From: Ulota crispa
Lineage: Eukaryota; Streptophyta; Bryopsida; Orthotrichales; Orthotrichaceae
Direction of reading: 5' to 3'
DNA length: 64,000 bases
NCBI GenBank assembly: GCA_963920765.1
Contig: OY987246.1
Span: 994,501-1,058,500 of the forward strand
Position 1 is the first letter of the stretch, and every line of letters begins with the position of its first letter. A program made the translations under genes and the position numbers. Positions 1 through 64,000 of the stretch are shown here, one piece after another. The notes below the pieces were generated by a model that saw only the letters and a list, made by a program, of their open reading frames with translations, did not search any database and was not told the DNA's origin.

Positions 1-1726
1 ACTGCCATTTGTTACTCGTTTCTCGCCAGTGAGCCAGTCCAACATATAACCAGGTTATAGCACTTGTAGGTCGCATTACACACGCCAGGCCAGCCGATAT
101 AATTCCCAACTGTCGTGAAGTTAAAAGCCCTACTCGCGGCTTTGCTTTGGAAATTGGCCACCAATGGTAAAGAGCAATCGTTGTAAACACCGTCTCCATG
201 CAGTTTGCAAACGTGCGGGGCATACAGAAGAAATTGAACCAATTCGATAATTGGCAAAAGAGCTGATAAGTTACCTCGAGGTCAAGGTAACAAACATGAC
301 TACAATACCTTTCAAAAAGCGAGGAAGACTCAGAACACAATGCAAGATATGAGACAAGAAATTGTTTGAATGATACCAACAAATTGTCAGCTTCTAAGCT
401 CCATGCATTTAAAGAATAGAGGATACAGCCCATTGAGCAGCTCGTTCACCAAAGAGGCGTTGTGAAAGTTTATACAAGTAAAGATCCCCAACCGCCGCAA
501 AAACTGATTGAAGTATCCGGGGGCCTTTCCTCTGCAACAAAATAAAAGCAGACCTCCATAAGGCAGGAACAGTCAACAAATCACGAGAGAAATGTTGGAG
601 ACACAGAAACACTTCTCCATATTCGTCAAACATACAGCAACCAAAGCACTAGATTTCTTTAAATTAGACACAAAACGATATGTGTAGGCACAATAAAGTC
701 TAGGTGTGCCACTTTCATAACCTAAAATCCTGTACATCACACTGAAAAGGCAGAATATATAAGGAGGAAGTCCCTAAGCACGTTAATCAATCTGAAGACT
801 ACTAAGCCTGCACGTTTACGCCACATAAGCCACATCACAAAAGGAAGAAATAGAGAGAACCATGAACCACGTATTGTCGAGGTGAAGCACAGCCAAAATC
901 TTGTAAACAGTTGCAAATACTAAAGGATGCACATAACTTCGGAGTCCTCGTTGCCACTCCCATGTCAAGTGCCCATACCTAGAGCACAACATGCAAACCA
1001 GCTTACAATTCCAACCTCCCCGGCAATTACAGTTTAAAAAAAAAGTCCAAAGCTGTCAATTTTACCAGAAAGGAGCAGAATTCGCCGAAGCTACTACTCC
1101 CAAAACCTGAACTCACAAGTCTGATAACGACTAAACTTTCTGGGCAGCACTTTAGATGGAAACATTACACCCTCATAAAGCACCAGGTGTCCAATGTGGC
1201 GCTATTCTCGATTTCACAATTTTTCTGTTGCCATGCAGTACGTCCTTTTCGATTCTATTTTGAAAAACTCTGTTCTTAAGTTATGAACGCGCACAAAAGA
1301 CTGAGAAACATTCAAATCGTTGCTGGATCGTAGCGCATTGATCTGCACACTATAAGTTAAGAGTTCCAAAAGCAGTACAAATTTGAAATAGATTGATCAC
1401 ACTCACCCGAATACAGTATGGTGAGCGACTTCAAGCGCCTGCCAATGCTCATCGGGATTGAAATAGGTTTGCACCAAGAGCGAATTGAGTAAGCGCGCTG
1501 CCAAACAAACACGCCAAACAGATGCTTCGGTCCATGCCTCATCGTTAGTTCGGATCGGCGGCAGAATGCTGGTTGTTGTTGTTGTTGTTGTGGAGTTTGC
1601 AGCGGATGCATATGCCTGTCGTGAGGTTTCTACTTTCTGCGGGTCCCTTGACACCGGCTTTGGTCTTCGGTTCAACCCTTGGAACGGGACCGTCCGCCGC
1701 TTCAACTGACGGTAACTGGCGTCCAT
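1..1726 (-). CDS. PIGB: GPI mannosyltransferase 3 (PIG-B, GT22 family), 5' part
   Basis: Adds the third mannose to the GPI-anchor precursor in the ER membrane, using dolichol-phosphate mannose (family knowledge). Four minus-strand exons join in phase: 1726-1407, 978-861, 531-427 and 262 to beyond base 1, with GT donors at 1406, 860 and 426 and AG acceptors ending at 979, 532 and 263. The first 55 residues are basic and then Thr-rich, including seven Thr in a row. The conserved luminal-loop motif FNPDEHWQ follows at residues 89-96, with the acidic DE pair expected of GT-C enzymes at 92-93. Exon 2 gives [14 protein letters not shown], exon 3 [13 protein letters not shown], exon 4 [17 protein letters not shown] and [16 protein letters not shown], all typical of plant PIG-B. 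The start is the first in-frame ATG. The rest of the multi-spanning protein lies off the left edge. Confidence 0.9.
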
Positions 1727-2194
1727 AAGGCTTTACAATGGCATTGAAGCAGGTCCTCTGGCAAGGGAGAAACAAGTCAAAAAACTACAAATATGTTGAG
1801 ATCAAGACAATTCGAGATTATGAGAGAGATGAGGAACGCGAGATTGTGGAAATGTCGTGACGAACTCGATCCTTGGCAACGCACAATGCCGGAGCGAGTA
1901 AACCCTAATTACAGCCTTGCTTTCAGTGCAGGTCGCGCGAGGACTGCAAAGGACTCCCCGCCCCCGAGACCTGGCTTTCCTGAGGGTGACGATCGTCCTC
2001 AAAATGGTCGTAGTGTAACGTGGGGGTATCTCCACCGGTACAGGCCTGTACCTCGGGAGAATTTCCTTCACTTGTGACTTGGAGGTTTTGTGGATGCTGG
2101 AGTTCACCTGCATTAAAAGGGTTGGGATCAGGGTTGTTTTTTTGGGCAATTTAAGCCCCAATTGCCTGGAAAAAAAAAGAGCTCATAGAAAAAA
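1727..2194. other. 5' flank of PIG-B gene
   Basis: Presumed leader and promoter of the minus-strand PIG-B gene. It is more GC-rich than the DNA beyond it. Both strands carry short open frames, but none resembles a known protein. No TATA box or defined site can be assigned with confidence. Confidence 0.4.
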
Positions 2195-2506
2195 GGGAAA
2201 ATTTCATGGATATCCTTGAAGTTTGCAATATTTTCATAGATACCTCTATTTTTTCAGAAATTTCACAGATATCCTTGGACCAAAATTTTCAAGCGTTTTT
2301 TTGTTGTGCATGTCACTTCCCTTCTCCCTTTGTATGCACACTACTTCTTACTTGTTACGCATGCGCATAAGGAAGAAGGAAAATGGCATGCACAACAACA
2401 AAAAACGCTTGAAAATTTTGGTCCAAGGGTATTTGTGAAATTTCTGAAAAAGCAAGGGTATCTATGAAAATATTGCAAACTTCAGGGGTATCCATGAAAT
2501 TTTCCT
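2195..2506. mobile_element. Mutator-like MITE, family M copy 1
   Basis: A 312-bp foldback element. It opens GGGAAAATTTCATGGAT and closes with the inverse ATCCATGAAATTTTCCT; the two arms pair over most of their length (for example CTTGGACCAAAATTTTCAAG and its complement). It is flanked by the 9-bp direct repeat TAGAAAAAA at 2186-2194 and 2507-2515. A 9-bp TSD is typical of Mutator-type transposition. It has no coding capacity, so it is a non-autonomous element. It lies about 470 bp upstream of the PIG-B start codon. Confidence 0.85.
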
Positions 2507-2515
2507 TAGAAAAAA

Positions 2516-3241
2516 AAGGGAGAAAAAATTTCAAAAAATGATAGATTGCAATAATGAAAATTGTTTTGCAACCTAGGCTTTCATAAAATTCTTATCAAAC
2601 TAAGAATTGATGCCATCATTTTATGATGAAATGAAATCCAAAAGCATCGTCAAATTCCATGAATTAGTGTTCATTATTTTATTTTATTTTATTGTAAGGA
2701 ATTTAATTTTGTATTAAACTCTAGCAAATTCAAAGAATTTGAATCCACAATGTAGAAGGTATTGCCTCTTAGGCAAAAGAGGATTTAGATCAAAGTTATT
2801 GAAGAGTGAGGGATAGGAGCTTCCAAGCTTCATGAATTGTGTTTTTTTTTTTTTGGTGCAAATCTTGAGGTTGGCATTTCCACATAAAAATCCTTAAATG
2901 TTTTGGAACTTATTTTCTTAAAATTTGTAAGGATAAAATGATTTTGTTCAGCTTCTTAGGCTCCACCGTGCCATAGAGATGGGTTTGTGTCTTCCAAGAC
3001 GTTTTGAAAGAGCCTTCAAAATTACAATTGTTTGGCTAATATGGTTTAGAAAAAATCATCTTGGTGTGAACTGGCATTAAGAAGATATAATGCATTGAAA
3101 CACTAAATTTACTTAAAATTTTCTAATAATACTTATACGAACATAATTGTAATGTCATTTGCTAGTCATGGAAGGTGCCTTGCACTCCTAAACAAAGGAA
3201 TGTTTTAAGAATATATGAGTTGTATAACCATAAATAAATAA
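2516..3241. other. AT-rich intergenic DNA, nothing recognised
   Basis: I see no open frame of note, no repeat shared with the rest of the window and no RNA gene here. Confidence 0.5.
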
Positions 3242-3642
3242 GGGAGCGACTAGGTGGACACCCTTCAATTGTTACGCAGACACCCCATAGTCAAATCTAT
3301 TAAATTTGAGATTATTATTGGGCTGAAATATGAAATAAAATCAAAACAGTACTTTAGCTTACATTTGCGTTTACAAGCACTACAAACATACAACAAATCT
3401 GCCTCATTTGTAACACAGTTAAGAGTCAAACCAGTAAATGAAAAGAGCAACTAATGTAACTCCTAATCGTGTCACAAATGAGGCAAATTTGTAGTGTGTG
3501 TATAATGTTTGTGGACGTAAATGTACAATAAAATATTGCTTTGGTTTCATTTCATATTTCATCATAATGATAATCTCAAATGTAATAGACTTGGCTATAG
3601 GAGTGTTTGCATAGCAATTGGGGTATCCACCTAGTCGCTCCC
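3242..3642. mobile_element. Foldback MITE, family B
   Basis: A 401-bp palindromic element with ends GGGAGCGACTAGGTGGA and TCCACCTAGTCGCTCCC. The arms continue to pair inward (TTTGAGATTATTATTG against its inverse; AAATCTGCCTCATTTGT against ACAAATGAGGCAAATTT). The flanks are ATAAATAAATAA on the left and ATAAACAAATAA on the right, so the TSD length is ambiguous but compatible with a 9-12 bp Mutator-like duplication. Only one copy is in the window. Confidence 0.75.
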
Positions 3643-4183
3643 ATAAACAAATAACCAAAATTGAATTTACCAGGATCCTCATGAGGGATGTTGGCCTTTT
3701 TTTTTTGTTACTACCTTGAATATTATGTCTTTGCTATTATATAATATTATTTGCACAAAAAGTTTGTTTTTGGACCAAAATGAAAAGCACAGAACTCGAG
3801 GCTTAGAATCTACATTCAAAGTAACAATCTTTGTTGATTGAGGCTTTGCATTAATTCTAATGTAGATTTTTCCAAATTTGTATGTATTTTTTTTATCAAA
3901 TTCTAAAAAATATATAAAATATAACTTAAACGTATTGCTTAAGAGTAGTTTCCTTCTTGTATCTTATAAAAAAATGTGCATTTTTTGAACATGAGAGCCC
4001 AAGTTTGGTTGTATGTAAATTAATGATCTATGTTGGTCTTTTTATATGGTATTAAAAATATGTATCAGGACAATGAAAACTTGTCAACAAGATTCAATAA
4101 ATGTAAGTTGTATGTACATATGCGTTTTTGGATGTTATTACTTTAAAGTATGAGGTTATCAATGTAGGCAACGTCAAGTGAGG
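3643..4183. other. AT-rich intergenic DNA, nothing recognised
   Basis: Low-complexity AT-rich sequence with short T runs. No gene, repeat or structured element is supported. Confidence 0.5.
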
Positions 4184-5133
4184 TTGCCCTAAAGGACCAT
4201 TGCCCCTTCGAGGTACAAATGGGATTTTGGGTGTGTACTTTTTGATGAGCTACTTTGTGTGATTTTTGAAATTTTTATTGAAGGTATAAAATTCAAAAAT
4301 TTATGTGGGTATCTAGTTTTTTTTCATTTTGACATTTAACAAAGAAGTTAAGCAAGAATTTATCAAAATAGGTTTAGGAGTAGTAGTTCGGGCAACCCAA
4401 AAAACTTTTTTAAAATTTACATTTTTAAAAAACAAAAATTTGGAATTGGTTCTTCAGATTTTTTTTATACATGGGAAGCTTTTAATCATTCAATTTCAAT
4501 CAATGAAATGAAAGTCATGAGGAGTTTTTGTTTGCGGGCAGTTATATACTCTCAACTCAAAAATAAACTTTGAAGTCCTTTATTTTCCACAATTCTCAAT
4601 ATTTTGAGAAAAAGAAACTAATCTAAGGAAGCAGATTGTTTATTACAACATTATAACTGTTGGGATTTGCGTTTTTCATTTTAGTAGTTAAATTCTTAAC
4701 AATTTAGTGTTTTGACTCAATCTCTACTTCTCTTTACATACTATTTTTTTCCCATGTGTTGTATAATTTGAGCTGATTTGAAAATTCTCCCACATACACC
4801 TAACTTGATCTCCTACATGGTAAATTAAATGTACAACTTTGGGTAGAGAATTTTTTTTCATGTTGGAATGGTCAAAGACTTTAGAAATTTTTGGGCAGCA
4901 AGGAAGAAAACCATTTTTCTTCACTTCATACGTAAATATCTCCCTCCTCTTCATCTAAAATAACCTGATTTTTTTCTCCCACAAGTATTTCTTCTAGTCT
5001 AAGGCAATATCCTATGGTGGGATTTCCAAGAAAAAAAAAAAAAAAAAAAAAAAAAACCTTCTTACTCATCTCCTAGAAGTGATAATTTTTAGTGATTTTG
5101 GCAGAAAAAAGGGCTTGGTCCTTTGGGGGTTAT
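4184..5133. mobile_element. TTAA/CCC element, family T copy 1 (degenerate)
   Basis: About 950 bp and clearly related to the copies at 36.9, 44.6 and 46.1 kb. It starts TTGCCCTAAAGGACC and ends GGTCCTTTGGGGGTTAT, so both TTAA flanks have decayed. It has the same orientation as the 46.1-kb copy. It contains a run of about 28 A near 5030-5056. Minus-strand frame 4954-4724 shares FSKVFDH-, HVGDQV- and WENFQ-like stretches with the 44.6-kb copy (see findings). This is probably the oldest of the four copies. Confidence 0.65.
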
Positions 5134-6316
5134 ATGATCAACTAAAATTTATAGATATTGATTATTTTGCATCACTATTTAGCTTAATGATCCTTTCCAA
5201 AAACATTACTAGCATTTGGTTTTAAAGTTTATAAAAACACTATAGAAATTTCTAGAATGATTTTACCAAAAATTACGCCTTCCAAAAAATAATATTTAAA
5301 CTCACAAGAACAAAATCTCCAATATGCAACAAAAACTATAGAGCTAGGATGAAATACTTGAACAAGGGATGATTCCATTGCAGTTGTAAATTAACCGTTT
5401 TTTAAAGCATCATGATAATCATGGTATTTTGTATGATATTAACCTATATTTATTTTTGCTAAACTCTATTGATAATTGAAAGGAGAATCTCAATCATTTG
5501 AAGATGTGTTTTTTGAATAGTGTTTAAGTATACTGTAAAAGTTGAAATAATTTATTACTAGTGTGTTTCCAATCAATGTTGGGAATTAGAGATTCAAAAT
5601 GCATTCTATGCAATAAGTTTTAAAGGTTTGATTTTATTAAGGGGTTGCAATTATGAGTGTATCCAATTTCAATTTTGTATTTATGATGTAAGTAGCTTCA
5701 ATAAAACCCAATTGTATTTAGAAATGTTAAAAATGCTATCCATTTGTGTATGTTGTAAATGATAGATAATAAAATTTAAATTGAAATCTTTTGCATTCTC
5801 AATCTTGTAGTATTTTCTATTTTGTGACTTTATTCAATTCAACACAATGCAAAATAAAAGATAATTCTTGTAACATTAAGATTAAGAATGATGTTTTGAA
5901 GTTTAATATTATTTTTATAACAACTTTGCACTAAATCATAGTCTTTCAAATATTAGGTTTTGACACAATATGTAATTTTGAAACCTAGGATTTTTTTAGA
6001 AGTGATTTTGTTTATAATTCTTGTGCTGAGAAAGTATTACATGAAAATAAAGTTGGGTTGTTACAATATCTAAAAAATAAAATGTGTAAAAATTTATAGA
6101 AAATTTAAATATGTTATAATTTGTCTTTTTTATAAAACTATAACACAAGGTGACAAACACATAGGTGGATAACGATCTAGACCAATTATACAAGTCAGTA
6201 CGTCTATTATGCAACTTTTTTGCATGTGTGTCACAGTCCAAACCTAAATTTCAACAATTCTATTTTTAGATTTAATCTACACCTTTTTTGAGTTTGAATT
6301 TATATGCAAAGCTTGA
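5134..6316. other. AT-rich intergenic DNA, nothing recognised
   Basis: No convincing coding sequence or repeat was seen. The short open frames have no recognisable motifs. Confidence 0.5.
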
Positions 6317-6874
6317 ATGGATTATAAAAAAATGCAAACAGATAAAAATGATGGTTTTGAAGTAGAAAAAACTACTGAATATTGGTTATTAAGCTTCAAT
6401 CAAGTAGGAAAACAACTTGAAGAACTTGAGAATCGAATAAGAATACTCGAAGATTCAGCAAGTTTGGATCAAATAAGACAAAATCGTACCATTCTATGTG
6501 GAATTGTTAAAGATGCTCGGAATAAAATTTTAGAATGCAATGATTTGTGTCCACCATCAGCAAAAGAAAAATGGGACAATGTTCTTAGTTCCTTGACTCG
6601 TCCACAACTTGTAAAAGCAAGAGTTTCATTACCATGTTGGCCAAAAATGAAAGAATTATTATCACCTTCACTAATCATGCTTAATGAATGGGTTAATGGA
6701 GCTTTGCAAGGAAACCTTGAATATATAATTAATGATATGAATGTAGACAATCAATTATTGTGGAAAGAGCTTTGTAGAATTATTGAATTACCTTTTGCAC
6801 AAACAAAATCAGTAGAAGATAGTGGTACAAGATTAAGTAGAGTTGGTTCATTTAGAAATTATAAGCATGATTGA
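6317..6874 (+). CDS. Hypothetical protein, 185 residues
   Basis: I do not recognise this protein. It is an uninterrupted ATG-to-TGA frame, by far the longest open frame in the AT-rich 2.5-10 kb stretch, which argues against chance. The product is mostly polar and predicted helical. Residues 30-50 are heptad-like (VGKQLEELENRIRILED), consistent with a short coiled coil. The middle has a CPPSAKEKWD segment, and the rest alternates hydrophobic and charged residues. There is no signal peptide or transmembrane segment. Codon choice is AT-biased like its surroundings. A possible acceptor (TTTTTAG, ending near 6269) lies upstream, so it could be the last exon of a longer gene, or a remnant of a mobile element. 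Confidence 0.45.
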   Translation: MDYKKMQTDKNDGFEVEKTTEYWLLSFNQVGKQLEELENRIRILEDSASLDQIRQNRTILCGIVKDARNKILECNDLCPPSAKEKWDNVLSSLTRPQLVKARVSLPCWPKMKELLSPSLIMLNEWVNGALQGNLEYIINDMNVDNQLLWKELCRIIELPFAQTKSVEDSGTRLSRVGSFRNYKHD

Positions 6875-9800
6875 ATTTTACCCATCAATAATAGTATCAT
6901 AATTTTTTTTAAGAATTCAAAATTTTACAAGAAATTTTTTATATGAAATTTTCATTGAAATCTTGTTTCAAAATTTTATATCAACAAGATTTTAAAACTT
7001 AAGCAAATGTGCATTAGATCAAAACAAAATGATGTGTTATTAGTACATTTATATGGAAAGCATTTCAAACACAAAACATAAGATTTTCAAGAAATCTCAA
7101 ATCCCAATATTGTAAAATTTATTCATTTGATGTAAGTTTATGTTTAAAAGAGAATAACCATGGGTATCTTTTATTTTATAGATCAACGTTTTTTACTGCT
7201 CTTTAGTATAAAAGCAGCATATCACATTCAACTAATCAATATCCATGTTAAATGTAATATAAACATATTTACATCAGATTAGACTACTCAGGCTCAAACC
7301 ATTTGTTTTCAAGCCTATATCAAAAAGAGAATTACATCAATAAACGTTTTAATTTTTTTCTTGATGATTCATAAATCCTTCACAAGAATTTACTCTATGA
7401 ATGATTGCACAAACACCTATACTAGTTTTAGGGTTATGCCTTTGTTACAACGTTAGAAGGAAAAACTGTCCCAACAACTACAAATATTCTAAATGACTCT
7501 ATAATGACTTAAGACATTTATAGTTGTTTAGGACCAATTGTTTATTGCACATTCTTTTCTAGTATACTAATTTTTGATGAATTACTTTATAATTTTAAAT
7601 TTGCCTTGAAACAACAATACAATACCAATGTTTATCTAGTATAAAATCTGTACTTTAGGAGTACCAAGCGTTTTTTGTATTCTCTTATTAAAATAATAAA
7701 TCAAATTTTTGAATCCAAAAGAGAGGGAAATTTGTTTTGACATTTTTAAGTTCTAAGGTAAAAGTGGAAACAAGCTTGATACAATTAAAAACAATCCTTA
7801 TTTCATCTTCCAACTTCTAAACTTATGTGTTATTTTGAACATTCAATACTACAATATGTTGATGACTTTAATTTGTACAAATGCATTTCATTTAAAACAA
7901 TACAAGCCACCCAATCAAATTATTCAATAATCCTTTATATGAATGAAAGTACAAACACAAGGTGAAATTTTAATGAGGCTTATGACATGACTCTTCTATT
8001 TATAAAAAACCATTTGATAACAACACAGTTTTGTTATTAACTTTGATAGTATCATGATTGAAGCCATTCTCTAAACACTATACGTAAATGACTTACAAAT
8101 ATGAGTTACGAAAACCAACTTTCATCCAAGAAAGAGTCGAAGATTCCATTTTGGGTATGTAATATATTTTAGCAAGATTTTATTATTATTCTATGCACCT
8201 AATATTTTTTAGTGAATGTGCACAATCCTTACGTTCTAGCTTACTCAAACTGAATTTTGTAGAATATTTTTAGATCGGTGGTTACAAAGTTATGGCTATG
8301 TTAGTTCTTCATTTCTCATTTCAAGCATGTCAGGCAACAAAAAAGCATTTTACACCTTAACCCTTTTCAGTACAATTTTCCTTTACAATTTTTAATTGAG
8401 CTTCAAAACACATCATCAATTTCACAAGTTATGAGCCACACAAATATCGCTGAGTTGTTTTAAAAATCGTGAACATTGCATTTGCAAAAGCATTAAAGCA
8501 TTTTATTTTAAAATTTAACTATATATATTTCTGTTTAGTAGGGTTACATTATCACTGTGAATTTATAATTTGTCATGTTTTAAAGAATTACGTAACTTGT
8601 GTGATGGTTGGATTGATAAAATGTTGCAATATCAAAAGACTTAAATTATGGGACGATGTTATTTTGTGAGCGTAAAATGGTAAGCTTGAGAGCAGTGAGA
8701 CAAGATTTTCTTAGTAGGAATCAATTTTGAGCTCAAAATCAATGAAAAAACTTTTAAAAAGCAAGTTTTTCAAAAAATAGAAGTTTAAAATGCATAATTA
8801 CATGGCCCTATGTACATGGTTATAGGTGAAATTTAGTATTTTGACAAAAAATCTAGGCTCATGGCTCAAATCTCAATAATCCCCTCATGATATAGCAGTC
8901 CTGGCCCCATTTTAGTAAGAAGACCAAAAGAATGACAGGATCTACAATTTGTTTTACGGGAATCATAAATTGCAATGGCAAAAAAACAATACTAAACATA
9001 GAAATGAAAAACTAAAATCCAAACCTATGAAATATTTTCAAAAAAACCAATTCTTTATCACAAAACGCACTTGGCCACTCCATCTATTTCTATGTCAAAG
9101 ATGAATTTTCTTGTGACCCCTAAATTTCCAAGGCATCAACTTTTGGTGTTTAGAAAACTTCAAGACCTTGTTAGAGGCACAGTTATGAATGTTAAATAGT
9201 TTATTTTCTTTTGGAAAAGTTGTTGTTTGAAGTTAGCTCCAATGTTCAATTTAAATGTTTAGCATAGCATACTACATTCCAATTTTTTCGTGAAAGTTGA
9301 AGTGCAAGCATGCTTGTTGCTCACTAAAAAGTGTGATGTATAGTGTCACTATAGAGCATATTGACAAATTGCCACATTGGAAAAAATGATAGAAAGTTGA
9401 AAATAAAGTCATTATCACCCTTTGGGTAGTGATATGAGGGCCCTTCTATTCAAAATTCATCATCTAATAAAATTCAAATGTGTTTTTAAGCTAATTTCAC
9501 TTGGAATGTGTCTCTTGTAAGACTTATAATTCATCCACCATTGAATTCTCATTTTTCAAAATGATTTTGATCAAAAATTGGAGCTAATAATTTTCTTTGC
9601 ATTACATGTTAGCTCTTTGATTGTGGCATTGGAGGCTCCTTAGTGAAATTGTGGCCAAGGATTTGGACAAGGAATCACTAGTTTTGAAATAACAATAGTA
9701 AATACTAAATCATCATAAGTGGTTGTTTCCCAATTTTGTACACAAAGTTGCTATTTTGAAAACAAAAAAAACTATACTCATCCACAATCAATAACAAATA

Positions 9801-10405
9801 TCTTAACATTTGCGTGGCTTTTTGGATTTATTTTTTGACAACATCATCTAGAAGTCTTGAAGATCAAACTCCCATAATTTCTATTTTAATTTCAATGTTT
9901 AATAATGATCTTACAACAACAGTTCAAAAACTTTCAAAATACCTTCTTAAAATAAGAAAAGTATACTTGAGCATTTAGGGTTAACATAAGTATATTTAAA
10001 TTACATACGACACTTTCATTTGAAGAAAAGAAATAAGATTAGTTTAGAAGTTCCCAAAGCACATTAATGCTTTAATGTAAGTCTAGAATCACCAAACATT
10101 AATAGTTTGTATGTTTTTAGTAGTCTATCAATGATTTGTACAATTTCAATAATTATCACATTAAAGAATGCTAGATATATCTCTAGATATGTAAAGTAAA
10201 TCATTATATTTGTTAAAATCATATTATTACTGTTATATTGCTTCATTTTGAGAACACATCTTACCAAGCAATTCTAGTATTGACATAGTGCTACAACAAT
10301 ATTTTTATTGCGCTAAATTTCTTCTAAATCGTAGTGCTACAAAAATGATCCAATAAGAACATTGATTTGGATTTATTTCTAAGGATTGGTATAATGATTT
10401 TTAAT
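6875..10405. other. 3.5 kb AT-rich intergenic DNA, nothing recognised
   Basis: No gene, transposon termini, tandem array or RNA gene could be supported. Open frames are short (under about 70 codons) and motif-free. Confidence 0.5.
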
Positions 10406-10812
10406 GGGAATTGATATGTGCACACTTAGAGTTTGATATGTGCACATTACAAGGGGTAAATTTTAGAAATTTTCCATCAAAAAGTTGAATTTAGAAACTT
10501 TGAATTCAGATTTGGATTTAGAGACCTTGATTTAGTCTAACACCACAAAGGAAGTTACAATTATACATTGTCAAGTGGAAAAGCTTAGTTAGGGAGAAAA
10601 TTATTACTTTTACTCTTGTTTATAAAAAGAGCTAAGCTTTTCCACTAGACATTGCTTAGTTGTAATTTCCTTTACAATTGCATACTAAATCAAGGTCTCT
10701 AAATCCAAATCTAAATTCAAATTTTCCAAATTCAAATTTTTGATGAAAAATTTCTAAAATTTATCCCCCAGTGTGCATATATCAAACCTAGGTGTGTACA
10801 CATATCAACCCC
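10406..10812. mobile_element. Foldback MITE, family C copy 1
   Basis: Palindromic element that starts GGGAATTGATATGTGCAC and ends with the inverse GTACACATATCAACCCC. The arms pair through the GAATTCAGATTTGGATTTA region and an AAGCTTTTCCACT inner arm. It is related to the copies at 18.1, 27.9 and 35.5 kb by its terminal motif and by the CAAAAAGTTGAATTT block. The flanks (GATTTTTAAT and CTTTTAATAT) are similar but not an exact TSD, so this copy looks older. Confidence 0.7.
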
Positions 10813-11399
10813 TTTTAATATGTACCTATCAATCAACTAACCTTTTTTACTAAAACCACTAAACAAAAATATAAAATTGTTGATAAGTCGTATCGATAAG
10901 GTAAGAATACCATAGATGGTTACTCACCTCTACTTGGAGAAGTAGACTGTTCTGAAACCAACAATAGCTAAATCTAAAAAAGATTTTGAAATATTTTAAA
11001 AATACACTATCTTCTCACATTTGATTGGTTCACACATGTTTTGGAATAAGGTTCTAGAGATAACCGTTTAAGATACACTTATGAAACGAGAATAGGTTGA
11101 AATCAAGAATCCACATTTATACATTCATTTTTGAGTTTTTTTTTTTTTTTTTTTTTTTCTTCACTCTACCTTATCCTTATTTTTGCACAAGTTGAGCTTA
11201 ATTTCTCAAAAATTTCCCATATCTTATAGTCTAAAGTGGCTTATTTTAACCTTTTATGGTATTTCTACCTTAATTAGTGGATAGAGACTTCTATGATGAA
11301 AATTTCAAATACTAAGGAGATCCCCCCTAAAACCTTGGCAAACCTTACCAAGAGTGGATAATGTTTTTCCCTGAGGGTTTTGGCCCTCGGTCTCTTGCA
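10813..11399. other. AT-rich flank upstream of CPP1 leader
   Basis: Contains a run of about 22 T at 11137-11158 and otherwise nothing assignable. Promoter elements of the following gene may lie here, but none is clear enough to name. Confidence 0.4.
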
Positions 11400-12402
11400 A
11401 CGCTGCTCGAGCTCCAGTCCGCCATAGCCAGCGGACCTCGCCCTCGTCCCCGGCCTGCCTCGCATATCTGCTCTCTCTCTCTCTCTCCCTTCCAACCGGC
11501 TCGCCAACCGCATACATCAAGCTGTCTTCTACGAGAAGATTGTCACTGGAGCGAGAGAAAAGTTTTGCGTAAGTCGGTCTCTTCTTTCTCCTGGTGCACT
11601 ACTTCTGATTTATTAAAGAAACCTGATTGTTCTCTTAAACGCGCATCTTAAATCGATTCAAAAAAATATTCTGTACATTATTCTTTACCTTGAGAGCTAA
11701 TGTGAAGGTTTCTTTTTCCAATTTTTGTAAAGAATGGTGAATCTCTGTGAGACTGTGGAGCATTTTAGAAATGTCGAAAGTGCGGCCTTCTTGTTTGAAT
11801 CTTAGTTGATTCAGGTCGCAGAGATCTTTCCAAGTTTAGGTTAAATGCGTATAAGGTTTCTCTTAATTGACTGAATGCTAATTATTATGCAGGCATTGGA
11901 CCTCTAGAAGACTGATTTAGCCCTTTTTTTGGAGGGCGGTTTTAGAGTAGGTCATGAGGATCTTTGTTTGTGTTAATTTTGTGTGTTTGTTTTTGTTTAC
12001 GAACACATGCAACATTCTTTTTGTCAAATCTAGTCATACGAAATTTGGCCTCGTTTGAATTTATGAAACAGTAAATAGAATTAGTGATTGATTTCAAATC
12101 AAGAGTATTTATATCTATTTCTGCCGTCTGCCCTAATGACTGGAAAAAGAATCCTCGTAGCTTGTTGTAAGATCAATTTGAATAATGTAGAGTTTGACAG
12201 AATGAAGGTTATTCATAAGCTTGCTATTCTTGCTGCGGCTATTTTTGCTTATCTAATGTTTTCATTTTGTTATTGAATTTTTGCACAAGTTCCACTTGAA
12301 TCTCTTTACAATTGTATCTCCTTACAATTGAATGCATATGTGCCAGGACTTTGAAAATGTCTTATCAAAATGCTGAGTCTTTGTAATGTTTGTGTGCACA
12401 GG
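11400..12402 (+). promoter_or_regulatory. 5' leader of CPP1 gene with a 5' UTR intron
   Basis: A GC-rich, CT-rich block (11400-11568) contains a CTCTCTCTCT tract, a common feature of plant core promoters and 5' UTRs. It ends in a strong donor, GC|GTAAGT, at 11569. The sequence then turns T-rich until the acceptor TGTGCACAG at 12401, one base before the start codon. I infer a non-coding first exon and an intron of about 830 bp. The exact transcription start is not visible. Confidence 0.6.
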
Positions 12403-15400
12403 ATGGCGGCATTATCTGATACTTTGACGTGTTCTTTAATGAGGAGCAATGGTAACCCTCTGGCAAAGACACCTAACAACACGTCTTTATCCGTGACTTC
12501 CAGTTTTGAGTCCAGCAGACCGTACAATGTGAGGCGCTTAAGCTGTTCAGGTAGGAAGCCCTAAACCTTATAATGTGCATTTGTTTCTATTCCTTAAATC
12601 TTTGTTGTCTGTTGTGTGTACACTTAATCTCCATCTACCTTGCTTTTACCTCTAAATGCACCTAGAAGCACGTATATGTGCACTGTCCATCCTCTTGGAA
12701 AGTTGTTTTTATATGTTTGGAAGGTTCTAGAAAACTACATCCGCTATCTCCAATTACTAGAGTAAATCTGGCCTTGCATTTGTGCACGTAGGAACGCCAA
12801 TGGATGCTTTTCTAAATATTGAGAAATCAAAATTTATCTTGTTTGTTGAAGTCTTCTTTTTATCAAGATTTATCATAATGTAATAGGTTTTAAGATTTAA
12901 ATTTGTTAAAGAAGAGATGCAGTGAACTATTTATACCATGTTAAGAGTCACAGGATATTTTTACTTATTTTATCAGAATTTAATGTACTGATGGTGAATT
13001 TTCAAAGTTGTACACTTTTGAATTGATTTGACAAAAATCCATGATTGTTTTTCCAAGTTCAAGATGTATAGATAGTTTCTAATCATTGTACTTGATATCC
13101 TCTTATTATTCATCAACTTCAAAATAGGTTATAAAAGCCATATATTGTACACATCTATGTTTTGTCCAGACGAATGGGCCAGTTTGGAATTTTCCTTCAG
13201 GGCTCTTTAATCCTGTCAAATTACTTATTCTTGGAAAAATGCTTAAGGTTTTAAGAGTCTCATTTTCTGCCGATTGTTCAGTTTTGCACCTACTTCTCTA
13301 TATCTTGCTGGCAGCTTCCTCACGGATTCTGTTGTTTGGACTTATGTGATTTTTGTCATTCTGTCTAACATGGTTATTTGCTTTCTGGAGGTTTTGCAGT
13401 CTATCCAAGGGCAACTGGACAGTTACCACACTCTTTGCGTACGAGTGAATCACTTGGCGCTGCAATTTGGTGACTTTTTTTTACGATGACCACCAACTAC
13501 TGCATGCCTAATTTAACAGAAAAAATGAGTCTTTCTCCACCTGATTTTTCTTTGTCTTCCTTGAAAATTGTGTCTCAATTCGATCCCAGCCACGGACACA
13601 CTCCCATACCTCCCTTCTTATTTGTGAGCAAAGCTGTGGGGTTCTACAGACAGGATTTCTACCGACAGGTTTAGCAATCTGTTCCCTTGTTATTTAAATA
13701 ATGGTACTGGAGATCAGATACCTCAGGTTTTAGATCTCGAGTAGTGGAAGGAATCTATTTCTGAGAAGTGTTATGTAGATCCTTAGATTTTGCTAAGTAT
13801 TTTCTAAAGGCTTTCGTGTGCTTTTCAGGAAGTCATGGCCGAGACAACAGATGGCGAAGAGGCTGGTTTGTTCTGCCATGGATGCTTCCACGGGTGGTTC
13901 GGATTCTGGTGAGTTTTGGCAGCTCCACGATGTTTTTGTTAATGATCACTTTTGAATACCACCTAAATATTTGATGCTTCACCGAAATAGTGTCTCTTAC
14001 TGTAAATGAGCTTTTCCTTTTGGATTAATAGTGAACTTGGTTTAACCTAGGGACCATACAAAGTGAGGAAAGAGGATACTCATTAAATGACCACCACAAG
14101 ATCCAAATCTCACTTGATGGTTTTGTAATCTTATCCATCAAGATATACACTAACACATAATGTTCAAACTAATATCAAACCTACAAAATAGTTCATCGTA
14201 TAGTACCCAGATAAAATGAGTTCCCGCCAAAAACATCTCCCCACCCTACTATGCCTTGCAAAAATGCCGTTGTGACAAAGTGTATACTCCTCGGTCTCAA
14301 AAGAAGTGTCCACCTTAGAAACTTATGTCTTTTTCAGTAGGTTTGAGTAGGCTATATGGAGACATTTTTGGACCCAATTTTTGTTTCGGTTGCAATGAAC
14401 ACACACAATGTTCTTCAATGATTGTGGTGACAAAACGTTTGGATCTTTTTGAATAATTCGTTTTACAGTTTGATCTATGAATCGATAAAAAAAACATGAG
14501 ATTCTAATGCGGACACTTGTTTTGAGACAGAGGGAGTTTAAAATTTAAATGGTGAACTTTCAAGGCTGTAGGATAGGTTTGAGGAACATTCATTAACTAA
14601 GAGGAGTGTTGTTTAAGGGTATTTGCAAGTGGAATTCTGTGAGTGGTGGCAATTCTTTTTGTCAGGTTACCGTACACTAAACTGAATAAATAATGTAATT
14701 CCTTCATGTACATCTACTTAACTGTTGGAATGTTTCACCAGTTTTTCCAAGAATGAACGTGCGAGACCCCTACAAGCGCTTGGGAATAAACAAGGAGGCA
14801 GGGGAGGAAGAGATACGGGAAGCTCGCAGCTACTTGGCCAGTCAGGTAACTGGTTACCTGCAGCTTTTTTTTGAGGGGTCAAATATCAATAGTGATCTAT
14901 TTGGAGCATAAACCACCGCAACGAAAATCTTTTGTTCATTTTAGGCAGAATTTTCTATGAAATTAGGGCTTTGAGAAGCGTTACACAAACTTCCCTGCAT
15001 AATCGTTCATTTTGTATTGTTCATCCATTTTCTTGCGGTGATTTACGTTGGGTAGTGCTCAACTCATGAGGCATTTTTGGAAGAAGGCTTCCTTGTCAGG
15101 CTCTGCCCTGATGCTCGTCAAGCTTTGCCCTCTGCGTCAGCCCTTCTTTCCATCAAGCCCTCTTTGCTGAGCATTACCCTGTACATTAACAGACCTCTGA
15201 TACTGTTTTCTTCTGTTGTTTCTCTCGTAGAGTGTTGCAAAAACATTGTCTTCTTCTAACTTTCAACCTTCTGTGGCTGGTCTTTGGTGTAGTATGGTGG
15301 CAATGCTAAAAGCATGGAATCCATTGAGTCAGCATATGATAAGATTATGATGGAGAAATTGCGAGAATACCAAAAGCTGCAAAGCAATCCAAAGAAGCCA

Positions 15401-17439
15401 AAGGAGGTTAAGCCACTGCCCGCTTGGCTGCAGAAGATTGTTAATATGTATCAAGTTCCTAGTACGGATGTAATTGCGAAGAGAGCTGCTTTTTATGGTG
15501 TACTTGCTTTATGGAGTGTCCTCAAACCTGGAAACGGAGGTCCTGCTTTTCAGGTAAGCCATCTCCTTCAGCTTCTTCTCAACACAAGCTCTTTGCTTCT
15601 GTTTTCTTGGCAGCTCAATTATACCAATTGTTTCATTCCATTACTAGGCTCTTTTATTTTTAAATCATGACCAATAGATTAAAGTATCAGTTTCTGTTTC
15701 TTCTACGTTTTGTGGGTTGCATTGAGGTGAATATTTTCTGGCCGATACTTAGCCAATTAGGTCCACTCCTCACAAACCCTTCCCAAATAGTCAATTCTTA
15801 ACCATATTTGACTAACTACATATTATGAAATCCAAGAAGAGGGAACAAAACTTATTAAAATTTTAGATGTAGACCATTGCTCCACCATGCATGCAACCCT
15901 TGCCAAGTGCAACTTTGCACCTCCAGCTCCCAATGAATATGTCATGGTCATCAATGTTTTTGGCTCTAAACTGCTAATTAGAACTTGAAAACACCTCAAT
16001 TTTCACAAGTGTCTATTAGATTCAAAACAGAGTGGAGGTAGATTGGCAGTAAATTGGCGGTGGATTGGTTGCGACGCAAGAACCTTTAGCCTATGATTTT
16101 AACATTTTTTTATTTCTATCACTTCCCCTAATGTGATACACCTCAAATTTTGTCCCTCTCGTTTAGCTTCTACTAAACTTAGTTTCAAATTTGGTGAGGA
16201 GTTGACTACGTTAGAAGGGTTTGAGTGAGGAGTGGATCTTTTAAACTGGTTTTCTAATATTGCCGTATGAAAGCACTTATACATGTTCACGGCTTTACAA
16301 CTGTTCTCTTCTCAATGCTTGCCTAACCTGTGATACAACATAATTTTTTTCTGGTCTTTCTCCTCAGGTGCTCATGTCATTTATTGGGTGTATTTACTTT
16401 CTCAATGACCGAACGAAGAAGCTGGTCAGGTCTTTCTTCATCGGGTATGTTCCCTAACCCTGGTCTTTCTGCAATTTTTGCACGATACACTTCAGGATTT
16501 AAAATGGAAGCATACTCTAGAATAGTGTGGTCTCATTGTTGTGTAGTCAAATAATCTTCTCTTAAAACGTATCGTTCGGTTCTTCACAACTTGTCTTTCT
16601 AAGAGATACCTACATATCATCTATTTTAGATTCAAGTAGGTTCATCTTACATCACACAAGACTCCTATTAGATTGACAAAAGAATGAATGTCAAGTCAAC
16701 CAATATTATATTCATATTTTCCTCAAGCTGATGTCTTAACTCACTGCTGGTATCATACTGACAACAACTAAGGGGGCGGTTCACACTATGTCCCACTGAA
16801 ACCTCAGAATCCTATTGGATGAGAGCTAAAAAGATGAGTACCTAGCACTATGTCCCAAGTCCTCGTTCACTTACAAATGCCTATGGACAACACCTTTTGA
16901 ATTTTTTGGCGTTAAGAAGGCAGATTTTGCTCAAAGAGTTGGGTGGAGCAGAAATAAAACCCAATTTCAGAGCCAAGTTTCACCAGTTTTTTTGTTGAAT
17001 AGGCTGTGATTAGAATTTCTTTTTTCCTTCAGTATTTAGCTGGAACTTGCAAAGTTGAGACGTGAGACGTGGGACACAGTGTGAACCGCCTTTAAGTCAA
17101 CCTAAACTTGAATGTTACCTTCTCATTGATTTAACGTTTTTTGAATTAACCTTGATTTACGATCAATAACTTATGGCTCTGATAGGATGTTTTTTTAGAC
17201 GTGGTATTGTAATGGAGAAGCAGCAGATTTGGCCTTTGTTATTTGAGATTACATGTATAGTACCTAAATTTCTGGTCTTTGTGTACAGATTTGGTGCTCT
17301 AGTGTTAGGTTGGGTGTTCAGCTCCTTCCTGGTGCCTGTCATTCCTACACAAGTTCTTCCTTCGTCGTGGACTTTGGAGCTTACCTCGTCCCTTGTTTCC
17401 TATATCTTCTTGTGGGCTGCTTGCACGTTTTTAAGATGA
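12403..17439 (+). CDS. CPP1: Chloroplast J-like chaperone CPP1/CDF1
   Basis: In Arabidopsis CPP1 is a plastid membrane protein that stabilises protochlorophyllide oxidoreductase (family knowledge). Seven exons join in phase: 12403-12550, 13400-13469, 13829-13908, 14742-14845, 15293-15553, 16368-16444 and 17289-17439, for 296 residues. Residues 1-92 are Ser/Arg-rich with almost no acidic residues, ending near RLVCSA, as expected for a transit peptide. The J-like region starts at MNVRDPYKRLGINK (104-117) and continues through YGGN and IESAYDKIMMEKL; it lacks the HPD motif, as in the family. The C-terminal 110 residues hold three or four membrane segments (about 195-212, 218-236, 245-262 and 276-294), ending FLWAACTFLR. 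Introns 3, 5 and 6 each carry a different small transposon. Confidence 0.93.
14287..14536. mobile_element. Stowaway-like MITE (Tc1/mariner type) in CPP1 intron 3
   Basis: The ends CTCCTCGGTCTCAAAAGAAG and GTTTTGAGACAGAGGGAG are inverted copies of each other. They match the classic Stowaway terminus (CTCCCTCCGT.CCAAAA.AAGTGTC) known from flowering plants. TA precedes the left end, and the right flank is TTTA, so the TA duplication is not perfect. The element is about 250 bp, has no coding capacity and lies wholly within the third coding intron. Confidence 0.75.
15738..16265. mobile_element. Degenerate inverted-repeat element in CPP1 intron 5
   Basis: The left part carries GGTCCACTCCTCACAAACCC and the right part the inverse GGGTTTGAGTGAGGAGTGG. 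Pairing continues outward (GCCAATTAG against CTAATATTGCC) and inward (AGTCAATTC against GAGTTGACT). The arms are diverged, and no clear TSD was found. It is likely an old MITE that makes up most of the 814-bp intron. Confidence 0.5.
16772..17092. mobile_element. TAA-flanked MITE, family G copy 1, in CPP1 intron 6
   Basis: The ends GGGGGCGGTTCACACTATG and the inverse CACAGTGTGAACCGCCTT enclose 321 bp. TAA stands on both sides (16769-16771 and 17093-17095). A 3-bp TAA/TTA duplication fits PIF/Harbinger (Tourist-like) elements; that class assignment is inference. A related copy is at 56.7-57.4 kb. Confidence 0.65.
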
Positions 17440-18074
17440 AGATGAAACTCTTTTTTTGGGTACAAGGAGAGGTTAAGGTTAAGGTTAGGATTGAGAAAGG
17501 AAGTTGAGCGATTTATGGTAAACCTTTGGAGGCTTAGAACTTGGTAGTGGTTGATTGATTTTTTTTCACTTGGGTTTGTCAAGCAAAAGAGTGATGCTTT
17601 GGTGAGTGCGAGGATTTGCTCACCATTTCAGCAGTGCTCACAAACGTGGCGAAATCTAGCAAAAGTTGTACCACGATTTTCTTGTAGCTACAAAAGATGG
17701 GAACACCACAAGAGTCAGATTTGAAGTTTTGGCACAATTAGCAGTGTTTTTGGCCATTTGAGCTGATTATGAACCTAGTCTACAGAAGGTATGAAATGCA
17801 AAGTAAATTGTTTAGAGAAGTCGCAGTGTCTGGTGTGATTGAAGTCATGAAGGCAGAGAGAGTTTAATGCCACTTTTAGCAATTGTTTATACATTATATT
17901 CAACTATGTGTATGTGTACGATAAGTTAGCATTTCGTGCTGCTTTTAGCAAAGTGGATTTACTCTACAGTAGTATCTAAATTCATTTCTAATGTTCAAGT
18001 TAGTACTATTCCTAAAACATGTATGAACAACTCTTTATATTTTCTGAATGCTAGTGTAGCAGCATTTTCTGAAA
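17440..18074. other. 3' flank of CPP1 gene
   Basis: Presumed 3' UTR followed by AT-rich DNA. There is a short GGTTAAGGTTAAGGTTAGG stretch at about 17471-17488. No further gene is seen. Confidence 0.4.
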
Positions 18075-18503
18075 GGGAATTGATATCTGTACTACACCTT
18101 TTCTATTATTCTACCACTCCTACTATATATGGCCAATAATTACTATATATGGCCAATAATTATGAAATTATAGTAGGTGTGGACTATGAGCAAAACATCA
18201 CTAACATGAAAATTTAGCATAACATAAAAATTACAATTGCAACTTTGTTTATCGACTTTAGATCCAGCCTACAATATTGATTTAACAATTTGAATTAATC
18301 TTAGCATAATTTAGATATTTTAATTGTTACTGGGATTGGAAGTTGAAAATTAAAGTTGAAGTTGCTACTTTTATGTCAAGTTATATTTTCAAATTAGTGA
18401 TGTTCTATCCGTGGTCCACACCTATTATAATATCATAAATACTGGCCATATATAGTAGGTGTGGTAGAATAATCAAAAGGATGTGCTACAGATATCAATT
18501 CCC
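18075..18503. mobile_element. Foldback MITE, family C copy 4 (variant interior)
   Basis: The termini are GGGAATTGATATCTGTA and the inverse CAGATATCAATTCCC. The interior differs from the other family C copies and is built around inverted ATATATGGCCA blocks, with a short direct duplication of ACTATATATGGCCAATAATT near 18121-18162. No clear TSD is present. Confidence 0.65.
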
Positions 18504-18534
18504 TAAGGTAAACAAACCCAATCCCGAGCGGTGT

Positions 18535-18925
18535 GCAAATTTACACCTTAGACTTGGGGGTTCCAACATACATTGTTGAACCCAAAGTGGAGCATTGAAT
18601 GCTACCAACACAAGCAAATCCTGCCACATGTTAGGTGCTAAGGTAGTTTGGGAGGGTTGGGATTGGGACCGTCAAGTGCAGTTATAGGAACACATTCAAA
18701 TAATTTCAAGGTTAGTTTAGAGTTGCTTTTAGGGACCTTATGAGTTGTAACTTTGCCCTTTAATATAAAATATTCTACAATATTTTTTTCCACAAAAATG
18801 ATGTTCCATGATAGCTTGTTGAAAGGCTAACCCTATATTTGTTTTTCTTGAATTTTTTGAGACTTGAAGTACCCTAAAACCTTAAACGCTTGAGTATGGG
18901 TAAGGTTACCTTATTTCTTAATACT
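18535..18925. repeat. Dispersed repeat L, copy 1
   Basis: About 390 bp and alignable end to end with 33625-34005. Shared blocks include GCCACATGTTAG, TTTGGGAGGGTTGGGATTG, TTTGCCCTTTAATATAAAAT and GATAGCTTGTTGAAAG. It has no inverted termini and no open frame. The class is unknown. Confidence 0.7.
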
Positions 18926-18928
18926 TTT

Positions 18929-19307
18929 TTAAACCCTTAAACATTGGGCTGGTCACCCCGACTAGCCCGGCTACAGTGACTTCTACATTTGTTTCCAAGA
19001 TTCTAGTGGTATAATTGGTGTACTAAGTGCCCAATTATTATAATATTGTTTCAAAAAGTTGCGAAAGTGAATAGTAAATGTTGACCTCCCAAAAATTCCA
19101 GGAAGGGCAGCATGAATCTTCTCACAATCTAGGTTATCTAAAAATATGAGTGTATTTGATGAGGTTGTTTATTGCTGTCCATGATGGAGCATGTGTTTAC
19201 GATCATTTTTGGGAAAAAATCAAATGAAAATCGACTTTTTCTGTCATACAGTATGTATTTTCAAAGGCAAAGGACAAAAAACATCCTTATGGACGTTTAG
19301 AGGTTGA
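18929..19307. mobile_element. Possible TTAA element T11
   Basis: The right end reads GGACGTTTAGAGG-TTGA, a family-T-like terminus directly abutting element F1. A plausible left end is TTAAACCCTTAAACATTGG near 18929, but it fits imperfectly. I infer an old element whose right TTAA has mutated to TTGA. Confidence 0.35.
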
Positions 19308-19635
19308 GGTAGGAGGCTCATAAATGGAGCATCTAAGGGCTGAAACTAAATTTTGGGTAGATGAAACTTCTCAAAATATTTTTCAGTAAATTTTCCTTGA
19401 AAGATAAGAAGAGTTGGCATCTAACCCAAGTTGCTTCATATTTTTTGGAAGTTTTCAAAATTAGTTATGAAATTTTGAAGTGGAAAGGCCATAGGGCTCT
19501 AAAATGGAGCACCTCCTCAAATGCACATCGTATGTACATTGTTGTAGGGCTATGAAAAACAACATGTACAAATCAAGTACATTTGAGGAGATGCTCCATT
19601 TAGAGCCTGCTCTGAATTAGAGCCTCCTACCTTAA
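19304..19635. mobile_element. TTAA-flanked element, family F copy 1
   Basis: The ends are GGTAGGAGGCTC and GAGCCTCCTACC. The interior is partly palindromic (GGAGCATCTAAGG...; AAATGGAGCACCTCCTCAAATG against CATTTGAGGAGATGCTCCATTT). The left flank is TTGA (19304-19307) and the right flank TTAA (19632-19635). The right TTAA is at the same time the left flank of element T10. Confidence 0.65.
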
Positions 19636-19880
19636 CCCCTGAACGCCCAGAGTTGAAATGAAAAAAACTTGACTTGTGTGCAATCAAAATGCCCTTGTAA
19701 ATTGAAAAATACGATTCACAAGATTGGACCATATGATTTGTTAGTGGAAAGCATCTCCATCATGCTAGACTAGATTGGAAGTGGTTTCACCAAATGTGCA
19801 ATGAGATTATATTGGTCAAAACTAAGTTGACCCAGCTTTTTAAGAGACATTATAATATCTCTTGGGCGCTCAAGGGTCAA
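19632..19880. mobile_element. TTAA/CCC element T10
   Basis: 249 bp running from TTAA-CCCCTGAACGCCC to GGGCGCTCAAGGG-TCAA. Terminal pattern and length match element T6 (40.9 kb, 248 bp). No coding capacity. It shares its left TTAA with F1. Confidence 0.65.
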
Positions 19881-20011
19881 GCCAACGTTGTTGTGATATG
19901 GTGTTGAATCAAGACCCAGGGTTGTAGAGTTGGGACTTGGGGTCGTAGAGTTGGAACTTGGGAACTTGGGAACTTTGGACTTTGGAGGGATATGGGGGTA
20001 TGGGACTATGG

Positions 20012-20604
20012 CAAGCCTCTCTAATTTATGTTTTCTAAAAATAGATGCACAAATTAACAAATTAACTTCCAGCCATGTGCATAAATTAAGCTGACTTTTC
20101 CCTTACAAACATATGGGTACACAAATGTGCTGTAAAATTTCTAGCACAATTGGACAAGCAGACCATTGCTGATATTGAGCAACATTTTTTTGCCCTCAAG
20201 GTTGCCTATTCAAGTGAACTAGTTTTGATTGTATCATTGGATGGTTGTGACAACATTGCGACTTTGTTCTATGAAGCTTGGAAGATTGTTGAAGGCTGCT
20301 TTGAGTCACTATGCAACTTTTGTGAAAGCATAGCCACCATGTTCCCTAACATGACCACAGTTGAATCTGACTTTTATATTCTTAAACTTTTGAAAGATGA
20401 GCATTGTAAATTGTTGATTGACCTCTCGCTTGATGGGGTGTTACAATGCAAGCAATTCCATACCTTGTCATAATTTGATATCAAATGTGCGCATAATAAA
20501 GATAAGCTTGTTAATTTATGACAAAAACACAAATTAACTTTCACGGTGTGCATAAATTAGCTTAATTTATTAATTTATGACAATACGTGAATTAGAGAGG
20601 CCTG
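20012..20604 (+). mobile_element. hAT transposon relic with perfect 8-bp TSD
   Basis: 593 bp bounded by the inverted ends CAAGCCTCTCTAATTTATG (left) and CGTGAATTAGAGAGGCCTG (right). GACTATGG stands on both sides (20004-20011 and 20605-20612), an exact 8-bp duplication, diagnostic of hAT elements. Subterminal direct repeats containing AAATTAACTT and GTGCATAAATTA lie at 20058-20092 and 20530-20563, as is usual for hAT. The interior keeps only the C-terminal part of a transposase. Confidence 0.85.
20150..20473 (+). pseudogene. hAT transposase C-terminal fragment
   Basis: An open frame of 107 residues whose end, FPNMTTVESDFYILK then LIDLSLDGVLQCKQF, resembles the C-terminal region of hAT-type transposases found in plants and oomycetes (usual form TVESDFS-(15-20)-LTDFSLEGILHCKQ). 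The N-terminal zinc finger and RNase H-fold catalytic core are missing, so it cannot be active. It lies entirely inside the TIR-bounded element and is read toward its right end, as expected for a transposase. Confidence 0.65.
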
Positions 20605-20612
20605 GACTATGG

Positions 20613-21510
20613 TACGAACCGCCAACGGTACTTATAAAGCAGACCAAAGATATGCTAATGTAGTCAAGCTACATGGAATATCCACAAGATATTCTGCTCC
20701 ATGGCTGGTTTGAACTTTGAAGGGTCACAACTGCCATAGAACTAGTCCTATTTCCTGGATTTTGCAGGGTTGTGAATCCCTAGGAAACCTACATTTAAAT
20801 TTGCTTCACAATATACAATTTCTATTCCCGGATGTCCCAAAAACTTGATTTTTGTTCACAATTGTGGCTAACTTTAGAAAAACTCATACTAAAAAACTAA
20901 AAAACTGTTAAGAACACAAAGTTAAATTTGAAAATTTGGAAAATTAGCACAATTGCAGTTCTTTTTCAGCAAATTGGACTAGCTATGAGAATTACACTTA
21001 GGAGTAGTGTTCAAAGAGATTTTTTAGCTTCACAAGCTAAAATTTAACATTTACCATTTTCAACTTGTATTACAATAGCCTACACCAGATACACCTCTCT
21101 TTATAGTGCACATGTGCATTTTTTTTTGAAAACTTGAATAGTTTTTCCCTTATGAAGTTTAAATGTTCATTGATTTTTTTTCATTTAAACATGCAAATAA
21201 TACATTAAGTGTTGGTTCTCTCGCAACTTCGATGCTCTTTGGGATCCAAGTTAGTCTTGTCTTCCCAAAAGTACCAATTTCTACTACATGAGAATGTACT
21301 CTACTTGACACAGATTGAAAGCTTGTTGCAATTGACTTTTCACTTATTTAAATTTAAAGTAACCTTTCTTCATTAGGTTTTGGAATATAGAAATATTCAT
21401 CATGAAGCCCTGTATGCAATTCTATTGAAAACTTAACGAGAAGAAGGGCAATGGGTTGAAGAAAGACTTTTCAATCAAGCATTCATATCAACCAAGAAGT
21501 AGATCGTCAC
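20613..21510. other. AT-rich intergenic DNA, nothing recognised
   Basis: No gene or repeat could be supported in this stretch. Confidence 0.5.
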
Positions 21511-21742
21511 TTAACCCCTGAAGGGCCCTTGGGCTATGGAGTTACGATATCAAATACAGTCGTAACCAATATTCAGAAGTTTGAAACAGTTAGAAATTAA
21601 GTGTTACAACCATACATATTGAAGGATTGTATGATGGTGGGTGCATAAAAAAAATTGGAAAGCCCTCCGAGTAGCTCAAATACGCCTGTACATACAGGCA
21701 TACATACGGTCGCAAAGGACTTTTGTGCCGTTTAGGGGTTAA
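21511..21742. mobile_element. TTAA/CCC element T5a
   Basis: 232 bp from TTAA-CCCCTGAAGGGCCC to GTGCCGTTTAGGGG-TTAA. It aligns along its whole length with T5b at 42109-42340, which is also exactly 232 bp. Shared blocks include AATTAAGTGTTACAA, CATACATATTGAAGGAT and GATGGTGGGTGCAT. No coding capacity. Confidence 0.8.
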
Positions 21743-23930
21743 AGGCATAAGTATTCCAAAAAAATAAAGTTCTTATGATCTTTCAAAACAAAAAGTGATG
21801 AAGAATGGAGTTTGGTTACATAACATTTTTTTGAGAAGGTAGGAAATTCTCTACATTTGAGTTAAAGGCCCATAATATCTTGTTGTTGTCAAGAGGTACA
21901 AAATTTAACAACCATGTGCAAAGGGAAGAGGAAATTGGCAATTGTCAATGAAAAAAGGTTGATTGCTTGTTGGAGAAAGATCATTGGATCATGTGATTAT
22001 ACAAAACAAGAATTGGGGCCTTCGTGTAACAATGGAATTATTTGTCCATTGCATATGCATAAACTGACACCTCAGCTTTACCCATAAATGAAGTATGCTT
22101 TACATATTCTGGCTTTAATTTCCAAAAATGAATTAATTAACATGGATAGAAGTCTTTTTTTTCGGAAGTCGTTGTCGATGGGATTTTCTTTGAACTAAAT
22201 ATTTGCTATTTTGATATAGAATGTATGTGTGTTTTCTTTGAGTGTAGATCATTTGCAACAGAAAAGCTTTAGAAATCTATGTGGGTACAAATCTTAGAAA
22301 GCTCAAAAAAATCTAGTAAATGAACCTAGTTTTCACATAGCATTGGACATATATGCATTCAATCATTATTTAAAATTTGGGACATTATACTTTTTAAGGA
22401 GTGATATTTTTGCTTCTAAAAATTTGCATGTTTAGAGGAATTATCTACCTTTGTTAAGACTATTTATTTTCTACAACCAATAAGTTATTACTACAAGCAA
22501 TGGATTTTTTGTTTTTGTTTGTGATTTTGCACACTCAAAGACTTGCCATTGATTGGAAGTTAGTACGAAGTAGATGCTCTAATGTTTTATATAGGTTTCT
22601 AAAAAAACATTATAATTGTATAACAACAAAATGTGATCTTTAATGACATGTTCATTAATTCCTTCGTTTAACTCAAATAAAGTCTAATTATGGGTACTCA
22701 TTTTGTGCAAAAGGTATCAGAGGTTGAGGTTCAACTAATAAAGAAATTATTTGTTGCACCTTTTTTGATGTCAAAGTGTGGAAAGTTTTGAAGGGAATAT
22801 CTATTTATTATCTTGATTATCTTGATTAATTAGGGCATGCATTTAGGAACTAATGCATGCAAGCTTTTAAACGATCCTACCTTCATAAGCTATACAAGCC
22901 CTCTAAATTCAACATCATTTTTTTTGTATTGGTGAAGTTGGACTAACATGGATGCTTTTATAATAGAATCACGCATTCTAGACTCAATTCAAAAGAGCAT
23001 GCCATAACATATTTTTATTATAAAGAGATACCCAACGTAGAGTACTCAACATTTCAAGATTTTTGCATGAATTCTAAAATCTATAGATCATGTTTTTATC
23101 TTTAATGAAATTTGCTCAAGAAATTCAAAATAATGTCATTTTAGAATAATATCATATTTAACTAATTATGGATAGTCTTAGTTTAAAAAACTAAAATTGT
23201 GTTATAATACAAAGAGAAATTGGAGGCTTCATTGATATGTCCCTATAAATTGTATGTGGAGATTTTGCAATTATGAGCTAGTTTACATCTAGACCTATTG
23301 GATTTACTTCTAGAAGATGTACATGACACTTGAATCTATTGTGATCATCATGACCTTCTACAATCCAATTTACTTTTGGAATTTAGGATTCATTGAATAT
23401 TGCGTGACTTCATCCAATCCTAGTTGCAAATAGTGCCTGTGCCAAAAAAAAATCTAAACCCTCTTGTACATGCAATCATGGACTTCAGGAAAAAAAAATC
23501 TTGGATGTTATGTGATGTGACCAAACCAATTTTTCCTTTTTTTGGCATGGATAACTCCAAGAATTTTTCTAAGATGATCGATTCTCACAAATTTATGAAC
23601 ACTTTTGTTATTTGAGTATCTACAATACAAATTTTTGAGAAATTTTTACTTGAACTTGCATCTATTGATATTCTTAGATTTTCTTATTAGTTTGACCTCA
23701 GACGTTGTCAAAATTTAACCCTATTTAGGAAAAACATCCGTTCTTGATTGCAAACCAACAAGTTATGAAAAACTACAAAAAATTACTACACCATTCATGA
23801 AAATGTGCAAGGAAACAACAAAATTGGGAATGATATTTCAACCATTTACTTACAAGGAGCACATAACTTTGGAGATTTGACTTTTCAGTTGGCTCTAAGG
23901 TAGGTACCCAATACCAACCATGTATGTAAT
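21743..23930. other. AT-rich intergenic DNA, nothing recognised
   Basis: 2.2 kb with only short motif-free frames. No repeat shared with the rest of the window was spotted. Confidence 0.5.
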
Positions 23931-25123
23931 GACACTATGTACAGTAGCCTCAAACAAAGATTGTCAGGCCCTGTATTTGCATTTAGAGGTCTTGTCCATT
24001 AGCAAAATTCTGAGCCCTCAAAAAGGCCCCTATGAATCCGTGCCCGCTACATAACGGAGGTGAAAAAATCCGTAATTTTATTTATTTATTTTTAGTGGTT
24101 AGTACAGTGTGTCATATGATTTGACTGTGTGACAAAGGTTAGATCTGACCTCTAAAATGGTCAAAAATTTCTCTAGCAGCACATCTCTCAAGGGCCTTCT
24201 AGAGGGCTCAAATTTTTCCTAATGAAACATGACATGAAAATGAGGTCAATTGGCCACTTTTTTTTCTTGTATTTTTTATATCCCATTCTTGCCCCCAATC
24301 CCAACCAAGCATACCAAATTTCAACCCCAAAAAATCCAAATCCATTTTTTGATAAATTGTTTTGTGTCACAAATCATGGTTTTACTTGGTTTTACAAGAA
24401 AATTGATTGGAAAACATTGATGATGAATTTTGGAGATTTGATTGCATAGGTATATAGGTAGCATCCATACGTACATGAATATGCAAATCTTCCATGCTAG
24501 AAAAACCCCCTTAAGTAAACCAAAATTGATCTTTAAAGGGTTTAGTGTGACCCATGATATGTCCAAATTTTGTAAAATAGATATTTTCTTATGATAATCA
24601 AATTTTGCTATTTAACTCTTACATTGTGACTAAGATTGTACCTTTGAACATGCTCTAATGTTTCTTTGGTGAAAAACTAACTAGAAATTAAAAACATATG
24701 TTTTACAAATTTTGGACATATCACAAGTCACACTAAACCCTTCAAAGATCAATTTTGGTTTACTTAAGGGGTTTATTCTAGCATGGAAGATTTGCATATT
24801 CATGTATGTATGGATGCTACCTACATACCCATGCAATTAAATCTCCAAAATTCATCATCAATGTTTTTCAATCAATTTTCTTGTAAAACCAAGTAAAACC
24901 ATGATTTGTGACACAAAACAATTTATCAAAATTTGGATTTGGATTTTTTGGGGTTGAAATTTGGTATGCTTGGTTGGGATTGGGGGCAAGAATGGAATAT
25001 AAAAAATACAAGAAAAAAAAGTGGCCAATTGACCTCATTTTCATGTCATGTTTGACATGACCTCTCAATGCAAATATAGGGCCCGACAATCTTTGTTCGA
25101 GGCCACTGTACACAGAGTGACAC
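23931..25123. repeat. Large near-perfect inverted repeat (1.2 kb)
   Basis: The left arm 23931-24585 pairs with the right arm about 24705-25123 around a loop of about 110 bp. The best-matched section (24218-24500 against 24745-25060) differs at only a few positions by eye. The outer ends are CACTATGTACAGTAGCCTC and the inverse GAGGCCACTGTACACAGAGTG. The left arm has an extra block at about 24000-24200 missing on the right, or lost there. No clear TSD. It could be a large MITE or foldback element, or a hairpin small-RNA locus. Confidence 0.75.
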
Positions 25124-25450
25124 CAATAAGGTAGAAGCGCCTTATATGGACACTTTTGTGAAATCAATTCAAGAGGAAGGTGCATTGAAATTTTGGTAAG
25201 CAAATACGCACAAATGGGCAAAAAACTGCCCTCATATTAATTTGCAATTTTCTGAATAAAATATGAAAATTAGAAGACAAGGTTGTAGATATATCCCTTG
25301 TGGCCCCTGGACCTGTTGTAAACCGGTCATGAACCTTGGGAAAACAAATAGGGAGAAGACCAAATGAGTGAACATGAGAGTGTGAGAAATAATCTCTTTA
25401 ATGCTTAAAATGGTTATGGCAATTTGAATACGGAATAACATTGTCACGTT
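25124..25450. other. Spacer between inverted repeat and minisatellite
   Basis: Unremarkable sequence; nothing assignable. Confidence 0.5.
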
Positions 25451-26199
25451 TTGCATGCAACTAGGGTTTGATTTGCATGCAATAAGGATTTGATTTGCAT
25501 GCAACTAGGGTTTGATATGCATGCAACTAGGGTTTGATATGCATGCAACTAGGGTTTGATATGCATGCAACTAGGGTTTGACTTGCATGCACAACAAGGA
25601 TTTGATATGCATGCAACAAGGATTTGATTTGCATGCAACTAGGGTTTGATTTGCATGCAACAAGGATTCGATATGCATGCAACAAGGATTCGATATGCAT
25701 GCAACAAGGATTCGATATGCATGCAACAAGGATTCGATATGTATGCAACAAGGATTCGATATGCATGCAACAAGGATTAATATGCATGCAACAAGGATTT
25801 GATATGCATGCAACTAGGGTTTGATATGCATGCAACTAGGGTTTGATATGCATGCAACTAGGGTTTGACTTGCATGCACAACAAGGATTTGATATGCATG
25901 CAACAAGGATTTGATATGCATGCAACTAGGGTTTGATTTGCATGCAACAAGGATTCGATATGCATGCAACAAGGATTAATATGCATGCAACAAGGATTTG
26001 ATATGCATGCAACAAGGATTCGATATGCATGCAACAAGGATTTGATATGCATGCAACTAGGGTTTGATTTGCATGCAACACGGATTTGATATGCATGCAA
26101 CAAGGGTTTGATTTGCATGCAACAAGAATTTAATATGCATACAACAAGAATTTGATATGCATGCAACAAAGATTTGATATGCATGCAACTAGGGTTTGC
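25451..26199. repeat. 22-bp minisatellite with RY core (about 34 units)
   Basis: Tandem units of 22 bp, consensus TTTGATATGCATGCAAC followed by AAGGA or TAGGG. Variant units contain an extra CA (TGCATGCACAAC) or a shortened TTAAT. Every unit holds the palindrome TGCATGCA, hence CATGCA on both strands. A block of units recurs with a 287-bp offset (distinctive ACTTGCATGCACAAC at 25581 and 25868), showing a higher-order duplication. Because 22 is not a multiple of 3, long stop-free frames appear on both strands; I do not regard them as genes. Confidence 0.9.
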
Positions 26200-26673
26200 T
26201 TTGGGAAATTCTAGGGGTCTGAGAACAGCTGGTGTCCACAGAAGATGCTTGTACCTTAGGTACATGGTCGGTATTGGGCAAACCTACCTTAACCCCGTAA
26301 AGAACGGAAGGTTGGAATTTGGACAGAGTCACGAGTACAAGGCAAAGAGGGGAATGAATGATTCTGTTGGAACGAATGTCTCCGAAGCAAGAGACATGAC
26401 TGGAGGGAAGTGGGACGGGGGTTGTTGGGGGGACAAGGTGGGTCTCCTTCACGATTGCTGCGTGCTGGGGAAACATGCTGCTGGATGGATTTGGAGTTCG
26501 TGGTTCCCATAATTCTCATCCCTCCGGAAGCCACACTGCCCTTGCTGGCCACGCCTTCCTTTCAGACGACAAAGCTGCTCCAGGGAATGTTTGTGTTTTT
26601 TCATTGGTCGACCAATACGCGGCATGCAGGTTAGAAAACCATCCGTGTGTCCGTATTCATCCACATTATTAAC
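26200..26673 (+). pseudogene. GC-richer block with weak B3-domain-like fragment
   Basis: This block is much less AT-rich than its neighbours, which suggests former coding DNA. A plus-strand frame ending near 26632 encodes DDKAAPGNVCVFSLVDQ, recalling the end of plant B3 DNA-binding domains (usual form DN.L..GDVCVFELV). An upstream in-frame RWVSFTI could be part of the same fold. A stop near 26400 and the lack of the rest of the domain suggest a remnant, or one exon of a gene I cannot join. The identity is uncertain. Confidence 0.25.
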
Positions 26674-26991
26674 TACAGCAAATAGTGCATTTAGGTTGCC
26701 CCATACTAACTTATTGACATTCCACACTGTTTAAATACTCACTGCTGTTACAGTAATTTTCAGCAATAATTATTGAAATAATTATTGTAATAGATCATTT
26801 TAAAAAAACTTGGCAAGTACTACAAAGCTGTAGAAAGACAAACTAGCAATATCTAAGTTGTAGATCAAGTGAAATCTATATATGTAAAGAGTTGCATGCA
26901 CTTTCAAGTGGGCAAGTGGTGGGTCATAAGGTAACTTTCCAAGGTAAGGCAACCTAATTGTTGAGGCAACCTAAATGCACTATTTGGTGTA
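26674..26991. mobile_element. Dispersed element, family H copy 1
   Basis: About 318 bp with ends TACAGCAAATAGTGCATTT and the inverse AAATGCACTATTTGGTGTA. It shares AAGAGTTGCATGCAC, TAAGGCAACCTAATTG and AATAATTATTG blocks with copies at 28.9 and 34.0 kb. The flanks do not give a clear TSD. Confidence 0.7.
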
Positions 26992-27884
26992 ACATTAGTT
27001 ATTTACATCCAATTTGCTATGTACTTGATGATTCTCAGAAACTAATTTGGCAATTGCATCCATTTTTTGCCAAAAAAAAATTAATCAAATTTGCCTTGTA
27101 TTGTGGATTCATGATTCTCCTTGGTAATGCCAAAAATGTTGGAATTGAAATACATGTTGTTTTTAGGAGGTCTGGATTGAAAACCAATGGATGGGTTGGA
27201 TAGACAATAATGTTACTACTAGTACATCTTATACGTCCGTTGTATCAACGGGGTCATGCCCTCCATGACCCCCATGCTATCCCCATGCCATTCTCTCATG
27301 CCACCCCATGTTCACAAAAAATATTTTATGGGATAATATAAACTAAAACAAATTCAATTTTGGATTCAAATCAATTTGCCTCTTCATCTCCCTTCCCACC
27401 CCTTTATATGTGAATTTCAAATTCAAGTTGGAAAAGATTCAATGGGTTTCACCAAAAATGTCCTTTCACACACAACGCCCATGTTCATCACTTTGTCCCT
27501 TGACCCTCGGTCAACCACAAATTTTATACTTTGCCCCTTGGCCCTTGGCCAATCATAAATTTTTAAATCATACTTTACTTGCCCAACTACCCAACTAATA
27601 GAGATTGTATTCTATTATAGAAATAAGAAAGATAAGATCTACAAAGATTCAAGCACTTTCAACAAATGGGTTTACAATATGTAGAAAGATGATTGTATAG
27701 TGATATAAATGGTTGTCCAGGGATATAAATCACTATGACAAGCTAGACTCCAAAGACTAAATATTTATGACGCTAATAAATTTGAAAGTGAATTTTGAAA
27801 TAAATCATATTGTTAGTTTGAAGAATTTTAATCCACGGTAATTTGCAAAACACAAGAATAGATAATAACTGTAGAAATAGTGTA
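26992..27884. other. AT-rich intergenic DNA, nothing recognised
   Basis: Contains a short degenerate tandem (CTTGGCCCTTGGCC-like) near 27500-27560, but no gene. Confidence 0.5.
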
Positions 27885-27893
27885 ATTCACAAA

Positions 27894-28296
27894 GGGAATT
27901 GATATGTGTATCACACTCTTTCAATTATTGTATCACACCTCAGAGTAAATTTTATATTTCTACCATCAAAAAGTTGAATTTGAGAATTTGGAATTCAGAT
28001 TTGGATTTAAAAACCAAGATTTAGTTTAGAACCATAAAAAAAAGTTGTAATTCAACAACACCCAATGAAAAAAAAAAAAAATTTTACAAAAAAGTAATAT
28101 TTTTCTCCCTAGTTAAACTTTTTCATTGGGTGTTGTTGAATTACAATTTTTTTTGTGGTTCTAAACTAAATCTTGGTCTTTAAGTCCAAATTTGAATTCC
28201 AAATTCTCAAATTCAACTTTTTAATGGTAGAAATATAAAATTTACTCTAGGATGTGGTACAGTAATTGAAAGGGTGTGGCACACATATCAATTCCC
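27894..28296. mobile_element. Foldback MITE, family C copy 2, 9-bp TSD
   Basis: 403 bp with ends GGGAATTGATATGTGTA and the inverse CACATATCAATTCCC. Flanked by ATTCACAAA at 27885-27893 and 28297-28305, an exact 9-bp duplication that points to Mutator-like transposition. The arms pair almost throughout (AATTCAACAACACCCAATG against its inverse), with an A-rich loop. No coding capacity. Confidence 0.85.
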
Positions 28297-28305
28297 ATTC
28301 ACAAA

Positions 28306-28883
28306 TTGTGGTAATTTTGGTGGAATATCAAAATGAGATAAGATTTGCCAAAATTTTGTGCAAGACAAGTTTCCTTCTTTCAGTAGTATTTTGTATTGAT
28401 TTCTCACTGATTGGTGATTATTTGGGGACGGTAGGGCGGACCACGTGCCATGCGGATATTGTGCCTCACTTTAGGGTCTAGAAAATCTTTGAGATCCAGA
28501 AGTGCAGGCGAAAGTGGATTAATTTTTTTATTTTTACAGGTAGTGTAAGGGGCAATTTATTCCCATTTGGCTATGTCCCAACCAGGGTCCGAGAAATATT
28601 TGAGACTTTTCGGTAGATTTCCTTCAATCCCTGTATTGAACCGGTTTATCAAGGAGCTTTTTGTATTCCACACTATAAATAAATTTTTTGAAGATTTTTT
28701 ACCAATTTTTAGCCAAAATTTATAAATTGTAAACGGTTTTTTCTCATTTCACTTGGCTAGCATTGAACTAGGGGTTGGTTCTTCCCTGACCTTGGTCCCA
28801 ATCAATGAGTGGAGACATCCAATAAACAATAGAAAGTCAGCTAAATGAAATGTCAAAAAAACAGGTTGAATTTTGGATCCGGC
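28306..28883. other. Intergenic DNA, nothing recognised
   Basis: No gene or repeat supported. Confidence 0.5.
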
Positions 28884-29191
28884 TACACTGAATAATGCGT
28901 TTGTTGCCCCCACACTAATTTTTCAACATTTTACATTACATATATATTTATCACTACTACACAAGAATCTTCATCAATAATTATTGCAGTAAACAAATTT
29001 TAAAAAGTTCAACAACAACAACAAAGTTCCATAACAATAAAATAGTGGCTTTCAAGTTGTAAATCATGTGAAATTCAAGTATGTAAAGAGTTGCATGCAC
29101 CTCCAAGTGGCCACGTGATGAGTCATGATGTAATTTTCTAAAGTAAGGCAAGCTAATTGTCAAGGCAACCTAAAATGCAATATTTAGTGTA
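28884..29191. mobile_element. Dispersed element, family H copy 2
   Basis: Ends TACACTGAATAATGCGTTT and the inverse AAATGCAATATTTAGTGTA. The interior shares AAGAGTTGCATGCACCTCC and TAAGGCAAGCTAATTG with copy 1, in the same orientation. No coding capacity. Confidence 0.7.
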
Positions 29192-31924
29192 GATACACGG
29201 GAAATTTCTAATCATAGTATAAGTATACATGCAGTATTTGGTGCTTGTTCTAAAAAATCAGTTGAAAATGAGAGACGTAGGATTTTAACCAAGGAAGCTC
29301 AAAATCTCCTCAAACACTTGTCCCAACTCTAAATGTTTAGAGTTCCATGCTAGAGCTTTTGTTAAATTGTAAAGGATAAAACTAAATTATGTACAAATGC
29401 ATGAAATTTTCACGATAAATAATTGTTAGTGTTTGCATATTTTATGCTTAGTAATTGTGGAGGCTTGGTTACAAAGCCTGTTTTCCATGTTTGCTAATCC
29501 ATATTCTTGGAGGCAAGTACCTCTTTCTTGAAGAAATGTCCGATTTTCTTGGAACCAAACTTTCTAATTATTTCCATGTAGACATTTCTAAGTGAATGGG
29601 GACTTACAACTTGGAATAGAAGTCTGGAGTATGTTCCTATTTTCAACCCCTCAACAAATCCAACTTTAGGCACTAAAGGCAGTTTTGATATTTAGGGACT
29701 TATATCTTTAAATGTTAAGGCAATCGGTGCTGAAAAACTTACAAATTCTACGATATACACATTTCATATTCCCAAATACATGAATCTGAGTTTTTTTGTT
29801 TGTTTCTCAAACCGGACACCTACGAGAGAGAAAAAAACTAGTAGAAAACCCGATTTTGCAAATGCCATTGAAATCCAAAATCGAGTTCCAATACACCTTC
29901 CTAGTTTCTCACTCCGCAAGGGGCCCAAACCTCTAAGATGGCCCATAAAACTCGATAGTTAATACCTTTAGACCCTGAGGTGGCCAAATTTATCCCCAAC
30001 CTAGTACCCATCATTCCAACCATCAATGCTGGCCGTATAGGAGCTCCAAAACCCATAACAGAATTCACAATACATTTTGCCAATCAAATAATTAAAAATA
30101 TATACAATGACAAATATAGATATTTATCATTAGGAGTAGTCACATCTTTTTCATCCCATTCTCAATATTTAAAGAATGGGAACGTGGTACTCTCTCCTTG
30201 ATTTGTAAAGGTCTCATTCCTTAAATGTTGAGAAATTTTTCTTCACCTCCAAAGGAGAATAATGGGCGTGAAAGAATTTTGCACGAGAAGTTTTTTACCA
30301 ATGCTTGTTTTTTTTCATCTTGTTCTTCTTGCTTTCACCCTTCTAGTTCCTTTCAATGTGAATGCAACTTACTTTCTTACTAGATCACCATTAGTTAAGT
30401 AAATTCATTCTTCGTTCTCCACCGCCCATAAAAGGAGAATCACACCTTCTTCATGGAAAAAGTACTCCCATTGACTCCTATTTCCACTCCACAACTTCTC
30501 AATCTTCATAGTAGTTTCTTTCTTAGAGAAAGTGTGACAACCCCTATTGAAGAAAAACATTTAAAAACACCTTTCTTTTTGCATCCAAATTAACCTTTCA
30601 AAATGTGACAGGATATTTTCAGTTCTCCGCTTGAAAGACAACCAGGGACTCTGTCTTTGGTCAAAAGGATGAAAGGGCTTTTATTTCCTAGTCATACGAC
30701 AGCTACATGTATGGACACGAGGGTGCTCTGTCTTTGTCCTACGAACAAAGAACGAAAACATATACAAAACATATACAAGAACATAGTCAAAAAGTTGGTG
30801 GTCAAAATGACGAAAAGTGGCTCATTCAACTACAAGCACAAGGATACTTGTTCTTTGTATTACGAATGAAGAAAGAAAATGTTGACAAGCGTATAGACAT
30901 GGCAATGGAGAAGGAATGAGATGATAATAGAAACGGAAAGTTGAAAGGTTGGATAAAGGACATAAAAAATAAAAATAAAAATATAAAAAATAAAAAATAA
31001 AAAAAGCTGCTAAAGGTCTGTTCTCACTTGCACTTATGGTTTAGCAAGAAGCGGTTTGTAAATCCTGTAGCAACGTGGTTGTGCGCACTGCCTTGCATTG
31101 TTAGACACCGAGCCGACATGGCAGCCCAGTTGACAGGTTTATAATAGCTATGATTAGGCAAATCACAGGATAAAATTCTGTAACTTTTGGGATTTTTTGC
31201 AAACTATTAGTAGCACTACATCTTTGACAAAATGGAGATTTGAGGAAACTGCAGGATCTTTCAGGCGGTATTTAATATTGTGGGTTGCGGGGCTCAATTA
31301 CATAATACCGAGCAATGCAGAGAAGAAGAAGACAAGCGTGACGAAAGTGAGTTCTGCACGAGGGATGTGAGTTTTAGAAAAGAGTGAATCATGGTGTGAA
31401 CCCTTGCATTTACCATCGTCAATTTTGCCTCGCTGGCAAGTCTTAGGAGAACATTACGATGACGTATGCTCTCATATGTGAACGAGACGTAACTTAACTC
31501 CCGCTTATAATTATGTACCCTTGCTTTTTGAGTTGCACAATGCTGGATCCGGCTTTTCCGTCAACAGTGAATTTTTATGTTTTCAAAGCGTTCTTTGCAA
31601 ACGCCATGTGAATAGACCTTAAGTCTTACCTTAACTTGAGAGGATTCCTGAGAAACGGAACAAAGCTCGAATCCCCGTTCGGAATAGTCCAGTGAGAACA
31701 GAGCCTTTCTAGTATCGAAGGGTTTAGGGTTTAAGCCTCGTCTTCGAAAATCGGAGGTTCCCTTACCTTGACGAACCTTCACCAGCAGTTGTTAAGCTAG
31801 AATTCGAGCCAATTAGCTTCCCGGTCGAATTCCCGTCGTCCCGCTTCCACAATCTCTTCACAGGCACGCTTTGATTCCAATCTCGACGCCTCGTTCGTTT
31901 CTTCGCAAATGACGATGTTCTTTC
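29192..31924. other. Intergenic DNA upstream of the Hep1 gene
   Basis: 2.7 kb without a supportable gene. It includes an A-rich low-complexity tract near 30965-31010. The last several hundred bases are GC-richer and probably hold the promoter of the downstream gene. Confidence 0.45.
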
Positions 31925-32146
31925 ATGGCAGAGCCTGAGTTGCCGTTGATTGGAGACGAACCAAACGACAGTAGGAGGATCGAAGAGCGCCTCACTCAGA
32001 GTAGCCCAGAAAACCTTTTCGACCAATTTCGAGGTTTTCGAAGAATTAGGGTTTCGGTTATCCGATCACATGAATGTCTTGATTTCAAAATCCGGAATCA
32101 AAATCGGTGGATCCGGTTACATTTTGTATCGCCATCGGGGTTTTAG
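31925..32146 (+). other. Upstream open frame in the Hep1 leader
   Basis: A 73-codon ATG frame ending 15 bases before the Hep1 start codon, in a GC-richer block that looks like 5' leader. The first 40 codons read as plausible protein (acidic, then Arg-rich), but no family is recognised. If transcribed with Hep1 it would act as an upstream ORF that reduces initiation at the main ATG. It could instead be chance. Confidence 0.3.
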
Positions 32147-32161
32147 TGAAGGACGATTGCG

Positions 32162-33594
32162 ATGGCGTTGCGAATAGGGTTACGAAGAGCTTCACGGTTG
32201 TGTGCTTATAATTCCTTCTTGCGCGCGGCTTTGGCAACAGGTTTGTCCTCTCCCTAAACGTCGTTTCTTTCTTCTTTCAGGATTAAGGGCTACACTAGTG
32301 ATTACTGTTAATGAAACTAGGGAAAATTTCATGGGTACCCCTAAAGTTTGCAATATTTACATAGATATTCCTGCTTTTTCAGAAATTTCAGAAATACCCT
32401 TGTACCAGAACTTTCAAGTGTTTGTTTTGTTGTGCATGCCACTTCCCTTCTTCCTTTGTGCGCACATTGCTTCTTTTTTGTTTCATTGCATTCCCTTCTT
32501 CAACATTGGTCGTGAAGAAAGTACAAGGACAACAAATACAGTAAATACCTAACTTTTTTGGTCCAAGGGTATTTGTGCAATTTGTGCAATTTCTGAAAAA
32601 GCAGGGGTATGTATGTAAATATTGGGTATCTATGTAAATATTGTAAACTTCAGGGGTATCCATGAAATTCTCCCATGAAACTAAATGGTTTTATTATGGA
32701 CCATCGCCATATCTCTCCATACACGGGTCTCTTATTCTCCCTTAACGCGACTTTCAATTTCTAATTGTGCATCATTTGAGTTCCACGAGGGATGGGTATG
32801 CTAGAAACTAATACACTCATGTAGCATCAAAACCTTACAAAGTAAGTGTCTGAGGATCACTGAATTCTGAAAACCCTAATTCTCTCTCTCTTTCCAGCAA
32901 ATGCTCCCCAAGGTCTGCTTGAGAATTGTGCACTGGATACTACATTACATTACATTTACAATTTAGATATGAATATGGGTTTTGGTCAAAGAAACAAGAA
33001 TGTCTGACCTCGAAGGTATTTAAAATGCTAGTAGATCACTTGCTGCCTAACTTTTCCAGACGTTCTAATCAGGTTTTTTAACGTTGCGCAGATAGTTTTG
33101 CAGCATCTCAAAGTGCGATCACAGTTGTTGGAAGAGCTTGTTTCGAGTCAAGACTACCGAACTCAACCATTAGGGTTTCAAGTCTCTCGCACTTTAGATC
33201 TTTCTGCAGCGAGAAGGACGTGGATTCCCGGAGTAACGCCATCAATGTAACCAATGCCGAAACTAATGCCGAAACCAAAGCCGGAGAGGAAGAGGAGGAG
33301 AGTTCCAAGCCGTCGAAGAGACACGACCTTGCCATGTTGTTCACGTGCAAAGTGTGCGAGACGAGGTCTGCGAAGACCATGAGCCGCGCCACTTACGAGA
33401 CGGGGATTGTGATAGTGCGGTGTCCTAAGTGTCGCAACCTGCATTTGATTGCCGACCGCCTGGGCTGGTTTGGAGAGGCCGGGAGCGTGGAGGATTTTCT
33501 GGAGCAGCAGGGCGTGTCTGTGAGGAAAGGCCTGGAGGCCAGCTACGAGTTCTCCGTTGACGATTTGGCTGGGTGGAGTCCACCCAAGGAATGA
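32162..33594 (+). CDS. Mitochondrial Hsp70-escort DNL zinc-finger protein (Hep1/Zim17/Tim15 type)
   Basis: Family members keep mitochondrial Hsp70 soluble and support matrix protein import. Two exons, 32162-32240 and 33092-33594, join in phase 1 (GT donor 32241, AG acceptor ending 33091) to give 193 residues. The N-terminus, MALRIGLRRASRLCAYNSFL, is Arg-rich without acidic residues, a mitochondrial presequence; SHFRSFCSE near 60-68 is a likely cleavage region. An acidic linker follows. The zinc site is CKVC (112-115) and CPKC (137-140), then NLHLIADRLGWFGE, where the DNL motif reads DRL (as I recall, plant members often vary here). His144 and Asp148 are kept. Plants also have plastid members, so plastid targeting is not excluded. 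The 851-bp intron contains a family-M MITE. Confidence 0.92.
32320..32674. mobile_element. Mutator-like MITE, family M copy 2, in Hep1 intron
   Basis: 355 bp with ends GGGAAAATTTCATGGGTAC and the inverse TCCATGAAATTCTCCC. Flanked by ATGAAACTA at 32311-32319 and 32675-32683, an exact 9-bp duplication. It begins 80 bp inside the intron, so it does not disturb either splice site. The terminal and central blocks match the copies at 2.2 and 54.5 kb. Confidence 0.9.
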
Positions 33595-33624
33595 GCGCTA
33601 AGATAGACAGACCCATTCCCGACC

Positions 33625-34003
33625 GTTCCCCAATTCCGCACCCTACTTTGGAGGGTTTCACCAGACACTGTCGAACCCATAGTGGAGCAGTGAAAGCTGT
33701 TTGCACAAGCAAATTTTGCCACATGTTAGTTGTTAAGCTGCTTTGGGAGGGTTGGGATTGAGACCGTCAAGTACATGTATAGCAACACATTCAAGCAATT
33801 TCAAGATTAGTTTAGAGTTGCAAATAGGGACCCTATGAGCTGCAACTTTGCCCTTTAATATAAAATAATCTACAATACTTTTTTTCACAAAAATTACGTT
33901 CTATGATAGCTTGTTGAAAGACTAACGCTACAGATTTTTTTCCTGAATTTTTCAAGACCTTGAGGTACCCCAAACCCTTAAATGGTCAGATATGGGTCTA
34001 TCT
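33625..34003. repeat. Dispersed repeat L, copy 2
   Basis: Aligns with 18535-18925 in the same orientation and starts about 30 bp after the Hep1 stop codon, so it probably forms the 3' UTR or terminator region of that gene. It runs directly into a family H element. Confidence 0.7.
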
Positions 34004-34327
34004 ACCTTAGTGTATTTAGGTTGCCTTAACAATTAGGTTGCCTTATCATGGAAAGTGACCTCATAACTCATGATTTGACCACTTAGAGTTACATTTAACT
34101 TTTTAGATATTAGAATTTCACATGCTTTACAACATGGACATCGCTAATTTATCTTTATACAATTGTGTTGTTATTGCCAAGACCTTTAAAAGTTGGTTGT
34201 TGGAGTAATTATTGCTGAAAATTACTGTATGAGCGGTAAGTATTTAGATTGTAGCAGCATTAAGTATCTAGATAGTGTAAAATGTCGAGAAATTAGTGTG
34301 GGCAGCCAAAATGCACTATTTGATGTA
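34004..34327. mobile_element. Dispersed element, family H copy 3 (inverted)
   Basis: The same family as 26.7 and 28.9 kb but in opposite orientation: TAGTGTATTTAGGTTGCC at the left, AAAATGCACTATTTGATGTA at the right, with AGTAATTATTGCTGAAAATTACTGTA inside (compare the copy 1 interior). The left terminus is shortened. Confidence 0.65.
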
Positions 34328-35458
34328 CGAGAGCTGATGATGGTTTCTTCTCTTTGAATCCACGTCTTTTTCATCCCCTTGCTTGTGTTGCAAGACGAAG
34401 CTGGAAGCGTGCACAACATTGATAACTTCCTGGATAGAATTTCTGAATGACAGCTTTTCTGCATTCTGCTGTAACTGTGAAGATGCTGTTCTGTTAGGTT
34501 AACATATCTTTTATCATTTATTTGACAATTTGCTTGTACTGGAAGTTAGAGTAGAGTTGGTGCACTGCATAAGAGCATCCGAATGCAAGTTGCTACATGT
34601 CCCTGTCACTGGTTCATTGGGACCCAATCACCCTTACTATATCTATTTGGAAAACCTTCGGTAGACCAATCAAGACTCATCTTATTTTGAGAGTCAACGG
34701 AGATTCCATTCCGATGTGTACAGTACAAAAATTCAAGAAAATTTAGTCTTGAAGGGGGGTTTGAAGGATTGTTTGTATTTATCATATATGACAACTTGGT
34801 TTGAGTAAGCTTTTCATATATGTTGGTGTGTGTCAAAGTGTTTTTCAAGTTGCATTGAGGACAATGTTACAGTAATAACTTTGTAGAATTTCAGATAATA
34901 AGTAGCTACACGACAAGAAGATGTGTCCTAATTGCATTGACTCATTTTTTGAGTAAGGTACCTACTCAAACTTTCTTAAAGTAGGTTCTTTTTAGGCAAA
35001 ACCTCCTCCCTTGTGGTCAAGAGGTAATAGGGGGCTTCAAACATCAACTTTTTTAAGTGACTCACATTGCGATTCACCTTTCTGTATTCACTAATGAATC
35101 GTGAGGTGACTCACCTTTGGACTTTACTCCTAACGTGATCCATGTGAGGAGTGAACTTCAGAAACTTACTTTTGTAACTTTGTGGGGTTCATTCACCTAC
35201 GTCCTCAAATCCTGAAACTCCTTTTGCAAAAACTTCCACAAACTCACGGGTGTCCAAACTTTGCAAATGCAAGGGAATGCAAACAATTCACTAGTGAGCA
35301 GAGATCCTCTGAGGTGAGAAGTTCAAAGGCCATATTTTATGTTTGAAACCCCCTAATACATATCCTTGAAATTTTGGTTGTTGAAATAAAATTGTGAAAG
35401 GTGAACATACTAATTACCATCCATTTATCAATTTTGTCTTTGTGCATTGGTAGTGTAT
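34328..35458. other. Intergenic DNA, nothing recognised
   Basis: No gene or shared repeat supported. Confidence 0.5.
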
Positions 35459-35468
35459 GTGTTGTATA

Positions 35469-35880
35469 GGGAATTGATATGTGTACCACACCCTTTCAAT
35501 TACTATACCACACCCTAGAGTAAATTTAAGATTTCCACCTTCAAAAAGCTGAATTTGAGAATTTGGAATTCAGATTTGGACTTAAAGACCATGATTTAGT
35601 CTAGAACCACAAAAAAAGTTGCAGTTCAACAACACCCAATGAAAAAGTTTATCTTTTTTTACAAACAGAAGTAAAAGTAACACTTTTTCCCTAACTAAAC
35701 TTTCTCATTGGGTGTTGTTGAATATTGCAACTTTTTTTATGGTTCTAGACTAAATCATGGTCTCTATGTCCAAATTTGAATTCCAAATTCTCAAATTCAA
35801 CTTTTTGATGGTAGAAATCTTAAATTTACTCTGGGGTGTGGTACAGGAATTGAAAGGGTGTGTTACACATATCAATTCCC
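35469..35880. mobile_element. Foldback MITE, family C copy 3, 10-bp TSD
   Basis: 412 bp with ends GGGAATTGATATGTGTACC and the inverse TTACACATATCAATTCCC. Flanked by GTGTTGTATA at 35459-35468 and 35881-35890, an exact 10-bp duplication. The arms pair almost completely and are very similar to copy 2, so both look young. Confidence 0.88.
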
Positions 35881-35890
35881 GTGTTGTATA

Positions 35891-36536
35891 ATGTACACCA
35901 CTAATAAATTAAGGGTGAATTGAGTGAGAGGTAGTAAGAAATATGTTCTCCTTGTAATGTCCCTTCACTTATATTACAAAAACACCATTGTTTTTACAAT
36001 AAGTTCTATGATATTTCAATTAAGTTTTGGTTTTCACTAAGTCCCCTTTTGCCATTGGAAAATTTCCTTGTAATCTTTAGTGTAAAACATATTGAATTTC
36101 AGTGCCTAATAAATTAAAAAGAAAATGGTACTAATGTCCACAAATCAATTGCTCGTGAAGGATTAAGACCAAGTGTTCATAAATCATTAGAAATGAAAGG
36201 ATACTTTGGGAACAAATTCAACACTCATTCTTTAGCTTGACTCGTCGAAAACATTTCTATAGCATTGTAGCAAACGAGTCAATAAGAAATATAAATTTTT
36301 CAGTTTTAATTTTATCGGTTTTGGTACAGCATTCATCCAAAAAGTTGAACAAGGGTTAGACATGTAGATGAGCCGATATAAGGTACATCATCCGTGAATG
36401 AGAATGTGATGATTGTATCAATCTGTTGATTTTATGAAAGGAGTAAAGTAAGAGGTTGACCTTGTTCTAAATTCGTTAAAATTAGCCCCTCAATGAACGG
36501 AAAGGACGGAGCTTCACTACTTACTGTTAAGAACGC
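35891..36536. other. AT-rich intergenic DNA, nothing recognised
   Basis: No gene or repeat supported. Confidence 0.5.
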
Positions 36537-36770
36537 GATATTCGTTAATTTGGGAAAAATGGTACATTCTGGGACTTTCAGTAAGTGAGTCAGGAAGAGG
36601 TGATCACCTCAAACCGACACGTGTCCTCACTTGAGAGGAGGGATTTGTGAGGGAAAACATCTTAGTGGCTCAGATTGAATATGAAACCTTTGAATCTGGT
36701 TATAAATTAGCTTTTTGAGTTTGAGGGAAAATAAAGTGGGACTCTTGTTTTTCCCAAATTAACAAATATC
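36537..36770. mobile_element. Inverted-repeat element, family P copy 1
   Basis: Ends GATATTCGTTAATTTGGGAA and the inverse TTCCCAAATTAACAAATATC. The interior holds GACACGTGTCCTCACTTGAG and GAGGGATTTGTGAGGG, shared in inverse orientation with 58982-59224. TSD unclear. Confidence 0.6.
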
Positions 36771-36894
36771 ATGTTTAAGGCTAAATTTTACAATTGAAAT
36801 GTTTGCAAAATTGTATACCTCCTTTATATAGAGTAAAGAATGTTGATTCACAAAAAATCTCTAATACCATACAGTTCATTAGTCCTTTGAGCCC

Positions 36895-37622
36895 TTAACC
36901 CCTAAAGGCCCAAGCCCATTTTTTTGTGAAAATCACTCAAAACTGCCACTTTTGGGGGAGTGAGGAGAAATGTAATTTTTCTTTTTTTTGGAAATCCAAC
37001 AGTAAGATCTTGCCCTAGACTATGGGAGGTACTTATGGAAAAAAATTAGCTCATTCTAAATGGTGAGGAGTGAGATATTCACATAAGAAGTGAAAAAAAA
37101 AAGTTTTTTAACTGCTGCCCAGAAATTTCAAAACCCTTTGACGGCTCCTATATCAAAAAAACTACTCTACACAAAGTTGAGGTTTATTTTTCCCATGTAG
37201 AAGACCAAGTTAGGTAAATGTGGGAGAAATTTCAAATGAAATGGAGGTGTGGATCATACTTTATAAAATCTTGCAACGCCGTAAGGTCATGAAATTTGCA
37301 TATACGCTAGGCAAGATTGGAGAATTTATGTAAAATTCAAAAATCTGAATTACTTTGATCCAAATGGTGAAAAACAAGGAGTCTTAGTCTACTAAAACTT
37401 GCAAAAAAAAAAGTCAAAAAAAAAAAACACAAAGAGCTCAAAAAAGTAAAGCAAAAAGTTTTACAAGGGGAAAAAACAATGGAGGTTTGGGAGTCCCATA
37501 CCTACCCACAAACTAAAACTTCTCATAACTTTCATCTCATCTATCAAAATTGAACAATTCAAAGCTTCCCAAATACATAAAAATTTAAAGAACCAATTTC
37601 AAAATTTTATTTAAAAAAGTTG

Positions 37623-37669
<47 letters not shown>

Positions 37670-37874
37670 CCTGATTATCCCTTGTCTTTAAGTTATTCAT
37701 GCATGTCTTCTTCAATAGTTGTCACAATGGAGAAAAAATTATACCCCCACGTAGGTCTTCACATTCCCCACCTTGAATAAAAGTTTCAAAAAATCACGTA
37801 AAGTAGTTTAGCCATAGGTACTTGCCCAAAATCCCATTTGTCCCGCAAGGGGACAATGGGCCTTTAAGGGTTAA
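36895..37874. mobile_element. TTAA/CCC element, family T copy 2
   Basis: 980 bp from TTAA-CCCCTAAAGGCCC to GGGCCTTTAAGGG-TTAA, with exact TTAA on both sides. The interior aligns with the copies at 4.2, 44.6 and 46.1 kb (for example AAAATCACTCAAAACTGCCA, TAGAAGACCAAGTTAGGTA, CTTCTTCAATAGTTGT). It contains an (AT)n microsatellite at about 37628-37667. No intact coding frame. Confidence 0.8.
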
Positions 37875-39978
37875 TATAACAAATATGGACAAAACCTATA
37901 ATGCAAGAAGTGACTTTTTATGTCCCTTTCAACCTTATTCATAAGTTTTTTTATAGAAGCTGTAAATTACAAACAAATTTTACAACATGGAAGACTTCTT
38001 CATTTCTCACATTTTCTTATATGAAAGTCTTTCAAAACTATATGTTTAGTAGGGATAAATGAGACATCGGGTTTAATTTGTAGGAATCACGGGAAGAACC
38101 ATGCTATCATTTACTTGACAATGAGTTATATAAACTCTAGCCTAACTTAATTTACATATTCCACATAATCTAGGTCACATTTTCCACATAATATAAAATA
38201 AATATTCCACGCAACCTAAATTACATATACATTATAATAAAATTGCCATATCCACATTTTTAAGCTTCATATTGCCATATTTGAATACTGAATGAAGGAC
38301 TAATTGCGGGTACAGCTTTTACTGAAATCAAATTTATAGTTCAAAAGCTAGACTTAGGGCTTTTTATTGTAGTTTTAATCAAAAGGGGCAAGCTGGGCGT
38401 GCCCTTTCCTATTGATTTTTCTCAAAGGCAATCAATGAAGGCTTAACCATTCATTAAATTATGTTCAAAGCAATAAAGTATTAGATAAATACATTCTTGT
38501 ATTAGATAAACACGCTAACCATTGAACTGCAATAGTTACTAGAGACTTGGTTTTCTTTGAGATTTTTTTTGTGTGGTTATCAAAAAAGCTAAAATCTTTC
38601 AATTCCTTTGCTTCGATTTTATCTTTTGAAATGTATTTTAAATTTTTGGTTTGCAAAAAACCTCAATGTGGTTAAAATATCAAGCACATATTTGCAATGC
38701 AAGGACATTTAGGGTGTATTCTATGTTTTTGTTGGGCATGAGAACTTGAAGAAATATGCTTAACATGATTCTTAGCATGTTGGACAAACCTCCTTAGCAC
38801 CCATAGTGCAAATATGTCCACATCATGCAATCAAAAAGACCTGAAAATTTTGGACAAAGGAGTCAAAAAAAACTTTTATTTTGATTTCAAATGATCATAT
38901 CATTCAATCTGAATGGTCAAACCTCACAAAACTTTTACTATGTCCTTTTGCATAAACCAAATGCAAGATCCTACACTTAAATTTGTGAAAATTAGGAAAG
39001 ACTTGTTTACATGAATAAATGATAAGAAATGACAGTTTTGAATGATTTTTGAAGAAAAACGGGCTTGGTCTTTTAGGAATTAATAGTACTACTTGTTTAA
39101 AAATACCACATGACATTACATTATGGACCAACATCCAACATGAACAAGTATATCAAAACTCTGTAAGCTTCTGTTCTGACAGGAATTGGTGAAATGTAGT
39201 GCTCAACCTACTAGAAGGGATTTCAAAGTTCAAGAAAAACGTATTTTTTTCAAAGGGACCTTACTTTGAAAATCTGTAATTTTCTTAGGAGGAATGGGAA
39301 TTCTTTTCATTTTTTTATAAGAGAACTGAAAAAAAATTGTGCACGTTGACAGGTGCAAAAAACTTTAATATTCCTATTGCAGCTTCTTCACATGAGAATT
39401 TGATTGGAAATGCAAGACATCACAATGGTCAAAAGCCTATGATTGTTGGGTGGAAGGAAAATGACAGCTTTGAAACCATCGTGAGAAATGCCATCATTCC
39501 CATGTGGACAAAGAAAATTTGGGTAGGAAAAGACCCAATTATTCTATTGTTTATTTGAATTATATATTTGGGGTCGTTATAAGGAGCATTTACTTACAAA
39601 ATTTGAAATTATCAAGTATCATCTATTGGAAAGATTCAATAAGAGAGAAAATTCAATTGCTTACGGCAAAACAAAATTTGTAAGGGGCATGGTTCCCCCT
39701 AGGGCATCTCCACCCAACTTGGAAAACTAAACAATGTTTTTTTTGTTTCTAGTGTTGATCACATATTTTCCCCACATGTCCAACGAGGTGAATCAACATT
39801 CAACCGAAGACAAGTCTTTTTGTTGTAAAAGCAAACAGATTTTCAGTTACTGGTTATTCATCTTACTTTTGTAAAAAGAAAGAAAAGACAATACTTGATT
39901 TTTTTTTTAATTCAAAAGTCTCCCAAACCCATCATTTCTCCGTGCAGGTGGAGTTGCACTTATGGTTGTATCCACACC
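37875..39978. other. AT-rich intergenic DNA, nothing recognised
   Basis: 2.1 kb with only short frames. No gene, RNA or repeat family supported. Confidence 0.5.
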
Positions 39979-40558
39979 TTAACCCGTAAATGATGTTGTA
40001 TTGTATTGTATACGCTCTCTTGTGTTGTAAACAGATGGGGTACTGGGATAACATATGAATTCCATTAGAATTATAAATTTAAAGCCAAGTGACAAACATA
40101 CTACTACAGTGGTGCTTGGTTAGCGTCAACCTTTGTAAGAGCAACAAATGGATAGGATCACAACCCCACTCCCCTTTTGCTCATAAGCATGTATTATGAG
40201 CTTGGTGAAGGTCAAGTGCTTGCATATGGCCAACGTTTTCTTTTCATCAATGCCCATTTTGACTCAGCAGTTAGAAAGGCGTTTGGTTAGTGTACCAAAA
40301 GCAAGGGTGGGAAAGCACCTCCAAAGATACAACCCCTAAAATTAGGGAAAGTAATATAAATGGAGTGTTTGTTTATGACCGATGCTTGAATAAGGTCAAC
40401 ACTCTTTCTACAAGCCCAAAGTGTCAACGATAACCAAGCACCACTTTAGTCACCTAAGATTTTTGAGAAATTGTCACAAAATCATTTTTTCAAGTACTAA
40501 ATAATTCTTATATGAATACAACAAACACTTTTGATAGGCAACATCCGTTAGGGGTTAA
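39979..40558. mobile_element. TTAA/CCC element T9 with nested inverted repeat
   Basis: 580 bp from TTAA-CCCGTAAATGATGTTG to CAACATCCGTTAGGGG-TTAA. Inside, 40104-40447 has its own inverted ends, CTACAGTGGTGCTTGGTTA and TAACCAAGCACCACTTTAG, so a second small element appears to have inserted into T9. No TSD was resolved for the inner element. Confidence 0.65.
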
Positions 40559-40855
40559 CCTAACATAGGTCACTGCCCTTTCTTTTTCACACCAAATGTT
40601 AACCTAACATGGGTTACTGCACTCTCCATTCACACCCAAGGTTACCCCAACACGAGTCGCTCCTTTCTGCGTCGATATTCTGCAAATTTTAATCAAACGG
40701 TCGATAAATCAAGATGGCGAGCATGCGACACTTGGAGGGATATGGGCCACGTAGGTTGCGGGGCCAGTAACTGGACTTACGCATTGACATGGCCCCTGCT
40801 ACGTCCTACCAAACCTATTAAACAATATCCATTCTAAGCCAGCCGTACTTGGTTC

Positions 40856-41103
40856 TTAACCCTTGAGCGCCCAGGCTATATTCACTCAAATCCACACCCT
40901 TGTGTATTTTGTCCAATAAAAGTATTACCTAAGTAGAGTCAAATATCTTGAATTTTTTTGAGTGGTAGTAGACACATGCCTGAAGGTACATGAAAAAGTA
41001 CAAGTCCTTTGACTGTATCATTAAGAAGAGGATAAGAGTCAAACATGTACATTTTTCAAAACTAAGCGATCACATAGTGGTTGCTGGGGCGCTCATGGGT
41101 TAG
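40856..41103. mobile_element. TTAA/CCC element T6
   Basis: 248 bp from TTAA-CCCTTGAGCGCCC to GGGGCGCTCATGGG-TTAG. Its right flank TTAG (41100-41103) is also the left flank of T7, so the two elements share a single target site. Confidence 0.7.
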
Positions 41104-41870
41104 CCCGTGAGCACCCGAGCCAATTTCATCATAATTAGGGTTTTTGGAAACCAACAACTTTGATGCATCATATCTTGGTCAATGGCATGATTCACAAAAA
41201 GTGACCATTGAAAATAGTGAAACACCTACTTAGAAGAAGGCTTGCGAATTTTGGGAACAACTGACCGTGGGAGATGGGAGATTATAACATTTGATCAAAC
41301 AATATGTGATGACAAAACCTCATTTTTTGGTAGGTAGCTGCTATTTGATGGTTTTTATAAAATTCTATAAGCCTTTGATTCATCTTAAATTTTGTGAGTA
41401 GCAAGATTAGATGTGAATGCACACACTTCTAAATTACCATAAATTGCACTTCTTTTTATGTCAAGTTTTAGGGCTTCAAATGGCTATTGCATGGAAAACA
41501 ATGACCGGCATAATTAATGATGGTTGCCATAATAAGGATTTAGAACATGCTTGAACCCTTGCAAACAACTTTCCGGCTACCACAAAGCTTACACAAGGAA
41601 GCTTGCCAAGGATAATAAGTGGTTGCAGCATGTAAAATGCTACTTGCCACCATGCCCATGTTGCCCCATATGGTATTTCACCAAATCAAATCTCTTGTAG
41701 TGCTTGTACAACAATTTAACTTTCCTCACCATTACTCCATTGACATGGACAACTTGGATGCTTTCATAATTGTAGTTTGTAGCAAGACCAAAAAGTTAAA
41801 TCTAGTACCTCAAAACAAGGCTTTAAATGAGGAGAGGCAATATATGGGGCATTGGGTGCTCAGGGGTTAA
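41100..41870. mobile_element. TTAA/CCC element T7
   Basis: 771 bp from TTAG-CCCGTGAGCACCC to GGGTGCTCAGGGG-TTAA. An 83-codon frame near its right end (41619-41870) runs out through the terminus and is not a recognised gene. The terminal pattern is that of T6 and T10. Confidence 0.65.
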
Positions 41871-42108
41871 TGCCTTGACTCAACTCCTGCTTTAGTCTTG
41901 GACACAACCAATTTGAAGAAGTAATTTGGTAGTTATTTTTATGATGAAAGTTGCAGATTTGTATATTTTAAGTTAGACGTAATTTAATTGTCCTCAGCTA
42001 CCACCAATATTGATAAATAAAGATATAGAACTTTAAATCAAATGTAGGAGAAACTGTCACTTTCAATTTGATGACATATCTAGTCCTTGTAAATTTTCCT
42101 TTTCAATG

Positions 42109-42340
42109 TTAACCCTTGAAGGGGCCTTGGGCTCTAGAGCTACGGTACCAAATACGGTCGCAATCAATATTCATAAGTTTGAATCAACTGGAAATTAAGT
42201 GTTACAATCATACATATTGAAGGATTATATGATGGTGGGTGCATTAGAAAATTTAGAAAGCCCTCAGAATAGCTCAAATATGTTTATACATACGGCCATA
42301 CATACATCCGCAAAGGGCTTTCGTGACATTTAGGGGTTAA
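42109..42340. mobile_element. TTAA/CCC element T5b
   Basis: 232 bp from TTAA-CCCTTGAAGGGGCC to GTGACATTTAGGGG-TTAA, identical in length and orientation to T5a at 21511-21742. Exact TTAA on both sides. Confidence 0.8.
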
Positions 42341-44628
42341 AGAGTTTAATGGTAAATCCAAAACAATGAATTTGTGAAAATATGCGTTTTGAGTATGTTG
42401 ATATCATTGAACCGTCTTTAATGGCTAAATACACCTTTCAAAAACTAGTTTCATTATGTTTAGTTATTTTGTAAAATTGAAACAAAAAGTTTAAAATTGC
42501 TAAGTAACAATACAAAGTCAAAGCATTTAGAAAACAAATCTCTTTAGGCACTACGTAAGCAAGAGTAATTATTTTGCTTACAAGTTAAAAAATTATTACG
42601 ATAGAGTAGTAGGCTTCTTTTTTGAATAAAAACTGGTGTAGTCATTCTTGTTGTTGTAATTTTTACAACTCAACCAATGTTTAACTCCCACCTTTTGACT
42701 ATTTTCTCTTAAATCTTATATTTTTTGAATAAACTGTATGTCTTTACTCAATACTTTGTCCACCATAGGCCAAAATTTAATCAAATCTCTAATCTGAAAT
42801 TTTATCTCATTTTGAATTGATGTCAACATACTAAAAATTGAAATAAAATTTGTATAATTGGCTCCGCACTTGCCATAGTTTGTGAAGTAACTTTAACATT
42901 GAAATTGAAATCCATAAAAAAATTGGACAAGAAGGTTTTTGAAGATGAATTTAAAAGAGAAAATACTCTAGTATTTTTGGAAGCTTTTTTAAACTACTAA
43001 ATCATTTATCTAATACCCATATCAAAGTGGAGTTTTAAATCCTTATAAAAAGAAAATCATGTGTTTGTCTATTTTGGGCTTATATAGGATTTCATCCTAC
43101 AATCAAAATGAGAGGTTTCAACACGGTTGAATACATCATATTTGCAAATCAAACTTCAAGTATGACACCATTGTAATTATGATATTGCATTAAATTTAGG
43201 GAACTACTAAAGTCACACCCAAAATTGCAAATGCCACACCCCATGGTATACTTTGAGCATGAAATGGGAGAATGTAATGCTGATTTTTTTGATTTGGACC
43301 AAAACATTTGTTTCACCTCTATCATTCTAGGGTTAGGTACAATAAAAATGGAGGTGCTTGAATTTGAAACTAAAAACACAAATTTTTTAAATAATTTAAA
43401 CAAAAACATATCAAAAAAGAGCAATGGTGCAATAAATGTTCATCAAAAATCTGTACTTGTTCTTCTTTCTTTCAAGGAGGTGGGAATGCTTTGATTGAAT
43501 GAATGATAGACCACTTGAATAAAAAACAAACCATCAAATTCTCAAATTACATGCTTAGGAGGATGTGATGTTAGCAATTTTGGATGTGGTTTAGTAATTC
43601 CTTAAATTTAACAACTACAGAGGTATATACTTTGAATTGCACACAAGCTTGGACTTGATACTGTATAAGGTTGAACAGTATTTACTTGATTTGGATTCTA
43701 AGTGCGAAAATCCAAGTTTCATCCAAGCCAATGTAAACAACCAAGTGCAAACCATGGTCCGTTAAATTCATGCACCCGTGTCCCTCTTGTTATATAGAGA
43801 AAACTGAATACAAACCCGTAGTTAGTGATGTTATATTTGTTTTCATAAGAACACAACCAAAACCTCCTTCAATAAAAACCACTTCCAAACATGACAACCA
43901 TTCCCAAATAAATGCCAAATGAACTGACCATAGATGGTAGCTCACAGCCAACAAGTCTTAAATATCTACACTTGTGTAGGTTTATTGCATATTAGTCCAA
44001 TTTGTGCACAATTGATACAGTACTGCATTGTTTTCTTATAGTGTAATAGTGTGTATCTATTTTTCCTATTTGATATGAATATTCTTTTCTTCTCTTACTA
44101 TCTTGTATATGTTTTTTGCAAAAGTAAAGAATTGTCATGAACTTATATGCACCTATCTTGTTTTTTTCTTTCAAATTGATCGGTTGTGCATGTATCCTAT
44201 TTTAACACTTCAAATTTCCTCAAGATTTCATTTCTTTTTATGATAAACAATTACAATGGCATGTTATTTCACATACCTACAAAGAAATTTATGTTAGTTT
44301 TCATTTTTATGTGTGAATGTAAAGTACATAATCATGTGTATTTTCTACTCCTTCCTTCAAAACTTGAGGACTTTCCAACACTATGAGTAGAGATCTATGT
44401 AAATGGATATTTTTAGTAACTCATACTACATAAAACCATGGATGCTTTTTTGAATTTTGGATTTTTGAATTTGGATTGTTTGTGTTATATGCTAATTGTA
44501 TTTGGCCAAAATGCATAGATTTGGAATTGCTTGCTCTTACCAAAAATCAATTGCATTTGTAGTTGACATTCTTTCTAATAGTTGAAAATACAATGATTTT
44601 AAATTTAGTGATGCAATCAATAGCTAAC
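42341..44628. other. AT-rich intergenic DNA, nothing recognised
   Basis: The longest frame is 89 codons (43225-43494, plus). It shows no motif and is not called as a gene. Confidence 0.5.
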
Positions 44629-45568
44629 TTAACCCCTAAAGGACTGAGCCATTTTTTCAATGAAAATCACTCAAAACTGCCACTTTTGGGGGGTTAGTAA
44701 GAAGGTAATTTTTTTTGAAAATTTGGGAAATCCAACCATAGGATCTTGCCCTAGACTGGATTAGGTACTTGTGGAAAAAAAACCAGGTCATTCCAAATGG
44801 ACATGAGTGAGATATTTACATCTAAAGCGAAAAGAAAAGTTTTTTTTTCATGCTGCCCCAAATTTTCAAAAGTCTTTGACCATTCTTACATGAAAATAAT
44901 TGCTCTACGCAACTTTGCGCTTTATTTTTTCCATGTAGGAGATCAAGTTAGCTATGTGTGGGAGAATTTTCAAATCAATTGGAACCTCACAACACATACG
45001 AAATATCACTAAGTAAAAAGAAGTAGAGAATGAGTCAAATCATTAAATTGTTAAGAATTCAATTATTAAAATGAAAAATGCAAATCCCAACAGTCATAAT
45101 GTTGTGATAAACAATCTACATCCTTTGGTTTTGTTTTTTTTCCAAAATAATAAAAATTGAGTAAAATAAAGGACTTCAAAGTTTATTTTAGAGTAGAGAT
45201 TTCATAACTGCCCACAAACAAAAACTCCTCATAACTTTCATGTCATTGATTGAAATTGAATGATTCAAAGCTTCTCACCTATAGAAAAATCTAAAGAACC
45301 AATTTCAAAACTTAATTTTAAAAAAAAGTTAATTTTTAAAGAAGTTTTTGGGCTGCTCGGGCGGGTAGTCCTCCCTTGCTTTTAAGATTTTCATGCATAA
45401 CTTCTTCAATAATTGTTGGAATGAGGAAAAAATTAGATGCCCGCGTAGATCTTTGAATTCCCCACCTTCAATAAAAGTTTCAAAAAATCACACAAAGTAA
45501 CTTATCCAAAGGTACATGCCCGAACTTCCACATGTCCCCCAAAGGGACAACAGTCCTTTAGGGGTTAA
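44629..45568. mobile_element. TTAA/CCC element, family T copy 3
   Basis: 940 bp from TTAA-CCCCTAAAGGACTG to CAGTCCTTTAGGGG-TTAA; same orientation as copy 2. A plus-strand frame at 44797-45012 resembles the minus-strand frame of copy 1. Confidence 0.8.
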
Positions 45569-46126
45569 ATCACACTAGTGTGGCCCTGTGCCGTTGGCCC
45601 AATTTTCACCCTCCCATGCCCTTATGCCATATTCTCATGGCACTTGTGGTTAAACTTGTACTTTATTTCAGTGAAACTTGTACTCTACTTTATTTTTAAA
45701 TGGACATCCAAATTATAGTTTACTTAAACTTGTACTCTACCCTATTTTTACACAGAACTTGTATTTGGCCAATCAATGATTTTCTAAAATTTCAATCCAT
45801 AAAAACTTTGAAATTCAATCACTTTCCCACCATAGGCCCAAATGCCACAAAACCAAGCCCGTGCACCCCTCCTTGTCAAGAGCTTTCCAATAGTGCCAAG
45901 CATGCAATGGGGAGACACACAATCTGAGAGATATCAATGTGACAAACAAACAAACATCCAAACAAACAGCCTGATTTAAGGTATAGATACGTGGTAGGAT
46001 ATTGATTCCACTTCTTTACTACATCATTCTATTATAAAACAAAAATAATATGTTTGGACTAACTAAACAACTGGCAGTTTGATCTCATATGGAAAGATAT
46101 CACAAAAACTTTGCATTGGAAGTGTC
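45569..46126. other. Intergenic DNA between two family T elements
   Basis: Nothing recognised. Confidence 0.5.
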
Positions 46127-47089
46127 TTAACCCGTAAAGGCCCAAGTGACCCCTTGAGGACCAAGTGGGGTTTTGGGCATGTACCTACAGTTAAACTAGT
46201 TTATGTGATTTTTTGAAACTTTTAGGGAAGATGGGGAATTCAAAGATCTACGTGAGCAACTAATTTTGTCTTCATTCTGACATTTATTGAAGAAGTTATG
46301 CATGAATAATTGAAAAATAGAGGAGAAGCGGGTAGTGCAATTTTTTTTTTTTGCATTTTTTAAAAACAGAAATTTGAAATTGGTTCTTTAGATTTTTGTA
46401 GATGTATATGTGGGAAGCTTTGAATCATTCAATTCTAATTGATGAGATGAAAGTTATGACAAGTTTTAGTTTACAGGCACGTATGGGACTCCTAAACCTC
46501 CATTCCTTTTGCCCCTTGTCCAATTTGGTACTTTACTTTTTTGAGCTCTATGTATTTGTTTTTTTGACTCTTTTTTTCCAAGTTGTAGTAGACTAAGATT
46601 CCTTAATTTTCACTATTTGGATCAAAGTAATTCAGATTATTGAATTTTACATAAATCCTTTAATTTTGCCTAGTATATATGCAAATTTCATGACCTTACG
46701 GCATTGCAAGATTTTACAAAGTATGATTCACACCTCTAATTCATTTGAAAATTCTCCCACACTTACTTAACTTGGTCTTCTGCATGGGAAAAAAAAACCC
46801 CAACTTTGTGTAGAGCAATTTTTTTTGATATAGGAGTGGTCAAAAGCTTTTGAAATTTTTGGGCTGCATGAAAAAAAACTTTTTTTTCACTTTAGATGTC
46901 AATATGTCACTCGTATACATCTAGAATGAGTTGATTTTTTTCTCACAAGTACCTCCCATAGTCTAGGGCAAGATCTCACGGTTGGGTTTCCAAAAAAAAC
47001 TTTTTTTCCTATCATTCCAGTTATTCCCCCAAAAGTGGCAATTTTCAGTGACTTTCATAAAAAAAAGGGCTTGAACCTTTAGGGGTTAA
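46127..47089. mobile_element. TTAA/CCC element, family T copy 4 (inverted)
   Basis: 963 bp from TTAA-CCCGTAAAGGCCC to GAACCTTTAGGGG-TTAA, in opposite orientation to copies 2 and 3. Exact TTAA on both sides. Confidence 0.8.
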
Positions 47090-49061
47090 CACATCAAAAA
47101 GATGTTTGATGTATGAATTTTCTACTAAATATATCCTCTAGCTACAAGAAACTGTATCCTAATTGACATGTTCAAATTGACAAAATGTGTCCAAAATGAC
47201 AAAAAAATTATTAAATTGGACAATTTTTGTAAACTTAACCATGTTGATTTGGACATATTTTTTTTCATTTTGGACAGCTTTCCTTGTTTTAGATCTAAAA
47301 CAAAAAAAAATTCCACTGGTTCAAAATGATTGATTTTCTGTTTGCAATAAATGAATACTGTTGAAAAGGAAGAAAATATGAATACTAAATAAAACAGTAT
47401 TTGCGCAAATTATTAAATTTCATTCATGTTGTTTCCGCTTGAAGAGGAATTTAGAAACCTTAGAAAAACGTGGACGACTACAGGGGCAAGCTTCGACCGG
47501 CTATACCGGTATTCGAAACATCAGGGGTGGACGTGCAACACGTTAAAGTGGAGGACCGAAAACCCAATGGCCGGGAGCAATCGGTCGCCAGCCAACAGTC
47601 ACTGCATGACCGTCACATGGCGCGCTCGCAAAGCATGAACCTCGCACAGTCGATGTGTACCAAATCGTCCATTCACGACCCGTGGACGATGCCTTCAGCC
47701 AGCGGTCCAAAGCTTCCCACCGTCCTCTGGACCCGACCTCTTTCACACGGACGGTATCGCCACTCTTCAGACGGCGTGTCCGACCGACGGGCATAGGTTC
47801 CAAGAATGCGAGGGGTCCCGAATCGGGAAGAAGGCACTGGCTATGGCGTTCTCGTGACAACAGGCGGAGTAGCAGTGCTTCCGACGTGAGAGTCGCGCCA
47901 GATTAGAAGAGATCGTTCACGGCCGTGCCGGATCGAGGTTGTCCGCGTTGGAAGTGGCGTCGTTTTTAGCCGTTTGACGCTAATTTTGGTGCTGTGGCGG
48001 CCGTGCTTGAGCCTTTTGAGCCATTGCAAACCCTTGCGGGTGCTTGCTAGTGCATGCCGAGCGTTTAAGAGCGACGATTACTCGTTTTCTGGTTTGTTTT
48101 ATTGCCTTCTGTGGCCGTCCCGGCGGTGGCGCTTGGCAATCCGCTTGGAAATCTGCTCTGTCTTTAAAGTTCTTGGATGTTCTTGAGCGTATACCGAAAC
48201 CGGCAGGTGTTTTGAAATCGTATTGACTTGTGCCGGAGACAAGTTTGATGGTTGAGGTTGATTGGTTCGGAAGTGCAATTAAGATTTGACGCGCCAGGGT
48301 TATTGCTCAAATCAGAAGTTTCTTTGCTCGCATTGATCTGGAGGGAGTTTCAGGAATCTCGTCTTATGCCAAGCGGCGGCTATTGACAGCCGATGGTTGA
48401 CGCCTTGAGAAATGCCAAGAACAGCAAGAAGGATACGCAAGCATTAGGTCTTTGTGACGGTGGAGAACGGTCTTGATGGGATACGAACATAGGGTTGAAA
48501 GATTACTTCTCGCGGTGTGACTTACAGGCTCTTTGCCATACTTTTGATAGGGAGGGAGACATAGTTTTGGAGAAGCCGGACACGTTCAGCGCATCTTGAA
48601 TCTGATGCCCTGCGGGAGAGTTTTGGAACTGCGGTTATGTAAGCCAGTATTGGAGATGTTGATTAGAGCCAGAGCGGGTTACGTGTAGGCGCCAATGTAT
48701 TCAAGTACGGGCTTTCATCGATCTGATGTGTGTCGTCAATCCTCTTGGTTGTGGCGAGTTGGACGTGAGGTCAGCCAGAACGCTCATGAGGAAGTGTGTT
48801 AGGCTCTGTTGATCTGTTCTATGAAGTTGTTCTGCTCGTGCTAATGAGATTAATAAGTTCTTGTTGTATAGAGACACCGTGTGTGCCAATATGAGGGTTT
48901 GTAGTTGTGTTTTTGTTTTAGTTTGAGAAGGTAGGAAGTGGCCGTGGCGTGAAACCGGGGTCTGTATAATTTAGACGTCTGGATCGAGAAACTCTGCCTC
49001 GTTGAAGCAATCAGGAGTGATCGTTACAAATTGGATCTGAGGAGAGCAAACGGTGGCTTTA
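47090..49061. other. Upstream region and leader of the PTPMT gene
   Basis: The first 350 bases are AT-rich. From about 47430 the sequence turns clearly GC-richer up to the start codon, consistent with a promoter and a long 5' leader. Open frames of 60-108 codons on both strands (47470-47796 plus, 47543-47860 minus) overlap each other and show no family motif, so I do not call them. Confidence 0.45.
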
Positions 49062-51640
49062 ATGAAAATCATGATTGAGGAAGGCCCTAAGGAGGGTTGC
49101 CAAGACAAGGTGGGATGGACGCTTGTGCCTGTGTACAAGGCCGACGGGGACTTGAAACGCGCAGAACTGACTGCAAAGCGAGCTGTAGTTGGGGCTGGTG
49201 CTCGGGTTTTGTTTTACCCGACTCTTTTGTACAACGTCGTGCGCAACAAGTTGCAATCCGAATTTCGTTGGTGGGATCAGATTGATCAGGTTTGGTCTTG
49301 CTCTGACTAGAAAAAAGATGCCCTGGATTTGCCTTCGTGCTTCCCGTCGTTAAGGTAGTGGTCGGTGATGAGGATGAGGAGAATACTAGATAAGCAGATG
49401 TGGTTGTGCTTAACATACTTTTCCGATATCTGTTAGTTGATTAGTTTTTCAAAATATCGTATTTGTTTGTTTGTTTATATCATCCTTCGATTTGTATGTT
49501 TGTCATTCTCAAGAGGTCCGAGTCTTCACGATTGTATATCTTTTGAATCTTAGAAGCACATCTCAACTGCGTTATGATTAATGTGGAGATCGTATGGGAT
49601 GCAGTATCTGCTGCTTGGCGCTGTCCCCTTCCCTGGCGACGTTCTTCGTCTCAAGGATGTAGGCGTTCATGCCGTTGTGACTTTGAACGAGTCTTACGAA
49701 ACTCTTGTTCCTACTGCAATGTATCAGGTACGCATGCATGTTTTTATCGTGCTCCGATATTTTAATCACCAAGTTTGAATGTTAGGGTATCGGGGTTCGT
49801 TAGTTGGTGGCACATAAGGTCCGTTGAGATTAAGCTGCCTTTGCTCTTATTGGTATGCGAGTGTTTGCTTATGGTAACGATGGTTTGAGCTCGAAGTAAT
49901 TACAGAATCACCTGAATTCGTATATTAGGTTTGAGGTTCAGTCTCAATCAGAATAGGTAGTTTGTTTTTTATGCGAGGGTTCTTATCGTCTCATCGTCAT
50001 ATTTTCAGGCACATGGCATTGACCATCTCGTTATTCCCACGAGGGATTACCTTTTTGCTCCATCATTTGGTGATATTCGTCGAGCCGTGGACTTCATTCA
50101 CGGTGAGCATCCTACCTGTGCAAGGAGTTGTGTAACTCTTCTCTGGTCTTTCCTGTTCCTTACCATTCAATGATGTTGTATTGTAACGTTTTTTCTGGAA
50201 TACTCGCATTTTCAGCTTGAAGAGTCATCCTTATCTTCGAGGATCGAAGGTATCTAATCCTGAAGTGCGGCAATTCCAGAAAGTCCTATGTACACTGTAC
50301 TAATCTTTGTATTTTGCTATTTTACAGAACATGTACAGTGCAAACAGACCACCTACGTTCATTGTAAAGCTGGTCGTGGTCGCAGCACCACTGTTGTTTT
50401 GTGCTATCTGGTACATTTCGATTACCTACTTGGAAATACATCAAAAACTGAAATTACTGTGGATCTTGATAACTACGAAGAAGCTGCTTTCTAGTACAGA
50501 AGAACATACGGCTATGAAAGAATTACTTGTGGTTCGAAGAGATTGCAACCCATAATTCTTTGTAGCTCAGAATCTCGAAACCACAATGACTACGATTTAT
50601 AGCGTATTTCATATTTTAGGACGCAAATTTCCATTGACGTTTTTACTACTGATCATCTCTTTCCGTTCTGATTTTACTACATATACATTTGCATCATATT
50701 GAGTAGCATCAGCGCACCAGATTGTCGACTTCTTTCCCTCTTTTCTATAGTTTAGATTGCTCATGTGGGTCAATCAAAATTTTCAGGTGCAACACAAGGG
50801 TATGACGCCGATTGATGCTTACCAGTATGTCCGGGCTAGAAGACCTCGGGTGCTCCTTGCCACTGCTCAATGGCGGGTAAGTTGTAATTGAGAGCTTACA
50901 TTGATATGTGAAATTGGTGCTTGGGAGTTTTTTTGAGATCTTGTATGAGATGCCGAAATTGTCTATACTGGAATGGTAAAAGGGCGGTTGGAAATAACGG
51001 ACCACTTCTGTAGTTGATCAACTCGAGTGTTTTAAATACGAGGCGCCCTAATGACTTGTACCGTTAGTTGGCTTCTACCTTACTGTTTGACTGAGTTCAT
51101 GTGACTTGCACTTATGACCAAATCTTTGTGGATTGCCTGCAGGCTGTCCAGGAGTACAGCAGGCGAATACAAGGAGCAACCTTGACTCAATCTTTGCCAT
51201 CCCTGAATATGCAGTCATCCCTCCTTACATGTTCAACTACACAGTCGCCAACATCTACACCTACCATGATTGATGAATCAGAGCTGAATGGTCTTGATGA
51301 TGGACCTGTCCTAGTGAGCAGCTCGGATTTGGCTGGGTATGAAGGCATTGAGGATGCTGGCCTCGTGGGAAATGAAATCTGGAACGATCTGGGAGTGGTG
51401 TACCGAGTGCGATTCATTGCTGCAGCTCGAGCATCAGCGGCATGGGAACGCCTTTCATGCGTATGGCTTGGCTGTCAGGCGGAGAATGCAGTCCTCAGGG
51501 GAAAAATGGCTGTGGACCGGCTGTCTTCCAGTGACGTTATTACTTGCACTTCTCTTTCGGTTCCTTCAACATGTTCGGGACGCCTCGACTTTTCTGGGAT
51601 AAGCCTTACAGTATGTCAGTCAAGCATGGTGAACGGATGA
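49062..51640 (+). CDS. PTPMT: PTPMT-type phosphatidylglycerophosphate phosphatase
   Basis: Dual-specificity-fold phosphatase; plant homologues dephosphorylate phosphatidylglycerophosphate to PG, the cardiolipin precursor (family knowledge). Six exons join in phase: 49062-49289, 49605-49727, 50009-50102, 50328-50410, 50787-50876 and 51143-51640, for 371 residues. The N-terminal region contains ARVLFYPTLLYNVVRN and FRWWDQ, the plant PTPMT signature. LLGAVPFP and VVTLNESYETLVPT follow. The catalytic loop VHCKAGRGRSTT has Cys161 and Arg167 (HC-x5-R), and the general-acid region IPTRDY has Asp130. After RRPRVLLATAQWRAVQEY (about 192-212) comes a non-catalytic tail of about 160 residues, roughly as in plant homologues. 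The start is the first in-frame ATG; a second ATG lies 4 codons on. No clear presequence is visible. Confidence 0.93.
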
Positions 51641-54474
51641 ATACTGGACGAAGCTCCTCGTTCTGTGACTTTTACTGTGTGACAAGAAGTACGCAACTGT
51701 CCAAGCCTCTGCGCAAGTGATTGTACATACAAAGGTTGCTTTTGAGAACTGAGGAGTGAATTTCTCATTTGTCTCTGTAAATCTCTTATTTTGCTGTTCC
51801 CTTTTACCCTAGTCGTCTGCGTTTAGGATCAGATTTTGTTAACGCAGTACAAGATAAAAGAGAAATTGTAGATTAATGTACCAACAATCTCAATTGCAAT
51901 TTCGCTGAGAAGTATCATGTTTGATACCGTCAATTGCTTTCCTTATTGAGGTAGGGCACTTGGGACCTTTTTTGCAGTGTTGTAGCATCTTGTGTTTGGT
52001 ACAGTATGTTGTGTTCTTTGGGTAGGCCTTGTATGCTAGTTTTTATTTACTAGTATCACAAATGCACGTCTGCTCATGGACTCTATATTCTTGACTAAAA
52101 TTTCACATTTAAATGTACGTGGAGAATAGTGTTGCGCTTAACAATGTAACATCTTACTAACATCTTCAACCCATAAACGTGTCGGTGCTTATATACGGAG
52201 TTGCATTATTCCATTTGTCATCTCTTGAGTGATTGACGCCTTTACAATTCCACAAATTACTTACATGCGGCTGCCCAAACAGTTTTTTACTGACCCCTTT
52301 TGCAAAGCTCAAGATTCGATGCCGGTTTGGTTCGTTTAGTGAATACCTTCCTCTTGCCACTCACGACTATTTAGAATCTGCAGTGGTGTTTAGGGAAAAT
52401 TTGAGCTTCCTCAATTCAAATCGGTTTTTTCAGTGCATGCATCGGATGTTACCTACATTTCTCAAGAATCTAATCGGTTTTTTATCTTGTTGATTCAAGT
52501 TTCAACTGGTTTTTTTGACATTCCATTTGGTTGACTTTCTATTGTTTTTTGGATCTTGGCCTGCAACCAAACAAATTCACAAAAGATGAGTTTAACGAGC
52601 CACAATTGGAAATTGTACTGAGCAAGAAAATTTGGTTAGGATTTGGATGATAGAATAACTCAAAAGCCTTGCTCAATTGCAAAAAAGATTTTTTTGATCA
52701 TAGACCTTTCATATTTGCTTTTACAATTCATATAAATACGGTACTTGATATGGTATCAATAATGGTTACCAAGGGCATCATCAACGCATACACTTGGATT
52801 GGGACGGGGAATTGGTCGGTCTTGCGTTGCTTCTTGTTTGTGTAAATTTGCCACCCTGTGTCATTAGACAAATTTTCTCAACCTCGATGCAATTCCCATC
52901 ACAAATTTAGGCTTCGAAGAAGATACTTGTGTGTACTTGCGAGTTGTTGCCGAGAAGTTGTAAGTTATTGCAGGTAACATGTCATTCTAGCAACAAATGC
53001 AGTAGAAGTCCAAGTGCATTGGGAAACGAGCAAATTTGTTGTTTGAGGAGGTCAATTTGATGGGGCCATCTCTTGGTTATGCATTACCATGGTTGTGTTG
53101 GAACCCTAAAAGTTCCTCATTCTCCCACACAACTGGCCCCACCAAGAGAAATGTAGTTACATCCCATTCCCCATCTTGGATGGATGACGCTCCAAAGTCA
53201 ACAACCACCCAAGCAGATCAATTTGTCATTTTGAAGACAATACACCAAATATACAAAATGTTGTCCCTGCTACAAGTTAAATGCTTTTTTCTAATGCTAA
53301 AGTTTATCAAGCTCTCTTTCTTGATTTGAATATAAAATCATGTATTTTACTACCTTCTAAAATTCAAAATTGCTCAACTCACACATTTTCTTGTAATTCT
53401 CTGTCTTCCTTTTTTGATGACATGTTTTGATGATCATAGCGGTAACACAAGAATTGAACTGGGCCAAACCCAGATTAGAAAGGAGACGAAGATTCCTCCA
53501 TATTGTTCTCCAATCATAGCTATATGTTTTTACATTGACTATCAAAAACATGTCTTTGAGATTTTGATATTGGGCGGGCAAATAAAATATGGAACATTCT
53601 TCAATTTGCCTTTGCAATGTGTTTAGTAGTTGTTGGACTCTTAGAATTGAGCATTGTTTTGAGCAAATAGCAATTGGATAGATGTGCTTGTTTCAATTCA
53701 CCAAAGACGTCCCATTTCTAGGCACTTAGAAGATAAGGTAACCCAAGTATGTATCCAAAAGCACACCCAAAAAAATCTAGATGATAAATTGATACTCACG
53801 GAAAAATGTTGAAAATCCATTGCAGAATGTCTAACTTTCAGAAATCAAAATCATTGTTCACCACACTAAAGAATTTTTGACATGTAACTAAAGTTTTAAT
53901 TCAAAATAATGCACAATTGTGTTTTTCTTTGTTTGACAAGGAATATTTGTTTGGTCAAAGATCAAGCAACCACGACATTATGTCATGCTCATGTTTGAGG
54001 TGTGGATACTCAAAGGAGGGTCCATAATGAGTACTACGACGAGTACGTTCCTCACTTTCAAGCCATGTTCACAAATGTTTTTATCTTCACTATAACTTCT
54101 TCCAAATCTTCTAAGATATGAAAACGTTTGTAATCCACATGGTCAACTTTGAATTTATAAGGTTTGTCAACGATTTTAGGCACTTGAGTTACTTCCAAAG
54201 AACACATTTGGAATCATTGCTCACACGGAATTTTCTTGGAGGATCATTGGCATTAAACTTAAAAACCTTGTGAACGACAATACAAGGCGAATTTTTTTTT
54301 TGAACCTAAAAATTAAGTAATACATAGATGCATGATAGGGTAGTCAAATGTGTTTTCATTCAAGATAATTATTATGGGGTATCTTTCATTCATATTTTAG
54401 GGTGCATTTAAATGCCAAAAAAATAGAGTACATAGGGTACAGTTTGATATCCTTGTTTTGCACGTGGTACCTAA
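51641..54474. other. 3' flank of PTPMT and intergenic DNA
   Basis: The presumed 3' UTR reaches to about 51.9 kb. The rest is AT-rich, with short motif-free frames only (the longest is 97 codons, 53036-53329). No repeat family recognised. Confidence 0.45.
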
Positions 54475-54483
54475 ATTTTTTAA

Positions 54484-54789
54484 GGGAAAATTTCATGGAT
54501 ACCCTTGAAGTTTGTCATATTTTAATAGATATCCCTGCTTTTTCAGAAATTTCACAAGTACCTTTGATCAAATTTTCAGGTGTTTGTTTTGTTGTACATG
54601 CCACTTCCCTTCTTCTTTTGTGTGCAGGCATAACAAGAAAGAAATGTGTGCACAAAGGGAGAAGGAAGTGACATGCACAACAAAACAAAAACCTGAAAAT
54701 TTTGGTCCAAGGGTATTTGTGAAATTTCTGAAAAAGCAAGGGTATCTATGAAAATATGGCAAACTTTAGGGGTATCCATGAATTTTCCA
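54484..54789. mobile_element. Mutator-like MITE, family M copy 3
   Basis: About 306 bp with ends GGGAAAATTTCATGGATAC and the inverse TATCCATGAATTTTCC. The flanks ATTTTTTAA (left) and ATTTTTTTTAA (right) fit a 9-bp TSD altered by T-run slippage. Both strands show long stop-free frames of 64-89 codons arising from the palindrome; these are not genes. Confidence 0.8.
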
Positions 54790-54799
54790 TTTTTTTTAA

Positions 54800-56377
54800 T
54801 AGCAACCTCTCAAAGACTATAAAGGAGTGTTTGTTGTCATAGTCTTCAAAAGGGTAAATTCTATTTAATAGTTGCATGAACATGCCACCATAAGAAAATG
54901 CAGTCAATTCGGTCAATTTTGTAGATTTGGACCTGTCAATTCACACATTTTTTTGTCAATTTGGATAGGTTTAATGAATTCAAATGTGTCAATTTGGTCA
55001 CTATTTTCTTGTAGTGATATGCTAGTGGAAAGTTTACAAAGATGAAATGTCATGAAATAGAAAAACAAAATCACCTCTGCTTATAGTATAGATGCAAAAT
55101 GTCCATGAACCTATTGGTAAACCATTCTATCCAAAATGTGAAATCCTTGTGTCAAGTTTCATTTTGGTGGTTAAGCTATATTTAGGAAAAAGTATCTTAG
55201 TGACTAAATTGAGGAAGAAAAAGAAGAAGGAAGGTTGCCAAAAGGCTTGAAAAAGATCTCTATGGTATAACCATCTTGGTTAATGAAAAGCAACCAACAT
55301 TGTCCTCAACTTGTGTAATGAAAAGTGAGTTTCTTCTCAATGCTGGACTTTCCACCAACATTCATCCATCCCTAGAAACATGTATCCAACATTCTACAAA
55401 GAAATGGGATGAAAAGATGTAGTCCTTCATCCGTTCCTATTTTGTTGAAATGGTTTTTAAAGGTATTTGTTCGTGTTTGGTTCTAAGACCTTTGGATTGT
55501 TATAAAACACCTATGGATTATTATAAAGATGAGGAGGGAGGAGGAATTTGGTTAGAACGATCTACTTAGAATGGTCCCAAATTTCTCCATCCTCTCCTCC
55601 TTGATCCCTTTTACGACCAACCATTGGTTTATATAGTTGTTTTGTGTGTATTTATACAAATTTGATATTAGTACAACTTTATGGTTTAAAATAGCAAGAC
55701 AAAAGAGGAAACATTCCAACGTCAAGTGAGGCCACGTTTGGAGACATTCATATGCCCAAAAAATTCCATAACATTTTGAATTGAAGAACACATACTAAAA
55801 AATAAGGAAAAGGAAGTAGGTTCAAGAAAATTCTCATACAAAGTCATATTTTCAACAATTTTAGCTTCAAAATGAAAAATCATTTTCAAAACGTGAACGG
55901 TGGAATTTTCAATTTTAGCTAGCTTGAGAGGAGGGAAAAAAGAAGGGGTAAATTGGCCAAAAATTGTAGTTTTGACAAGCTTGACCAACATAGGGTCACA
56001 TTCAACAAAGTTGAAGTAAAGAGCAGTAAGCAAAAATCATTGCCTTCATGGAATGAGGTCGTGTCAAATTTGACAAGGAAATATCTTTGCCCCTCAACCT
56101 TTGGGCAAGATCCTAAAAAATCCAGCCTCAATGTTGCCCCTCAAAGAAACAAAACTACATATTCCATCATAACTTCTTTTTTACAAATCAAAATGGTTTA
56201 AAAATTGTTGCATTGGAAAGCTTCTCCTTGGGCACATATCCTCTAATTTTTTTGTGAAAAGGTATTTATTCTTTTATAAGTACTACTAGCTTGCCTAAAA
56301 TTGCTATGTTGCCAAAAAAATATAGTTTGGTCCTTTATGGCATAAGAAAGCAAATACACACTTGATGCATTGAAGTT
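54800..56377. other. AT-rich intergenic DNA, nothing recognised
   Basis: The longest frame is 103 codons (55722-56033, minus) without motifs. No repeat family recognised. Confidence 0.5.
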
Positions 56378-56645
56378 CTAAGTTAGGAGGCTCATATTCT
56401 GCTCAGGCTCTAAGACCATCCACTTTCTCAAATATACTTCATGTGTACAAGCCTTTTCACTTCAAAATTTTATAACTAATTCCACTTAGCTCCAGAAAAT
56501 ATGAAACAACTTGGGTTAGATGTCAATTCTTCTTATCTTTTAAGGAAAATTTACTGAAAAATAGTTCAAGGAGTTTCACCTCCTCAAATTTCAGTTTTAG
56601 CCCTTAGATCAATTAGATGGTCCATTCATGAGCCTCCTACCTTAG
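56378..56645. mobile_element. TTAA-flanked element, family F copy 2 (inverted)
   Basis: Ends GTTAGGAGGCTCAT and ATGAGCCTCCTACC. The flanks are CTAA (left) and TTAG (right), each one change from TTAA. The interior matches F1 in inverse orientation (AACTTGGGTTAGATG, GGAAAATTTACTGAAAAAT). Confidence 0.6.
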
Positions 56646-56696
56646 CCCACATCCTTAGCCCTCCGGGCATAAGAACCCTCTTTGCACAACCCTCTT

Positions 56697-57440
56697 TGCA
56701 CGGTTCACACTATGTCCCACATCCCAGGTTCCATTGAAATATGAGAATCTAATTGATATAGCATCAACAATTGGGATGTGGCTCTTCACATTATGTCCCA
56801 AGTTCCACATCCTTATTGCTTACATGGCAAAACTTTTTGAAAAAAATTGCGTCAAAGAAGGTAGAGTTTTATGCAAGGTTTGCAAGTGCCACATTGCCAC
56901 CTAATATTTTTACATAAGTGTTCATGACTTTCTTTAATACTCTTTTTTGCCCTTAACCCATTAAGGTTTGGTCGACCAGTTCTTGGTTGATTTGACTCTT
57001 TTCAATGTGTAAAGAGAACATGTCAAGGAATTTGATGACATGGCAAAGGAGACGGGTATGGGGAATTGGAAAATGAAGATTTTAGGACAATAACCATGCC
57101 AATCTGAGGTGGCATGTGGTTGGAGGGTTGAAAAAACCAAAAGAGTACTTGTTGAAAATACACCAATAAATGCAAAAAGATGGCCATAACAGCTAAAGAG
57201 TGAGCATAATTCATGATGCATAACACTAAACCCTGCAAGATAATTCCATATGTACAGTCAGATATGTGGTAGACATCTATATTCAATAACCCTAAAATAT
57301 CCCCAAATGGAGATACAAAGGATTGCCCTCCCCTAAAATTGACCACGGTTGTTAAAGGGTTAATAATCCAACTAAGCAATGATGTAAAGTTAAGATGGGA
57401 CTTGCAAAAATGGGACATGGAACATACTGTGAATTACCCC
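56697..57440. mobile_element. Family G copy 2, split by a TTAA element
   Basis: The left end CGGTTCACACTATGTCCCAC and right end GTGAATTACCCC followed by TAA match G1 in CPP1 intron 6. The element is interrupted by T8 (56953-57363). A short tandem duplication, AACCCTCTTTGCAC twice, abuts the left end. Confidence 0.55.
56953..57363. mobile_element. TTAA/CCC element T8, nested in G2
   Basis: 411 bp from TTAA-CCCATTAAGGTTTG to GGTTGTTAAAGGG-TTAA, with exact TTAA on both sides. The nesting dates T8 as younger than G2. Minus-strand frames here are motif-free. Confidence 0.6.
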
Positions 57441-57881
57441 TAAGTAACAAACAAAATTTGAATCCTAAAGATTATGCAACCTACAATGGTCAGCTACAAC
57501 TCTAGCATGTTGATACTTTGCAGCGGTATTTGGACAAGTTGCTTTGTTCAGTTTTGTAACACTTGATGTTATTCTAAACAGTGATATCAACATGGAGTTA
57601 GTATTGAGAATGTAGCCACTTACTTGCTTGTCATGATATTCTTACTATTTTTAAATTCCTTTGTCTTGTTTCATACTTACATGTACATATTTTAGTATTC
57701 ACCTATATTATTTCTACTTCTAATATACCCCCAAAATATTTCCATTTTTACATTCACGTATCCTTTTTCTTGATATGTTCATCAAATGCTATATCGTTTC
57801 CTAAGGTAGACGCACCCATAAGCATGATTCTAAGGAATTTGGAGTAGGAAAACCAATTGATGAACTTTAAAAAAATATATA
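57441..57881. other. Intergenic DNA, nothing recognised
   Basis: No gene or repeat supported. Confidence 0.5.
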
Positions 57882-58637
57882 CTTAAAAGGGTGATTGCAA
57901 GAAATACTTGTACTATTTTTTGTCTCCTTCACCTTGTGGTTTTTGACTCCTATCTTTTGCGTACCAAGTCTTTTTGACCTGGAATTTTAGAGTAATGTTC
58001 ACTTCAAAGTTATAAACGTTCGCAATTTTTTTTCGTTTTTTTTAAAAATTATGTTACTATTTTTAAATAGCCCTTGAATAGGTGTCTACCTTGGCCATTT
58101 TGGGGGGTTTTTAGTACTATTTTGGGTCCAAAAAAGCAAATTTCATGCCACAAATCATGGAAGTTGTTTATTGTAGAGCATTACATGGATATATAGAAGG
58201 GTTTCACAAAATTCTAAATTCCATGCCATGCACATTGTCTCAAAGTGAGCATCCATTCTCCTTGCATTGGTGAAATAAATAAATAAATAAAATCCTCCAA
58301 AAACCACTTGTATAAGGTGAAGCTACTCAAAGGGATATAAAATGGCCATTTTTATTTTGTTTTTATTTTATTTTTTACTATTTTCCAAAAAGCAAAAGGA
58401 AATTGTCTTTTTGTTGGTAATTTTTATCCATCTATTTTTGTGCATAACTTTTAGAATAAAATTTTTCTAGGTCTGAATTTTCAAGAGTATGCTATTTTAA
58501 GTGTTTTAAAAATTGTCCTTAGTTTATTTTATTTAAAAATAATAATAATTCAAAAGCTCATAGTACTACCTAGTACTACCAATTTTAAGGGTGTTTCAGA
58601 CAAAATTGTGAAGTGTTTCTTGCAACTTGCTTTTAAG
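57882..58637. mobile_element. Dispersed element, family R copy 1
   Basis: About 756 bp with ends CTTAAAAGGGTGATTGCAAG and the inverse CTTGCAACTTGCTTTTAAG. The interior aligns with 62413-63256 (CCTATCTTTTGCGTACCAAG / TCGTATCTTTTGCTTAACAAG, TTTTTAGTACTATTTTGG / TTTTTAGTATTGCATTGG, CTCAAAGTGAGCATCC / CTCAAAGTGTGCATCC). No open frame of note. Confidence 0.65.
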
Positions 58638-58981
58638 CAAGAAGAAACTAGAAATATTGGCATCAATTTAAAAGTTCCAACTGCAAGCATCTGTTCACAC
58701 AAATTTTTCAAAGTCCAAAATCACTGAAAATGTGTAGTTGCTTGTAGGAGATGCTAAAAAAGATGCTGATTGAGGTCTTCATTTTGCTCATGTGCTTAGA
58801 AAACTAACTTAAATAGTTACTAAAATAGTAAGATGGAGCACCCATAACTATCATGAAAGATGACAAAATATCATGTTTGGGGTACTTGAATGGTGTGTTC
58901 ACCTACTTGGTTTATTCACTCATGGTATTGCAAACAATTTTAATGCCATTCACCCAACTTATTTCCAATCCCATTAACGCC

Positions 58982-59224
58982 ATATGCATTAAATTGGGGA
59001 ATTGGAAGTACCATTTTGTACTCCACCTTAAACCAAAAAGTCACCATAAATCAGATTTGAAGGTATCAGATTTAGTCTCAGACACTAAGATTTTTTCCCT
59101 CACAAATTCCTCCTCTCAAGTGAGGACATGTGTACCCAAAAAAATGCTGGAGCTCAAATTAAGGTGACCACCTTAATCCTTCAAAAGTCCCACTTTGTAA
59201 GCTTCTTCCCAATTTAACAAATAT
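58982..59224. mobile_element. Inverted-repeat element, family P copy 2
   Basis: Ends ATATGCATTAAATTGGGG and CCCAATTTAACAAATAT. The interior carries CCCTCACAAATTCCTCCTCT and AAGTGAGGACATGTGTACC, the inverse of copy 1. Diverged; TSD unclear. Confidence 0.5.
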
Positions 59225-60039
59225 GACAAATGATTTACTTTCAAATAAGCTGCAGTTGTCACCCATAACCAATTTTTTTGTATTCGTCACTCATGGGACC
59301 AAAAAACACCGATATGGGTGCAGATGTAGGTCACGCCCATCGGACCTCACGTTTATGTGCGCTGCTACCTGATACCAGACCTACTTCCACCAAATGCACA
59401 TTGTCTTTCCTTGCCAGCCTCCACCATTGCTCCCACCCACAGAATCTTAAATATGAATCTCTCACCCATGGTGGCATGATCCTTGAAGTCACTGATGCAT
59501 GCCCTTACACTGCTTACAAAGAAAGCTTGACTGCGCATCCATGTGAACATAATTGCCAAGCCAAATTAAATCCAAAGTATGAGATGATTTATACTCCAAA
59601 ACTTTAAACAAAGACACTACGACAAGCAAAAGAATTTGTGAGAAGCAAATCAAAAGCAGATGTTGACATACTGCATACTCGGTTTCCTTCGTTTGAAACA
59701 CCTGCAAAGGTTTGACACTAGTGCGCATGAAAGAACTATAAAATAAGAAGCCCTTTCCGCTGCAACCGGTCCTGCATAAGAAATGACATCACATGACAAT
59801 AGCTGACATCAATATTCCAAAACACACATACAACAGGCCACAATCTCGAGGTTTGAGAACCATGACGTGAGGGCGAGTGTTGTCACAAGTATACACGGTA
59901 CTCTGAGCCTCTTGATTTCTGCCTGTAAGAAATAAGACATGACATCAAGGGGTGCAAGAGTGCAGCCATTTCAATCGAGGTAAATGCAGCACATAACATT
60001 CATCAAATAGAATATGTGAACTTGTTTGAATAACAAGAC
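59225..60039. other. 3' flank of the nuclease-kinase gene
   Basis: Probably contains the 3' UTR of the minus-strand gene (about 59.7-60.04 kb). Plus-strand frames of up to 109 codons at 59278-59607 have no recognisable motif and are not called. Confidence 0.4.
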
Positions 60040-63000
60040 TTATCTGCCTGGATACATCACCATGTCTGTCAAGACGGATTTCAAGTACACGCGCTCTGCC
60101 TTCTGTAACCTCTTCTTGCTTGTAACACTCGAGAAGCCAAAATCTAGGATGCGGACAGAAAGCTGCTCTCCCTGCACAACCATGATATTACTTCGACGAA
60201 TATCTCCATGAAGCAATCCGCATGCATGGACTGCATCAAGCGCTTCAAGAGTTGCAGTCTGCACCTCCTCGGTCGGCGCCACTGAAAAATGATCACCACG
60301 GAAATAACTGATAAATGACTACTCTGCCAAGAGATTGCAGATGGTGAAACATGACGGCCCTTCAGAAAAAAACACCACAAAATCCCTAAGCTCAAGCTAT
60401 GAGAAACGAGAGTTTTGCAAAAAATACTGCCTTCTCTAAGTATCACACCTTTGATCAATTCAGTGGCCACAAACACAACCCGACCTTTATTTGTGGTTCC
60501 ATACCCTACTAATCCAGGAACAAAAACCCCCCAAAGCTTCTCCATCTTCGAGTAGGCAACCACCTCCTTCAGTAGAGCCTGCACAAGCACAGCCAAAAGA
60601 TGAGTATATGACACAATAACATGAAAAACAAGTCAAGTGTTGCAAACTGCACGAGGCTCACCTCCGCACGTTTCGTGCCTGAGTAGCCAAACTTCAATGC
60701 CACGACTTGCCCATGCAAACGGCCAGCAACAACGTATCCACCCCACCCCTCACAACTTATGACACCCGCCCGTTTTAGGTTTAGGACCTTAGCGGGGATA
60801 TCTTGCAAAGCCATCTGCTTCTCAACTGGGTGAGTTCCTCCCGACCTGCAAAATAATAATGCAACTGTTGTCAATTCACCACTTGTTCCACGAGATCGAG
60901 CACATAAACAAGAACAAATTGAGTAAATGGTTGGATTAGTTACCTTGGGATTTCAGAGCCGCTCTTGTTGCTACCCGGTCCTTGATAGTTTGGATCATTG
61001 ACAATGTCATTAGTGCTTTCTTTGGAATGGTGGGAGGCAGCTTCAGGTACTGTGGAAAATCGGCCATTCTCAACTGGATAACCAAACTCCGACTTATCCT
61101 CTGCCGCAGTGTGCACCAAATATACCAACGCATCAAGCGCACCCGAGGGCTCACCACTCGCTCTAAAACCAGTCGATATTTTAAGGCAGCTGGCATTATC
61201 TCGTTTGAAAAGATACCAGTTCCTAGCATCGGTTAGGACACCGTAACCCACCTTAGACCTGCAACTCAGAGTAATAGCACAATGAGAACTGCCCTGCATT
61301 CCAAGCTGTTGCAGATTGGGAAGTGCAGAAAAATCTTGTTGGTACAAAATAACAGGAAACAAGATTATCTCAGAGTGAGCCGACATGGAACTGGGTCAAA
61401 CAAGCAGCAGAATGTAGTTTGCTAAAAAAAAGGTTAGTAAAAAATAGTTGATTGAATACTGGAACTTGGCTAAAGCAAAAGGGTAAGCAGGTCAACGTTG
61501 AATCCAAGCCGTTTTTGCCTAGAGGAAAACTTGCCGAGATACTCATAGGTTCAAAAGCAGCTTACAGAACCATGTACTCATACAGCTGGTTGATACAATG
61601 CACGACTTTTTCTCTATGAGCCGGCGTGATGCCCAAAGCTTCGCAGCTGCCATCCTCTCCTACATTTATTGGAACCTCCGTCAGAACTCTTCCAACAATG
61701 TGAGAATCGGATCACAACACTACAAAAACATGGAATAGGGCCAGTTGGGACCTGATTTGTTGGTGGTGCTTTGTGTCCAAGCTTTGTGGAGATTCCATGA
61801 GTCACCTTGGTCAGGTCCCAGACCTCCTTTCTTGACCTCAACGGCCACAACATCCTTCGTCCCTAAACTGAGTATATGATCTGCTGTGGGGCCTCTAACA
61901 TAAAGTTCAACCATGTCGCTTGCTGTCACACCCTCACCTAATCCTATTCTGTCATTTTCCCCTCTCTTTTTTGAGAGCATACGGACCTGCCGCATGAAAC
62001 GAAACATCGACAGCGGCTCCTTCTTGTCCATAAAATCTTGCGTTTTGCTCAGGATAGTATCGACGACATATGATTCCACGCCCTTCATATCTATAGTATT
62101 CCGAGTGATAGTAAGGTGGCTAAGGTCGTACATGCGCATCTTTTTGTTTGCTCTATTTAGAGATTCTTCAACATTGTCCCTCACATCCCAATGCTCTACT
62201 TTGACAGGTATCCACATGCGTTCATAATTCGAGCTGCTTGGATTGCTTGGATATCTGAACGGCTCTGATGGAGGAGCCGGCGCCCTAAGCCTCTGCGCCA
62301 ACCAATGATATTCTATGCCCACGTTTGCATGCACAACACAATTTATGATAAAAAAAATGATGCACAAGCACCTTCACATGCATCACCAAATCCAAATAGG
62401 ATCCCAACACGTCCTAGGGTGATTGCAAGAAACACTAGTATTACATTGTGTCCCCTTCCCCTCGGGCGGGTGGTATTAGGATCGTATCTTTTGCTTAACA
62501 AGTCCTTTTGACCTGAAATTTTAAGGTAAGGAAAACATCAAAGTTACTAAAGTTCAATAAATTTTTAATATTTTTAAAAATTATTTTACTATTTATAATT
62601 GAATATCAATTGCATGTCTACCTAAATGGTTTTGGAGGTTTTTAGTATTGCATTGGATCAAAAAATATGAATTTTTGGCCACAAATTAGGGTAGTGATTT
62701 AGGAGGCAGCATTACACAAGTATGTAGACCAATTTTGCAAATCTCAAAATTCTATGCCTTGCACGTTCTCTCAAAGTGTGCATCCTATCTCCCTGCCTAG
62801 GTGATAGACAAAAATCTTCCTAGAAAAATTACTTTCATGATTTCAAGCCAATCAAGGAGGCCACAAATGGCCAATTTTTGTTTTAATTTTTTTGGTTTTT
62901 TTTAAATTACTAAGAATTAACACATGGCAGCCTAGAAATTCTAGTAATTTTTGCTCCACATGCCTATATAGTACTCCCCTCCATTTACTAGCACTATGTA

Positions 63001-64000
63001 GTACCATTGACCACTGACATCTTTTGAGGATCTAAATTTTTTTCATTCATTCATTGAATTGCTATTATTGATAGTTGGTTTTCCTAAATGACATGCCATG
63101 TGCCTTGTTCTCAATAGATTTGGGATGGGAGGGATGATTCAGATTTTCAGTGTGAGGATGCTATTACTTATAGTACTAGTAGCACTGCCAGTATTACACC
63201 CAAAAAGAGGCATTTTGAGACAAAACCATGAAGTATTTTTTGCAACTACCCCTAGGTCAACCCTAGAGACAGATTGCTTCCAAATAACCCACAATAAACA
63301 AGTAAACATAACCTAGACCACCTAGTTTGGCAATAGAGAACCAGCTAGAGAACCATTGCAGTCAATGACTTAGACTATCCAATCCTCCGCCCAACCCTAA
63401 TTCCAAGACCAAGAAATGAACCATCGCCAAGGAATCCAGCAGCCTCTGGCAACAGTAAATCACAAAGATGATGAGCACATGCATGCATGGACCCTCAATG
63501 ACAAGTGATGAAACTCACCTCGTCCCTCCTGGTCTCGCAATTGCAGCTTCCTGCGCCAGAGTTGATTCTCCTTGTGCAGGAGTTGAATCTCCTTGTCTTG
63601 GAGTTGCACATACTCCATCAAGAGTTTTAGTTTCTCCTCCTGGAGTTTTCTCCCCTTGCCTTGAAGAAGTAGCTCACTCTCGTCACCGTCTAAGCATTTT
63701 TCAATTTCCTCCGAGTCGTCTAATCTTCCAATACGCTCTTGCACTTCAAGGATCTGCTCTTCCACTTCAAGGGTCTCCTTTTGCACTCCAAGTATTAGCT
63801 CTTCCGTCGCTCCTAGCTCCTCGTCCGTGCTTTCTAGCTCCTCGTCCATGCTTCCTGGCTCCTCATCCATGCTTCCAAGCTGCTCTTCGAGATTCTCACC
63901 AGCCTCACCCATTCTTCTCATAAGCTTAACCCCAATGCAGTAATAAGTTAAGTTAGGCAACCAACGATCAAAGCCCCGTGCAAGGAATGCGGCCTCAAAA
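60040..64000 (-). CDS. Coiled-coil / PD-(D/E)XK nuclease-like / protein-kinase-like protein, N-terminus open
   Basis: Seven minus-strand exons join in phase: 64000(open)-63519, 62312-61806, 61686-61566, 61258-60944, 60845-60662, 60578-60449 and 60281-60040. From the first ATG in the window (63921) the product is 633 residues, but the frame stays open to the edge, so more may lie beyond. Residues 1-130 are acidic and then a long coiled coil. Residues 170-365 fit a PD-(D/E)XK fold: Glu214, Asp279, Glu293-x-Lys295 (VAVEVKK), then Gln337-x3-Tyr341 and YGVLTDARNWYLFKR. A low-complexity linker follows. The kinase-like part has GWGGYVVAGRLHGQVVALK (Lys500), Glu515, HGDIRRSN (Asp580, Asn585) and LDFGFS (Asp600), and stops 30 residues later. 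The 61806/61686 intron boundaries are the least certain. The pairing recalls Crinkler-type CR proteins. Function is unknown. Confidence 0.78.
62413..63256. mobile_element. Dispersed element, family R copy 2, inside the nuclease-kinase gene intron
   Basis: About 844 bp with ends CCTAGGGTGATTGCAAGAAA and the inverse TTTTTTGCAACTACCCCTAGG, homologous to 57882-58637. It occupies most of the 1.2-kb first visible intron, between the coiled-coil exon and the nuclease exon. Confidence 0.65.

Follow-up and report, generated by a model that had tools for sequence, protein, structure and literature searches.

A predicted restriction nuclease–kinase gene family of Crinkler-type design, probably in decay, in a plant genome

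The window analysed here is a stretch of 64,000 nucleotides, C5:994501-1058500 of a 274.8-Mb assembly. It carries pieces of two ordinary plant genes, a CPP1-like gene (15293-15667, E 2.8e-15) and a DNL zinc-finger gene (33082-33591, E 2e-26), which identify the setting as a plant genome; CPP1 is a plant plastid protein family. On the minus strand, seven exons running from 63921 to 60040 can be joined in one frame to give a predicted product of 633 aa. Its parts are, in order, a heptad-repeat coiled coil, a PD-(D/E)XK domain and a short kinase, and the model holds E214, D279, E293, K295, QLYEY, VALK, HGD..N and DFG. The features of the locus are as follows:

63519-63921, minus strand: exon 1, coiled-coil header with first residues MRRMGEAG and three 21-bp (7-residue) repeat arrays
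62419-63250, no strand assigned: insertion of ~832 bp in intron 1, absent from the relative L022
62313-62332, minus strand: acceptor region of intron 1, with an in-frame CATAG substitute 15 nt downstream of the usual site
61806-62312, minus strand: exon 2, N-terminal part of the PD-(D/E)XK domain with E214, D279, E293 and K295
61566-61659, minus strand: exon 3, QLYEY motif (revised start; 61686 in the 633-aa model)
60944-61258, minus strand: exon 4, final conserved segment of the nuclease domain (KVGYGVLTDARNWYLFKRD), then linker
60662-60845, minus strand: exon 5, kinase N-lobe with glycine loop GWGGYV and the VALK lysine
60431-60578, minus strand: exon 6, remaining kinase N-lobe and hinge, ending at 60431 (GC donor) or 60449 (GTGTGA donor)
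60040-60281, minus strand: exon 7, HGDIRRSN catalytic loop, DFG and a short tail up to the stop

A repeat at 57888-58376 shares 70% similarity with the intron-1 insertion, which is probably a transposable element.

When this genome was searched at the DNA and protein levels, seven further loci related to the window gene emerged, so that the family comprises at least eight loci, the window included, on five large contigs. The relatives were read from fetched stretches of 9-9.9 kb each:

L022, at C5:593k
L023, at C1:6.80M
L024, at C2:33.02M
L025, at C7:21.19M
L026, at C5:23.08M
L027, at C10:9.82M
L028, at C5:3.99M, a fragment

An additional candidate at C3:27509032 was rejected because it reads as an ordinary CDK-like kinase. 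The exon order of the window gene is repeated in L022, L024, L025 and L026 with mostly identical splice positions, and most of the window exons were found in L027; no kinase exons lie within the fetched stretch of L023. Such agreement in exon order and splice positions among the fuller relatives is not expected by chance. The preliminary description had treated the nuclease and kinase exons as parts of a single gene, and their travelling together in the fuller family members argues that this is very likely so.

Comparison with the relatives also corrected the gene model. The seven exons, the single frame, the length of 633 aa and the named residues were recovered as first described, while the start of exon 3 and the sites of introns 1 and 6 had to be revised. 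Exon 3 most likely begins at 61659 (TGTAG|GA), 27 nt after the modelled 61686, since the window (at 61660), L022, L024 and L025 all offer an in-phase TGYAG or CGCAG acceptor, whereas the upstream acceptor AAGAG|TT occurs, among these four, in the window and L022 only. The revised start removes 9 residues and would give a 624-aa protein; with it the nuclease profile score described below rises from 32.1 to 34.8, in a second run that also extended the L027 row. The acceptor of intron 1 reads GCATGCAG in L022 and L024 and GCATGCAA in the window, where the model depends on the in-frame CATAG at 62313. The donor of intron 6 is GT in L022, L024, L025 and L026 and GC in the window (AGAGAAG|GCAGTA, exon end 60431), while the AAAG|GTGTGA donor used for intron 6 in the 633-aa model is GC in L022; by arithmetic, the GC-donor version of the window protein has 630 aa. 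The frame of the window copy looks perfect because an in-frame substitute stands in for each lost splice site.

The coiled-coil header first proposed for this gene is supported by the heptad repeats of exon 1. Tandem arrays found by TRF at 63559-63606, 63735-63803 and 63811-63885 consist of 21-bp units, equivalent to 7-residue repeats, and the heptad contrast of exon 1 was reached by 11 of 2000 shuffles. The window, L022, L023 and L025 share a coiled-coil-like exon 1; its start is conserved in L022 and L023, and L022 has extra repeats near its end. L026 carries an unrelated header of 76 aa (L026:3142-3369, C5:23074641-23074868), which occurs once in the genome and has no Pfam match. Different headers, coiled-coil-like in one case and the 76-aa type in the other, are therefore found on the same type of C-terminus. 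By eye the L026 header is possibly SAM-like, and it precedes the same nuclease-kinase body.

For the nuclease domain, the comparison was made at the level of profiles. HSDR_N_2 loci were collected by searching 210 distinct bacterial genomes, and 32 of the 34 fetched loci were kept by the HMM step. Aligned by hhalign with these 32 bacterial sequences, six family copies placed D279, E293-x-K295, Q-x3-Y and LTD..W in register with the HSDR_N_2 counterparts, in agreement with the PD-(D/E)XK site originally read from the window. The score of 32.1 (P 6.6e-4) was reached by none of 300 column shuffles (best 21.2), the reversed-alignment control gave 15.7, and 10-column block shuffles, in which the motif blocks are kept, came as close as 31.4 with 0 of 200 as high. 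With corrected rows the score was 34.8 (P 2.6e-4), again beyond all 300 column shuffles (best 24.3), the probability that hhalign itself assigns to the HSDR_N_2 match being only 27-43%. The order and register of D, ExK, QxxxY and LTN/LTD..W are thus those of Pfam HSDR_N_2 (PF13588), the N-terminal domain of the type I restriction enzyme R subunit. Unlike those enzymes, the family has no helicase motor and is fused to a kinase, and the similarity is one of profiles, single-sequence matches lying below the cut-off.

These single-sequence searches were consistently weak. Pfam scans of the six copies gave no significant REase match; HSDR_N_2 appeared below threshold in two of the six, in different parts of the profile, with L024 (E 0.029) covering the D-ExK part and L026 (E 0.13) the Q-x3-Y/LTD part, and the window copy matched MC4 at a sub-threshold E of 0.11. 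PHROGs returned three weak matches, the best (E 0.086) between the Q-x3-Y/LTD stretch of the window copy and the N-terminal part of a DNA methyltransferase family. An NCBIfam search gave no match, the PDB search a single chance match (E 0.44), and the PF13588 profile matched nothing in the plant's own genome. AF2 on exon 2 alone yielded an unusable model (pLDDT 35). We also looked for a close bacterial, viral or plasmid relative, and none was confirmed at the sensitivity used: viral contigs gave 24 pattern matches and GTDB genomes 26, with no relative in either, and none was confirmed in the plasmid collection.

In the aligned relatives D279 is kept in 5 of 6, E293 in 5 of 6, K295 in 6 of 6, Q in 4 of 4 and Y in 3 of 4, the exceptions including N in place of D279 in L023 and K in place of E293 in L028; ExK is absent from L027. 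The copies thus share a predicted restriction-nuclease-type domain in which D, ExK and QxxxY are conserved in most alignable members. E214, which had been counted among the catalytic residues, is supported only weakly across relatives, its column holding E in L022 and L025, D in L023, F in L024 and I in L026.

The kinase-like domain is present as first described, with the VALK lysine, HGD..N and DFG, and matches Pfam Pkinase at E 1.6e-8 in the window and 6.5e-10 in L026. Aligned relatives keep the lysine in 4 of 4 cases and the catalytic D, the N and the D of DFG in 5 of 5 each, apart from DFS in L027 in place of DFG and HED in L024 instead of HGD. The window protein ends ~33 residues after DFG, so that the usual kinase C-lobe is missing. 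Similarly short ends were read in L022, L024, L025 and L026; a full C-lobe with APE was not found, the L026 kinase covering positions 11-153 of the 263 in the profile. The predicted domain is therefore a short kinase that keeps its catalytic residues VAxK, HxD..N and DFG. For comparison, residues 389-574 make up an active fragment of the Phytophthora CRN78 kinase (PMC7990189). Like the fungal FunK1 proteins (Pkinase_fungal, PF17667), the family has a kinase-like domain, but membership was rejected since the weak match of L026 (E 0.0058, 15.8 bits) lies below the cut-off of 24.1 bits. No PF17667 match was listed for the window protein, and the profile also hits other sites of the plant genome and 6 of the 14 control genomes.

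The pairing of a REase with a kinase is already known, and the class has been reported from land plants, according to the excerpted text of PMC5289972. Citing Zhang et al. (2016), that paper puts REase plus kinase at roughly a sixth of CR C-termini, and it also describes varied headers on related C-termini. Oomycetes and fungi are the organisms best known for the architecture. The Crinkler precedent invoked for the window gene was hence right in kind: CR/CRN proteins such as CRN8, with its D2 kinase domain, unite a REase-type domain and a kinase in one protein, and a REase-superfamily domain and a kinase likewise occur in one predicted protein here. Variable headers and land-plant occurrence (PMC5289972) and many pseudogenes, with 38 CRN8 pseudogenes in Phytophthora genomes (PMC3426532), extend the likeness as far as these excerpts describe it; it is a likeness of design, drawn from published descriptions of these proteins. 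The plant family differs in having no visible ubiquitin-like header or NTPase, with a coiled-coil or, in L026, another header in their place, in the HGD rather than RD catalytic loop, and in being plant-encoded. The header alone matched Pfam entries only at E 0.39 or worse, none of them Crinkler. The ubiquitin-like Crinkler header PF20147 is typical of Phytophthora members and not of all CRs. Its profile matched 0 of 1 genome here, but 0 of 14 controls matched too, which deprives the negative of weight. Among the literature matches listed, no paper deals with a coiled-coil-headed plant REase-kinase family; the survey by Zhang et al. (2016) lies outside that coverage.

All eight copies look damaged. 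Among the seven relatives, stop codons interrupt L022 in exon 2, which also carries a frameshift, and again where exon 5 ends; further stops lie in exon 6 of L025, exon 2 of L026 and exon 7 of L027. The reading frame is broken several times in L024, once in L025 and more than once in L027, where ExK is missing too. L026 has in addition lost its exon-2 donor, judging from L027. L023 has no kinase part, and L028 is reduced to a fragment. Sequencing error may lie behind breaks seen in the relatives. The window copy is the least damaged of the eight, with no stop or frameshift and two canonical splice sites lost. The fully open frame is not required of a pseudogene and counts against a reading of decay.

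Divergence from L022 is equal in exons (91.4% identity over 1843 aligned bases) and introns (91.7% of 1114), so that recent selection is not visible. With L024 as outgroup, the window lineage has accumulated 13 silent and 30 replacement changes (dN/dS 0.69, p 0.17 against neutral); the ratio is 0.64 with L025 as outgroup and 0.56 with both outgroups (p 0.14). Selection on the window lineage is thus not distinguishable from neutral. These values were computed without 9 codons judged intronic and ~10 codons past the L022 frameshift; including these ~19 codons changes little (0.75 instead of 0.69, outgroup L024). For the broken L022 lineage the ratio is lower (0.47-0.51, p 0.014-0.045), which suggests that part of the history since the split was constrained, or that L022 broke late. 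Between the window and L024 dN/dS is 0.65, and 0.75 for L025; the more distant L026 (0.33) and L027 (0.38) suggest that the family was likely constrained in the past, which is not firmly measured since dS to these two copies is saturated. Between the window and L022, dS is 0.255 in exon 2 (61806-62312) and 0.055 in the kinase part (60040-60845), and this roughly fivefold unevenness suggests gene conversion among copies.

We consider it reasonably probable, though well short of assured, that these eight loci represent a decaying plant REase-kinase family of Crinkler-type design with a coiled-coil header on the plant side, of which the window copy is a casualty. That copy is probably a recent and the least damaged one, expressed at best via two substitute splice sites. 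In the ancestral protein, the coiled coil would have formed dimers or oligomers, the nuclease would have cut intracellular nucleic acid, and the kinase might have gated the nuclease by phosphorylation. These roles are proposed by analogy with Crinkler-type proteins, for which toxicity is assigned to the REase and a presumed regulatory part to the kinase (Zhang et al. 2016, via PMC5289972), and of which CRN8 is reported to dimerise and autophosphorylate with kinase activity dispensable for cell death (PMC3426532); for CRN78, by contrast, virulence depends on the kinase (PMC7990189). We infer that the plant nuclease-kinase may have an immune role. Nuclease-kinases of the Crinkler type have mainly been known as weapons that pathogens use on plants, and the plant-encoded family would be the same design on the host side. 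With its own headers, it would offer a test case of whether plants use DNA-cutting proteins in defence or have discarded them; eight damaged-looking copies suggest a function that is costly or obsolete. In a bolder version, plants would have retained and remodelled an intracellular REase-kinase weapon of the Crinkler type, exchanging one header for another (a heptad coiled coil, a possibly SAM-like one) much as pathogens do; prolonged selection in the past would now have given way to loss in this genome, and the window copy might still work by way of its substitute splice sites. We think this rather unlikely.

The nuclease site had been described as intact-looking and the gene as a possible immune or conflict protein; that the window copy is an intact, working gene we could not uphold: two canonical splice sites are lost, all seven relatives are damaged or truncated, and the rate on its lineage cannot be told from neutral. 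It may nevertheless be asked whether the copy still works through its substitutes (62313; GC or GTGTGA donor) as an intracellular nuclease-kinase in defence or genome conflict. No stop or frameshift interrupts its frame, unlike in L022, L024, L025, L026 and L027, each lost splice site has an in-frame replacement, the named catalytic residues are present, and towards the 3' end exons 3-7 are slightly better kept relative to L022 (94.8%) than introns 2-6 (91.7%). Against this, exons overall are no better conserved than introns, and the window lineage, with a dN/dS that does not fall significantly under neutral, has a higher ratio than the broken L022. We doubt that the copy works, without dismissing it.

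Decay of a once active nuclease also has to be weighed against a REase fold kept solely as a nucleic-acid-binding or dimerising platform, with the kinase as the active part. The loss of ExK in L027, the N for D279 in L023 and the poor conservation of E214 would fit such a platform, as would the lowest dN among the regions compared with L022 being that of the kinase part (0.042). L025 and L026, however, still hold D, ExK and Q-x3-Y at 41% and 34% identity to the window copy over the nuclease region, and we regard a mere platform as distinctly improbable. That the nuclease-like and kinase exons are chance neighbours or belong to two genes is scarcely credible: some splice sites of the 633-aa model, from which a single gene was predicted, are doubtful, but L022, L024, L025 and L026 share its exon order and most splice positions.

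It is equally hard to credit that the family came in recently from a fungus or oomycete, whether by transfer or as contamination, although the architecture is best known from these groups (PMC5289972): eight loci with shared intron positions lie on five large contigs of one plant assembly, dS is 0.5 to above 1 between most copies, and the window also carries the CPP1-like gene. Elsewhere in the window, a 22-bp unit is repeated about 34 times in tandem at 25452-26198, partly inside a repetitive open frame.
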